Positions 1-40,140 of a DNA stretch of 40,140 nucleotides are shown one piece after another. Every line of letters begins with the position of its first letter. Position 1 is the stretch's first letter. The translations under genes and the position numbers were made by a program. The DNA is from a virus, in the IMG/VR virus record IMGVR_UViG_3300044692_000030, positions 1-40,140 of that record. One strand, given 5' to 3'. Below the pieces are notes generated by a model. That model saw nothing but the letters and a program-made list of their open reading frames with translations, was not told where the DNA came from and ran no database searches.

Positions 1-13
1 GCACCGCCAGTGA
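1..13 (+). CDS. Last codons of the gene that enters from the left edge (probably the end of the 36680 gene)
   Basis: The codons CAC CGC CAG TGA at 2-13 form an open end in the only phase that also fits the reading frame leaving the right edge. That frame leaves two bases (40139-40140), which join base 1 to make GAG. The stop shares GTGA with the start of the next gene at 10, the junction style seen throughout this genome. If the molecule is circular, these are the last residues of the large internal virion protein. If it is not, they belong to an unknown upstream gene. Confidence 0.4.
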
Positions 14-1698
14 GGACCCTGGCCGCTGGTCTTCTGATGCTGCTTGCGACGACCCTCTGCGGGTCGCAGTTCATGTTCGTACCCACGGGTGACCCGTACA
101 CGACCAGCTACTACGTGGATTCGGTTGCCGGCAGCGACTCCAACGACGGCCTGACGCCGCTGACGCCGTTCCAGACGCTGACCAAGATGAACACGATCAC
201 GCCATCCATCCCGCAGTGGACGGCGATCAACCTCAAGCGCGGCAGCGAGTGGGACCAGACGCCCGGCAGCGCGACGAACTTCCTGGTCGTGCTTCAGCAG
301 AACTGCGTGATTCGCGACTACGGCGACCCCACAGCGCCGCTCCCGATCATCGACGGCCGCGTGACCATGGCCGCCGGGAGCTTCACGCTCACCAGCGGGA
401 AGACGTATACCTACCAGTACCCGTTCATCGCGCTGAACACGGGCGCTGAACTCCAGAGCATCTGGGAAGATGGCGTCCGGCTCACGATGATGACGTCGCA
501 GGCCGCGGTGGAGACCACGGCCGGCTCCTACTACTCGCCGCCTGAGGCGTCCTTCGTCCAGGGCTCGCCCACCAATCTCTACGTCCACGCCTCCGACAAC
601 AGCAACCCGGCCACGAATGGGAAGGTCTACACCACCCAGGGCATCGAGCGCGCCATCCTCATGGGGTCGGAGACCGCGCCCAACGGGAAGGTCTACAACG
701 TCGAAGTCCGCGCTGGCTGTCACCACAACGGCAACATCCAGATGGGGCGCAACAGTTACGCCAACGGCGTCGTCTCGCGCTGGGGTACCATCCACAGCGT
801 CTACACCGACAGTGGCTTCTTCGTCAACTGCACCAGCCTGGACTGCGAGCAGGGATTCGACTTCGTCGCCAACAAGGGATCGGCGAGCGACGGCTTTATC
901 GAGATGAACGGCTGCGTATGCGACGTCGACCAGACGAGTGCGCAGATCCATGGGCCCGGCTTCTTCGTGCATGGCACGAGCTGCACCACCATCCGCTACA
1001 TCAACTGCGTCTCGCGCAACCACGCCACCGGCTTCGGCCTCAACGGTATCGGCCAGAACGGTCAGCAGATCCTCATCCAGGGTTGCACGGCGAAGTGTGC
1101 AACCTCCGGGCCGCAGCAGTTCAACGGCATCAACATCAACACGTTGGACTTCGGCGGCGGCTTCACCTGCACGGCCACCATCACCGACTGCCTGACCGAC
1201 GGGTTCGGCCTGTTCTTCAACGGCTTCTCGCTGCAGGCCAACACCATCTGCAACTTCACCAAGTGCCGCGGGGTCATCCGCGGCAGCGGTGCGAGCGCCT
1301 TCCAGTGGCGCAACTCCACGAACTTCAATGTCACTTACTCGTCGTTCTACACCAACACGAGCACCGACTACGCCTTCGCTCCGAGCAACAACGGCACCGC
1401 GCTGACAGCCAATCACTGCGTCTTCGACGGCTTCGCCTTCGGCATCCAGAGCTTCAATACCCTGACCTACTCGGCCGACCACAACGTGTGGCACTACACG
1501 GCGGGATCGACGCCCAGTTTCCGCATCGCCGGCACGCTCTACTCGTCGTTTTCGTCCTACCAGTCGGCTTTCGAGCCCGGCACTTCCAGCAATGCCGATC
1601 CACTATGGGTGCAGACGCCGAGCACGGCCGACAACTTCGCGGTCCAAAGCATCTCGCCCGCCAATCCCCTCCTCGCCGGTTGGAGCAACGCCCCATGA
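10..1698 (+). CDS. Tailspike-like right-handed beta-helix protein with N-terminal signal peptide
   Basis: This 562-residue protein starts at GTG, overlapping the preceding stop (GTGA). Residues 1-20 form a basic-then-hydrophobic signal peptide ([18 protein letters not shown]). A segment with [15 protein letters not shown] follows at about residue 36, the usual opening of secreted and phage parallel beta-helix proteins. The rest is rich in Asn, Gly, Ser and Cys with short repeating beta turns, typical of pectate-lyase-like spikes that bind or cut surface polysaccharide. No catalytic residues can be assigned. Its position at the end of the virion operon fits a receptor-binding protein. The signal peptide is unexpected for a virion protein, so a secreted role remains possible. 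Confidence 0.72.
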
Positions 1699-2615
1699 TC
1701 CGCCATCTCCTCGTCCTCCTCTTCGTCTGCTGCGCGGCCTCCGGCTTCTCGGAGGTGGAGCTCGGCCTCGGCCCCGTCGGCGGTAGCGGCGGGGCGCCGA
1801 GCGGAGCGGCCGGCGGCGACCTCTCGGGTACTTACCCCAATCCCACGGTCGCACAGATCAACGGCGTGGCCCTTGGAACGCCGTCCATCACGGCCGGCAC
1901 GATCATGGCCGGCACCGGCACCGCTGTCGGCTCAGTGACCATGAGCGGCGATGCCACTATCAGTGGCACGGGCGTGCTCACCCTCGGCGCGAACGCCGCG
2001 CACATCACGAGCGGCCTGCTCGGCCTCGCCCGCGGCGGTACCAACCTGGACTGCTCGGCGGCGGCAAACGGCAAGTTCCTCATTGGCAACGGCTCGGGCT
2101 TCACGCTCGCAAACCTCACCGCCGGCAGCGGCGCGACGATCGCCAACGGCGCCGGCTCCTGCACCATCGGCCCGAAGTCCTACACCATCGCGGTCGACTG
2201 CGCGCAGTACGACCACACGGGCGATCTGCTCGCGACCACGCTCAAGCAGGTGACCATCCCGGCGAACACGCTCACCACCGGCACTGCGCTGGAAATCTAC
2301 ACGCTGTGGTCGGACAGCGGCGACTCGAACAACAAGGCCATCAACATCAAGACCGGGTCGACGACCTGGTACACGGCCACGCTCACGACCGGACTTTCGC
2401 ACCGCGCGCGCATCATCATCGGCGGCCGCGGCACAGCCTCGCAGGTCATCATGGCGAACAACGTCGCCACGGATGGCAGCTCGTCTGGCGCTGTGGCTAC
2501 CGCGGCCGTCGACTTCACGCAGTCGCAGACGCTCGACTTCACCTGCCAGCTCACCACCACCAACACGAACCACGTCGCGCTCGAGACCGTGGTCGTGCGG
2601 GTGATCGTGCCCTGA
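1695..2615 (+). CDS. Tail-fibre-like protein with [12 protein letters not shown] repeat motif and signal peptide
   Basis: This 306-residue protein starts at ATG inside ATGA with the tailspike stop. Residues 1-19 ([19 protein letters not shown]) look like a Sec signal peptide. A Gly-rich segment and the motif [17 protein letters not shown] follow. That motif is common in phage tail fibres and in secreted beta-rich proteins. The middle has short Gly/Thr/Ser beta repeats ([17 protein letters not shown]). The last 130 residues form a compact domain with alternating beta strands, possibly a receptor-binding or trimerising head. Coupling to the tailspike suggests that the two work at the same surface. 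The fibre identification rests on motif and position only. Confidence 0.65.
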
Positions 2616-2622
2616 GGGCGCC

Positions 2623-2922
2623 ATGAGCCGCGACGATGATACCCCGCGCGAGAACCATCACTCCGGCGAATGGCCGCTGTGGGCCGAGACGCTGGTGCAG
2701 GAAGTCCGCGGCATGCGCAAGGACCTCAAGGGCATGACCACCGACTTCCAGATGCACGTCGGTGACGACAAGGTCTTGAAGGATCGCGTCGATGGCCTGC
2801 TGGAGCGGCAGAAGCAGGCGGACGCCGACGCGCGCCAGTTGAGCATCGGCACCAAGCTGTCGGTCATCGCAGCGATCGCCTCGCCACTCGCCGTCATCCT
2901 GTTCGAAGTCTTCAAGCACTGA
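2623..2922 (+). CDS. Small protein with coiled coil and C-terminal membrane anchor
   Basis: This protein has 99 residues. The N-terminal 30 are polar, residues 30-75 are charged and helical (KDLKGMTTDF to LLERQKQADAD), and residues 78-97 form one hydrophobic segment (LSVIAAIASPLAVILFEVF). The arrangement resembles small phage membrane proteins placed beside holins. GAGGG lies just before the ATG. It sits in a chain of short genes after the fibre genes and just before a two-helix protein, so a lysis or membrane role is likely but not shown. Confidence 0.6.
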   Translation: MSRDDDTPRENHHSGEWPLWAETLVQEVRGMRKDLKGMTTDFQMHVGDDKVLKDRVDGLLERQKQADADARQLSIGTKLSVIAAIASPLAVILFEVFKH

Positions 2923-2936
2923 CTGAAAGGAACCCC

Positions 2937-3134
2937 ATGACCTCACTCCACCCCAAGCTCTCGGCGGTCCTCGCCCTGATCGTCGTCCTCGCGAGCGCCG
3001 CCAAGGCGCTGTTCGACGGCGACCCGAACACCAACCCCGACTGGCCGAGCGTCGTCGCTGCCGTCAGCCTGTGCTGGGGCCTGTTCAGCGCCCGCCAGAA
3101 CAATGTCACCAGCGAGCAGGCCGGGGCGAAGTGA
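2937..3134 (+). CDS. Holin-like small membrane protein
   Basis: This 65-residue protein has two hydrophobic helices (about 7-24 and 40-54) separated by a short polar loop (DGDPNTNPDW), the plan of a class II holin. AAAGGA stands nine bases before the ATG. The next gene starts at GTG within its stop (GTGA). No endolysin is recognisable nearby, so the lysis assignment comes from topology and position only. A different inner-membrane role cannot be excluded. Confidence 0.55.
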   Translation: MTSLHPKLSAVLALIVVLASAAKALFDGDPNTNPDWPSVVAAVSLCWGLFSARQNNVTSEQAGAK

Positions 3135-3370
3135 TCCCGGCATGGGTCCTCCAACTCGTCGAAGCGCTCGCCTACGGCTTCTCCCGGGGCTGGTGGCGGG
3201 CGTACTTCGACGTGATCCAGGAGGGCACCCGCGCCACCGAGGAGCCGATGACCGATGCTGACAAGATGCGCCTTGACCTGTTTCGCCGTGCTGTTGCTGA
3301 CGCTGCCAGGGTGCCCACCCCAGGAACGGGCCCTTCCGGACCCCCGAATCCCCCACCGGCTGGCGGGTGA
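3131..3370 (+). CDS. Small protein of unknown function, overlaps a lipoprotein gene
   Basis: The GTG start at 3131 overlaps the holin-like stop (GTGA) and gives 79 residues. The N-terminal half is amphipathic with many aromatics (EALAYGFSRGWWRAYFDV). The middle is acidic and helical, and the tail is Pro/Gly-rich (TGPSGPPNPPPAGG). The lipoprotein gene at 3255 begins inside it in another frame, as in Rz/Rz1 spanin pairs. However, it lacks the clear N-terminal membrane helix of an Rz-type inner-membrane spanin, so I do not name it one. Confidence 0.5.
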   Translation: MIPAWVLQLVEALAYGFSRGWWRAYFDVIQEGTRATEEPMTDADKMRLDLFRRAVADAARVPTPGTGPSGPPNPPPAGG

Positions 3371-3503
3371 CGTGGACGCCAAGGAATGGGTCCGCAAGCC
3401 CGACGGCAGCTTCGAGCAGCAGCCCGTCCGCATCCCCGATGGCTGGTGGATCGCGGCCCCGAACATCGTCGAACCTCCACCCTCACCAACCCCAGGACCA
3501 TGA
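3255..3503 (+). CDS. Small Pro-rich lipoprotein nested in the preceding gene (possible outer-membrane spanin)
   Basis: This 82-residue protein starts at ATG within the previous gene, in a different frame. Residues 5-20 form a hydrophobic stretch ending in the lipobox LPGC, so Cys20 should be lipidated. The mature part is Pro-rich (11 or more prolines), including a PPPSPTPGP tail. A nested, Pro-rich lipoprotein beside a holin-like gene is the hallmark of Rz1-type o-spanins, which link the outer membrane to an inner-membrane partner during lysis. Its stop overlaps the next start (ATGA). The spanin role is an inference. Confidence 0.6.
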   Translation: MLTRCALTCFAVLLLTLPGCPPQERALPDPRIPHRLAGDVDAKEWVRKPDGSFEQQPVRIPDGWWIAAPNIVEPPPSPTPGP

Positions 3504-3889
3504 CCATGCGCCTCCTCCTCGCCGCCATCCTCTGCTGCCTCGGCCTGTCGTACGCGGCCGAGACCTCGACGGCCATCAACTACGATGTGCGGCAGTCGGG
3601 CTTTAAGTTCAACGACGCGACGCAGATCGCGCTCACCTCGACCGAGCAGAACGTGGTGTTCACCACGCAGCCCGGCCATCAGGTGTTCGTGCAGTTCGCG
3701 CCGCCGTCCTCGAGCGGCAACACTTGGACGTACAGCCTCACCAGCGGCGACTCGACCAAGACCACCACGGTGGCAAGCGGTCAGACCGTGAAGCTGCGGA
3801 TCGGCAACGGCGACACCGTGTACCTCAAGAGCGCGTCGGGCGTGACCATCAGCATCTCGTGCCTGTACGACGAGAAGATCCAGCAGTAG
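3500..3889 (+). CDS. Small secreted beta-rich protein of unknown function
   Basis: This 129-residue protein starts at ATG inside ATGA. Residues 3-20 form a signal peptide (RLLLAAILCCLGLSYA) with a plausible AxA-type cleavage site. The mature region alternates short polar and hydrophobic beta strands (VFVQFAPPSSS, TVKLRIGNGDTVYL) like a jelly-roll or Ig-like fold. It ends three bases from the stop of the convergent early operon, and no hairpin terminator lies between them. It could be a periplasmic or cell-surface factor, or a small tail protein. No family is recognised. Confidence 0.55.
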   Translation: MTMRLLLAAILCCLGLSYAAETSTAINYDVRQSGFKFNDATQIALTSTEQNVVFTTQPGHQVFVQFAPPSSSGNTWTYSLTSGDSTKTTTVASGQTVKLRIGNGDTVYLKSASGVTISISCLYDEKIQQ

Positions 3890-3892
3890 CGA

Positions 3893-4102
3893 TCAGCGCA
3901 CGCGCTCCCACATTCGCCGCTTGGCTTCCGGCCGCAGGCTCATCTGGAATGTGCCCGGGTAGACCTTCGGCGGCGGCTCGCCATAAAGCAGGTGCTGGTG
4001 CAGTTGCTTCCGTAACTCGGCGTGAACCGCGCGTTCGACGTCGCGCGCCCATTGTTGCACGCGGTTCAGCATCCGCAGCCGGCGACGGTGGAGCGCGCTC
4101 AT
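3893..4102 (-). CDS. Small basic protein of unknown function, last gene of the early operon
   Basis: This 69-residue protein is helical and strongly basic, with an RRRLRM stretch near the start and a PPPKVYPGTF segment in the middle. Its ATG overlaps the stop of the preceding gene (ATGA). It is the terminal gene of the long minus-strand operon. No fold is recognised. The charge would suit nucleic-acid contact, but nothing more can be said. Confidence 0.6.
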   Translation of the reverse strand: MSALHRRRLRMLNRVQQWARDVERAVHAELRKQLHQHLLYGEPPPKVYPGTFQMSLRPEAKRRMWERVR

Positions 4103-4773
4103 CCCGCCACCGCCTTCAACGCCGCCCGGCAGATGGCGAGCGGCGCGGTGTCGGCCTCATTCTCGGCCATGGTGACGTACTCCTCGGGCCGGTGCCAACT
4201 CGCCATCCACTTCTCCGAACCATAGCCGTCGGTTTGGAGGTAGAGCTGGCGCTTCCCCTTGAAGCCCATCTGCAAGTGCTCAACCACCTCGAAAGCGTGG
4301 GCGATATTGGTTGAAGGCGCGAAGTCGCTCAGGGCATCCGCTTCGGTGAAGTAGCCGCGCACCGATCCACATGCGATGCGGATTGGAACATCGGCGCACG
4401 GCGGAGCGGTGATCCACTCCCAATGACCAGGCCGCGACTTGGTGTAGTGGTAGAGCGTCCAACCCATGACCTTCGCAGCAATAAGGCGGTCGAGCTCGGG
4501 GCCGGCGGGCATGGCGTCGTAGTCCATCGGATCCTCCTCAAGCACGAAATGTCCGACCTCGACCTCGCCGAAAAAGACTGGCACGCCGAGGAACGCATCC
4601 GGCAGCTTCTTGGTCTGCGGGTCGAGCTCGACCACATAGGCGGTGCGCCGGATCTCCGCGCAGCACCGCGCCCATACTAGCTTGTTCATCCGCCACCGTA
4701 GCAGCTTCTTAGTGGCGCCGGGCAGAGCGTAGAACTGCCGCATCATCTCCTGGGTGATTAGGCGCCCCTCCAT
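4099..4773 (-). CDS. Protein with phage ABA sandwich-type domain
   Basis: The start at 4773 gives 224 residues and shares TGATG with the preceding 42-residue gene. The segment YDAMPAGPELDRLIAAKVMG at about 100-120 and the C-terminal EKWMASWHRP...TAPLAICRAALKAV pattern are typical of the phage ABA sandwich domain (PF18066-type) found in many phage early proteins of unknown role. The N-terminal 60 residues contain helical, Arg-rich sequence (KKLLRWRMNKLVWARC). Function is unknown. The likely place of action is the host cytoplasm during early infection. Confidence 0.7.
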   Translation of the reverse strand: MEGRLITQEMMRQFYALPGATKKLLRWRMNKLVWARCCAEIRRTAYVVELDPQTKKLPDAFLGVPVFFGEVEVGHFVLEEDPMDYDAMPAGPELDRLIAAKVMGWTLYHYTKSRPGHWEWITAPPCADVPIRIACGSVRGYFTEADALSDFAPSTNIAHAFEVVEHLQMGFKGKRQLYLQTDGYGSEKWMASWHRPEEYVTMAENEADTAPLAICRAALKAVAG

Positions 4774-4901
4774 CAGTCCCCCTCGTGGTCGTAGACGTAG
4801 TGCGGCCCCGATGCGGCGCTCATCATGCCGACGCCGTAGAACGGAATGCCCTGGAAGAACCCCAGCAGGCGCGGCGCCATGAGGTCGCGGATCTGCCGCA
4901 T
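4773..4901 (-). CDS. 42-residue protein of unknown function
   Basis: The short frame starts at ATG 4901 and reads MRQIRDLMAPRLLGFFQG onward, ending HYVYDHEGD. It is supported by its junctions: both its start and its stop share TGATG with the neighbouring genes, so it fills the gap between them exactly. The centre (LLGFFQGIPFYGVGMM) is hydrophobic and could lie along a membrane. No family is recognised. Confidence 0.55.
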   Translation of the reverse strand: MRQIRDLMAPRLLGFFQGIPFYGVGMMSAASGPHYVYDHEGD

Positions 4902-5317
4902 CAGTTCCCACCCGGCATAATGATCCGCTTCCGGTTCTCGTCGCGCACCTTCGCCGTGGCTTTCCGGCGCGTGAAGTAGTCGGCGGCGCCGCCGGTCCCG
5001 CCATGGAACTCCTGCAGGATCGCATCGGCATGGAATCCAGCGAGCGCCATCAGGAGCGGCAGCGACGGCGCGTCCTTGCCCACCAGGAAGAACTTGGGCC
5101 GCGGCGAGCCGCCTTCCTCAGCCGGCGGGAAGATCATGACCACGGCCGGCACGGGCGCGGCGCCTTCCGCGGGCGGCATGGCCTGGAGCGTGACGCCCAG
5201 CATCAGCCCGTGGGCGATGCAGGTGCCGAGGGAATCCCAGGCATCGAACAGGATGCGCTCGGACTCGGTCTGTTCGGCGAACGTCGGTTGATGGGGAGTG
5301 AGGGCTGGCAGGTTCAT
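4901..5317 (-). CDS. Hypothetical early protein, 138 residues
   Basis: The start at 5317 overlaps the upstream stop (ATGA). An N-terminal helical part (FAEQTESERILFDAWDSLG) is followed by a beta-rich core (PVPAVVMIFPPAEEG, PKFFLVGKDAPSLPLL) and a basic C-terminal tail (RKATAKVRDENRKRII). The protein looks soluble and single-domain. No family or function is recognised. Confidence 0.6.
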   Translation of the reverse strand: MNLPALTPHQPTFAEQTESERILFDAWDSLGTCIAHGLMLGVTLQAMPPAEGAAPVPAVVMIFPPAEEGGSPRPKFFLVGKDAPSLPLLMALAGFHADAILQEFHGGTGGAADYFTRRKATAKVRDENRKRIIMPGGN

Positions 5318-5619
5318 GCGGTCTCCGGGGTGAACACACGTAGGACTTTGATGGCCGGCTCCGAGCCCTGCATGTAGACCTTGACCTCCATGTTCTTCCG
5401 GGACATGTGGCAGTCCATGAACATGCGCACCAGGATGTCGGTCCAGTGCTCGGTGATGCGGTGGTACTCGGCCTCGGGGCAGACAGGCTCCCACCACGTG
5501 AGGACCATCCGGGCGAAGGCGCGGGCGTCGATGACGGGTTGGCAGGTATGGAGGAAGGTCGCGCGGCAGGGCTGGCGCGACTGGGCCTTGTCGAGGCCGG
5601 GGAGGTGGAAATCGCTCAT
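5314..5619 (-). CDS. Hypothetical early protein, 101 residues
   Basis: The start lies inside ATGA with the coiled-coil gene before it, and the stop overlaps the next start. The protein is rich in His, Cys, Met and aromatics (FLHTCQPVIDARAFARMVLTWW, FMDCHMSRKN). Scattered Cys/His could bind metal, but the spacing is not a standard zinc finger. The C-terminal part is a short beta hairpin (EVKVYMQGSEPAIKVLRVF). No family is recognised. Confidence 0.6.
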   Translation of the reverse strand: MSDFHLPGLDKAQSRQPCRATFLHTCQPVIDARAFARMVLTWWEPVCPEAEYHRITEHWTDILVRMFMDCHMSRKNMEVKVYMQGSEPAIKVLRVFTPETA

Positions 5620-5825
5620 CGTCCGTCGTCCTCGAGCTCGGCGCGTAGCCGGGCGTTCTCATCGCGTAGTCTCTGATTCTCCGCCGCCATCTTATCCTCA
5701 TCGGCGTTGCGGTTGCCGAGGGCGGCTCTGAGCATTGCCACTTCCCGCCGCTCGTCGGCGAGCTGCTTCTCTAGGTCGGCGATGCGCTCGACGGCCCACT
5801 TCACCCATGCCTCATTGGTTGGCAT
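5616..5825 (-). CDS. Small coiled-coil protein
   Basis: The protein has 69 residues. From residue 12 to the end it is almost one continuous heptad-repeat helix (ERIADLEKQLADERREVAML, ENQRLRDENARLRAELEDD), so it should form a parallel dimer or pair with another coil. It starts 14 bases inside the end of the previous gene and ends in ATGA. The small coiled-coil protein at 7408-7653 has a similar C-terminal end and may be a relative. Function is unknown. Confidence 0.62.
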   Translation of the reverse strand: MPTNEAWVKWAVERIADLEKQLADERREVAMLRAALGNRNADEDKMAAENQRLRDENARLRAELEDDGR

Positions 5826-6723
5826 CGGCTCCCTCCCCGTCCTCTGGTTTCTCTGGTCTGGCGGCTGTCAGCGCTGCCCGCGCACAGACCTTGGCGACGT
5901 TGTGATCCAACTTCGGCCAGAGCGTGTCGTTGATGGCCTTCGCCACCCGCTCGACAGTCGCGTCCGAATGTTCGGACCTCGGCTGGCAATGTTCGGACCC
6001 ACAATGTTCGGACCCCCGCCCGCCCGCGCCGAGGAGCGCGAGGATCTTCTCTGCGGCTGGCTCTGCGTTGCGATACGCGAGCGGAAAATACTCATGCAGT
6101 ACATCAATCACCTTCTGGCGGCTCACCCCGCCCGCCTGGTCTTCCACCGGCTCGGGCTCCGCGTCTGGCTTTGACAGACCGGTCAACTTATTCATCGCTA
6201 GCCAGAAGTTCTGCACCAGCGCCTTGTCACGTGCCGAGCCGTTGCGGCAGACGATGAGCGCGAACACTTGGCGCCAGAGGTCCGCGATGTGACCAGGGAG
6301 AGACCAGCCCGCCTGGTCTGGCTTCTCGTCGAGTCTCGCGGCGGCTCTGAGTCTGCGCTTCAACCCCCGTGCATCCTCGGTGAGGGCGGCGTCGTCCTCG
6401 AAGGCGTAGGTGCGGAACAGGAACTCGACGTGCTCCGTCGCCTCGTCATCGCTGTTGAATGACCACAGAGGGCCCGCCTCCCCGTCTCGGGCGGGGGTGG
6501 GTGGCGTGAGTCCCTGCGGTGGTTTCGGTCGGCGCACCGGCTGCGTCGGATGGAATCGCCGCCAACGCCATGTTGTCGTATCGAGCGCCAGCCGATGCGG
6601 CGGGTCCACCTCGTCGAGAAGGAGCAAGGCCCGCTCCTCGTCGCCCCACAGGAACCATTCGCCCGGCTTGAGATCTTGGATCCACAGAGCGTCCCGCCGC
6701 TCGCGTTCGTCTGGGTTGGTCAT
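5812..6723 (-). CDS. Hypothetical early protein, 303 residues, with a three-fold SEH repeat
   Basis: The N-terminal 60 residues (LKPGEWFLWGDEERALLLLD) look like a small beta domain. A Pro-rich linker and a largely helical core follow (RGLKRRLRAAARL, NFWLAMNKLTGLS). At about 237-255 the residues SEH occur three times (GSEHCGSEHCQPRSEHSDA). These are encoded by three copies of a 12-base DNA element, see 5962-6014. The C-terminal part (ERVAKAINDTLWPKLDHNVAKVCARAAL) is a helical segment common at the ends of phage early proteins. No family can be named. It begins in ATGA. Confidence 0.6.
   Translation of the reverse strand: MTNPDERERRDALWIQDLKPGEWFLWGDEERALLLLDEVDPPHRLALDTTTWRWRRFHPTQPVRRPKPPQGLTPPTPARDGEAGPLWSFNSDDEATEHVEFLFRTYAFEDDAALTEDARGLKRRLRAAARLDEKPDQAGWSLPGHIADLWRQVFALIVCRNGSARDKALVQNFWLAMNKLTGLSKPDAEPEPVEDQAGGVSRQKVIDVLHEYFPLAYRNAEPAAEKILALLGAGGRGSEHCGSEHCQPRSEHSDATVERVAKAINDTLWPKLDHNVAKVCARAALTAARPEKPEDGEGADANQ
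5962..6014. repeat. Three copies of AATGTTCGGACC, the first within a perfect inverted repeat
   Basis: Copies begin at 5967, 5988 and 6003, spaced 21 and 15 bases. The first lies in GTCCGAA-TG-TTCGGAC (5962-5977), a perfect 7+7 inverted repeat. All lie inside the coding region of the 303-residue protein and keep its frame. They may be binding sites for a protein, or simply repeated codons for SEH. Helical phasing (about two turns and one and a half turns) is compatible with binding but not diagnostic. Confidence 0.5.
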
Positions 6724-7124
6724 GGCCTGTTCGCTTCGATCAGTAGGTCTTCGATGAGTGCGGCCCTGGCCTCGTCGTCGCGGGATTCCTCACGCCACGC
6801 CAAGCGACCGTTGTCGTCCGGTGGAAGTCGCATCGGCCCGGTGGCGAGGATCTTGATCCGACACGCGCCCGTCACCTCGGTCGGGCTTTCGCGCTTCAAG
6901 GTGCGTGCCCACGCTGGCGCCTGACGCTCACCGTTCAGCCACGCGCAGAGGTCGCGCGTCGCGTCGATGCGGAACTCCTCGCTGCGGTCGTGCCCATAGC
7001 CGCCATACAGGTAGTAATGCGGTCCACCGTCGTTCCTGGTGACGATGCATGTTCCCGATGGAAAGAACTCGTATTTCCAGGGGCGAGCCCCCGCGCCCGG
7101 CTGCTTCTCGCGTTGGGAGGTCAT
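6720..7124 (-). CDS. Hypothetical early protein, 134 residues
   Basis: The start at 7124 is chosen because it overlaps the upstream stop (ATGA). The region at about 15-55 (WKYEFFPSGTCIVTRNDGG, YYLYGGYGHDRSEEF) is beta-rich with many Tyr and Gly. The C-terminal 40 residues are acidic and helical. It lies in the run of accessory genes downstream of the replication genes. No family is recognised. Confidence 0.55.
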   Translation of the reverse strand: MTSQREKQPGAGARPWKYEFFPSGTCIVTRNDGGPHYYLYGGYGHDRSEEFRIDATRDLCAWLNGERQAPAWARTLKRESPTEVTGACRIKILATGPMRLPPDDNGRLAWREESRDDEARAALIEDLLIEANRP

Positions 7125-7411
7125 GGCTTCTTTCCGGTGTAGGGCCTCGGCATCAGCGACCACGCGATGACCTGGCAGTTGTACAGGCGCGGACTCTCCC
7201 AGCCCTCGTCGCCACTGACGAGCCAGCAGTACTCAGGCCGCTCAGCGGATTCGTACTTACCCTCGCTGGTCCAGACTCGCCCGGTGTGCGGCGATCCGAC
7301 GGTGACGAGATAGGTGTGTCCGCTATCGATCGGCGGCTGCTTGTCGCGGCAGAGCATCCATTTGATTTGAGGCCCCCGCGCCTGCTTCGGGTGGTGGGTG
7401 GGCTTGGTCAT
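7121..7411 (-). CDS. DUF551-like protein
   Basis: This 96-residue protein follows the layout of the DUF551 family common in phage early regions: an opening W-x-x-x-x-D-x-x-P pattern (KWMLCRDKQPPIDSG), a beta strand (TYLVTVGS), a variable middle and a closing VIAWSLMPRPY. Function in the family is unknown. It is ATGA-coupled on both sides. Confidence in the family rests on the start and end signatures. Confidence 0.62.
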   Translation of the reverse strand: MTKPTHHPKQARGPQIKWMLCRDKQPPIDSGHTYLVTVGSPHTGRVWTSEGKYESAERPEYCWLVSGDEGWESPRLYNCQVIAWSLMPRPYTGKKP

Positions 7412-7653
7412 GGGGCTGGCCCTTTCAGTTTCTCGATTTCCGCTTTCAACTTCGCGTTCTCATCTTCGAGCGCTCGCACCCATCGAGCATAAAGGCCGAT
7501 CACCTCATCCGTGATCTGATCCCGGCTATCAATGAGAGTGCGGAGGGCCTTCCGAAATGCCTGCCGAATGTCCTCGTTGACCTGAATAATCACGGGGTCG
7601 GTCAGCCCCTCGCCCTTCTGCTCGCTCGGATGCTTCGGGTGGTGGTCCTTCAT
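7408..7653 (-). CDS. Small coiled-coil protein
   Basis: The start at 7653 overlaps the preceding stop (ATGA) and gives 81 residues. The N-terminal part is His-, Lys- and Pro-rich (KDHHPKHPSEQKGEG). Residues 25-60 are helical. The last 25 are heptad-like (RALEDENAKLKAEIEKLKG), much like the end of the protein at 5616-5825. It may homo-oligomerise or pair with that protein. Function is unknown. Confidence 0.58.
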   Translation of the reverse strand: MKDHHPKHPSEQKGEGLTDPVIIQVNEDIRQAFRKALRTLIDSRDQITDEVIGLYARWVRALEDENAKLKAEIEKLKGPAP

Positions 7654-7877
7654 GGCTTCACTCCGTCGAGGTGGCACAGCATCCGGTAGAACGGGTGCGC
7701 CCGTAGGTTCTTGATGATGTGCTTCCGCTCGCGCCTGCTGGTGCGGCACTTCTCCATGACCACGGCCCGTAGCTTGATCGGGTTCACTCTCTCCATGCAG
7801 CGGAAGGCCATCTTGAGCAGGTGCGCCTGGTGCCAGATTCCATCCTCGCCCTTCTGCTCGCGGTCGGGGTTACTCAC
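7650..7877 (-). CDS. Small basic His/Cys-containing protein
   Basis: The GTG start at 7877 overlaps the stop of the 45-residue gene (GTGA) and gives 75 residues. The protein is strongly basic (VVMEKCRTSRRERKHIIKNL) and contains His and Cys residues that do not form a standard finger. Charge suggests binding to nucleic acid. The GTG start is preferred over longer upstream frames because it fits the junction pattern and leaves room for the gene at 7874-8011. Confidence 0.5.
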   Translation of the reverse strand: MSNPDREQKGEDGIWHQAHLLKMAFRCMERVNPIKLRAVVMEKCRTSRRERKHIIKNLRAHPFYRMLCHLDGVKP

Positions 7878-8011
7878 AGCGCACACAGCACGGACATGAT
7901 GGCGAGCTTGATCCACTGATCCCGGTTCAGCCCGAGGAAGGTCGGATACTCGTCGCGGATCTCGTAGTAGCGCCGGCCGGTGATCGGGTCGAAGCGCCAT
8001 TTACGCTTCAT
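7874..8011 (-). CDS. 45-residue protein of unknown function
   Basis: The frame from ATG 8011 reads MKRKWRFDPITGRRYYEI and ends in a short hydrophobic stretch (WIKLAIMSVLCAL). Its stop shares GTGA with the next gene, which supports both. The basic start and hydrophobic end suggest a peripheral membrane peptide. It is separated from the gene before it by 14 bases. No family is recognised. Confidence 0.5.
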   Translation of the reverse strand: MKRKWRFDPITGRRYYEIRDEYPTFLGLNRDQWIKLAIMSVLCAL

Positions 8012-8025
8012 CGGCGGTAGGATTC

Positions 8026-8226
8026 TCACTTGGGTCCCTTTCGCTTCTTCTTCACCTCGGTGACGCGGACGCGGACGACTCGCCAGCGCAGGCCGTCAGG
8101 GTCCTCAATGAAGCTGGCCCGCATCTCGCGTGCGCCCTTAGCCGTTGAGCGGAGATTCCAATGGAAGCACCCCGACTCTTTGTGCTGACAGGCAAACCAC
8201 TCATTCCGTTCCAGTCGCTTAGCCAT
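8026..8226 (-). CDS. Small basic early protein, 66 residues
   Basis: The start at 8226 is chosen because GAAGGGG lies about six bases before it. Another ATG two codons upstream is too close to that site. The protein has a CQHKESGC motif near residue 12, a compact alpha/beta middle (FHWNLRSTAKGAREMRASF) and a basic beta tail (WRVVRVRVTEVKKKRKGPK). Two Cys and two His in the first 22 residues might bind zinc. No family is recognised. Confidence 0.52.
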   Translation of the reverse strand: MAKRLERNEWFACQHKESGCFHWNLRSTAKGAREMRASFIEDPDGLRWRVVRVRVTEVKKKRKGPK

Positions 8227-8683
8227 CGCCATCCCCTTCCGCGGCGCTCGCTCCGGTGCTCGGCTCTGACGAGCCTTTGGCGAGGTTGAGGGCGTTCTCT
8301 GCCAGGTCACAAATAGCAGTCCACGTCTGGGTCTGATTGTACTTCCCCTGCTCAAGGCAATGGTCGAACCGCTCATCGGCTATCGCTTTGATAGCCGTCA
8401 GCGCCTCCACCAGCGCGCCCCGGACGCGGGATTCGTTTGCTACCCGCTCTCTCAGTGCGGCGACTTCCTTCGCCTCCGCGTAGTACGCCTTGAACACCGT
8501 CCACGCGTCGCCTCGATGATCCTCGGTCGCCCCGTCATCCATGTCAGGCGGGTAATCCTTGCCGGGACACAGCAGCCCGGTGCGCGCACGGAATAACTCG
8601 GCCATCCGGTCATACTCGTCGATGGGGTCGGCAGGCTCACGGGGCGCGGCGGGCATGGTCGGTTCGCTTTTCTTCGGGCTCAC
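8219..8683 (-). CDS. Hypothetical helical early protein, 154 residues
   Basis: This soluble, acidic, mostly helical protein has an N-terminal Pro-rich segment, then EYDRMAELFRARTG and a long helix (AEAKEVAALRERVANESR, ALVEALTAIKAIADE). Its start shares ATGA with the preceding gene. No catalytic motif or known family is visible. Confidence 0.55.
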   Translation of the reverse strand: MSPKKSEPTMPAAPREPADPIDEYDRMAELFRARTGLLCPGKDYPPDMDDGATEDHRGDAWTVFKAYYAEAKEVAALRERVANESRVRGALVEALTAIKAIADERFDHCLEQGKYNQTQTWTAICDLAENALNLAKGSSEPSTGASAAEGDGDG

Positions 8684-9024
8684 GCTGCCCCCTTGTTCTC
8701 GTCCATGGAGCGCGCCACGCGGTTGAGCTTCTTGCGTAACCGCTGGCGCCGGTAGCGGTTAGCGAGCACGTCGTCGGCCGGCAGCAGCCACACGCGCGGC
8801 GGCTTCACCGGTCGCGGCAGAACGACCCCGAGGAGCGCGCGCGCCCACGCCTTGGCGGCCTCGGTGATGGCCCATTGGTCGGGCCGAGCGAAGCGACGGT
8901 CGAGCGCGAGCGACGCGCGCTGCGCCAGTCGGCGCATGGTCTCCTCGCGGCACTCGAGGTCGGTGGCGGTGATCGCCAGGCGCTCGGTGAGGATCAGCTC
9001 GGCGAGGCGGCGCGCGAAGGTCAT
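8680..9024 (-). CDS. Basic helical protein, possibly nucleic-acid binding
   Basis: The start at 9024 (ATGA with the preceding gene) gives 114 residues. The protein is rich in Arg and Ala (TMRRLAQRASLALDRRFA, NRYRRQRLRKKLNRVARS). A central segment (ITEAAKAWARALLGVVLP) resembles a hydrophobic helix of a globular domain. It follows the initiator-like and zinc-binding genes in the operon, so a role in DNA replication or transcription is possible but not shown. Confidence 0.5.
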   Translation of the reverse strand: MTFARRLAELILTERLAITATDLECREETMRRLAQRASLALDRRFARPDQWAITEAAKAWARALLGVVLPRPVKPPRVWLLPADDVLANRYRRQRLRKKLNRVARSMDENKGAA

Positions 9025-9281
9025 GCGCGCCTCCCCCGCGGCCCGAAGCGCACGTAGGGGCTGGCGACCTGGCCGCGCTGGATGGCGAACTCCAGGCAGG
9101 TCGTCGAGCAGAAGTTCCGATTGGCGACCCACGGGCAGGACGCGCCGCGACCGCGCGGGAACCCGCGTCCGCACGAGGTCAGGTCGCAGCGGACCAGCCG
9201 TCCCTGCGCCTCCAGCTGGCGGCGGCGGTACTCGAAGTTGGCGGTCGTGCGCGCCGAGGGGACGGCGTACTTGGCGCTCAT
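9021..9281 (-). CDS. Small zinc-finger-like protein
   Basis: The start at 9281 overlaps the initiator-like gene stop (ATGA) and gives 86 residues. Four to five cysteines lie in a pattern CDLTSCG...SCPW...FCSTTC followed by LEFA. The last part resembles the FCSxxC end of MYM-type or treble-clef zinc fingers. The N and C termini are basic (YRRRQLEAQGRLVR, RFGPRGRRA). It is probably a small nucleic-acid-binding accessory protein of the replication module. Confidence 0.58.
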   Translation of the reverse strand: MSAKYAVPSARTTANFEYRRRQLEAQGRLVRCDLTSCGRGFPRGRGASCPWVANRNFCSTTCLEFAIQRGQVASPYVRFGPRGRRA

Positions 9282-10441
9282 GTCGGGACCTCCGTGCGGC
9301 CATCCGCGACCGCGGCGAGCGTGGGACTGGCCTGGCGCAGCGCGCGCACCTGGATCCACGACAGGGGCTTGCCCCCGCCCATGGCGACCGCGGCGGCGGC
9401 CAGCGCGGACCGGGCGCTGGCGTTGCCCGCGACCTCGGCCGCGATCCGGTCGCGCGCCTCGGCGTCCAGCTGCGCCAGATGGGCGATGATCCGCTGCGCG
9501 GGCTCGGCGGCGGCGGCGTTGGCCTGGTCCTGCGCGGCCGCGCGCTCCTGGTCCACGCTGCGCAGCGCGGCACCGGCGCGGGCGTCGCGCTTGGCGGCGG
9601 CGGCTTCGGCGGCCTGGCGGGTCAGCGCGGCGAGCTCGTCGCGGAGCTTCCCGCGGGCCTTGACGAACCCGGTGGGGTAGACCAGCGAGTGGCCCACCGC
9701 GGCGGGCCCGCGCTCGAAGACGAACCGCGCCTCGGGCTCGCGCAGCCCGCGCAGGGCCTCCCGCCACTTCGGGCGCAGGTCGGCGCCATCGGGGTCGTCC
9801 AGCACGCCGCCGTGGTCGAGCACGAACGCCAGCAGGCGATCCTCGCGGTCGCGGTCCTGCGGCGTCGCCGGTGGCTGCGGCTCGTCGGTCTCGGGAGCAT
9901 CGGGTTCCACGTGGCACGAGGGCTCGGGCTCGCGCGCGCGCGGATCTCGAGCCGCTGCTGCCGCTGTATCTTGGTCTGGTCTGGTCTGGACTGGGATGGT
10001 CTGGTCTGGACTGGGGGTTTCCGGCTCCGAAGCCTCAGGGTTTCCTGACTGATAACCCTTAGGGTTTCCAGGCTCGGAACCCTTAGGGTTTTCTGGAAGG
10101 GGGGTCTTGCGAGGGCGGCCACCACGGGCGCCGTGCGGACCCTGCTGCCGCTGCACCTGCAGGCGGGCGTGGCCGATGCTGTCGTACAGCGCGCACATGA
10201 GGTCGTCGCCCTCCCACCAGCACAGCCCGGCGTCGATCGCGCGCTGCACGTCGATGGGGCGCACGCCGACGATGTCGCGCCAGGTGTCGGGATCCCACTC
10301 GCGCGCGGCCTCGATCCGGCCGCCGGTCTCGTGGTCGGCGCAGAAGGCCAGGATGGTGACAGCCGCGCCACGCGCGTGCATGGACGCGAGGCGCCATGCC
10401 GGCTTGCGGAGGTCGACCAGCTGCAGCTTCGCGTATTCCAT
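9278..10441 (-). CDS. Replication-initiator-like protein (lambda O-type organisation)
   Basis: The protein has 387 residues. The first ~105 form a compact domain that fits a winged-helix DNA-binding fold (WRDIVGVRPIDVQRAIDAG...GDDLMCALYD). It ends in GGRPRKTP. A long repetitive, disordered linker follows (NPKGSEPG, NPKGYQSG, NPEASEPE, then PDQT repeats). Such linkers are typical of phage replication proteins, where they coincide with origin repeats. The C-terminal ~190 residues are helical and Ala-rich, and could bind the host helicase. The DNA encoding the linker holds iterons (10015-10093), as lambda O holds its origin. No helicase or primase gene is present, so recruitment of host helicase is the likely role. 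The stop of the methyltransferase gene before it directly abuts its ATG. Confidence 0.68.
   Translation of the reverse strand: MEYAKLQLVDLRKPAWRLASMHARGAAVTILAFCADHETGGRIEAAREWDPDTWRDIVGVRPIDVQRAIDAGLCWWEGDDLMCALYDSIGHARLQVQRQQGPHGARGGRPRKTPLPENPKGSEPGNPKGYQSGNPEASEPETPSPDQTIPVQTRPDQDTAAAAARDPRAREPEPSCHVEPDAPETDEPQPPATPQDRDREDRLLAFVLDHGGVLDDPDGADLRPKWREALRGLREPEARFVFERGPAAVGHSLVYPTGFVKARGKLRDELAALTRQAAEAAAAKRDARAGAALRSVDQERAAAQDQANAAAAEPAQRIIAHLAQLDAEARDRIAAEVAGNASARSALAAAAVAMGGGKPLSWIQVRALRQASPTLAAVADGRTEVPT
9978..10015. repeat. Direct repeat of GGTCTGGTCTGGACTGGG beside the iterons
   Basis: Two exact 18-base copies start at 9978 and 9998, and a third partial GGTCTGG lies just left at 9973. 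They sit at the edge of the iteron array and encode the PDQT part of the linker. They may be extra initiator sites or only codon-level repetition. Confidence 0.6.
10015..10093. repeat. Iteron array, candidate origin of replication inside the initiator gene
   Basis: GGGTTTCC (last copy GGGTTTTC) recurs at 10015, 10038, 10062 and 10086, a spacing of 23, 24 and 24 bases. Two copies are extended to AACCCTTAGGGTT (10054-10066 and 10078-10090), an inverted repeat around one central base. The array lies in the linker-coding part of the initiator-like gene, the same place as the lambda origin within gene O. No obvious AT-rich unwinding element is next to it. Confidence 0.6.
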
Positions 10442-11251
10442 TTAGCGGGCCTCTCCGGGCTCGATGAGGGTGGTCTGCGTGCCGATGGGCTCAGGCGCCG
10501 CGGCGAGCTCGAGCAGCGAGCCCTGCTGCCCCTGCGTCGCCGCCTCGGCGCAGCGGCGGCGCGCGACCTCGACGAAGTGCTCAGACATTTCGCACCCGAT
10601 GAAGCTGCGCCCCTCGAGTAGGGCCGCCACGCCGGTCGTTCCCGAGCCGCAGAAAGGGTCGAGGACTACCCCCCCCCTAGGAACAATCCGCATCAGCGAC
10701 TGCATGACCTCGACCGGCTTCTGCGTGATGTGCTCGCGCTCCCGCGGAGGCGAGGCCTGGTAGAAGCCGGGCAGCGCGGCGCCGTCGAGCGCGAGCAGGT
10801 CGCGCGGGCCGTTGGTCCCCCATACGACGTACTCGCAGGAGTTGGCCCACCGGCCCTGCACCGGACGGCCGTTCGGCTTGTGCCAGGGGACGACGCCGCG
10901 CCACACCCAGCCGCCGGCCTGCAGCGCGTCGCTCGTCGCCGGCAGCTGCCGCCAGTCGGTGAACAGCGCAGCGACGCCTCCGGGCTTCACGATGCGCAGG
11001 CACTCGCCGAGCCACAGCGCTACCCAATAGCCATAGCTGCGCTGGTCGCGGCTGTCGCCAGTGAACGCGGCCATGGCGTTGCCGCTCTCGCTGTCGCTGT
11101 TGACGTACTTGGTGTGCACGTCCTGCTGACGGTCGCCGCGGAACATGCCGCCCGAGCTGTATGGCGGATCGGTGAGCACGGCGTCGACGCTCTCGCTCGG
11201 AAGTGAGCGGAGCACAGCGAGCGCGTCGCCGTGGTGGATCTCATAGGTCAT
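10442..11251 (-). CDS. DNA adenine/cytosine-N4 methyltransferase, beta class
   Basis: This 269-residue protein transfers a methyl group from SAM to the exocyclic amine of adenine or cytosine. The catalytic DPPY is at about residue 28, followed by the variable target-recognition region. The SAM-binding motif VLDPFCGSGTTG lies near residue 197. The order catalytic motif first, SAM motif last defines the beta class. WVALWLGECLRIVKPGG in between is a family signature. The start at 11251 overlaps the upstream stop (ATGA). A run of nine G (10669-10677) encodes RGGV just before the SAM motif and is in frame here. No matching restriction enzyme is seen. Protection from host restriction or regulation by methylation are the likely uses. 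Confidence 0.88.
   Translation of the reverse strand: MTYEIHHGDALAVLRSLPSESVDAVLTDPPYSSGGMFRGDRQQDVHTKYVNSDSESGNAMAAFTGDSRDQRSYGYWVALWLGECLRIVKPGGVAALFTDWRQLPATSDALQAGGWVWRGVVPWHKPNGRPVQGRWANSCEYVVWGTNGPRDLLALDGAALPGFYQASPPREREHITQKPVEVMQSLMRIVPRGGVVLDPFCGSGTTGVAALLEGRSFIGCEMSEHFVEVARRRCAEAATQGQQGSLLELAAAPEPIGTQTTLIEPGEAR
10669..10677 (-). repeat. Run of nine G just before the SAM-binding motif of the N4/N6 methyltransferase
   Basis: Nine C on the plus strand, read as G9 in the gene. The frame is intact across it (P-R-G-G-V then VLDPFCGSG). One base more or fewer would truncate the protein before its SAM motif. Confidence 0.9.
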
Positions 11252-11445
11252 GTGATCAGCCCGTCCCTTCTCGCCGCGTCCCACGCCTCGGCGTCGCGCT
11301 GCTGGCGCTCGCGCAGCTGCGTCTCGTCGAGCACGTCGTCGGCTCCGAGCACGGTGCCGCAGCGGAAGCACTCGGTCTCGTCCAAGCGGTCGTCGGTGAT
11401 GCGCGCGAGGCAGCGGGCGCAGTAAACGGGGGCGTCGTCGGTCAT
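11248..11445 (-). CDS. Small zinc-ribbon-like protein between two methyltransferases
   Basis: The start at 11445 overlaps the C5 methyltransferase stop (ATGA) and gives 65 residues. Two CxxC pairs (CARC at about 10 and CFRC at about 27) are spaced as in a zinc ribbon, followed by an acidic and then charged helix (RERQQRDAEAWDAARRD). It is coupled to both methyltransferase genes and could be an accessory DNA-binding factor, but no function is known. Confidence 0.6.
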   Translation of the reverse strand: MTDDAPVYCARCLARITDDRLDETECFRCGTVLGADDVLDETQLRERQQRDAEAWDAARRDGLIT

Positions 11446-12398
11446 GCGGCTACCGGGCCTCCGAGCGCGATCCACGCGAGCGCCGCCGTGAGCGGGACTT
11501 GCCCGTTACCTTCTCCTTCCAGGCAAGCCGAGCGGAAAGCGCGCGTGCGGCGGTTGCCCGGTCCATCTCGAAACTGAGCAGGGGCCAGCACATCAACCAC
11601 GCGACCCACTCGTGGTTCAGCGCTCCACCAGCCTGGGTAGCCAGCCCGTCCCCGGCCTTCGCCGAGCACCCCGCGCGGTTGTTGTTGCCCTTGACCGTCG
11701 GCGTTGCCCAGGTCCTCGCCGCCAGCCCCAGAGATGGATTCCCGCGGCTGAACTTGGTCGGCCCCTTGGTGCCGTCCGACGCTAGCGGCGTCGGCCACAT
11801 CACCGCACCCGCTAGATTCCTCGTCGCCTTCGCTCCCGAGAAGCGCGTCCCGCCAGGCTGCGGTCCCGCGATCCCGTCGCTGCGCATCGGTGTCGGGAAG
11901 CTCGGCGAGGCACCACCAGCGGTCGCGGATATGAGGAGCTCCGACAGCGGCAGCCGATAGCAGCGTCCATCGCGCATCGTACCCGAGCGCGGCCAGGTCC
12001 CGGAGAACCGTGGCGATGAACCCATTTTGGACCAGGCCAGGAACGTTCTCCAAGAACGCGAACCGCGGACGCACACCGCGAAGCACTCGGACGACGTCGG
12101 GCCAGAGGTTGCGTCGATCGCGCGCGCCGCGGCGCTTCCCGGCTTCGGAATGAGGCTGGCAAGGGAAGCCCGCATGCACGCAATCCACTCGGCCCGTCCA
12201 CGGGGATGGATCGAACAGCCGAACGTCTCCCTCGTGCACGTGCAGGGCGGGGAACCAGCCATCAGCGGCTCGCTCTCGCAGGACCTGGCAGCAGAAGGGA
12301 TCCCATTCGACGGCACAGACGGGCTCGTGTCCAAGAATGAGGTCTGCGTAGAGACCCCCCCCCGGCGCCGGCGAAGAGATGGAGGCTGCGCACGTCAC
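11442..12398 (-). CDS. C5 cytosine DNA methyltransferase, frame broken at a G9 run in motif I
   Basis: This frame from GTG 12398 (GTGA with the gene before) has 318 residues. Motif IV GFPCQPHSEAGKRRG carries the catalytic Cys at about 80. Motif VI is FLENVPGL, motif VIII is APHIRDRWW, and motif X is GNGQVPLTAALAW near the end. Motif I is missing in this frame, which reads AASISSPAPGGG. The expected RSLHLFAGAGGG is encoded from GTG 12393 in another frame and joins the main frame only if the run of nine G at 12355-12363 were eight. The gene is therefore a frameshifted, phase-variable or mis-sequenced C5 methyltransferase. A third frame over the C-terminal half also looks family-like (11450-12334). 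No restriction partner is seen. Confidence 0.85.
   Translation of the reverse strand: MTCAASISSPAPGGGLYADLILGHEPVCAVEWDPFCCQVLRERAADGWFPALHVHEGDVRLFDPSPWTGRVDCVHAGFPCQPHSEAGKRRGARDRRNLWPDVVRVLRGVRPRFAFLENVPGLVQNGFIATVLRDLAALGYDARWTLLSAAAVGAPHIRDRWWCLAELPDTDAQRRDRGTAAWRDALLGSEGDEESSGCGDVADAASVGRHQGADQVQPRESISGAGGEDLGNADGQGQQQPRGVLGEGRGRAGYPGWWSAEPRVGRVVDVLAPAQFRDGPGNRRTRAFRSACLEGEGNGQVPLTAALAWIALGGPVAA
12355..12363 (-). repeat. Run of nine G at motif I of the C5 methyltransferase
   Basis: Nine C on the plus strand. In the gene direction it follows GCCGGCGCC, which encodes AGA of LFAGAGGG in the GTG 12393 frame. With eight G the motif would continue into LYADLILG and the rest of the enzyme. 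With nine it does not. Confidence 0.9.
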
Positions 12399-12634
12399 TG
12401 CTCCCCCGCCGCCCTCGCCTGGTGATCCATCCGCAGCGCCATCTGCTCGGGCTCGGCCATGGCCTGGTTCAGCCGCTTCGCGATCAACTCGCAGTCATAC
12501 GGGGTCGCCGCGGCGTTGAGATGCGGCGGCAACGACTCGCGGACGAGCGCGGCCGACACGATCCCCTTCTGTCGCTTGAGCGCTTCCAACTGCGCGATGG
12601 CGGCGCGGGTTTGGCTGAGGAGCGGGGAGGTCAT
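12395..12634 (-). CDS. Small helical early protein, 79 residues
   Basis: A helical, soluble protein (LLSQTRAAIAQLEALKRQKG, LIAKRLNQAMAEPEQMALRM). Its start and stop overlap the neighbours (ATGA and GTGA). It lies directly upstream of the C5 methyltransferase and is translationally coupled to it. No family is recognised. Confidence 0.58.
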   Translation of the reverse strand: MTSPLLSQTRAAIAQLEALKRQKGIVSAALVRESLPPHLNAAATPYDCELIAKRLNQAMAEPEQMALRMDHQARAAGEQ

Positions 12635-12864
12635 GTCCGATCCCTCTGCATCCAGTTGAGGATCACCAGCAACTCGTCGCGCGTCAGCTGGTCGCTGGGA
12701 ATGCCCATGAAGGTGAACGGCCGCGGCGTCGAGAGCCGGTCAAGCTCACGGCGGACGCCGCCACCTTCGGCGAAGCGGATGCGATCGACCAGACGCTGCA
12801 TCAGCACACGGTCGAGCGGCGCCGCCTGATCCAGAAGCTGCGCGATGTCGGAGTCGCTGATCAC
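12631..12864 (-). CDS. Small early protein, 77 residues
   Basis: The GTG start at 12864 is preferred over a longer frame because it shares GTGA with the preceding stop. The protein is helical (DIAQLLDQAAPLDRVLMQRL) with a C-terminal segment QLTRDELLVILNWMQRDR. That segment resembles short N- or C-terminal helices in phage early proteins. Function is unknown. Confidence 0.55.
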   Translation of the reverse strand: MISDSDIAQLLDQAAPLDRVLMQRLVDRIRFAEGGGVRRELDRLSTPRPFTFMGIPSDQLTRDELLVILNWMQRDRT

Positions 12865-13082
12865 TCGCTCGCCTCCATCTCCGCCGCCGACGTTGCCAAT
12901 CGCCACCCATCCTTGCCGAACCCCTCGATCCGTCCGACGCGCTGGAGCTCGAGGATCGCGGCGGACACCTGCTTCTCCGCGTCGACGTAGGGAACCCCGC
13001 GGCCCATGACGTAGCCGATGATGCTGTTGCGCGCGGCTGGTCCGCGGCCGAGGAAGGCCAACACCAAGTCTCGGGGGCTCAT
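12861..13082 (-). CDS. Small winged-helix-like protein, 73 residues
   Basis: The start at 13082 overlaps the previous stop (ATGA). The sequence SPRDLVLAFLGRGPAARNSI, DAEKQVSAAILELQRVGRIE and GKDGWRLA follows the helix-turn-helix-wing pattern in which the third helix reads DNA and a beta wing ends in W-x-L. It is probably a small DNA-binding regulator. It pairs with the next HTH gene in the operon. Confidence 0.62.
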   Translation of the reverse strand: MSPRDLVLAFLGRGPAARNSIIGYVMGRGVPYVDAEKQVSAAILELQRVGRIEGFGKDGWRLATSAAEMEASE

Positions 13083-13372
13083 GCCGTCAGCGTCTCCTGC
13101 ACCGCCGCCACGATGCGCACCGTGCGGACGGTCTTGCCCGTCACCGGGCACTCGATGTTGCCGGCCTCCTCAAGCGCGCCGATGTCCAGCAGATGATTGA
13201 TGCGAGGCCGCACCGCGTTGGGTTCCTGGTAGCCCATCCGCTGCATGATGGCGCGGTCGCTCATGGGGATGCCGGCCTCGCGCAGGACGCGGAGGATGGC
13301 CTGTTCGCGCGGGTTGAAGTCCGACGAGCGGAAGGCGGCGAGACTGTTCGCGTGCATCCGGTGCTTGGTCAT
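13079..13372 (-). CDS. Helix-turn-helix protein, 97 residues
   Basis: Residues 20-75 (NPREQAILRVLREAGIPMSD, RAIMQRMGYQEPNAVRPRIN, HLLDIGALEEAG) match a winged HTH that could act as a transcription regulator or replication accessory. The end (CPVTGKTVRTVRIV) forms the expected beta wing. The ATG overlaps the repeat protein stop (ATGA). Confidence 0.65.
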   Translation of the reverse strand: MTKHRMHANSLAAFRSSDFNPREQAILRVLREAGIPMSDRAIMQRMGYQEPNAVRPRINHLLDIGALEEAGNIECPVTGKTVRTVRIVAAVQETLTA

Positions 13373-14352
13373 TCCCGCTCCGCCGGCTTCATCTTCGACA
13401 GCTTCTCGGCGTACTCGCGCGCCTGCTTGGTCTCCTCGTGTTCGCCCTCGACCAGCTTCCCATCGCGGACGTGGTAGCGCTTGCCATTCTCGATGCCGTT
13501 CTCGCCGGTGTAGCCGACCGCCAGGCGCCAGCGCTTGTCGACCTCCGACCAGTAGCGGATGACGATTGCCCCCTCCTCTCCGGCCGACGCGGTGCCGAGG
13601 TCGCCCGCCGACGCGGTGCCGCGGTAGCCCGCCGACGCGGTGCCGCGGTAGCCCGCCGACGCGGTGCCGAGGTCGCCCGCCGACGCGGTGCCGCGGTAGC
13701 CCGCCGACGCGGTGCCGCGGTCGCCAGCCGACGCGGTGCCGAGGTCGCCCGCCGACGCGGTGCCGAGGTCGCCCGCCGACGCGGTGCCGCGGTAGCCCGC
13801 CGACGCGGTGCCGCGGTCGCCAGCCGACGCGGTGCCGCGGTAGCCCGCCGACGCGGTGCCGCGGTCGCCAGCCGACGCGGTGCCGCGGTAGCCCGCCGAC
13901 GCGGTGCCGCGGTCGCCAGCCGACGCGGTGCCGAGGTCGCCAGCCGACGCGGTGCCGCCAATGATCTTCCGGTCCTTGGCGGCGGGGTGCGCCTTGATGA
14001 ATGCCGTGGCGCTGGCCTGGTCGCCGCAATGCACCACCTCGCCGCGCGGGAACTTCACCTTGCCTCCGAGGTCGATGCACTCGGAGGCGAGCACGGACAC
14101 GACGAGCCACTTGCCGCCGTCGAAGTAGTTGCACGAGCAGTGGTCGCCTTCGCCCCACAGCCAGCCGTGCAGGCCGTTGCCGCACTCCTTGGTGGGCTTC
14201 CAATCCTTGGCCTCGACGGCGCCGGACTCGGGCCAGCGAAAGCCGTTCTGGCTGGTCATGTCGGCGCGGCAGAGGCGCAGGACGAGCACGCGCTCATCGG
14301 TCACGGGGGCGGCCTTCTTGGCGCGCGGCTTCTTGGTCTTGGACTTGGTCAC
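13369..14352 (-). CDS. Octapeptide-repeat (GTASAG) phage protein
   Basis: This 327-residue protein starts at GTG (GTGA with the gene before, GGGGAAG upstream). Residues 1-20 are Lys-rich. The N-terminal domain (LHGWLWGEGDHCSCNYFDGG, VLASECIDLGGKVKFPRGEV) belongs to a widespread phage family of unknown function. From about residue 133 there are 16 tandem octapeptides GTASAG plus DL, DR, YR or EE, as in pentapeptide-like beta solenoids. The C-terminal domain (VIRYWSEVDKRWRLAVGY, GENGIENGKRYHV) closes the solenoid. Repeats of this type in DNA-mimicking proteins are one precedent, but the role here is unknown. Confidence 0.75.
   Translation of the reverse strand: MTKSKTKKPRAKKAAPVTDERVLVLRLCRADMTSQNGFRWPESGAVEAKDWKPTKECGNGLHGWLWGEGDHCSCNYFDGGKWLVVSVLASECIDLGGKVKFPRGEVVHCGDQASATAFIKAHPAAKDRKIIGGTASAGDLGTASAGDRGTASAGYRGTASAGDRGTASAGYRGTASAGDRGTASAGYRGTASAGDLGTASAGDLGTASAGDRGTASAGYRGTASAGDLGTASAGYRGTASAGYRGTASAGDLGTASAGEEGAIVIRYWSEVDKRWRLAVGYTGENGIENGKRYHVRDGKLVEGEHEETKQAREYAEKLSKMKPAERE
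13583..13956. repeat. Sixteen tandem 24-bp repeats inside the octapeptide-repeat gene
   Basis: GCCGACGCGGTGCC recurs every 24 bases from 13583 to 13943, 16 copies. The other ten bases take only a few variants, encoding DL, DR or YR. Near-identity even at third codon positions suggests recent expansion or gene conversion. Confidence 0.95.
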
Positions 14353-15038
14353 TGGCTTCCCCTCGACGCGAACGACTCCACCGCATCCAAGCGCGCAAAC
14401 TCACACTTCATCCCGGAACGCAGCAGCCGCTTGAGCGTGGCCTCGTCGATCGGGCGCAGCTCGGCGCCGGCGAACTCCACCGGCACCTTGCTCCGATCGG
14501 GGATCACCAGCACGTAGTCGGTGGTCTTGCGGATCGCCGACGACTTCGGCGGCGGCGGTGCCTTGGGCGGGTCGATGCGCTGCGGCAGGTGTTCCACCAC
14601 CGCGGCGGGCTCCTCGTCGGCGCCGGCGAACGCGGCTGCCATGTCGGCCTTGGCGTTCTCCTCCGCCTGCTTGCGCTCGGCCTCCTCGCGCTGGCGCTTG
14701 ATTTCCGCCTGGCGCTCGGCCTCCTCGCGGTCCAGGTGCGCCTTGATGGCGTGCCCGAGGGTGTCGAGCGTCGGGCGCAGCACGCCCTGTGCGTCCTTCG
14801 CCGCGGCGTCCAGCGCACGCTCGTAGGCGAGCGCCGGTGCCTTGAGGGCGGTACGCTGCGCTTCGATGCCCTTGGAGAGGGCCTGCACCTCGGCGTACAG
14901 CGCCTCGAGCTCGACCCGCGGGGCGGTCGGCGCGATCTCCACGGCCTTGAGCGCGAGCGCGTCGATGCGGTCCAGCGTCACCTGCTCGACCAAGATAGCG
15001 TTGGCGGGGACCTGGGATTGGACGGTGATGGCTCCCAT
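14349..15038 (-). CDS. Coiled-coil phage protein of the recombination module
   Basis: The protein has 229 residues. The N-terminal beta/alpha part precedes a long charged helix at about 85-140 (HLDREEAERQAEIKRQREEA and continuing). A Pro-rich hinge follows, then a small C-terminal domain (DYVLVIPDRSKVPVEFAGAE, LRPIDEATLKRLLRSGM). Proteins of this plan commonly sit beside recombinases in phage genomes and are unassigned. GAGGAGA lies upstream of the ATG. The stop shares GTGA with the repeat protein. Confidence 0.65.
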   Translation of the reverse strand: MGAITVQSQVPANAILVEQVTLDRIDALALKAVEIAPTAPRVELEALYAEVQALSKGIEAQRTALKAPALAYERALDAAAKDAQGVLRPTLDTLGHAIKAHLDREEAERQAEIKRQREEAERKQAEENAKADMAAAFAGADEEPAAVVEHLPQRIDPPKAPPPPKSSAIRKTTDYVLVIPDRSKVPVEFAGAELRPIDEATLKRLLRSGMKCEFARLDAVESFASRGSQ

Positions 15039-15040
15039 GG

Positions 15041-16096
15041 TTAGATCTCCTCGCCGGCCAGCTGGCGCAGGGCAGCGATCAGCGGCTCGACCTTGCTGGA
15101 CGGCACTTCGTTGGGCTTGGTCACGTGGTCACCAGCCACCACTCGGATGCACTCCAGCGCCTGGTCGCGGCAGGTCGCGCTCTCGGCGCGCTTGAACGCC
15201 TCGGCGATGCGCTTGGCATCGACGGGCGCGCACAGCTTCGGCCCCTGCGGCAGCGAGTCGCGCACGGCGTCGAAGTTGGCCTTGGCCTGGCGCAGGTCCG
15301 CCGGCTTGGGCTCAGTCGTCGCCGTAGCCGCGGGGGTAGTGGTCGTGGGCTTCGCGTCCGTCGTAGCCTGGGCCGCGCCCTGCTTCTCGGCCTCGAACCG
15401 GGCGGCGCTCGCCATGAGGCGGTCGCCCGGCTGGCCGTTTCCCTGGGGCGCCTCCTCCTGGGGCTTCGCCAGTTCCGCGTTCTCGTCGATGTCCTGGGTG
15501 AACAGGTCGGAGGCCGCGCAGGCGGTGATGGTTGCGGCGACGTGCGCGCGCTTGGTCGCCATCTTGAGCACGGTGTTCCACTGGTCGGCGATGTCGGGGT
15601 TTTCGACCTTGCCGACCTGCTGCTCGGTGATGCGCTTGTCGTCGAGCGGGAACGTCGCGCCGCAGCCATCCTTCTTGGTCCAGCAGTAGAACTCGGGATC
15701 CCGCTTCGACTTCATCAGCGCCGGCTTGCCACAGGTCGGGCAGGTGCGGTCGGCGTTGCGGTAGCGGTACTTGCTCTCGTAGGTCGAGCAGGTGCCCAGG
15801 CCCTCGGCGATCAGCACGCCCGCGCGGTTGGTCAGCCGGCAGCGGACCTCGTACTCGCGGTGGTTGCGCTCGTAGTCCTGGCGCTTGACCTCGAAGTTCG
15901 GGACCAGCTGGAAGGTGAAGCACAGCTTCTCGGCGCCGGGCTTGAGCAGCGCCGGCTTAGTGCCGCAGCCAGGGACGACGCCGTAGTGCTCGCCATCCTT
16001 CATGACGTCGCGCATCACCTGCTGGATCAACTGCACCTGCGCGCTCACCTGCTCGGGCAGCAGCGCACCCTCGGGGACGATTAGTGGAGCGTTCAT
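15041..16096 (-). CDS. Conserved phage protein with zinc-binding site, probably recombination-associated
   Basis: The protein has 351 residues. The N-terminal domain has the motif KDGEHYGVVPGCGTKPALLK followed by PGAEKL, then a beta core and CPTCGKPALMK...FYCWTKKDGCGATFP, a four-Cys zinc site at about 119-148. ENPDIADQWNTVLKMATKRA closes the conserved domain. This family is common in phage early operons, often where ssDNA-annealing proteins lie. I recall the sequence pattern but not a proven activity. The Thr/Ala/Pro-rich linker at about 245-265 leads to a C-terminal helical region that may be an interaction domain. GGGAGGT precedes the ATG. Confidence 0.68.
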   Translation of the reverse strand: MNAPLIVPEGALLPEQVSAQVQLIQQVMRDVMKDGEHYGVVPGCGTKPALLKPGAEKLCFTFQLVPNFEVKRQDYERNHREYEVRCRLTNRAGVLIAEGLGTCSTYESKYRYRNADRTCPTCGKPALMKSKRDPEFYCWTKKDGCGATFPLDDKRITEQQVGKVENPDIADQWNTVLKMATKRAHVAATITACAASDLFTQDIDENAELAKPQEEAPQGNGQPGDRLMASAARFEAEKQGAAQATTDAKPTTTTPAATATTEPKPADLRQAKANFDAVRDSLPQGPKLCAPVDAKRIAEAFKRAESATCRDQALECIRVVAGDHVTKPNEVPSSKVEPLIAALRQLAGEEI

Positions 16097-16917
16097 GGCG
16101 AGACCTCCCTCTGCTCGGCGCCCTGGGCATGGAACTCCCGCTCCGCCCGCTCATCCTTCCAGCGGCTATAGGCGTCGTCCGCCTCGCCGTCCAACTCCTC
16201 CTCGCTCTTGAAGCGGTTGCGCCCGGTGCCGTTGCACTCGTGGCAGCGCAGGTGCGCCTCGTCACCGCCACCACTCCCGCCGCAGGTCGGGCAGTCGTCG
16301 GACTCCTCCTCGGGCTCGGGCGGCATCTGGTTCCAGTGGTGCGGCACCTCGAAGGGCACGGCCACCGTGGTCATGTCGCAGGCCGAGCCGAGCGCACCCT
16401 GCACCCACGCGAGCGCGGCCGCGCGGCCCGCCGCCAGGTTGTGCTGCTCCAGCGCGTCGGTGCCGTCGTAGGCGCGGTCGGCCTCCTGCGCCCACGCCTC
16501 CGCCACCAGCAGTTGCGCCTGCGCCTCGTTGGACAGGCGCGAGAGGATGTTGCCGATGTGCGCGCGGATCGCGCTCCGGATGGCCAGGCCCTCGGCGCTG
16601 GGGGTCATGGCGAGGATCTTCGCCCAGGTGAGGGCGGGGTCGTCGGTGCGGTGCGGCGTCGCCGGCTTGGCGATGCCCTTGGTGGATCCGGGGTAGGCGG
16701 CCTCGGTGATCGCCAGCATGGTGGCGGCGAGGTCGGTCGGCTGCGGGATCGGCGTGCCGAGCAGCGACTCCGTTCCCTTGCAGGTACCGCGGCCGTTGCA
16801 GCCCTCGCACTCCTCGCGCTCCGGCGTGCCATAGGAGCCATTGACGACGATGTAACCCTTGCCGGCGCAGTCGGGGCACTTGGCGCGCGGCTGGTTGTTG
16901 GTAGCGTTCTCGGTCAC
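16093..16917 (-). CDS. DnaJ-type zinc-finger protein
   Basis: This 274-residue protein starts at GTG with AAGGAGG at good spacing. It has two split pairs of DnaJ-like CxxCxGxG repeats: CPDCAGKGY and CEGCNGRGT near the N terminus, and CPTCGGSGG and CHECNGTGR at about 218-242. Between them lies a helical domain (LAIRSAIRAHIGNILSRLS, ALEQHNLAAGRAAALAW). No J domain (HPD) is present, so it is not a DnaJ chaperone. The paired fingers probably bind protein or nucleic acid. The charged tail (YSRWKDERAEREFHAQG) ends in ATGA with the next gene. Confidence 0.68.
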   Translation of the reverse strand: MTENATNNQPRAKCPDCAGKGYIVVNGSYGTPEREECEGCNGRGTCKGTESLLGTPIPQPTDLAATMLAITEAAYPGSTKGIAKPATPHRTDDPALTWAKILAMTPSAEGLAIRSAIRAHIGNILSRLSNEAQAQLLVAEAWAQEADRAYDGTDALEQHNLAAGRAAALAWVQGALGSACDMTTVAVPFEVPHHWNQMPPEPEEESDDCPTCGGSGGGDEAHLRCHECNGTGRNRFKSEEELDGEADDAYSRWKDERAEREFHAQGAEQREVSP

Positions 16918-16943
16918 TGGGACCTCCTTGGGGTCTTGGTCAT
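16914..16943 (-). CDS. Possible nine-codon leader ORF before the DnaJ-type gene
   Basis: ATG at 16943 reads MTKTPRRSQ and stops in GTGA with the start of the next gene. The ribosome-binding site of that gene (AAGGAGG) lies inside it. It follows the only gap of any size in the operon, which holds a GGGGTCG...CGACCCC inverted repeat. It may be a translated leader or chance. Confidence 0.3.
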   Translation of the reverse strand: MTKTPRRSQ

Positions 16944-16980
16944 GGGGTCGGCCGTTCGCGCGGCGCGACCCCTCTTCGTT

Positions 16981-17082
16981 TCAGGCGAACAGCTGAGCGA
17001 GCGCCCAGCCGTACTTGAGGATCAGGACCAGGCCGATCAGCCCGAGGTCCGCGGAGACGATGAGGGCGAGGCGGCGGGTCAC
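16981..17082 (-). CDS. 33-residue single-pass membrane peptide
   Basis: The GTG start at 17082 overlaps the preceding stop (GTGA). The peptide has a basic start (VTRRLALIVSADLG) and a hydrophobic helix (LIGLVLILKYGWALAQLF), so it should sit in the inner membrane. The junction supports it despite its size. Together with the 37-residue gene at 17474 it makes a pair of tiny early membrane proteins. Confidence 0.5.
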   Translation of the reverse strand: MTRRLALIVSADLGLIGLVLILKYGWALAQLFA

Positions 17083-17477
17083 TGGATCACCGTGGACTGC
17101 ATCGCGCGGTCGAGGTCCTCGACGAAGCGCTGGTACATGAAGCGCACGGCTTCGGTGTGGCGCGGATCCTTGGCGGCCTCGCGGTAGCGGTCCCGCAGCG
17201 AGACGATGTGACCCAGGAGGTCGGTGTGGCGCACGCGCACGTCACGCTTGCCAGCATCCTCACTGAGCGCCTTGGCGTGCTTCTCGGCCTTCCGGCGCGT
17301 CAGTTCGAGGTCGAGTTGGCCCAGGCGTCGCACGAGAGCCGACCGCCGAGCGCTGAGCGTGCGCCATTCGAAGTCAGGAAGACGGCCGCAGCCGAGCATG
17401 CGGTGCTTGATGTCGGCAAGCTCCGCTTCGAGCGCCTTCTTCTCCGTCACGACATCGACAGCGCCGATGCCGCTCAC
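17079..17477 (-). CDS. Helical early protein, 132 residues
   Basis: The GTG start at 17477 overlaps the stop of the 37-residue gene (GTGA). Almost all helical, with heptad-like stretches (EKKALEAELADIKHRM, LGQLDLELTRRKAEKHAKAL). The end (DPRHTEAVRFMYQRFVEDLD) is also helical. It may dimerise. No family is recognised. Confidence 0.58.
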   Translation of the reverse strand: MSGIGAVDVVTEKKALEAELADIKHRMLGCGRLPDFEWRTLSARRSALVRRLGQLDLELTRRKAEKHAKALSEDAGKRDVRVRHTDLLGHIVSLRDRYREAAKDPRHTEAVRFMYQRFVEDLDRAMQSTVIQ

Positions 17478-17587
17478 GACAGCCACCCCATCAGGTAGGC
17501 GATGGTGACGCTGGCGCTCGTGCAGACGCAGAACACGCCGACGGCGATGGCGACCAGGATGCGGTCGTCGGAGGGAGGGAGGGGCAT
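17474..17587 (-). CDS. 37-residue membrane peptide
   Basis: ATG at 17587 (TGATG with the regulator gene) reads MPLPPSDDRILVAIAVGVF and continues hydrophobic to YLMGWLS, one membrane-spanning helix. Both junctions overlap neighbours, which supports it as a gene. Possible roles such as superinfection exclusion are speculation. Confidence 0.55.
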   Translation of the reverse strand: MPLPPSDDRILVAIAVGVFCVCTSASVTIAYLMGWLS

Positions 17588-17820
17588 CACCGCGGACCCC
17601 AGGCGTCGCGGGCATCGGAGAGTGCGATGAGGTAGCTGGTCTTGCCGCCGCGCGGCTGGACCCGGCAGCGGATCTCGCCCGCGGCGGCCGCGGCACGGGC
17701 AGTGCCGTGGCGCAGCCGGAAAAGGCGGTCGATCTCGGTGCAAGTGAGCATCTGGGCGGCTTCCACAGCCCCAGCGGAGTCGATCACGGGCTTCCTTTCG
17801 TTCTCGGGCGTCCCCTGCAT
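17587..17820 (-). CDS. Excisionase/Cro-like small regulator, first gene of the early operon
   Basis: The protein has 77 residues. The core (AAQMLTCTEIDRLFRLRHGT, ARAAAAAGEIRCRV, GGKTSYLIALSDARDAWG) reads like an excisionase or MerR-type HTH: recognition helix, then a beta wing that ends in a helix. As the first leftward gene opposite a repressor-like gene, it could act as Cro (shutting off the repressor) or as an excision factor. Its ATG is immediately downstream of the promoter region at 17821-17868. Confidence 0.6.
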   Translation of the reverse strand: MQGTPENERKPVIDSAGAVEAAQMLTCTEIDRLFRLRHGTARAAAAAGEIRCRVQPRGGKTSYLIALSDARDAWGPR

Positions 17821-17868
17821 GCCAATATTCTTATCGCGTCATCGCCAGAACGCAATAACATAATCAGC
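17821..17868. promoter_or_regulatory. Divergent promoter/operator region of the immunity switch
   Basis: This 48-base AT-richer gap separates divergent starts at 17820 (minus) and 17869 (plus). An inverted repeat TTATCGCG (17831-17838) / CGCAATAA (17851-17858), 7 of 8 matching, is a candidate operator. For the minus strand, TTGCGT and TAAGAA fit a promoter whose transcript would begin near the ATG itself. On the plus strand CATAAT lies just five bases before the ATG. Both transcripts may therefore be nearly leaderless, as for lambda cI. Confidence 0.5.
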
Positions 17869-18414
17869 ATGAGTCCTACCTCTTCATTTGCTCGTACCGG
17901 GGACACCCTCTATGGTCCGCCGCCCCCGATGAACAGCCTCGCCGAACTAGTCGCCTCGCGTCTCGCCGAACTCAAGGCGCAGGGCATCGGCCAAGCCGAG
18001 GTCGCGAGCGGCGCGGGCAAGCCCACGGCGCAAGGACTCCTCAGCCAGGTCGCGTCGGGCCTCAAGAAGTTCAACCCCGACGAGCTCGACGCATGGGCGG
18101 ATGGCCTGCGCTACGAACGCGGATCCGCGGCCCGCGACGAGTTCATGCGCGTCGCGCGCGAAGCGTGGTACTTCCTGGTGCCGGCGGAGACCGCGCTCGG
18201 CGATGACGCGCCCGGCCTCAAGCTGTGGCGCGAGATGATCGCGCTCCGCGGCGAGCTGGCCGCGACGCGCACCCACCTCCACCGGACCGAGCAGTCCCTG
18301 GCCGAGTCAGAGGCGCGGGCTCGGGGTCTCGACAAGAAGGTCCAGGCGCTGGAGAAGCGCCTCGAGACGCTGCTCCGTCGCGGCCAGGTCCCTCCGGAGG
18401 GCGGCGGCGCGTAG
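17869..18414 (+). CDS. Repressor-like protein: HTH-like N terminus and long coiled coil
   Basis: The protein has 181 residues from the ATG next to the operator region. Residues 20-75 (SLAELVASRLAELKAQGIGQ, AEVASGAGKPTAQGLLSQVA) fit a degenerate HTH. A conserved-looking middle follows (DELDAWADGLRYERGSAARD). The last 60 residues form a coiled coil (RGLDKKVQALEKRLETLLRR). It lacks a LexA-type Ser/Lys protease domain, so it would not be cleaved in the SOS response. Position suggests the lysogeny repressor or its regulator. Its 3' end overlaps an antisense gene by 108 bases. Confidence 0.58.
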   Translation: MSPTSSFARTGDTLYGPPPPMNSLAELVASRLAELKAQGIGQAEVASGAGKPTAQGLLSQVASGLKKFNPDELDAWADGLRYERGSAARDEFMRVAREAWYFLVPAETALGDDAPGLKLWREMIALRGELAATRTHLHRTEQSLAESEARARGLDKKVQALEKRLETLLRRGQVPPEGGGA

Positions 18415-18507
18415 CGCCACCTGCTGCGCCTGGGCCGTCAGCTCGGCCGACTCAGCGTTCGCGATCGCGATGTAGCCGCTGATGACGGAGAGCTGCTGGC
18501 TGTTCAT
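18307..18507 (-). CDS. Small coiled-coil protein antisense to the repressor-like gene
   Basis: The protein has 66 residues and starts in ATGA with the gene at 18504. Mostly helical with heptads (LTAQAQQVALRAAALRRDLA, ATEQRLEALLQRLDLLVE). The last third lies opposite the coiled-coil end of the repressor-like gene. It may be a real small antagonist gene, or a mirror of a coiled-coil coding region, since such regions often read as helices on both strands. The coupling to 18504 and the 90 bases outside the overlap argue for it. Confidence 0.45.
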   Translation of the reverse strand: MNSQQLSVISGYIAIANAESAELTAQAQQVALRAAALRRDLAATEQRLEALLQRLDLLVETPSPRL

Positions 18508-18674
18508 ACGGACTCCAGTCCCCCTTGTAGGGGTTCCTGTGGTCTAGGGAAACCCCGATAGGTTTCTACAAGGACTTTCCGACTTTCAGAAGGTGCGACG
18601 GTTGCAGTCGCACCATGTGCATACGGTAGCCATTCAAGAGACTGTGGAGTCTCGTTCCCATCCCTTTCGTTCAT
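18504..18674 (-). CDS. 56-residue protein of unknown function, divergent from the XRE regulator
   Basis: ATG at 18674 reads MNERDGNETPQSLEWLPYAH. The protein has no clear fold and ends in ATGA with the gene after it. The start lies 16 bases from the start of the XRE gene on the other strand. No good ribosome-binding site is seen. It may be the first gene of a two-gene minus-strand unit under control of the same region. Confidence 0.42.
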   Translation of the reverse strand: MNERDGNETPQSLEWLPYAHGATATVAPSESRKVLVETYRGFPRPQEPLQGGLESV

Positions 18675-18690
18675 GTGGTAGCCTGACCGG

Positions 18691-18975
18691 GTGCAACGGT
18701 TTGGAGCCCTGCTGGCAGCGGCCATCGCTGCGCGCGGGTTGAATCAAAAGCAGTTCGCGGAGCGGGTGCATGTGCATCCGACCCTTGTGGGAAAACTGAT
18801 AGCCGCCAGGAGAGCACCCAACTGGAAGCGCGCGCCGGCCTGGGCCTCAGCTTTGGGGCTGACCGGAGAAGACCGGGAGGTCTTCATCGACGCCATGCAC
18901 TTGGCAGCGGCCTCGCCGCGCGTACAAGCCCTCGTGCGACGCCTCATGGAAAGTTCCCCGAAAACTTCCCCATGA
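18691..18975 (+). CDS. XRE-family HTH regulator
   Basis: The protein has 94 residues from GTG. Residues 5-60 carry the Cro/C1-type HTH (LNQKQFAERVHVHPTLVGKL, IAARRAPNWKRAPAWASAL), with the recognition helix at VHPTLVGKLIAARR. The short C-terminal helix (RVQALVRRLMESS) could dimerise. It ends just before attP. It probably controls the switch together with the repressor-like gene at 17869. Which of the two is the CI equivalent cannot be decided from sequence. Confidence 0.7.
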   Translation: MQRFGALLAAAIAARGLNQKQFAERVHVHPTLVGKLIAARRAPNWKRAPAWASALGLTGEDREVFIDAMHLAAASPRVQALVRRLMESSPKTSP

Positions 18976-19180
18976 TGCAGCGCAACGGTGTGCGCCGTCT
19001 CCCGCGCGCGCTGTCCACGGATTCTCAGTCCGTGAACAGGGGTTCAAATCCCCTTGGGAGTACCAACCGAAGTGCCGGCGGTAACGCAAGTTACGCGCCG
19101 GCATTCTGTTTTCCGCCATCTCCCTAAGTGCTGTAAGTGGTGCCCGGGAATCCCCTGCAAAGTTACCCGAAACTACCCGG
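18950..19180 (+). other. attP: 3' half of a tRNA-Glu-like gene between paired arm repeats
   Basis: The core 19017-19065 has an anticodon arm (ACGGA / TCCGT, loop TTCTCAG, anticodon CTC), a perfect T arm (AGGGG TTCAAAT CCCCT) and TGGGAGT-A-CCA. The D arm and 5' acceptor strand are missing, so it is only the 3' half, as expected of a phage attachment core. On the left AAAGTTCCCCG (18950) is followed directly by AAAACTTCCCC (18961). On the right AAAGTTACCCG (19159) is followed by AAACTACCCGG (19170). These matching pairs are probable integrase arm sites. The integrase gene starts at 19224. Confidence 0.75.
19073..19112 (+). terminator. Rho-independent terminator after attP
   Basis: TGCCGGC (19073-19079) pairs with GCCGGCA (19097-19103). 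Inside it GTAAC pairs with GTTAC around a GCAA loop. The T-rich tail TTCTGTTTT follows. It would end transcripts from the immunity region before the integrase gene. Confidence 0.75.
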
Positions 19181-19223
19181 TAGTCCTTGCCTGGGGCCGG
19201 CATCGCCATAGAGCGATAGCGCC

Positions 19224-20333
19224 ATGGGCAAGCATCGCGGGTACTTCGCCGTCGCCCTCCCCAGCGGGTCCTTCCAGGGGTGGGCGCGCGACCCGGCCGC
19301 GGGCCGCTACGCGAAGTCCACCGGCATGCCCGGCGCCCCCTTCCGCTCGCTCAGCGAGGCCACCGCCTGGGCGAAGCAGCAGCACGCGAAGTTCCTGACC
19401 CGGCAGGAGTCGCTGAACCGGCAGACCACGAAACGGCTGGTCGAGTCCTACGTGAACTTCCTGCGTGGGACCAAGAAGCGCACCGACAGCCACCTTGCGA
19501 ACGTCGAACGCTGCCTCAACGCCTTGGCGGTGAAGATGCCCGAGCCCGGCCATCCTCGAGCCACGGTCCAGTGCGAGGAGTGGTTGGCCTCGCTGCCGAT
19601 CGCCGCCACCACCAAGGTCCAGTACCTCAACACCTGCAAGGCCCTGTTCAACTACGCGGTCGAGCGCCGGCTGGTCGATCACAACCCGCTGACGGTGGCT
19701 GAGACCGAGGAGCCGGACGACACGATCAAGGCGCAGTTCACGGTCGAGGAACTGCGCGCGATGGTGCGGGCCTGCGACGATCCATTCCACCTGCACGCCT
19801 GTCTGTTCGTCTACCTCGGCCTACGCATCGAAGAGATGGTCACCACCGCCTGGACGGGCGGGCTCGACTACTCCGAGGACTTCGCCTGCATCACCGGCAA
19901 GGGCAACAAGACGCGCCTGGTGCCGAAGCCCGCCGAGCTCAAGGCTGTGTTGGGCTGGTACCGGCCAGCGCCGCAGTACCGCGCCGAGCGGGTGTTCCGC
20001 TTCTCCACCGTCACCGCGCGGCGCTACCTGTACGCCTTCCTGGCCCGGCTCGAGATCACCAAGGGCGAACGCACGGTGCACAGTACCCGGCACAGCTACG
20101 CCGGGATCATGACCGCGACCGGCATCTCCACGTCGATGCTCGGCGACTGGATGGGGCACTCCTCCGAAGGCACGACCCGTGACTACGCCACCCTCGCCAC
20201 GATCTACAGCCGCCAGGTCGATGGCTGGCCGCGCGGCGAGCCGATGCTGCTGCGCGACGCCGCCTGCTCCTGGCCGCGGCCGAAGGCATCCGAATCAACC
20301 CCTACCGCGCCCGCGCTCCCGGCGCCACAGTGA
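19224..20333 (+). CDS. int: Tyrosine-recombinase integrase
   Basis: The protein has 369 residues. The N-terminal 60 form an arm-binding-type domain. Residues 66-165 are the SAM-like core-binding domain (YVNFLRGTKKRTDSHLANVE). The catalytic domain follows with Arg at about 201 (LGLRIEEM), Lys at about 230 (GKGNKTRLV), HSTRHSY (His286, Arg289), MGHSS (His312) and Tyr321 (RDYATL), nine residues after the His, as usual. It would recombine attP with the 3' end of a host tRNA gene. The start is 44 bases after the right arm repeats. The lipoprotein gene follows after four bases. Confidence 0.92.
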   Translation: MGKHRGYFAVALPSGSFQGWARDPAAGRYAKSTGMPGAPFRSLSEATAWAKQQHAKFLTRQESLNRQTTKRLVESYVNFLRGTKKRTDSHLANVERCLNALAVKMPEPGHPRATVQCEEWLASLPIAATTKVQYLNTCKALFNYAVERRLVDHNPLTVAETEEPDDTIKAQFTVEELRAMVRACDDPFHLHACLFVYLGLRIEEMVTTAWTGGLDYSEDFACITGKGNKTRLVPKPAELKAVLGWYRPAPQYRAERVFRFSTVTARRYLYAFLARLEITKGERTVHSTRHSYAGIMTATGISTSMLGDWMGHSSEGTTRDYATLATIYSRQVDGWPRGEPMLLRDAACSWPRPKASESTPTAPALPAPQ

Positions 20334-20337
20334 GCGG

Positions 20338-20688
20338 GTGCGCCTGCTCCTGCTCGCTGCGATCGCGCTCTCGGGCTGCCTGCGCGTGGAGCCCATCGCC
20401 CACGGTGCGATTGCGTCGCCCATGCTGCACGCGGACTTGGCGCATGCCGAGATCGCGACGCGCGCCGGCCTTGAGGACTTCGGCGCCACGGTCGAGGATG
20501 GCGAAGACCCCACGGTGATCACCGCGGTCTCGGGCGAGGGCGACGAGCAGGTGAAGGTGACCATCAGCCTGTTCGAGACCGGGCACTACGTGGAGGCGGA
20601 CATCAGGCTGTACGCGCCGTCGTTGCCGTGGAGCGAGCAGAAGCGGGATCTGCGGTTCCTGGCGTCCTGCATCGCCAGCCGGCTGTAA
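20338..20688 (+). CDS. Lipoprotein downstream of integrase, possible lysogenic conversion factor
   Basis: The GTG start at 20338 gives 116 residues with a signal (RLLLLAAIALSGC) and lipobox LSGC (Cys14). The mature part is an alpha/beta domain (EIATRAGLEDFGATVEDGED, QVKVTISLFETGHYVEADIR) that would sit in the periplasm on a lipid anchor. Being next to int and outside the lytic operons, it may be expressed in the lysogen, for example for superinfection exclusion. No family is recognised. Confidence 0.62.
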   Translation: MRLLLLAAIALSGCLRVEPIAHGAIASPMLHADLAHAEIATRAGLEDFGATVEDGEDPTVITAVSGEGDEQVKVTISLFETGHYVEADIRLYAPSLPWSEQKRDLRFLASCIASRL

Positions 20689-20689
20689 A

Positions 20690-20722
20690 CGAACAACCCC
20701 GACCGCGAGGCCGGGGTGTCGT
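20690..20722. terminator. Bidirectional hairpin terminator
   Basis: CCCCGACC (20697-20704) pairs with GGCCGGGG (20709-20716) with one mismatch around GCGA. The minus-strand side continues TTGTTCGTTT, a U-rich tail for the small minus-strand gene. The plus-strand side is less U-rich but would serve the integrase-lipoprotein unit. Confidence 0.65.
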
Positions 20723-20810
20723 TGAGCGTGGCCTATTAGCCTATCGGCAGCTAGGTACGCCGCTTCCCTCTCGGGATCACGCTCAGTGTCAGGCTAAACG
20801 CCAGCCCCGC
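20717..20810. other. Structured non-coding gap with two interlocking inverted repeats
   Basis: TGAGCGTG (20723-20730) can pair with CACGCTCA (20778-20785), and TTAGCC (20736-20741) with GGCTAA (20792-20797). The second pair starts inside the first and ends outside it, so both together would make a pseudoknot. No gene is seen here. It lies between a terminator and the end of the small minus-strand gene. Confidence 0.4.
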
Positions 20811-21020
20811 TCAGTCCATCACCACCGCATACGGATACGGCAGCGGCCTGAGCATCCACCGCTGGCCGCGCTCCACGACGTGCGCCGGCATCGGGCCGTC
20901 GCCACGGGCCAGGGCAGCACGCACCCGGGCCGCCGCCAGGCGGATGGCCTCCGCGCGTTCGCGCTCGTCCCACGTGGGGGTGCCGAAGTGGTTGGGGCAG
21001 GAGACCACGGATAGATACAT
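20811..21020 (-). CDS. Small protein of unknown function before the packaging genes
   Basis: The ATG start at 21020 gives 69 residues. The start may instead be GTG 21008, because a promoter-like TTGACG/TATGTA pair places its -10 box on the ATG itself. The centre is helical (DERERAEAIRLAAARVRAAL), followed by HVVERGQRWMLRPLPYPYAV. It stands alone on the minus strand between the integrase unit and the virion operon, so it may be expressed separately, for example in the lysogen. Confidence 0.55.
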   Translation of the reverse strand: MYLSVVSCPNHFGTPTWDERERAEAIRLAAARVRAALARGDGPMPAHVVERGQRWMLRPLPYPYAVVMD

Positions 21021-21043
21021 ATCGATTTGTCTATGGGCGTCAA
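21006..21043 (-). promoter_or_regulatory. Minus-strand promoter candidate for the small gene at 20811
   Basis: On the minus strand TTGACG (21043-21038) is 16 bases from TATGTA (21021-21016). Transcription would begin near 21009, next to GTG 21008, giving a leaderless message. The rest of the gap up to 21103 holds a short palindrome GCATT-CCAA-AATGC (21052-21065) but no convincing plus-strand promoter. Confidence 0.4.
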
Positions 21044-21103
21044 CGAGCCCGGCATTCCAAAATGCGGGAAATGCGCTAACCTGTTGGCATGGGTCTAAAG
21101 TAG

Positions 21104-21361
21104 ATGGCTCGGGGCCGCAAGACCGGAGGGCGGAAAGCAGGCACGCCGAATCAGGTGACGGCGACCCTGCGCGACATGATCCTCGAAGCCCTGTCGAACT
21201 CCGGAGGCGTCGCCTACCTCACACGTCAGGCCGAGGACAACCCGACAGCCTTCCTCGCGCTCATCGGCAAAATCCTGCCGATGCAGGTCTCGAACGAGGG
21301 CGATGGGTCGGTGACGGTCATCTTCCACTCGGGCGTGCCGCGGCGCCAGAGCGATGGCTGA
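21104..21361 (+). CDS. Terminase small subunit-like protein
   Basis: The protein has 85 residues. The opening RGRKTGGRKAGTPNQVTATL is the typical start of short phage DNA-binding proteins placed before TerL, and the helical middle (LEALSNSGGVAYLTRQAEDN, PTAFLALIGKILPMQV) completes the family pattern. It would recognise phage DNA and hand it to the large subunit. It overlaps TerL by eight bases. No strong ribosome-binding site precedes it. Confidence 0.7.
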   Translation: MARGRKTGGRKAGTPNQVTATLRDMILEALSNSGGVAYLTRQAEDNPTAFLALIGKILPMQVSNEGDGSVTVIFHSGVPRRQSDG

Positions 21362-22700
21362 GCAGCGCCACGTGGAGATGGGCTACTCGCCTCGCCCGTG
21401 GCAGCGCGAGGTTCACTTGGGCCTCGACGGCAAGCGCTGGGGCGTGCTCGTGTGTCATCGCCGCGCCGGCAAGACCGTGCTGTCGGTCGCGCATATGATC
21501 GACCGCGCGGGGCAACTCACGCTGCCGGACGGCCGCTACTCGTACCTGGCGCCGCAGTTGAAGCAGGCGAAGGCGATCGCTTGGCACTATCTCAAGCGGT
21601 TCTGTTCGCAGTGCCCGGGCGCGGTCGTCTCCGAGGGCGAGCTCCACGTGACGCTCCCGCACAACCGCGCGCAGATCCGCATCCACGGCGGCGACAACCC
21701 CGACAGCCTGCGCGGCCCGTACACCGATGGCGTGATTCTCGACGAGGCCGCCGACCTCGACCCGGACCTGTGGGACTCGGTCCTGCGCCCGCAGCTGGCC
21801 GACCGCAACGGCTGGGCGTTGTTCCTCGGCACGCCCAAGGGCATCAACCTGCTCTCGCAGACCTACTTCGCCGCGCTGGAGCGCTCCGATTGGTACGCCG
21901 GGCTCTACACCGTGCGCCAGACCGATGCGCTGCCGGCCAAGGAAGTGGCCGACCTCGAGCGCGACATGACCTCGACGGCCTTCCGCCGCGAGTTCCTGTG
22001 CGACTTCAACGCCAGCGCGGATGATGTGCTGCTGAGCGTGGACGAGGTGGAGACCGCATCCAAGCGCAACTACAACGAGGGCGACTACCAGCACAGCGCC
22101 AAGGTGATCGGCGTGGACGTGGCGCGGCATGGCGACGACTCGACCGTGATCCAGCTGCGCCAGGGCGTCATGGCCTGGGAGCCGATCGAGCTGCGGGGCG
22201 CGGACGCCATGCAGGTGGCCGATCGCGTCGCGCACGAGATCAACGAGTGGAAGCCCGATGGCGTGTTCATCGACGGCACCGGCGGCTATGGTGGTGGCGT
22301 GATCGACCGCCTACGGCAGCTGGGCCACAAGGTCATCGACGTGCAGTTTGCGGGCACGCCCACGGACGCGAAGTTCCTCAACAAGCGCGCGGAGATGTGG
22401 TGGCAGATGGCGCAGTGGGTCAAGCGCCACGGCGCGATCCCGCCCGTGCAGCGCCTCAAGCTCGACCTGTGCGCGGCCACCTACGGCTACAACTCCTCGG
22501 ACAAGCTGGTGCTGGAATCCAAGGAGGCGATGAAGGACCGCGGCCTGCCCTCGCCGGACTTCGCCGACGCGCTGGCCGTGACGTTCTCGGCGCCGGTGCG
22601 CTCCGAGGACTTGCGGACGCGCGATCGCCTCATGCGCCAATCACAGAGCCACGCCCAGCGGTTCGACCCCCTGGCGCGCGTGCGTCACATCGGGAGATGA
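21354..22700 (+). CDS. terL: Terminase large subunit
   Basis: This 448-residue protein packages DNA into the prohead. The ATPase domain has Walker A HRRAGKT (residues 35-41) and Walker B VILDEAADLD at about 126, followed by the coupling FLGTPKGIN. The nuclease domain begins with VIGVDVARHGDDS at about 251, whose first Asp is the expected metal ligand, then FIDGTGGYGGG and a final PDFADALAVTF with Asp. Length is normal. The stop shares ATGA with the next gene. Confidence 0.9.
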   Translation: MAEQRHVEMGYSPRPWQREVHLGLDGKRWGVLVCHRRAGKTVLSVAHMIDRAGQLTLPDGRYSYLAPQLKQAKAIAWHYLKRFCSQCPGAVVSEGELHVTLPHNRAQIRIHGGDNPDSLRGPYTDGVILDEAADLDPDLWDSVLRPQLADRNGWALFLGTPKGINLLSQTYFAALERSDWYAGLYTVRQTDALPAKEVADLERDMTSTAFRREFLCDFNASADDVLLSVDEVETASKRNYNEGDYQHSAKVIGVDVARHGDDSTVIQLRQGVMAWEPIELRGADAMQVADRVAHEINEWKPDGVFIDGTGGYGGGVIDRLRQLGHKVIDVQFAGTPTDAKFLNKRAEMWWQMAQWVKRHGAIPPVQRLKLDLCAATYGYNSSDKLVLESKEAMKDRGLPSPDFADALAVTFSAPVRSEDLRTRDRLMRQSQSHAQRFDPLARVRHIGR

Positions 22701-23002
22701 CCATGTCCCTTGCTCGTTCACCAACAAGCGGACCGCCGGAGTTCGCCTGCGATCGCTGCAACATCGTGCAGAAGGGTGAGAACGTGCTGAACGCACCGTC
22801 CGGCTGGGCGCTGGTGCGGGAGATGAACGTTCCGATCCGGCATTACTGCAACGCCTGCGTGTCGCTGTTCCTCACCGAGGATCCGACCAGGCGTCTCCGG
22901 GATCAGCTGACGGAGGCCCGCATCGAGTGCCGCGTCCTCCGCCGGATGCTGCGGGAGGCGCGCGATGGCACGTTCGACGATCAGCCAGACGACGTGGACT
23001 AG
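22697..23002 (+). CDS. Small protein with two CxxC motifs
   Basis: The protein has 101 residues from ATG in ATGA. Another ATG two codons on is possible. CDRC at about 18 and CNAC at about 53 form a four-Cys zinc site. The C-terminal part is a charged helix (RDQLTEARIECRVLRRMLRE) and an acidic end. Its stop TAG shares the palindrome CTAG with the stop of the convergent gene. Function is unknown. Confidence 0.6.
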   Translation: MTMSLARSPTSGPPEFACDRCNIVQKGENVLNAPSGWALVREMNVPIRHYCNACVSLFLTEDPTRRLRDQLTEARIECRVLRRMLREARDGTFDDQPDDVD

Positions 23003-23235
23003 GATCGCTGAATCCGCTCCGTCTCCGCCACCCGCCGATCCACCGGCTGCGGGACCGTCGGCGTCGCATCCTCGAACTCCGCTGCCCGGTTGACCTCGGT
23101 GCCGGGCTTCGGCTCAAGCGCACCATGTGGAACCGACGGATAGGCCACCGGCGGAAGCGGCTTGCGGCAGTGGGGGCAGACGCGCAGGGCCTGGAAGCCG
23201 CGCGCGGGCGTCGGCTCCAGACCGCTGGGGGTCAT
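22999..23235 (-). CDS. Small protein with CPHC motif, minus-strand island
   Basis: ATG at 23235 (TGATG with the gene before) gives 78 residues. CPHCRKPLPP near residue 20 could be half of a zinc site. The rest is Pro/Val-rich and apparently disordered. It is on the strand opposite to the head operon and coupled to 23235-23630. Function is unknown. Confidence 0.52.
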   Translation of the reverse strand: MTPSGLEPTPARGFQALRVCPHCRKPLPPVAYPSVPHGALEPKPGTEVNRAAEFEDATPTVPQPVDRRVAETERIQRS

Positions 23236-23630
23236 CAGGTCCCGTAGAATCCGGGCGTGCCGTAGGCCCACGCCGCGGGCGCTGAGCCGCCGCTGGTGGC
23301 GTTGGCGCGCACGCGCACCTGCGGCAGCAGCGCCTTGTGCAGGTACTGCCGCGAGATCACCGTGCTCCCGGTCGGGATGGTCAGGGTGATGGTGGCCTTC
23401 GTGCTGTAGGCGCCGCCGTAGCTCGCCTCTTGGATCAGGAAGGTCCACGCGCCGCCGGCCTGGCTGTCGGTCACGGCGAGGCGGATCATCAGCTTCCAGG
23501 GGTACTGGCCCTGGTTGGCCTTGCTGCCGTTCTGGCCGGTGCGCAGGCCCTCGGCATTGACGAGGTCATTGCCGTTGGCCGCGCTGGTGACGTTGTAGAG
23601 AAAGACGTGCTCGAATCGGCCTGAGGGCAT
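23235..23630 (-). CDS. Beta-rich protein on the minus-strand island, possible capsid- or surface-related
   Basis: The protein has 131 residues. A strong ribosome-binding site (GGAGG) lies upstream of the ATG. The sequence is Gly/Asn/Thr-rich with many beta strands (FEHVFLYNVTSAANGNDLVN, TITLTIPTGSTVISR) and no membrane segment. It looks like a structural or decoration protein but is transcribed against the head operon, so it may be a moron expressed on its own. No family is recognised. Confidence 0.62.
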   Translation of the reverse strand: MPSGRFEHVFLYNVTSAANGNDLVNAEGLRTGQNGSKANQGQYPWKLMIRLAVTDSQAGGAWTFLIQEASYGGAYSTKATITLTIPTGSTVISRQYLHKALLPQVRVRANATSGGSAPAAWAYGTPGFYGT

Positions 23631-23714
23631 GGTGCCTCCTATCCGTCGTTGGCGGTCAGGCCTCGCTCTACGCATGACGGGGCGGAATTGCAATTTTCCC
23701 CCGCGCGTGCTATG

Positions 23715-23732
23715 ACTCCAACGGATTGGAGT
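23715..23732 (+). promoter_or_regulatory. Hairpin covering the GGAG before the acetyltransferase gene
   Basis: ACTCCAA (23715-23721) and TTGGAGT (23726-23732) form a perfect 7-bp stem with a CGGA loop. The GGAG in the right arm is the only ribosome-binding-like sequence before ATG 23744, at a long spacing of 12 bases. The stem could block or position the ribosome, or be a DNA operator in the divergent gap 23631-23743. Confidence 0.45.
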
Positions 23733-23743
23733 TCTGCCCATCC

Positions 23744-24214
23744 ATGGGAACGGCAACTGCGACCATCCAGCGCGAGGGCCTGAGCGACGCGCTGTGGGAT
23801 GAGCTGCTGCCGCTCTTGAAGCGGCACTGGGCCGAGGTCGCGCACTACGCCGATGTCCCGCTGGCGCCGAACTGGGAGCGGTACGCGCAACTGGAGGCTC
23901 GGCGCGCGCTGCGCGTGTGGACCGTCCGCGATGGCGGGGCGCTGATCGGCTACCTGGCGATGATCGTCGGGCCGCACCTGCACTACGACCTGCTGGTGGC
24001 GAATCAGGACGTGCTGTACGTCGCGCCCGAGTACCGGCGCTCGTCGCTCGGCGGCGACCTGATGACGCACGCCGAGACCGCGCTCAAGGCCGAGGGCGTG
24101 CAGTTGATCATCCAGCACTCGAAGGCCAACCCCGCGCGCACCATCGCGCCGTTCCTGGTCCGCCAGGGCTATGAACTGATGGACCACATCTACGTGAAGC
24201 GGCTGGGGGCCTGA
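23744..24214 (+). CDS. GNAT-family N-acetyltransferase
   Basis: The protein has 156 residues. The order of elements fits the GNAT fold: N-terminal helix (LSDALWDELLPLLKRHW), strands (ALRVWTVRDGGALIGYLAMI), the acetyl-CoA loop EYRRSSLGGDLM (R-x-x-x-x-G pattern) at about 100, and a C-terminal strand (GYELMDHIYVKRLG). It would acetylate an amine of an unknown target. Such genes are common next to portal genes in podoviruses. Its stop shares TGATG with the next gene. Confidence 0.78.
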   Translation: MGTATATIQREGLSDALWDELLPLLKRHWAEVAHYADVPLAPNWERYAQLEARRALRVWTVRDGGALIGYLAMIVGPHLHYDLLVANQDVLYVAPEYRRSSLGGDLMTHAETALKAEGVQLIIQHSKANPARTIAPFLVRQGYELMDHIYVKRLGA

Positions 24215-24498
24215 TGGCGATTACCGCGGGCGTCGCCGAGGTCGTCATCGCCGCGGGCGCGACCGCGTACGGCGTGCACGAGCAGCGCAAGGCCGCCGAG
24301 GAGGCGATGGCTGCCGCCAAGCCGCCGGAACTGCCCAAGCAGCCGCTGGGCGCCGAGCAGTCCGCCGCCGCGCAGGTCGCACGCGCGGACCTGTTGAGCC
24401 AGAGCGCGGGCGGCACGGTGCTGAGCGAGAAGCGCAGCGGCAGCGCCGGCATGGGCACCGCGGTCAAGCCGCCGGCTACGCTCCTGGGGACGGGCTGA
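24214..24498 (+). CDS. Small virion-operon protein with hydrophobic N terminus
   Basis: The protein has 94 residues. Residues 3-20 (ITAGVAEVVIAAGATAYG) are hydrophobic, then a helical and Ala/Gly-rich region follows (EQRKAAEEAMAAAK). The end (SGSAGMGTAVKPPATLLGTG) is flexible. It sits between the acetyltransferase and the portal genes, where podoviruses often keep short virion-associated peptides. Function is unknown. Confidence 0.55.
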   Translation: MAITAGVAEVVIAAGATAYGVHEQRKAAEEAMAAAKPPELPKQPLGAEQSAAAQVARADLLSQSAGGTVLSEKRSGSAGMGTAVKPPATLLGTG

Positions 24499-24501
24499 GC
24501 C

Positions 24502-26271
24502 ATGGTCGCCGCGGTCACGGGTCAGGTGCAGACGAACTCGCCGGGCTTCGACGTCCGCGACTACGTCATGCTGCGCCAGTACTACGAGGCGCTGCGATCG
24601 CAGAAGCTGGGCGAGCGCTCGACGTGGGATCCACACTGGGACCAGCTGCGCGCGTACTTCGAGCCGCGCGGCACGCGGTTCAACACCAGCGACGCCAACC
24701 AGGGCAGCCGCCAGGACTACGAGATCATCAACGAGGAGGGCATGCTCGCCCTCGACATCCTCGCGAGTGGCATGCTCACCGGGATGTCCAACCCGACGCT
24801 GGAGTGGTTCAAGATCGGGCTCGAGGACGAGGCGGCGAACAAGCTGCCGGCCGTGCGCCAGTGGTGCGAGGACGTGGAGGACATCCTCCGCCGCATCTTC
24901 GTGAAGTCGAACTTCTACCAGACGCTCCTGCAGTTCTACCGCGAGCAGGGCCTGTACGGCACCAGCGCGTTCCTGATCGAAGAGGACCGCGATCCGGACC
25001 CGCGGCGCAACGCCACCATCCGCTGCATCCCGTACCCGATCGGCGAGTACTCGCTGGGGCTGGACCAGCAGCTGCGCGTGGACCTTGCCATCCGCGAGGT
25101 GTCGATGACGGCGCGGCAGGTGGTCGAGAAGTACGGCTACGACCGCGTCTCGCGCTCGACCCGCACGCTCAACGACTCGCCCTCGGGCGGTGTGAAGGAG
25201 CAGCGCCGGCGCATCGTGCACATCATCCACCGCAACACCTACCTGGGCGATCAGGCCGACCGCCTGGTGAAGATGCCGTGGGTGTCGTGCCAGTACGAGC
25301 TCGACAGCTACGACCAGGACACGGCCATCACCAAGTGCGCGGGCTACTGGGAGAACCCGCTGATCGCCGGCCGGTGGTACGTCAACGGCGAGAACGCCTA
25401 TGGCGAGTCGCCGGCCATGCGCGTGCTCGGCTCGAACAAGTCGCTGCAGTCCTACGAGGACCGGCAGGCGCTGGGCCTCGAGCGCATGATCAACCCGACC
25501 ATGCTCTCCGGCGCGGACGTGGACACCTCGCGCTACGCCGCGCTGCCGGGCGACATCATCCCGGTGGACGCACAGGACGTCACCAAGGTCTTCGCGCCCG
25601 CCTATCAGATCGACTTCGGCAAGGCCGCGGAGGTCGTCGAGCAGAAGATCGCGCGCATCGTCGACCGCATCAAGCGCGGGCTGTTCGTCACCGCCTTCCA
25701 GGCCATCACCGACCTGGACCGCCGGCAGATGACCGCCGAGGAGACGCGCGCGCGCATCAACGAGCAGATCCAGATCCTCGGCCCGGTGGTGGAGCGCAAC
25801 GTCGAGGAGTCGCTGACGCCCGCAGTCGTGCGCACGCTCGGGATCGCGTTCCGCAAGCAGATGCTGCCGCCGATGCCCAAGGAGATGCACGGCGCGCGCA
25901 TGAAGATCGGCTTCGAGTCGATCCTGGCGGCGGCGCAGCGCATGAAGCGCGGGACCAACATCACCACGTTCTTCGCGTGGATCGGCCAGGAGGTCGCGGT
26001 CGATCAGGGCATCATGGACAACGTGGACATCGACGAGGCCGCGCGCGAGCTCGCCGACATCTACCAGGTGCCGAACAAGATCCTGCGCAGCGAGGACGAG
26101 GTCGCCAAGATCCGCAAGAGCAAGGCCGAGCAGCAGGCGGCTGCCCAGCGCGCCGAGCAGGCGCCCAAGCTCGCGCAGGCGGCGCAGACCATGGCGAGCA
26201 TTCCCGCGGACGGCGGGGCCAACTCGCTCTTGAGCAAGGTCATGCCCGCGATGGCCGGAGGTCAGCAGTGA
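24502..26271 (+). CDS. Portal protein (head-tail connector, T7 gp8-like)
   Basis: This 589-residue protein forms the dodecameric ring through which DNA enters. The N-terminal part (QLRAYFEPRGTRFN, ALDILASGMLTGMSNPTLEW, FYREQGLYGTSAFLIEED) matches head-tail connecting proteins of podoviruses. The stem and clip region (KIARIVDRIKRGLFVTAFQA, MTAEETRARINEQI) is also typical. The C-terminal 80 residues are Gln/Ala-rich and coiled. Length matches the family. Confidence 0.88.
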   Translation: MVAAVTGQVQTNSPGFDVRDYVMLRQYYEALRSQKLGERSTWDPHWDQLRAYFEPRGTRFNTSDANQGSRQDYEIINEEGMLALDILASGMLTGMSNPTLEWFKIGLEDEAANKLPAVRQWCEDVEDILRRIFVKSNFYQTLLQFYREQGLYGTSAFLIEEDRDPDPRRNATIRCIPYPIGEYSLGLDQQLRVDLAIREVSMTARQVVEKYGYDRVSRSTRTLNDSPSGGVKEQRRRIVHIIHRNTYLGDQADRLVKMPWVSCQYELDSYDQDTAITKCAGYWENPLIAGRWYVNGENAYGESPAMRVLGSNKSLQSYEDRQALGLERMINPTMLSGADVDTSRYAALPGDIIPVDAQDVTKVFAPAYQIDFGKAAEVVEQKIARIVDRIKRGLFVTAFQAITDLDRRQMTAEETRARINEQIQILGPVVERNVEESLTPAVVRTLGIAFRKQMLPPMPKEMHGARMKIGFESILAAAQRMKRGTNITTFFAWIGQEVAVDQGIMDNVDIDEAARELADIYQVPNKILRSEDEVAKIRKSKAEQQAAAQRAEQAPKLAQAAQTMASIPADGGANSLLSKVMPAMAGGQQ

Positions 26272-26582
26272 CGATGCCCGCCGGAGTCATTCGCGTGGAC
26301 GATCACCAGAAGCGCGAGGCTGAGGACGCCGGCACGTTCACCCTCAAGTGGGACCTCGAAGGCCAGGGCCAGCAGGGCCAGCAGGTCAAGTGCGGCTGCT
26401 TCTTCCCCCGGTCGATCACCTCGACGGGCCCGGTGCTGTTGGAGGGCTCGAACGGCGGCGATTGGTTCCCGCTCGCGCAACTGGACAAGCCGGGCGTGGT
26501 GGCCGTGGCGATCAGCACGCGCTACGTCCGCCCGCAGTGCCTGGGCCTCAAGGCGCGCGTGTTCCTGTTCCTGAGCCGCTGA
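26268..26582 (+). CDS. Small virion-operon protein, 104 residues
   Basis: The GTG start at 26268 overlaps the portal stop (GTGA). ATG 26274 is the alternative. The protein is beta-rich (GPVLLEGSNGGDWFPLAQ, VVAVAISTRYVRPQCLGLKA) and may bind the virion or a capsomer. No family is recognised. Confidence 0.55.
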   Translation: MTMPAGVIRVDDHQKREAEDAGTFTLKWDLEGQGQQGQQVKCGCFFPRSITSTGPVLLEGSNGGDWFPLAQLDKPGVVAVAISTRYVRPQCLGLKARVFLFLSR

Positions 26583-26583
26583 C

Positions 26584-27054
26584 GTGGCGGTCGATCCGCT
26601 GAATCCCCTGGCGGAGGACAGCGCCCCGCTGCCGAGCGAGACCGCGCCGCCCGAGAAGCCCGACGCCAAGCCCAAGCGCATGTCGCCCCAGGAGCGCCGC
26701 GCGCTGCGGGCGCACAACCACCTGGTGCGGATGCTCAACGACGAGGACGGGCGCGCGGTCATCATGCGCATCATCCTCCGCTGCAACCCCTACGCGCAGA
26801 ACCGGCAGGCAACGGACTTCGCGCGCGGGGTCGCCGAGGGCGAGCGCCGCGTCGGGACGTGGCTGATCGGGCTCATCACCAAGGCCGACCCGCTGGGGTA
26901 CGCCAAGCTGCTGGACGACCATGTCGCGCGCGAGACCCAGTACCGCGACGAGGATGCGCTGATCCTGGCGAACGAGGCCAAGGATGTGGCGGCGGCCGAC
27001 CCCTGGCACCGCCGGCTGTGGCGGACGGTCACCGGGAGTACGGGGAAAAGTTGA
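26584..27054 (+). CDS. Bbp19-like phage protein
   Basis: The protein has 156 residues from GTG. The core MLNDEDGRAVIMRIILRCN, FARGVAEGERRVGTWLIGLI and TKADPLGYAKLLDD follows the Bbp19 pattern found between portal and scaffold genes in podoviruses. The N-terminal 35 residues are Pro-rich and flexible. The family has no firmly known role, and its position suggests head assembly. Confidence 0.7.
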   Translation: MAVDPLNPLAEDSAPLPSETAPPEKPDAKPKRMSPQERRALRAHNHLVRMLNDEDGRAVIMRIILRCNPYAQNRQATDFARGVAEGERRVGTWLIGLITKADPLGYAKLLDDHVARETQYRDEDALILANEAKDVAAADPWHRRLWRTVTGSTGKS

Positions 27055-27088
27055 CGCCGGAAACGCGCGTGCGTAAAGCGCGGGGTAT

Positions 27089-27832
27089 ATGCCCGACAGC
27101 GCGACGCTCGAGACGCCGGCACCGACTACGCAGACCGCGGCCCCCGCCGCTCCGCCTGCGCCTGCCGCGCCTCCGGCTCCCGCTGCTGCGACCCCGACCC
27201 CCGCCGCCCCTGCTGCCGCGGCGCCGACCCCGGCGGCCAACGTGGCGCCCAGCCAGACCGCCGCCCCGGCAACCGCGCCGGCCGGCTCGGTCCTGTCCGA
27301 GAAGCCGACGCAGAGCGCCGACAGCAAGGCCACCGCCGCCGCGGCGACCGATGCCGCCAAGGCCGCAGCCGCGCCCGCCGACTACCAGCTGGCGGTGCCG
27401 ACCCGCGAGGTCGACGGCAAGGCCGTGCCGCTGCTGCCCGAGCCCTACGTGGCTGAGCGCGCCAAGTTCTTCAAGGCGTCCGGGCTGAACGAGGCGCAGG
27501 CCAAGGCGATGATCGCCTCGGATGCCGCGCAGCTGAGCGCGACCGCCGACGCGCTGCGCTCGGAGCTGATCAAGCATCCCGAGCTCGGCGGCCTCAAGAT
27601 GGACCAGACCATCGCGCGGACCAAGCAGGTGCTGGCCCAGCATCTCCCGCAGGACGTGCGCGCGGCCGTCGCCTCCAGCGTGTTCGCCAACCACTGGGTG
27701 CTGCACCACCTGTGCGCCGTGATCGCCCGCCTGACGCCCGCCGAGGACGTCGCGCCCAACGGTGGCGGCGCCGCTCCGCAGGCTGCCCCCACCGCCGCCC
27801 AGGCGCTCTGGCCCCACCTCTACCGCAAGTAA
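27089..27832 (+). CDS. Scaffolding protein
   Basis: The protein has 247 residues. The first ~85 are an Ala/Pro/Thr-rich disordered tail. The core is helical (YVAERAKFFKASGLNEAQAK, AMIASDAAQLSATADALRSE) and resembles podovirus scaffold proteins, which guide capsid assembly and then leave. A helical end (VAPNGG...QALWPHLYRK) could bind the capsid protein. It lies directly upstream of the major capsid gene. Confidence 0.72.
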   Translation: MPDSATLETPAPTTQTAAPAAPPAPAAPPAPAAATPTPAAPAAAAPTPAANVAPSQTAAPATAPAGSVLSEKPTQSADSKATAAAATDAAKAAAAPADYQLAVPTREVDGKAVPLLPEPYVAERAKFFKASGLNEAQAKAMIASDAAQLSATADALRSELIKHPELGGLKMDQTIARTKQVLAQHLPQDVRAAVASSVFANHWVLHHLCAVIARLTPAEDVAPNGGGAAPQAAPTAAQALWPHLYRK

Positions 27833-27908
27833 CCGCCTCCTCCGCTCTTTCTCGTCCCGCCCGCACTCACTCCATTTTGCCGCATAGCCGCGGCCAGGGA
27901 GTTCTCAG

Positions 27909-28961
27909 ATGGCTGCCACCGTTGGCGCGAACGTCTACACGCTCATGGACTGGGCGAAGACCCGCGCTCCCAACTTCGAGTCCGCGTACATCGCTCAGCT
28001 GCTCGCGCAGTCGAACGAGATCATGTACGACATGACCTACATCGAGGGCAACCTCCCGACGGGTCACATGATCGTGCAGCAGACCGGGCTGCCGACCACG
28101 TACCTGCGCCAGGCCAACCAGGCGGTGCAGGTCTCGCGCGGCCAGACCAGCCAGATCGAAGAGGGAATGGCCATCTTCGAGACGTGGATGGAGATCGACC
28201 ATCTCATCCGCGACCTGCACGGCGACGCCGGGCAGTTCATGTTCGAGCAGTCGCGCGGCTACTTCGAGTCGATGATCCAGCGCTTCTGCAAGTCGTTCTT
28301 CTACGGCGACCCGAGCGTGGACGCCCGCGACTTCCTCGGCCTCGCGCCGCGGTACTCGACGGTGACCGGCACGAACGCGGCCAACGCGCAGAACGTGCTC
28401 GACGGCGGCGGCACCGGCTCGGTGAACACCAGCATCTGGCTGCTCACCTTCGGCCCGACCGCGCTCTCGATGTTCTACCCCAAGGGCTCGGCCGCGGGCA
28501 TCAAGCACCAGTCGTTCCCGAACACCGTCATCCAGGGCTCGACCGGCATCGGCGGCACGCGCATGGTCGTCCAGCAGGACCAGTGGCAGCTGCAGGCCGG
28601 CATGGCTCTGACCGACTGGCGCTGGTGCGTGCGCGGCGCGAACATCGACAGCGCCAAGCTCAAGAGCCAGGTCGGCGCCTGCGACCTCGTTGAGCTGATG
28701 ATCGACATGATGGAGCGCATCCCGTCGCAGGCGGATCCGCCGCTCGAGACGGGCAACCCGCTGACCTCGAACATGGTCCCGGGCAAGCGCATCTGGGTGA
28801 TGAACCGCCCGACCCGCGCGGCCCTGCGCAAGCAGGCGCTCGCCAAGTCGGCGAACACCATCACCTACGAGAACATCGCCGGGCGGAAGGTGATGCACTT
28901 CATGGACATCCCGATCCGCAACTCGGACCAGATCACCAACGCCGAGGCCCAGCTCACCTGA
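27909..28961 (+). CDS. Major capsid protein
   Basis: This 350-residue protein builds the head shell. The sequence pattern (LMDWAKTRAPNFESAYIAQL, GNLPTGHMIVQQTGLPTTYL, FYGDPSVDARDFLGLAPRYS) is that of podovirus capsid proteins of the Bcep22/Bbp type, with an HK97-like fold expected. GGAG precedes the ATG. It lies between scaffold and cement genes. The 76-base gap upstream (27833-27908) is mildly AT-richer and holds no other gene. Confidence 0.88.
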   Translation: MAATVGANVYTLMDWAKTRAPNFESAYIAQLLAQSNEIMYDMTYIEGNLPTGHMIVQQTGLPTTYLRQANQAVQVSRGQTSQIEEGMAIFETWMEIDHLIRDLHGDAGQFMFEQSRGYFESMIQRFCKSFFYGDPSVDARDFLGLAPRYSTVTGTNAANAQNVLDGGGTGSVNTSIWLLTFGPTALSMFYPKGSAAGIKHQSFPNTVIQGSTGIGGTRMVVQQDQWQLQAGMALTDWRWCVRGANIDSAKLKSQVGACDLVELMIDMMERIPSQADPPLETGNPLTSNMVPGKRIWVMNRPTRAALRKQALAKSANTITYENIAGRKVMHFMDIPIRNSDQITNAEAQLT

Positions 28962-29001
28962 GCGCGGGCAGCCCTCGCCACCCTTCGACAAGGCAACACC
29001 C

Positions 29002-29496
29002 ATGCTCCTCGACCTCGGCAATCAGATCGGCGTCCTGTACGCGCCCACCGCGCACGGCGCGACGGTCAACATCCAGACCGCGAACTACATCGACCTGCTG
29101 GTCAAGCAGGAGGAGTTCGCAGGCCAGACCCTCTTCTGGTACAGTCAGTGCGCGGTCGCCCCGACCTCGGGCGGCAGCGCGACGCTGCAGTTCCAACTGA
29201 TCGGCAACGCCTCCGACCCGACCTTCGCGTCGGGCAACGTGGTGATCCTGGAGAGCCCGTACACCGCGACGGCCTACACCAACGTGGTGGCCAACCAGAT
29301 CCTCACTAACATGCCGATCCCCCGGCAGCTGCCCGACGCGGGCTCGCTGGCGAAGACCGACACGTTCCTGCGCTACATCGCGTTCGGCGTGCTCATCGGC
29401 ACCGCGGACCTCACGGCCGGGCAGTTCAACTCGTGGATCACCCCGCGGCCGATCCAGGACAACCTGTCCAACGCCGCCGGCTACTCCTTCCCCTGA
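29002..29496 (+). CDS. Bbp16-like capsid cement protein
   Basis: The protein has 164 residues. The beta-rich core (TLQFQLIGNASDPTFASGNV, VILESPYTATAYTNVVANQI) and the end (FLRYIAFGVLIGTADLTAGQ, FNSWITP) fit the Bbp16 family of capsid decoration proteins that follow the major capsid gene in podoviruses. It would bind the outside of the shell. Confidence 0.72.
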   Translation: MLLDLGNQIGVLYAPTAHGATVNIQTANYIDLLVKQEEFAGQTLFWYSQCAVAPTSGGSATLQFQLIGNASDPTFASGNVVILESPYTATAYTNVVANQILTNMPIPRQLPDAGSLAKTDTFLRYIAFGVLIGTADLTAGQFNSWITPRPIQDNLSNAAGYSFP

Positions 29497-29527
29497 TCCC
29501 ACACCCTGACCTCCGCCGGAGCTCCGA

Positions 29528-29995
29528 ATGGCAACGCCGCCACGCCGCCCTCGTCCCGACACCATCGACCCCGAGACCGACGACGGCCCCCTGGCTGCGC
29601 CGGCAGCGGGCCAGGTGTCCCAGGCGGCCCCGGTGCCGCACGAGGCGGTGATGGGCGCGGCGGAGGAAGGCGATCCCGAGGAGCTGATCTGGGTGGAGGC
29701 CGTCAGCGACGGCACCTACCCCGACTTCGAGGATCCGCGGCGCGAGAGCTACTACGCGCTCTACCGCACCGGCCGCGTGCTGAACGAGCAGACCAACACG
29801 TTCATGCCCGGCGAGATGTTCAAGATGCGCCGGCGCGACGCACAGTCCGCGGTCGTCCAGCGCGGCGGCATCGGCTGGGTGCGCATCCTCAAGCCCGGCG
29901 AGCAGCCGTCGGCGATCGAGCAGGAGCGCCCGGTGCCCGCCACCACCGCCCCGCGCGGCTACGGCAACGGCCGGCGCCCTGGCCGCCTGTTCTGA
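29528..29995 (+). CDS. Virion-operon protein of unknown function, 155 residues
   Basis: The N-terminal 50 residues are Pro/Asp-rich. The core (EELIWVEAVSDGTYPDFEDP, RRESYYALYRTGRVLN, GEMFKMRRRDAQSAV) is a compact domain seen in other podoviruses between the capsid and tail adaptor genes. It ends in a basic disordered tail. GGAG precedes the ATG. Confidence 0.6.
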   Translation: MATPPRRPRPDTIDPETDDGPLAAPAAGQVSQAAPVPHEAVMGAAEEGDPEELIWVEAVSDGTYPDFEDPRRESYYALYRTGRVLNEQTNTFMPGEMFKMRRRDAQSAVVQRGGIGWVRILKPGEQPSAIEQERPVPATTAPRGYGNGRRPGRLF

Positions 29996-30008
29996 TCCGA
30001 GGGCCTAG

Positions 30009-30728
30009 ATGGCCACGACGCTGATCTACTCCGAGGTCACCATCGCCAACATGGCGCTGGAGCGCATCGGCGCGCAGTCGCGGATCCAGTCGCTCGACAC
30101 CACGGCGGACACCAGCCAGGCGGCGGCATCGGCCGCGCTGTGGTACCCGCAGAGCCGTGACCACGTGCTGACCGAGTTCCCTTGGCGCTGGGCCATGGGG
30201 AGCGTGCAGCTGTCGCAGTACAACACGCAGTACCCGGCGACGCCGCAGTTCGAGTACGCCTACATCTACCCGCCGAACGTCCTCGACGTGTTCCAGCTGG
30301 TGCCGACCGTGGCGCAGCAGGCCACGCCCACGCTACCGACGCTGACCCCCAGCCTCGACTGCATCGGCTCGTGGATGTCGCGCTACTGGCGCCGCCCCGA
30401 GGGCCAGCCCTACCCCTGGGACTTCCAGGTCGGGCAGTCGGCCGACGGCCAGAAGGTCATCGCCACCGACCTGGCGAACGCCACCGCCCTGGCGGTCATG
30501 CGCGTGACCGACCCCACGCAGTTCAGCGCCGACTTCGCCGACATCGTCGCGTGGAAGATGGCGGTGGACATGGCGTTCTCGCTCGCCATCTCCCGCGAGC
30601 GCCGCGAAGACGCGGTCAAGGAGTACGAGCGCGAGGTGCGCGAGACCCGCGCGCGGATGCAGCGCGAGTATCAGTCCTCGCTGCCGCTGCAGCGCCACCG
30701 CTCGGAGTTCGTGAGGGCGAGGATGTAA
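30009..30728 (+). CDS. Tail tubular protein A / head-tail adaptor (T7 gp11-like)
   Basis: The protein has 239 residues. The opening TLIYSEVTIANMALERIGAQ, then IQSLDTTADTSQAAASAALW and RDHVLTEFPWRWAM, is characteristic of phage adaptors that bind the portal. The end is helical (KEYEREVRETRARMQREYQ). GAGGG precedes the ATG. The stop shares TAATG with the nozzle gene. Confidence 0.85.
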   Translation: MATTLIYSEVTIANMALERIGAQSRIQSLDTTADTSQAAASAALWYPQSRDHVLTEFPWRWAMGSVQLSQYNTQYPATPQFEYAYIYPPNVLDVFQLVPTVAQQATPTLPTLTPSLDCIGSWMSRYWRRPEGQPYPWDFQVGQSADGQKVIATDLANATALAVMRVTDPTQFSADFADIVAWKMAVDMAFSLAISRERREDAVKEYEREVRETRARMQREYQSSLPLQRHRSEFVRARM

Positions 30729-33700
30729 TGGTCCTCGCTCCATTCCGCCAGACCAACTTCGCGGGCGGCCGTCTCGGGCCGCAGCTGCTGGGGCGCACCG
30801 ATCACGCCAAGTACCAGGCGGGCCTCGCCGAGGTGCGCAACTGCACCATCCAGCGGTTCAGCGGGGTGGAGAACCGCGCGGGCTTCCGCTGGTGCGGCGC
30901 AACCAAAGCCAGCGCCTTCCAGGGCCAGCCGTGGCAGACCGCGGCAGGGGAATCCTTCTCGCTCGAGCAGGGCGCGGGCTACATCCGGCTGTGGCAGAAC
31001 GGGGCGCCGTTGCTGGCGACCGGCGTGCCCGAGTGGACCCCCAGCGTCTACACGCCGGCCGGGCAGGTCGTCCACTACGGCGGCAGCTACTTCTACTGCG
31101 TCGCCGAGCAGTACGGGCAGATCCCCATCGCGCTGACGATCACCGATCCCCTGGGCACCTACCTCCCGGGCGCCACGGTGACGCTGACCTCGGTGATCTC
31201 GCACTTCTCGCAGGACATCTGCTACGCGGGCACGGTCTACACCTTCCAGGTGCCGGGCGGGCCCATCGTGCGCGTGACCACCACGGGCTACACCAGCAGC
31301 ACGTCCTGCACGGGCACCGTCGATGCCGCGGTGCCGACCTACCTCCAGGGGCAGCCGACCATCTGGTGGGAGGCGGAGCAGCCTGTCTACCTGCCCCAGG
31401 CGATGGGCAACGACAGCATCACGCTGACCGTAAGCGGCGCGAGTTACGCTGCCGGGGCGACGCTGACGCTCACCAGCAACGCCAACATCTTCTCCGGCGA
31501 TTGGATCATCACGGGCGGTGCGCACGTGCCCGTGACGCTCTACACGGACCACGGCATCATCACCGTCACCCTCACCGGCGTCTCAAATCGGAACTCCGCG
31601 GTGGGCGTGGCCAACGCCGACATTCCGGCGAGCATCAGCGGCGTCGCCTTCGGGCGGTTCGCGCTGCCGGACATGGCCGGCACCACGACGTGGAGCCCCT
31701 TCGGCCCGAACCTGCCGCCCGCGCCGTCGCTGACGTCTATCGTCATCACGTCCTCAACCACGTTCCTGGCCGGCCAGACGCTGATCCTCACCGCCAGCCT
31801 GCCGATCTTCAACGCCGGCATGGTTTCGCCCTTCGGCCAGGCCATCGCCTTCAAGGATACGCTCGGCAACGTCATTACCTGCGTGATGACGGGCTACAAC
31901 AGCCCGACCCAGGTGCAGGCGGTTTCCACCGCGGCCATCCCCACCTCCATGCAGGGTGTGCCGCTGACCTATTGGAGTATGGCGACGCAGGCTCCTGGCA
32001 ACACAGGGGCGTCTGCCCTGTTCTGGCATCAGATGCTGAGCGCGCAGGTTGAGATCCCGACGCAGGTGGCAGCGCGCGCACTGGGCGCGATCGTCGCCGC
32101 GCAGGTGAACGACATCATGACGTTCACGCACCAATCGTTTGCGCCCTTCCAACTGCTGCACTACTCAAGCACGCGCTGGCAGATCCGGAACTATCGGCCG
32201 CAGCCGGGGATCGCGCCGCCAACGGGCCTGCTGCTGTCGGGGATCAACACCAGCTCCAGCCACGCCTACGACTACGTCGTCACCGCCATCTCTGATGCCA
32301 CCGGTGAGGAATCGCTGGCGTCGGTGCCCAACTGCATCCTGACCGGAACGCCGAGCTCATCGCAGCCAAACACGCTCTCGTGGAAGCCAGTGCCTGGAGC
32401 CTCGGGCTACAATGTGTATCTCTCGGTCGGCGGCGTGTTCGGCCTCATCGGCTCAGTCCCGGCCATGGCCGGGTGCGTGTTCGTGGACACCGGCTTCGTG
32501 CCCGACATCGCCGCGCAGCCGCCGGTGTCGCTCTCGCTGTTCGCCACGCCGAACGACTACCCCGCGGTGTGCGGCGCGTTCCAGCAACGCCTGGGATTCG
32601 CCAACACCATCGACGAGCCGCAGACGATCGTGTTCACCGAGGCTGGGCTCATCAACAGCGTGACCGTCCACACGCCACTGCGCGACAGCGATGCGATCCA
32701 AGAGACCATCGCCGGCGATTCGGTGCAGCCCATCCAGGCGATCGTGGACCTGCAGAAGCTGGTGCTGCACACCTCGAATGCGGAGTACGTCGTCGTCGGC
32801 AACGTGAACGGCGCCATCTCCCCGGTGACTGGCTCGTTCAACGTGGTGCGCCAGTCGTCCAACGGCTGCGCGTCGGTGCGCCCCGTCACCATCGGCATCA
32901 CCGACCTCTTCGTGCAGGCGCGCGGGCAGATGCTGCGCGATCTCAAGTACGACATCCGCTCCTACTGCTACGCCTCATCCGACCTCACCGAGTTCTCCCC
33001 GGACCTGTTCATCGGCCGGACCATCGTGCGCACGGCCTGGCAGCAGACCAAGAACAGCCTGGTGTGGGTGGTGATGTCCGATGGCGCGCTGCTGTCGCTC
33101 ACCTACATCCCCGGCGAGGGCATCGTGGCCTGGGCGACGCACGACAGCGCGGGCGACCGCTTCGTGGACGTGTGGACCGTGCAGGAAGGCGTGGAAGACG
33201 TGGTCTATGTGGGCGTGGTCCGCAATGGCCAGACCTACATCGAGCGCCTGGCACAGCGCGAGTTCACCGATACCGCGTGGCTGACCGATGCCTACTTCCC
33301 CGACTCGTTCCAGGTCTACGACGGGCGCAACGCCACTGCCACGACCATCACCGTCACGACCTCGAGCGACTGGACGCCGCAGAGCCAGTTCACGCTCACC
33401 GCGTCGGCGGCCATCTTCGCGGCCTCGGACGCGCCGGACGGCAACCCCCAGGGCATGGGCAACTGCATCGTCCTCCGCCAGGTCGGGCCCGATGGCAACG
33501 ACACCGCGCGCGTCTACTTCGCCATCCAGCAGTACCTCAGCGCGACCCAGGTCCTGTGCATCACCAACGCCAACGTCCCGGCCTGGGCGCAGGCGGCGCT
33601 GACCACGTGGGGGAAGGCCGTGCATGCCTTCGGCGGCATGGGCCACCTGGAAGGCCGGTCGCTGGCGATCCTGGCGGATGGCAACGTGGCGGCCTCGCCG

Positions 33701-34180
33701 CTGTCGACCGACAAGGCGCTGGCCGCGACCGTGGTGCAGCCGAGCGGCGGCGCGTGGGTGCTGCCGGGCGCGCGCGTGGGCGGGGACGCCATCGCTTACA
33801 ACGCCATGGTGGTGTGCGCTGGGCTGCCGGTGCTCGCGCAGTTGACGACGCTGCCCTTGGAGAACCAGAAGGGCGACAGCATCATCGGGCACCAGAAGAC
33901 CATCAAGGAGTTCACGCCGACGTTCTACCGCTCGCGCGGTGGCTGGTACGGCCAGGTCCCCGAGGGCATCCAGACGATCGCGCTCAACGCCTGGAAGCAG
34001 CGGAACTACGAGACCCTGGGCTCGCCCAATGCGCTGTTCTCGGGCTCGCAGCGGGTGGACGGCATCACGTCCAACTGGGGCCTGCGCGGCGCCGGCACGG
34101 CGCAATTGGTGCTGCAGCAGCCGGATCCCCTACCGCTGGGGCTCTCCGCGGTGAAACTCGTGGCCGAGGTGGGAGGCTAG
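30728..34180 (+). CDS. Tail tubular protein B / nozzle (T7 gp12-like), enlarged by repeated beta domains
   Basis: This 1150-residue protein is longer than the ~800 of T7 gp12. The N terminus (APFRQTNFAGGRLGPQLLGR, NCTIQRFSGVENRAGFRW) is typical. Inserted are four similar beta domains of about 75-95 residues at about 135-210, 231-305, 335-420 and 868-965. Each has a hydrophobic GxTLTxS..IF motif, and each ends near an A-x-P. A fibronectin-III-like domain follows at about 495-600 (HAYDYVVTAISDATGEESLA, GYNVYL). The core (DYPAVCGAFQQRLGFANT, GHQKTIKEFTPTFYRSRGGW) is conserved. It forms the tip of the tail tube. Confidence 0.85.
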   Translation: MVLAPFRQTNFAGGRLGPQLLGRTDHAKYQAGLAEVRNCTIQRFSGVENRAGFRWCGATKASAFQGQPWQTAAGESFSLEQGAGYIRLWQNGAPLLATGVPEWTPSVYTPAGQVVHYGGSYFYCVAEQYGQIPIALTITDPLGTYLPGATVTLTSVISHFSQDICYAGTVYTFQVPGGPIVRVTTTGYTSSTSCTGTVDAAVPTYLQGQPTIWWEAEQPVYLPQAMGNDSITLTVSGASYAAGATLTLTSNANIFSGDWIITGGAHVPVTLYTDHGIITVTLTGVSNRNSAVGVANADIPASISGVAFGRFALPDMAGTTTWSPFGPNLPPAPSLTSIVITSSTTFLAGQTLILTASLPIFNAGMVSPFGQAIAFKDTLGNVITCVMTGYNSPTQVQAVSTAAIPTSMQGVPLTYWSMATQAPGNTGASALFWHQMLSAQVEIPTQVAARALGAIVAAQVNDIMTFTHQSFAPFQLLHYSSTRWQIRNYRPQPGIAPPTGLLLSGINTSSSHAYDYVVTAISDATGEESLASVPNCILTGTPSSSQPNTLSWKPVPGASGYNVYLSVGGVFGLIGSVPAMAGCVFVDTGFVPDIAAQPPVSLSLFATPNDYPAVCGAFQQRLGFANTIDEPQTIVFTEAGLINSVTVHTPLRDSDAIQETIAGDSVQPIQAIVDLQKLVLHTSNAEYVVVGNVNGAISPVTGSFNVVRQSSNGCASVRPVTIGITDLFVQARGQMLRDLKYDIRSYCYASSDLTEFSPDLFIGRTIVRTAWQQTKNSLVWVVMSDGALLSLTYIPGEGIVAWATHDSAGDRFVDVWTVQEGVEDVVYVGVVRNGQTYIERLAQREFTDTAWLTDAYFPDSFQVYDGRNATATTITVTTSSDWTPQSQFTLTASAAIFAASDAPDGNPQGMGNCIVLRQVGPDGNDTARVYFAIQQYLSATQVLCITNANVPAWAQAALTTWGKAVHAFGGMGHLEGRSLAILADGNVAASPLSTDKALAATVVQPSGGAWVLPGARVGGDAIAYNAMVVCAGLPVLAQLTTLPLENQKGDSIIGHQKTIKEFTPTFYRSRGGWYGQVPEGIQTIALNAWKQRNYETLGSPNALFSGSQRVDGITSNWGLRGAGTAQLVLQQPDPLPLGLSAVKLVAEVGG

Positions 34181-34181
34181 G

Positions 34182-34769
34182 ATGGGCACGCCGGCAACCG
34201 TGAACTACGACGGCGACATGAGCGGCGCCGACCTCGTCGCGTCCGACGACACCGCGAGCTCGACGGGCACCGGGCGCGGGCCGATGATGGCAGCCGCGGC
34301 CGCGGGCGGCATCGCCTCGGCGATCGGCACGTTCGAGAGCGCGCGCATCAACCGCTCCCTGGCGCGCTTCAACGCCAACTACCAGCGGCTGCAAGCGGAG
34401 CAGGCCCTCCAGGCCGGTGGCTTCGCGGCGGTGCGCCGGCAGGTGGTGCAGGAGCAGTTGACGGGCCGGACGCGCGATGTCGCGGCCGGCAGCGGGACCG
34501 TGGTGGGCGCGGGCTCGAACCGCATGACCACGGCCAGCCAGGAGGCCGGCAGCGCCATGGACGCCTACCTGATGCAGCTCAACGCCGGCCGCGAGGCCTA
34601 CGCGCGGCGCGTCGGCGCGGCGGGGACGGAGATGCAGGGGAACATGGGCATGACCAAGGGCGAAATGCAGGCGCTGTCCACCCTGCTGAACACCGGCTCC
34701 GACGAGTGGCTGATGAGTGATCCACAATGGGACCCCCGCTACGGACGCGGCATCCCGATCGCGCGGTAG
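34182..34769 (+). CDS. Internal virion protein (T7 gp14-like)
   Basis: The protein has 195 residues. A hydrophobic glycine-rich segment (MMAAAAAGGIASAIG) near residue 40 precedes a long helix (FNANYQRLQAEQALQAGGFA, RRQVVQEQLTGRTRDVAAGS). That is the plan of gp14-like proteins that form the outer-membrane channel during DNA ejection. Its place after the nozzle and before two large helical proteins matches the T7 internal-core order. Confidence 0.72.
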   Translation: MGTPATVNYDGDMSGADLVASDDTASSTGTGRGPMMAAAAAGGIASAIGTFESARINRSLARFNANYQRLQAEQALQAGGFAAVRRQVVQEQLTGRTRDVAAGSGTVVGAGSNRMTTASQEAGSAMDAYLMQLNAGREAYARRVGAAGTEMQGNMGMTKGEMQALSTLLNTGSDEWLMSDPQWDPRYGRGIPIAR

Positions 34770-34772
34770 CCC

Positions 34773-36683
34773 ATGCCCGACGAGACCAACACCGAGACGC
34801 AGTCCCCCCAGGTGATGCCGGGCGCGGCCCTGCCCGAGGCGGCGACCCCCGAGGGTGCGGGCGCTGGCGTGGGCCAGTCCGTCGTCGAGGGCGCCATGAT
34901 CGGCGTGCGCGTGCAGCACGACGAGCAGATGCTGGCGCAGCAGGAGGAGGATCACCGCAACCAGGTGATGGCCCTGGCCGGCGCGACCGACCTCGAGTCC
35001 TACGACATCAACGGCCTGCACGGCAAGGACGGCCTGTTCACCAAGGACCCCGGCTCGAACGCCCAGCAGATGGGCGACGACTACCTGTCGAAGCGCGCGC
35101 AGTACGCGGCCAAGGTGCGGCAGGGCCTCTCGCCGGGTGCGCAGGAGCTGTTCGACCGCCACGAGCGGGAGCGCTCGCTCCAGACCCAGCAGCAGGTCTA
35201 CGAGTGGCAGGACCGCTCGGACAAGGTGTTCGACCAGAAGGTGGTGCAGGCCAACCTGCAGAACACCGTCAACCGCGCGCTCCTCCAGGTGAACGAGCCC
35301 GACCCGACCAAGCGCAGCTACGCGGTGAATCAGTCCCTCGCCGAGGGGTCCATGGCGATCATCGACCAGGCCAAGCGGCAGGGCCTGGACTTCTCGAAGA
35401 AGGACGATGCCCAGGTGATCCAGCAGCGGCTGGACACCTTCACCTCGTCGGTGGTGGGCGAGGTCACCAAGGGCCTGGCCGACAAGGGCGACATGGCCGG
35501 TGCGCGGGCGTTCTACGACGAGCACAAGGACGACCTCACGGCGAAGGACCGCCTGTCGGTCGAGAACGTGCTGAAGGCGGGGACCGAGCGCGACCAGGCG
35601 CGGCAGATGTCAGACAGCATCCTGCGCGACCAGCAGACCGAGGCGAAGGGGGATCCGCTCAAGGTCTCGCTTGAGGACGCGCTGAACCGCCTGGAGGCCA
35701 AGAACATCACGGACACGCAGCTGCACGACGCGGTGCGCGACCGCATTGTCGGGGACTTCCGCCGGACGCAGGAGGCGCACAACGAGCAGCAGCGCAGCCT
35801 GATGAACGCCGCCGGCCAGGAGCTGGAGGACGAGTCGAACACCGAGCACGGCGTGTCACTCTCGGTGATGGAGCAGCTGGACCCCAAGAACCGCGAGGCC
35901 ATTACCAAGTGGCAGCGGCACCTGATCGCGGGCGAGAAGATCAAGCAGTCGGACGACGACACGCGGCTGTCGCTGCGCGAGATGGCGGCCAACCCCGAGG
36001 CGTGGGATGCGTTCCTCGGCACGCCGCCGGAGACCTACCGCGCCAAGCTCAACGACGCCGACTACAAGTGGCTGCAGAACACCTACGCCGAGGTCGCGGC
36101 TAAGGCGCAGAAGCGAGATCAGACGCTCTCGCAGGGCATGTGGGCCGACAAGGTCGGCATCGACGTCCTCAAGGAGAACGGCCTGTGGACCGATGGGATC
36201 GACCCGCGCAAGGACAAGGCTGGCTATGACGCGGCGCGCAAGCGCGCGAGCGTCTTCCTCGACCAGCTGCACCGCAGCGTGGGCGCCAAGGCGATGGATC
36301 AGAAGCAGCAACTAGATGAGCAGGGCATCCGCGAGGCGGCCAACGACCTGCTGACCACGCAGACCTGGCAGCGGCCTGCGCAGGGATTCTGGGAGAACCT
36401 GACGCACGACTCTGGCGGAAACGACCTGCGTGGACGACCGATTCAGCGGCAACTCGTCACGGCAAGCGGCTACGCCTTCGAGGGGCCGACGGCCGCGAAG
36501 TTCGCGTACAGCACGCGCGACCTCAAGCCGGCGGACCTCGCCAAGGTGATCCAGGAGGCGGAGAAGCGCGGGGAGAAGATCATGGACGAGAAGAAGCGCA
36601 TCACCCCCGAGGGTGAACGCATCCTCGTCGACGCCTACAACGCCAAGCTGGCCACGACCTACGCCAAGTCGGTGTCGCCGTGA
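34773..36683 (+). CDS. Internal virion protein (T7 gp15-like)
   Basis: The protein has 636 residues and is almost entirely helical (YEWQDRSDKVFDQKVVQANL, RSYAVNQSLAEGSMAIIDQA). The N terminus is flexible and Glu/Pro-rich. This matches the middle protein of a podovirus ejection core, which crosses the periplasm. The stop shares GTGA with the gp16-like gene. Identification rests on order and helical composition. Confidence 0.7.
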   Translation: MPDETNTETQSPQVMPGAALPEAATPEGAGAGVGQSVVEGAMIGVRVQHDEQMLAQQEEDHRNQVMALAGATDLESYDINGLHGKDGLFTKDPGSNAQQMGDDYLSKRAQYAAKVRQGLSPGAQELFDRHERERSLQTQQQVYEWQDRSDKVFDQKVVQANLQNTVNRALLQVNEPDPTKRSYAVNQSLAEGSMAIIDQAKRQGLDFSKKDDAQVIQQRLDTFTSSVVGEVTKGLADKGDMAGARAFYDEHKDDLTAKDRLSVENVLKAGTERDQARQMSDSILRDQQTEAKGDPLKVSLEDALNRLEAKNITDTQLHDAVRDRIVGDFRRTQEAHNEQQRSLMNAAGQELEDESNTEHGVSLSVMEQLDPKNREAITKWQRHLIAGEKIKQSDDDTRLSLREMAANPEAWDAFLGTPPETYRAKLNDADYKWLQNTYAEVAAKAQKRDQTLSQGMWADKVGIDVLKENGLWTDGIDPRKDKAGYDAARKRASVFLDQLHRSVGAKAMDQKQQLDEQGIREAANDLLTTQTWQRPAQGFWENLTHDSGGNDLRGRPIQRQLVTASGYAFEGPTAAKFAYSTRDLKPADLAKVIQEAEKRGEKIMDEKKRITPEGERILVDAYNAKLATTYAKSVSP

Positions 36684-39600
36684 TCGGTGACCAGACTGTA
36701 GACACCGAGGGCGTGACGCCGCCGGCACCGCCCCCGGAGCCGCCGACGCCGGCTCCTGAGCCCCCGCCGCAGCCCGCTCCCGCCGCGGACCCGGATCAGC
36801 AGTTCTACGCCGACTACTTCGCGCAGCGCCAGGGCGCGCGCAAGGCGCTGCTGGCGTCGAGCCTCGCCGGCGCGGTGCGCGAGGATCCGAACAAGCAGGC
36901 CAAGGTCGTTGCGCTGGCGGACAAGCTGGGGCTCTCGGCCGACACCGTCAGCAAGAACTACGACGTGCTCTCCCAGCGCGTGGCGCTGAATGACGCCGAC
37001 TACAACCGGCTGCTGCTGCACCATCCCGAGCTCGCCTCGTGGCTGAGCGATCCCAACAACGCGGCGCTGTCCCACGACTCCATCCCGCAGTTGACGGAGT
37101 TGGACAAGCAGTTCCGCATCCTGGCGAACCCGAACGCGGACATCACCGGGCTCCTGCCCAACGGCTACCGCTTCCAGCCCGACGGCAGCATCCGCGGACC
37201 CATCCCCATCGACCGCAAGGGCGAGCAGGCGGGCGAGCCGATCATCTATAAGAACCTGGACGCGCTGCGAGCCAAGTTCGCGCGCGAGGTCTCGCAGCAG
37301 GACAATGATCGCTTCCTGGCCGAGGCCGCGGCGGATGTGCTGCGGCAGGCGCATCCGTGGTTCCCGAACTTCTGGGCGGCCGGCGAGGCCAGCGCGGCGA
37401 GCACAGTAGCGGCGGTTGGCACCTTGTTCGGCGATGATCTTACCGGACAGCGACCGGAGGGCGTCGTCAACGGCCTGAGCCCTAACGATTACCGCGCGGG
37501 CGCGCAAGCGCTGCTCGCAGGGTCCGAAACCATCGATCCCGGCGTGGTTGGTGGCACCGGCCGCATGGTCGGCCAACTGCTGGGCGACGCGCCGCTCTAC
37601 CTGCTGGGCGGCGAGGTCGCGGCGCCGGTGAAGGCCCTGGGCGAAGGGCTGGGCATCATCAAGGCGACCGCCGAAGGCATCCCGACGATCGCGCAGTCGC
37701 CCTACCTGGCGGACGTGCTACAGACGGCCGCGGCCTACTCGCCGCTGGGCGCGCGCTCGGGCATCAACACCGGTGCCGACAACGGCCTGACCTACGGCGC
37801 ACTGGACGCCCTGATCAACACCCTGGGCCCCGCCGGCTTCGGCTCGCGCGTCGGCCTCGCCAACGCCCTGATCCCCGGCCAGGAGACCGCGGCCGGCTCG
37901 TGGATGGGCGTCGCCGGCCGGCTGATGAAGCACGTCAGCAGCCAGGGCGGCATCATGGCCGTCACCGAACTGGCCAACGCGCTCCACGAGCGCGCCTCGG
38001 GCATCAACCCCCAGGCGCTCGACCGCGAGCAACTGATCCCACGCCTGGCGCAGGCGGGCGCCATGGGCGGGCTGATGTCGCTGGCGTTCCAGCTGCCGCA
38101 TCAGTCCGCGGACTTCATCCGCCGCCAGCAGGTCGCGGCGCACGCGGCACTCGCGGACGCCGATCAACTGGGCGCGGTGATCGAAGCCGGCAAGGCCGTC
38201 CCAGTGGCCGAGCGCTCGTCGGGCCGCTGGCAGGCGATGTTGGAGAAGATCATCCCAGCCGAGGCTGCGACGCGCTACTTCCAGAAGGAGGACTTCGACG
38301 AGGCGGCCAAGGCGGCCGGCATGTCGCCCGATGACCTCGCGGCGCAGATGAACGTCGAGGAGCAGTACCGCCTGGCGCAGGCCACGGGCAAGACCATGGA
38401 GGTCCCGACTGCGGCCGTGGTCAATGCCGGCGTGGGCATGGAGAAGCCCGAGGCGATCAAGGGCCTGCTGATGGCCCAGCGCAAGATCCCCACCGGCGCG
38501 AATGGCACCGAGGCCCTGCAGTTCTTCAAGGACACGCCCGAGGCCATCGCGCGGCAGGTCACGGAGATGGAGCAGAGCGTCAAGGCGTCGGCGATCACCG
38601 AGGACGATCCGGTCTACCGCGACATCAAGGGCCAGATGCTCGACGCCGGTCGCCCGGAGCAGGAGGCCGACAGCATCGCGCGTCTCAATGCCGCGGTGTT
38701 CAACACGCTGGCCAAGCGGCTGAGCACGCCGGAGAAGGCCGTCACCGGGCAGTCGCTCTACGAGCCGTACAAGCTGCGCATCGCCACCGAGGCCATGCTC
38801 CCGAAGCCGGACGCGATGGACGCGGCGCTCGAACGCCTGCGCCGTGGCGACATCCCGACCGAGAAGCAGGTCCGCGGCGAGTCGCTGCTGGAGTTCCTGC
38901 GCCGCCGTGGAATCAACGACGAGGGCGGCGAACTGGCGGCGATGGAGGCGGACGCCAACCGCCAGCCCGGCCAGCAGAGCCTCATCAACCCCGAGGGTCG
39001 GGCCTACGACCACGCCGCCGAAGCGGCCTATGAAGCGGGCTTCATCCCCGACCAGGAAGTCCCGACGCTGATGGAGGCCATCAGCAACGAACTGGCGGGG
39101 CGCCCGGTCTACGCCGAGGCCGGCGGCGACGCGCACCTGGAGCCGATCCGCCAGGGGTTGCTCGACCTGCAAGCGGCGCTCAAGCGTCACGGCATCGCGC
39201 TGGAGCAGTCGAACGCCGACATCAAGGCGGCGCTGGAGAAGGCCGAGGGCGTGCCGATCGCCGAGTACCAGCAGCGGCTGGAGGTGCCCAGCGCCTACCT
39301 CAAGCACGAGTACCTGCTCAAGCAGTGGAAGAAGGCCCACGGCGACCGCTCGCCGACGCCCGGGGACAAGGAGTGGCAGAAGCTGGTCGAACAGGCCGAC
39401 ATGGTGGACGAGGCGCAGGGGCGCAAGTTCTACCAGCAGGACGACACCGACGCCCGCGGCTCGCTGTCGTACAACGCGCAGCGGCACTTCCTGGTCACGC
39501 TCACGGGCAAGGCCAACCTCTCCACCACGCTGCACGAGTCCGGCCACTTCTGGCTGGAGGTCATGGGCGACATCGCCAAGCGCGAGGACGCGCCCGAGCA

Positions 39601-40140
39601 ACTGCGGCAGGACTACGCCAAGGCCCGCGAGTTCATCGGCGCGAAGGAGGGCGAGGCCCTGACCACCGCGCAGCACGAGCGGTTCGCGCGCGCGATCGAG
39701 CAGTACTTGATGGAGGGCCATGCTCCGAGCGCGGAACTACGCCCGGTGTTCCAGCGCTTCTTCCTCTGGCTGACCGACCTCTACCGCAAGTTCAAGTCGC
39801 TGGTGAACCTCACGCCCGAGGTCCGCCAGGTCTTCGACCGGCTGCTGGCCACCGATGACGCGATCAAGCAGGCGGAGTCCGACGGCGCCGGCTCGACCAT
39901 CTTCCCCAACCGCGAGGCGTCGGGGATGAACGAGCGCGAATGGGGCGCCTACCTGCGCGCGACCCAGGACGCCCGCGACTCCATGCGCGCCAAGGTCTTC
40001 AACGCCGCCATGGCGACGCTGCGCCGCGAGCGCACCAAGACCTTCCGCGCGGAGAAGGCGGCGGCGACCAAGGAGGCGGAGGATCTGGTCGCGAAGCGGC
40101 CCGTCCACATCGCGGAGAGCTACCTCGTCCATGGTGTGGA
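36680..40140 (+). CDS. Large internal virion protein (T7 gp16-like) with HESGH metallopeptidase motif, runs off the right end
   Basis: The GTG start overlaps the previous stop (GTGA), and the frame stays open for 1153 codons to the edge. The first ~35 residues are Pro-rich. Later parts are helical (DADYNRLLLHHPELASWLSD, DAALERLRRGDIPTEKQVRG). HESGH at residues 952-956 (TLHESGHFWLEVM) fits the HExxH zinc-binding site of metallopeptidases, with later Glu residues as candidate third ligands. No lytic transglycosylase motif is seen. The protein should be ejected into the cell. If the molecule is circular, it ends at base 13 with HRQ (1157 residues). Confidence 0.78.
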   Translation, partial: MIGDQTVDTEGVTPPAPPPEPPTPAPEPPPQPAPAADPDQQFYADYFAQRQGARKALLASSLAGAVREDPNKQAKVVALADKLGLSADTVSKNYDVLSQRVALNDADYNRLLLHHPELASWLSDPNNAALSHDSIPQLTELDKQFRILANPNADITGLLPNGYRFQPDGSIRGPIPIDRKGEQAGEPIIYKNLDALRAKFAREVSQQDNDRFLAEAAADVLRQAHPWFPNFWAAGEASAASTVAAVGTLFGDDLTGQRPEGVVNGLSPNDYRAGAQALLAGSETIDPGVVGGTGRMVGQLLGDAPLYLLGGEVAAPVKALGEGLGIIKATAEGIPTIAQSPYLADVLQTAAAYSPLGARSGINTGADNGLTYGALDALINTLGPAGFGSRVGLANALIPGQETAAGSWMGVAGRLMKHVSSQGGIMAVTELANALHERASGINPQALDREQLIPRLAQAGAMGGLMSLAFQLPHQSADFIRRQQVAAHAALADADQLGAVIEAGKAVPVAERSSGRWQAMLEKIIPAEAATRYFQKEDFDEAAKAAGMSPDDLAAQMNVEEQYRLAQATGKTMEVPTAAVVNAGVGMEKPEAIKGLLMAQRKIPTGANGTEALQFFKDTPEAIARQVTEMEQSVKASAITEDDPVYRDIKGQMLDAGRPEQEADSIARLNAAVFNTLAKRLSTPEKAVTGQSLYEPYKLRIATEAMLPKPDAMDAALERLRRGDIPTEKQVRGESLLEFLRRRGINDEGGELAAMEADANRQPGQQSLINPEGRAYDHAAEAAYEAGFIPDQEVPTLMEAISNELAGRPVYAEAGGDAHLEPIRQGLLDLQAALKRHGIALEQSNADIKAALEKAEGVPIAEYQQRLEVPSAYLKHEYLLKQWKKAHGDRSPTPGDKEWQKLVEQADMVDEAQGRKFYQQDDTDARGSLSYNAQRHFLVTLTGKANLSTTLHESGHFWLEVMGDIAKREDAPEQLRQDYAKAREFIGAKEGEALTTAQHERFARAIEQYLMEGHAPSAELRPVFQRFFLWLTDLYRKFKSLVNLTPEVRQVFDRLLATDDAIKQAESDGAGSTIFPNREASGMNEREWGAYLRATQDARDSMRAKVFNAAMATLRRERTKTFRAEKAAATKEAEDLVAKRPVHIAESYLVHGV

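Follow-up and report, generated by a model that had tools for sequence, protein, structure and literature searches.

A run of nine G residues in motif I of a dual-coding phage cytosine-5 methyltransferase gene and poly-G tracts in its relatives

A 40,140-nucleotide stretch of viral DNA (IMG/VR record IMGVR_UViG_3300044692_000030; the whole stretch is hereafter called the window) encodes on its minus strand a cytosine-5 (C5) methyltransferase whose motif I contains a run of nine G residues. An earlier, sequence-only reading had proposed that this run breaks the frame of the enzyme and could be either a phase-variation switch or a sequencing error. What does the run interrupt, and does it represent a real and reversible state of the gene? 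Words of eight G are found 4 times in the window against 3.17 +/- 2.27 in shuffled sequence, which is within chance, so that a G9 in this GC-rich DNA is unsurprising; it is the place of the run and its family context that are informative, not the run by itself.

The lesion in motif I and the two frames of the window

The G9 run is located on the minus strand at 12363-12355, in the context ...TTCGCCGGCGCC-G9-TCTCTACGCAGAC..., within motif I of the methyltransferase frame, which we call alpha. The proposed break of this frame was confirmed. Motif I is read from GTG 12393, and the translation obtained (VRSLHLFAGAGGGS) meets a stop at codon 44, after 43 codons; the remaining elements of the enzyme, GFPCQ, ENV, APHIRDRWW and GNGQVP, all belong as assembled to the frame of GTG 12398, which continues to a stop at 11442. 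When the run is read as G8, RSLHLFAGAGGG is fused to LYADLILGHEP... without a stop (the junction reads VRSLHLFAGAGGGLYADLILGHEPVCAVEW), and motifs I, IV (PCQ), VI (ENV), VIII and X share a single alpha frame, whereas motif I stands apart in the assembled sequence. The nearest homologue (L002, 53% identity) has MRTAHLFAGAGGGLLADLILGH at the corresponding place, without a G run, in agreement with the earlier claim that one G fewer joins the two parts. The features of the locus, all on the minus strand, are as follows.

12395-12634, minus: upstream ORF of 79 aa; its stop codon and the beta start overlap
12396-12398, minus: beta start GTG (VTCAASISS...), overlapping the TGA of the upstream gene (12397-12395); position -23 nt as in L002, L036, L039, L073, L140 and L253
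12391-12393, minus: alpha start GTG, 18 nt upstream of the F of motif I, the distance usual in homologues, with GGAG 7 nt ahead of it
12355-12363, minus: G9 homopolymer in motif I; a G8 reading restores the homologous frames
12262-12393, minus: alpha as assembled, 43 codons and a stop (VRSLHLFAGAGGGSLRR...ASR*)
11442-12398, minus: as-assembled ORF of 318 aa, the first 14 codons of beta fused to alpha beyond motif I
11442-12354, minus: alpha frame past the tract, with motifs IV, VI and VIII, the TRD region and motif X (PF00145, E 6e-31; phrog_363, E 3e-55)
12156-12170, minus: alpha motif IV, GFPCQ
12042-12050, minus: alpha motif VI, ENV
11913-11939, minus: alpha motif VIII region, APHIRDRWW
11493-11510, minus: alpha motif X, GNGQVP
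11450-12354, minus: beta frame past the tract, open to its own stop (phrog_1008, E 2.6e-19)
11582-11620, minus: beta motif-IX-like segment, LNHEWVAWLMCWP (family consensus LNPxWVEWLMGWP)

The sequence-only reading missed that the gene is dual coding, that a slip in the run hits two proteins and that GTG 12398 belongs to the second of them. This second protein, beta, is read in the +1 frame and spans almost all of the alpha gene. In the G8 reading alpha (from 12393) and beta (from 12398, 315 residues) are both open end to end, and the alignment of beta to its family runs end to end starting from GTG 12398. In homologues the usual alpha start is 18 nt ahead of the F of motif I, and beta starts either at -14 (ATGAATGAGYTGGC, alpha MNELALF and beta MSWLF) or at -23, the position found in the window and in the six relatives listed above. 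In many betas an in-frame stop lies directly ahead of the -14 ATG, so that a start of their own is needed. GTG 12398, which had been described as a start that bypasses motif I, does read into the enzyme frame as assembled; because its position is homologous to the -23 start of these relatives, we assign it to beta instead. The sequence GGAG (12404-12401) precedes GTG 12398 by 2 nt and GTG 12393 by 7 nt. In the G9 state alpha ends at codon 44 and the first 14 codons of beta continue in the alpha frame, so that one event breaks both proteins. The third frame of the C-terminal half is also protein-like in the window translation (MWPTP..., LNHEWVAWLMCWP). No promoter or terminator was found near the methyltransferase gene, and a search for phage relatives via the head-tail adaptor returned one distant record only.

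Dual coding in the gene family and the role of beta

Dual coding was assessed in 30 dereplicated homologues retrieved solely through motif I or protein similarity, with the +1 frame unused in their selection, against a null model of 200 synonymous-codon shuffles of alpha. The +1 frame of these homologues contained 9 stops against 122 expected (3 before and 6 after motif VIII, against 74.9 and 47.3, with minima of 58 and 33 in the shuffles), and it was stop-free in 25 of 30 genes against 0.4 expected (maximum 3 in shuffles). The +2 frame was not depleted (133 + 186 stops against 157 + 177 expected). Past motif VIII the +1 frame is open and conserved in about 25 homologues (LNPxWVEWLMGWPxGWTDLKPL), and the +2 frame there is stop-rich. 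A scan by DNA pattern revealed 147 places, at 119 of which frame A encodes an intact methyltransferase with motif X and the +1 frame stays open over a long stretch, often equal to the enzyme in length; 47 further genes from this set showed 7 + 1 stops in the +1 frame against 118 + 84 expected. Beta of the window scored 221.9 bits with an HMM built from 75 nested betas, against 118.8 +/- 12.8 (maximum 160.8) in 300 synonymous shuffles that keep alpha (z 8.1). Second codon positions of beta coincide with wobble positions of alpha, so that beta is not conserved merely as a consequence of alpha. Dual coding of the gene, as computed here, is secure.

Apparently stand-alone beta genes were rejected as independent proof of a beta that occurs by itself, as they overlap a shortened alpha, and the HMM built from such betas was used solely with synonymous-shuffle controls. 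The same two overlapping ORFs occur in cultured phages (Acinetobacter ABMM1, Pseudomonas phPA-G, Salmonella S9-5, Vibrio 1.091.O and Microcystis Mel-JY01), and one Acinetobacter plasmid carries the same two frames. The CDS annotated in Vibrio phage 1.236.O and Pseudomonas phage phPA-G corresponds to beta. Two public phage records (L262, 1501-2229, and L385, 501-1199) list the beta frame as a hypothetical protein and leave the methyltransferase frame unannotated. The literature searched contained no papers on overlapping or overprinted phage methyltransferases. Overlapping methyltransferase gene pairs were known from a few cases, and the layout described here is common in viral contigs, where mostly alpha or beta alone is annotated and half of each enzyme is thus absent from the annotation.

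Alpha carries motifs I-VIII and X, and the motif-IX-like segment with the family consensus is found in beta. The C-terminal part of phrog_363 matches the motif-IX region of beta in two relatives (L154 and L159; E 8e-4 and 2e-4). Searches of beta against Pfam, NCBIfam and PDB gave nothing useful, and structure prediction of beta alone from the 91-sequence alignment was poor (pLDDT 56, pTM 0.25), a model that would be consistent with a subunit in need of a partner. The window copy of the motif-IX-like segment is divergent: Ala takes the place of a Glu conserved throughout the 91-sequence alignment (WVEW to WVAW) and Cys that of a Gly, and alpha of the window is likewise divergent on the approach to motif X. 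From the division of motifs we infer that the pair probably forms an obligate two-subunit C5 methyltransferase, both proteins being made and needed together.

The genes of the two-polypeptide C5 methyltransferase M.EcoHK31I of E. coli also overlap in different frames, the smaller lying within the larger. Of the two polypeptides, the larger is reported to contain motifs I-VIII and X together with the predicted TRD, and the smaller to contain motif IX (PMC3404938). Compared by reported layout, the likeness lies in this division of motifs between alpha (I-VIII and X) and beta (IX-like), whereas beta of the window starts within 5 nt of the alpha start and overlaps alpha over nearly its full length, the genes are phage-encoded and a G tract breaks both. 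A beta-like ORF nested in a C5 methyltransferase has been annotated by depositors as an internal gene in the Paenibacillus phages Diva (gp49/gp50) and Shelly (gp55/gp56), but there beta is shorter (~235 aa), starts inside the gene, and the longest G run is 5. The two frames of the window match the PHROGs families phrog_363 (alpha) and phrog_1008 (beta), both labelled DNA methyltransferase, which are separate families there and here are two frames of one DNA stretch. M.AquI is reported to be a split C5 methyltransferase with the break before motif IX, its catalytic and recognition parts residing on two polypeptides (PMC3404938). Five relatives (L154, L159, L209, L259 and L071), in which alpha ends after ~170-206 residues and beta contains both the motif-IX segment and motif X, have a layout closer to the M.AquI split, but with overlapping genes. 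The subunits of M.AquI are not known to be encoded with an overlap of such length. In four further relatives (L040, L069, L080 and L092) the catalytic half and the two C-termini are exchanged between frames in other ways, which were not seen to be linked to a long G run.

Poly-G tracts across the gene family

A set of 75 dereplicated genes, compiled without regard to G runs, contained 7 tracts of at least G9, where synonymous shuffles gave 1.3 (maximum 4); it had no C run of that length, and 648 kb of flanks held 3 G and 3 C runs. Three scans revealed three tract sites: motif I (22 contigs), after PCQDIS (51) and after motif VIII (57). The frame calls at the tracts are based on short motifs, and a few of the following assignments are possibly wrong. 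At motif I the lengths are G8-G10; the alpha frame is kept in 16 contigs, whereas the runs of L370, L367 and the window lie out of frame. After PCQDIS (G9-G17) alpha is read in 30 contigs and other outcomes in 19. After motif VIII (G10-G17) the catalytic half leads into alpha in 15 contigs, into beta in 13 and into neither in 22, the rest being unclassified. At the latter two sites the tract lengths cover all three frame classes. L370, with G10 in motif I, has the lesion of the window, its beta N-terminus continuing into alpha; in L288, with G9 after PCQDIS, alpha stops and beta continues into alpha, as in the window. After motif VIII, alpha remains complete at lengths 10 and 13 and is mostly cut short at 11 and 14; at 12 and 15 its catalytic half mostly continues into the motif-IX half of beta. 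Among L203, L204 and the 57 loci with this tract, the lengths 12 and 15 thus mostly yield a possible hybrid enzyme, in which the catalytic part comes from alpha and the C-terminus from beta.

Tract length also varies between nearly identical contigs. Flanks that are 100% identical over 820 nt accompany opposite frame states in L304 (G13) and L307 (G15), in L302 (G13) compared with L279 and L170 (both G15), and in L267 (G14) and L300 (G15); at the two sites other than motif I, frame class differs in 24 of 51 pairs with 98-100% identical flanks. At the motif I site no near-identical pair differing in length was found, nor a near-identical G8 relative of the window. Differences between metagenome contigs in long tracts may partly be assembly errors. 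Altered frames are also seen at shorter runs, namely the G9 of L288 and the G10 of L370. The tract excess, the length variation and the identical flanks with different frames suggest that the gene family probably undergoes poly-G slippage as a switch, in line with the earlier proposal of slippage, which is upheld for the family and falls short of proof for this particular G9. Homologues that lack a run and have an intact motif I, which the sequence-only reading had named as evidence against its proposal, make up nearly all of the homologues; they do not refute slippage, since the tracts occupy different sites in different lineages.

In phase-variable methyltransferases of Helicobacter and Campylobacter, one-base changes in a coding-region poly-G switch the frame (PMC12003011). 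The homopolymer tract in the coding region is the likeness; those genes are bacterial, whereas the present ones are viral and dual coding, so that a change in tract length can terminate one of the frames and redirect the other. We tentatively suggest that one tract might give several enzyme states by re-sorting pieces of alpha and beta, with the phage lineage varying its methylation against host restriction; if so, this phage locus would differ from bacterial contingency loci in consisting of two fully overlapping methyltransferase genes.

Readings of the G9 state and the neighbouring ORFs

The proposed explanation is that the locus encodes a phage two-subunit cytosine-5 methyltransferase with both subunits made from shared DNA, alpha from GTG 12393 carrying motifs I-VIII and X and beta from GTG 12398 (+1) supplying the motif-IX-like segment. 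Strand slippage would add one G to the motif I poly-G relative to the coding state; alpha would then stop after 43 codons, the 14 codons of beta would enter the alpha frame, and both subunits would be lost. Its likeliest biological reading would be a reversible on/off switch, since tracts recur and vary in length in the gene family. That the window's own G9 is a real and reversible off state of such an enzyme we infer with even confidence for and against, because motif IX of beta no longer has its invariant Glu, which points to decay.

This loss is also a ground for regarding the G9 as fixed, a one-base insertion having inactivated the methyltransferase at an early stage of gene decay; the replacement of Gly by Cys, the divergence of alpha near motif X and the failure to find a close relative with an intact version argue in the same direction. 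Against such decay, ~900 nt of either frame are stop-free, beta scores far above its synonymous-shuffle null and motifs IV, VI, VIII and X of alpha are intact, and we consider it rather doubtful. An error of consensus or assembly, with a true phage sequence of G8 and both subunits intact, is unlikely in our judgement but carries appreciable weight: both frames are fully open downstream of the tract, the G8 reading restores two independent frames together, and the source record is a virus contig of unknown coverage. Nine bases would be short for a consensus error of short reads, however, and out-of-frame runs of 8-10 G are present in L370, L367 and L288, where a shared artefact is possible in principle.

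Two further readings leave the assembled sequence functional as it stands. GTG 12398 could start a working 318-residue enzyme that lacks the beginning of motif I, nothing being broken; the ORF is open and the GGG of motif I is retained (SSPAPGGGLYADL), but in six relatives beta begins at this position, the N-terminal 14 residues align with beta and with no methyltransferase, the GGAG is just 2 nt away compared with 7 nt for GTG 12393, and the conserved F of motif I is missing, which makes such an enzyme very improbable. Programmed ribosomal frameshifting at the run, a plausible slippery site, could restore alpha in translation; nearly all homologues, however, join the frames in the DNA without a run at motif I, and the runs of other phages at this site (L021, L141, L185 and others) are in frame, so that we give frameshifting hardly any credence.

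Recurrent and length-variable G tracts suggest that phages may switch their DNA methylation randomly, as Helicobacter or Campylobacter do, and such switching, if true, would bear on phage escape from restriction. A second G9, in frame, is located on the minus strand at 10669-10677, a few codons before DPFCGSG of the adjacent N6/N4 methyltransferase (10442-11371), and is absent from the homologues in Gordonia phage Sidious (L389) and Mycobacterium phage Bernal13 (L390). Near the C5 methyltransferase gene, the minus-strand ORFs 13369-14352 and 15041-16096 match phage families of unknown function (phrog_18079 and DUF7666; phrog_10048, with a weak match to the restriction alleviation protein Lar).
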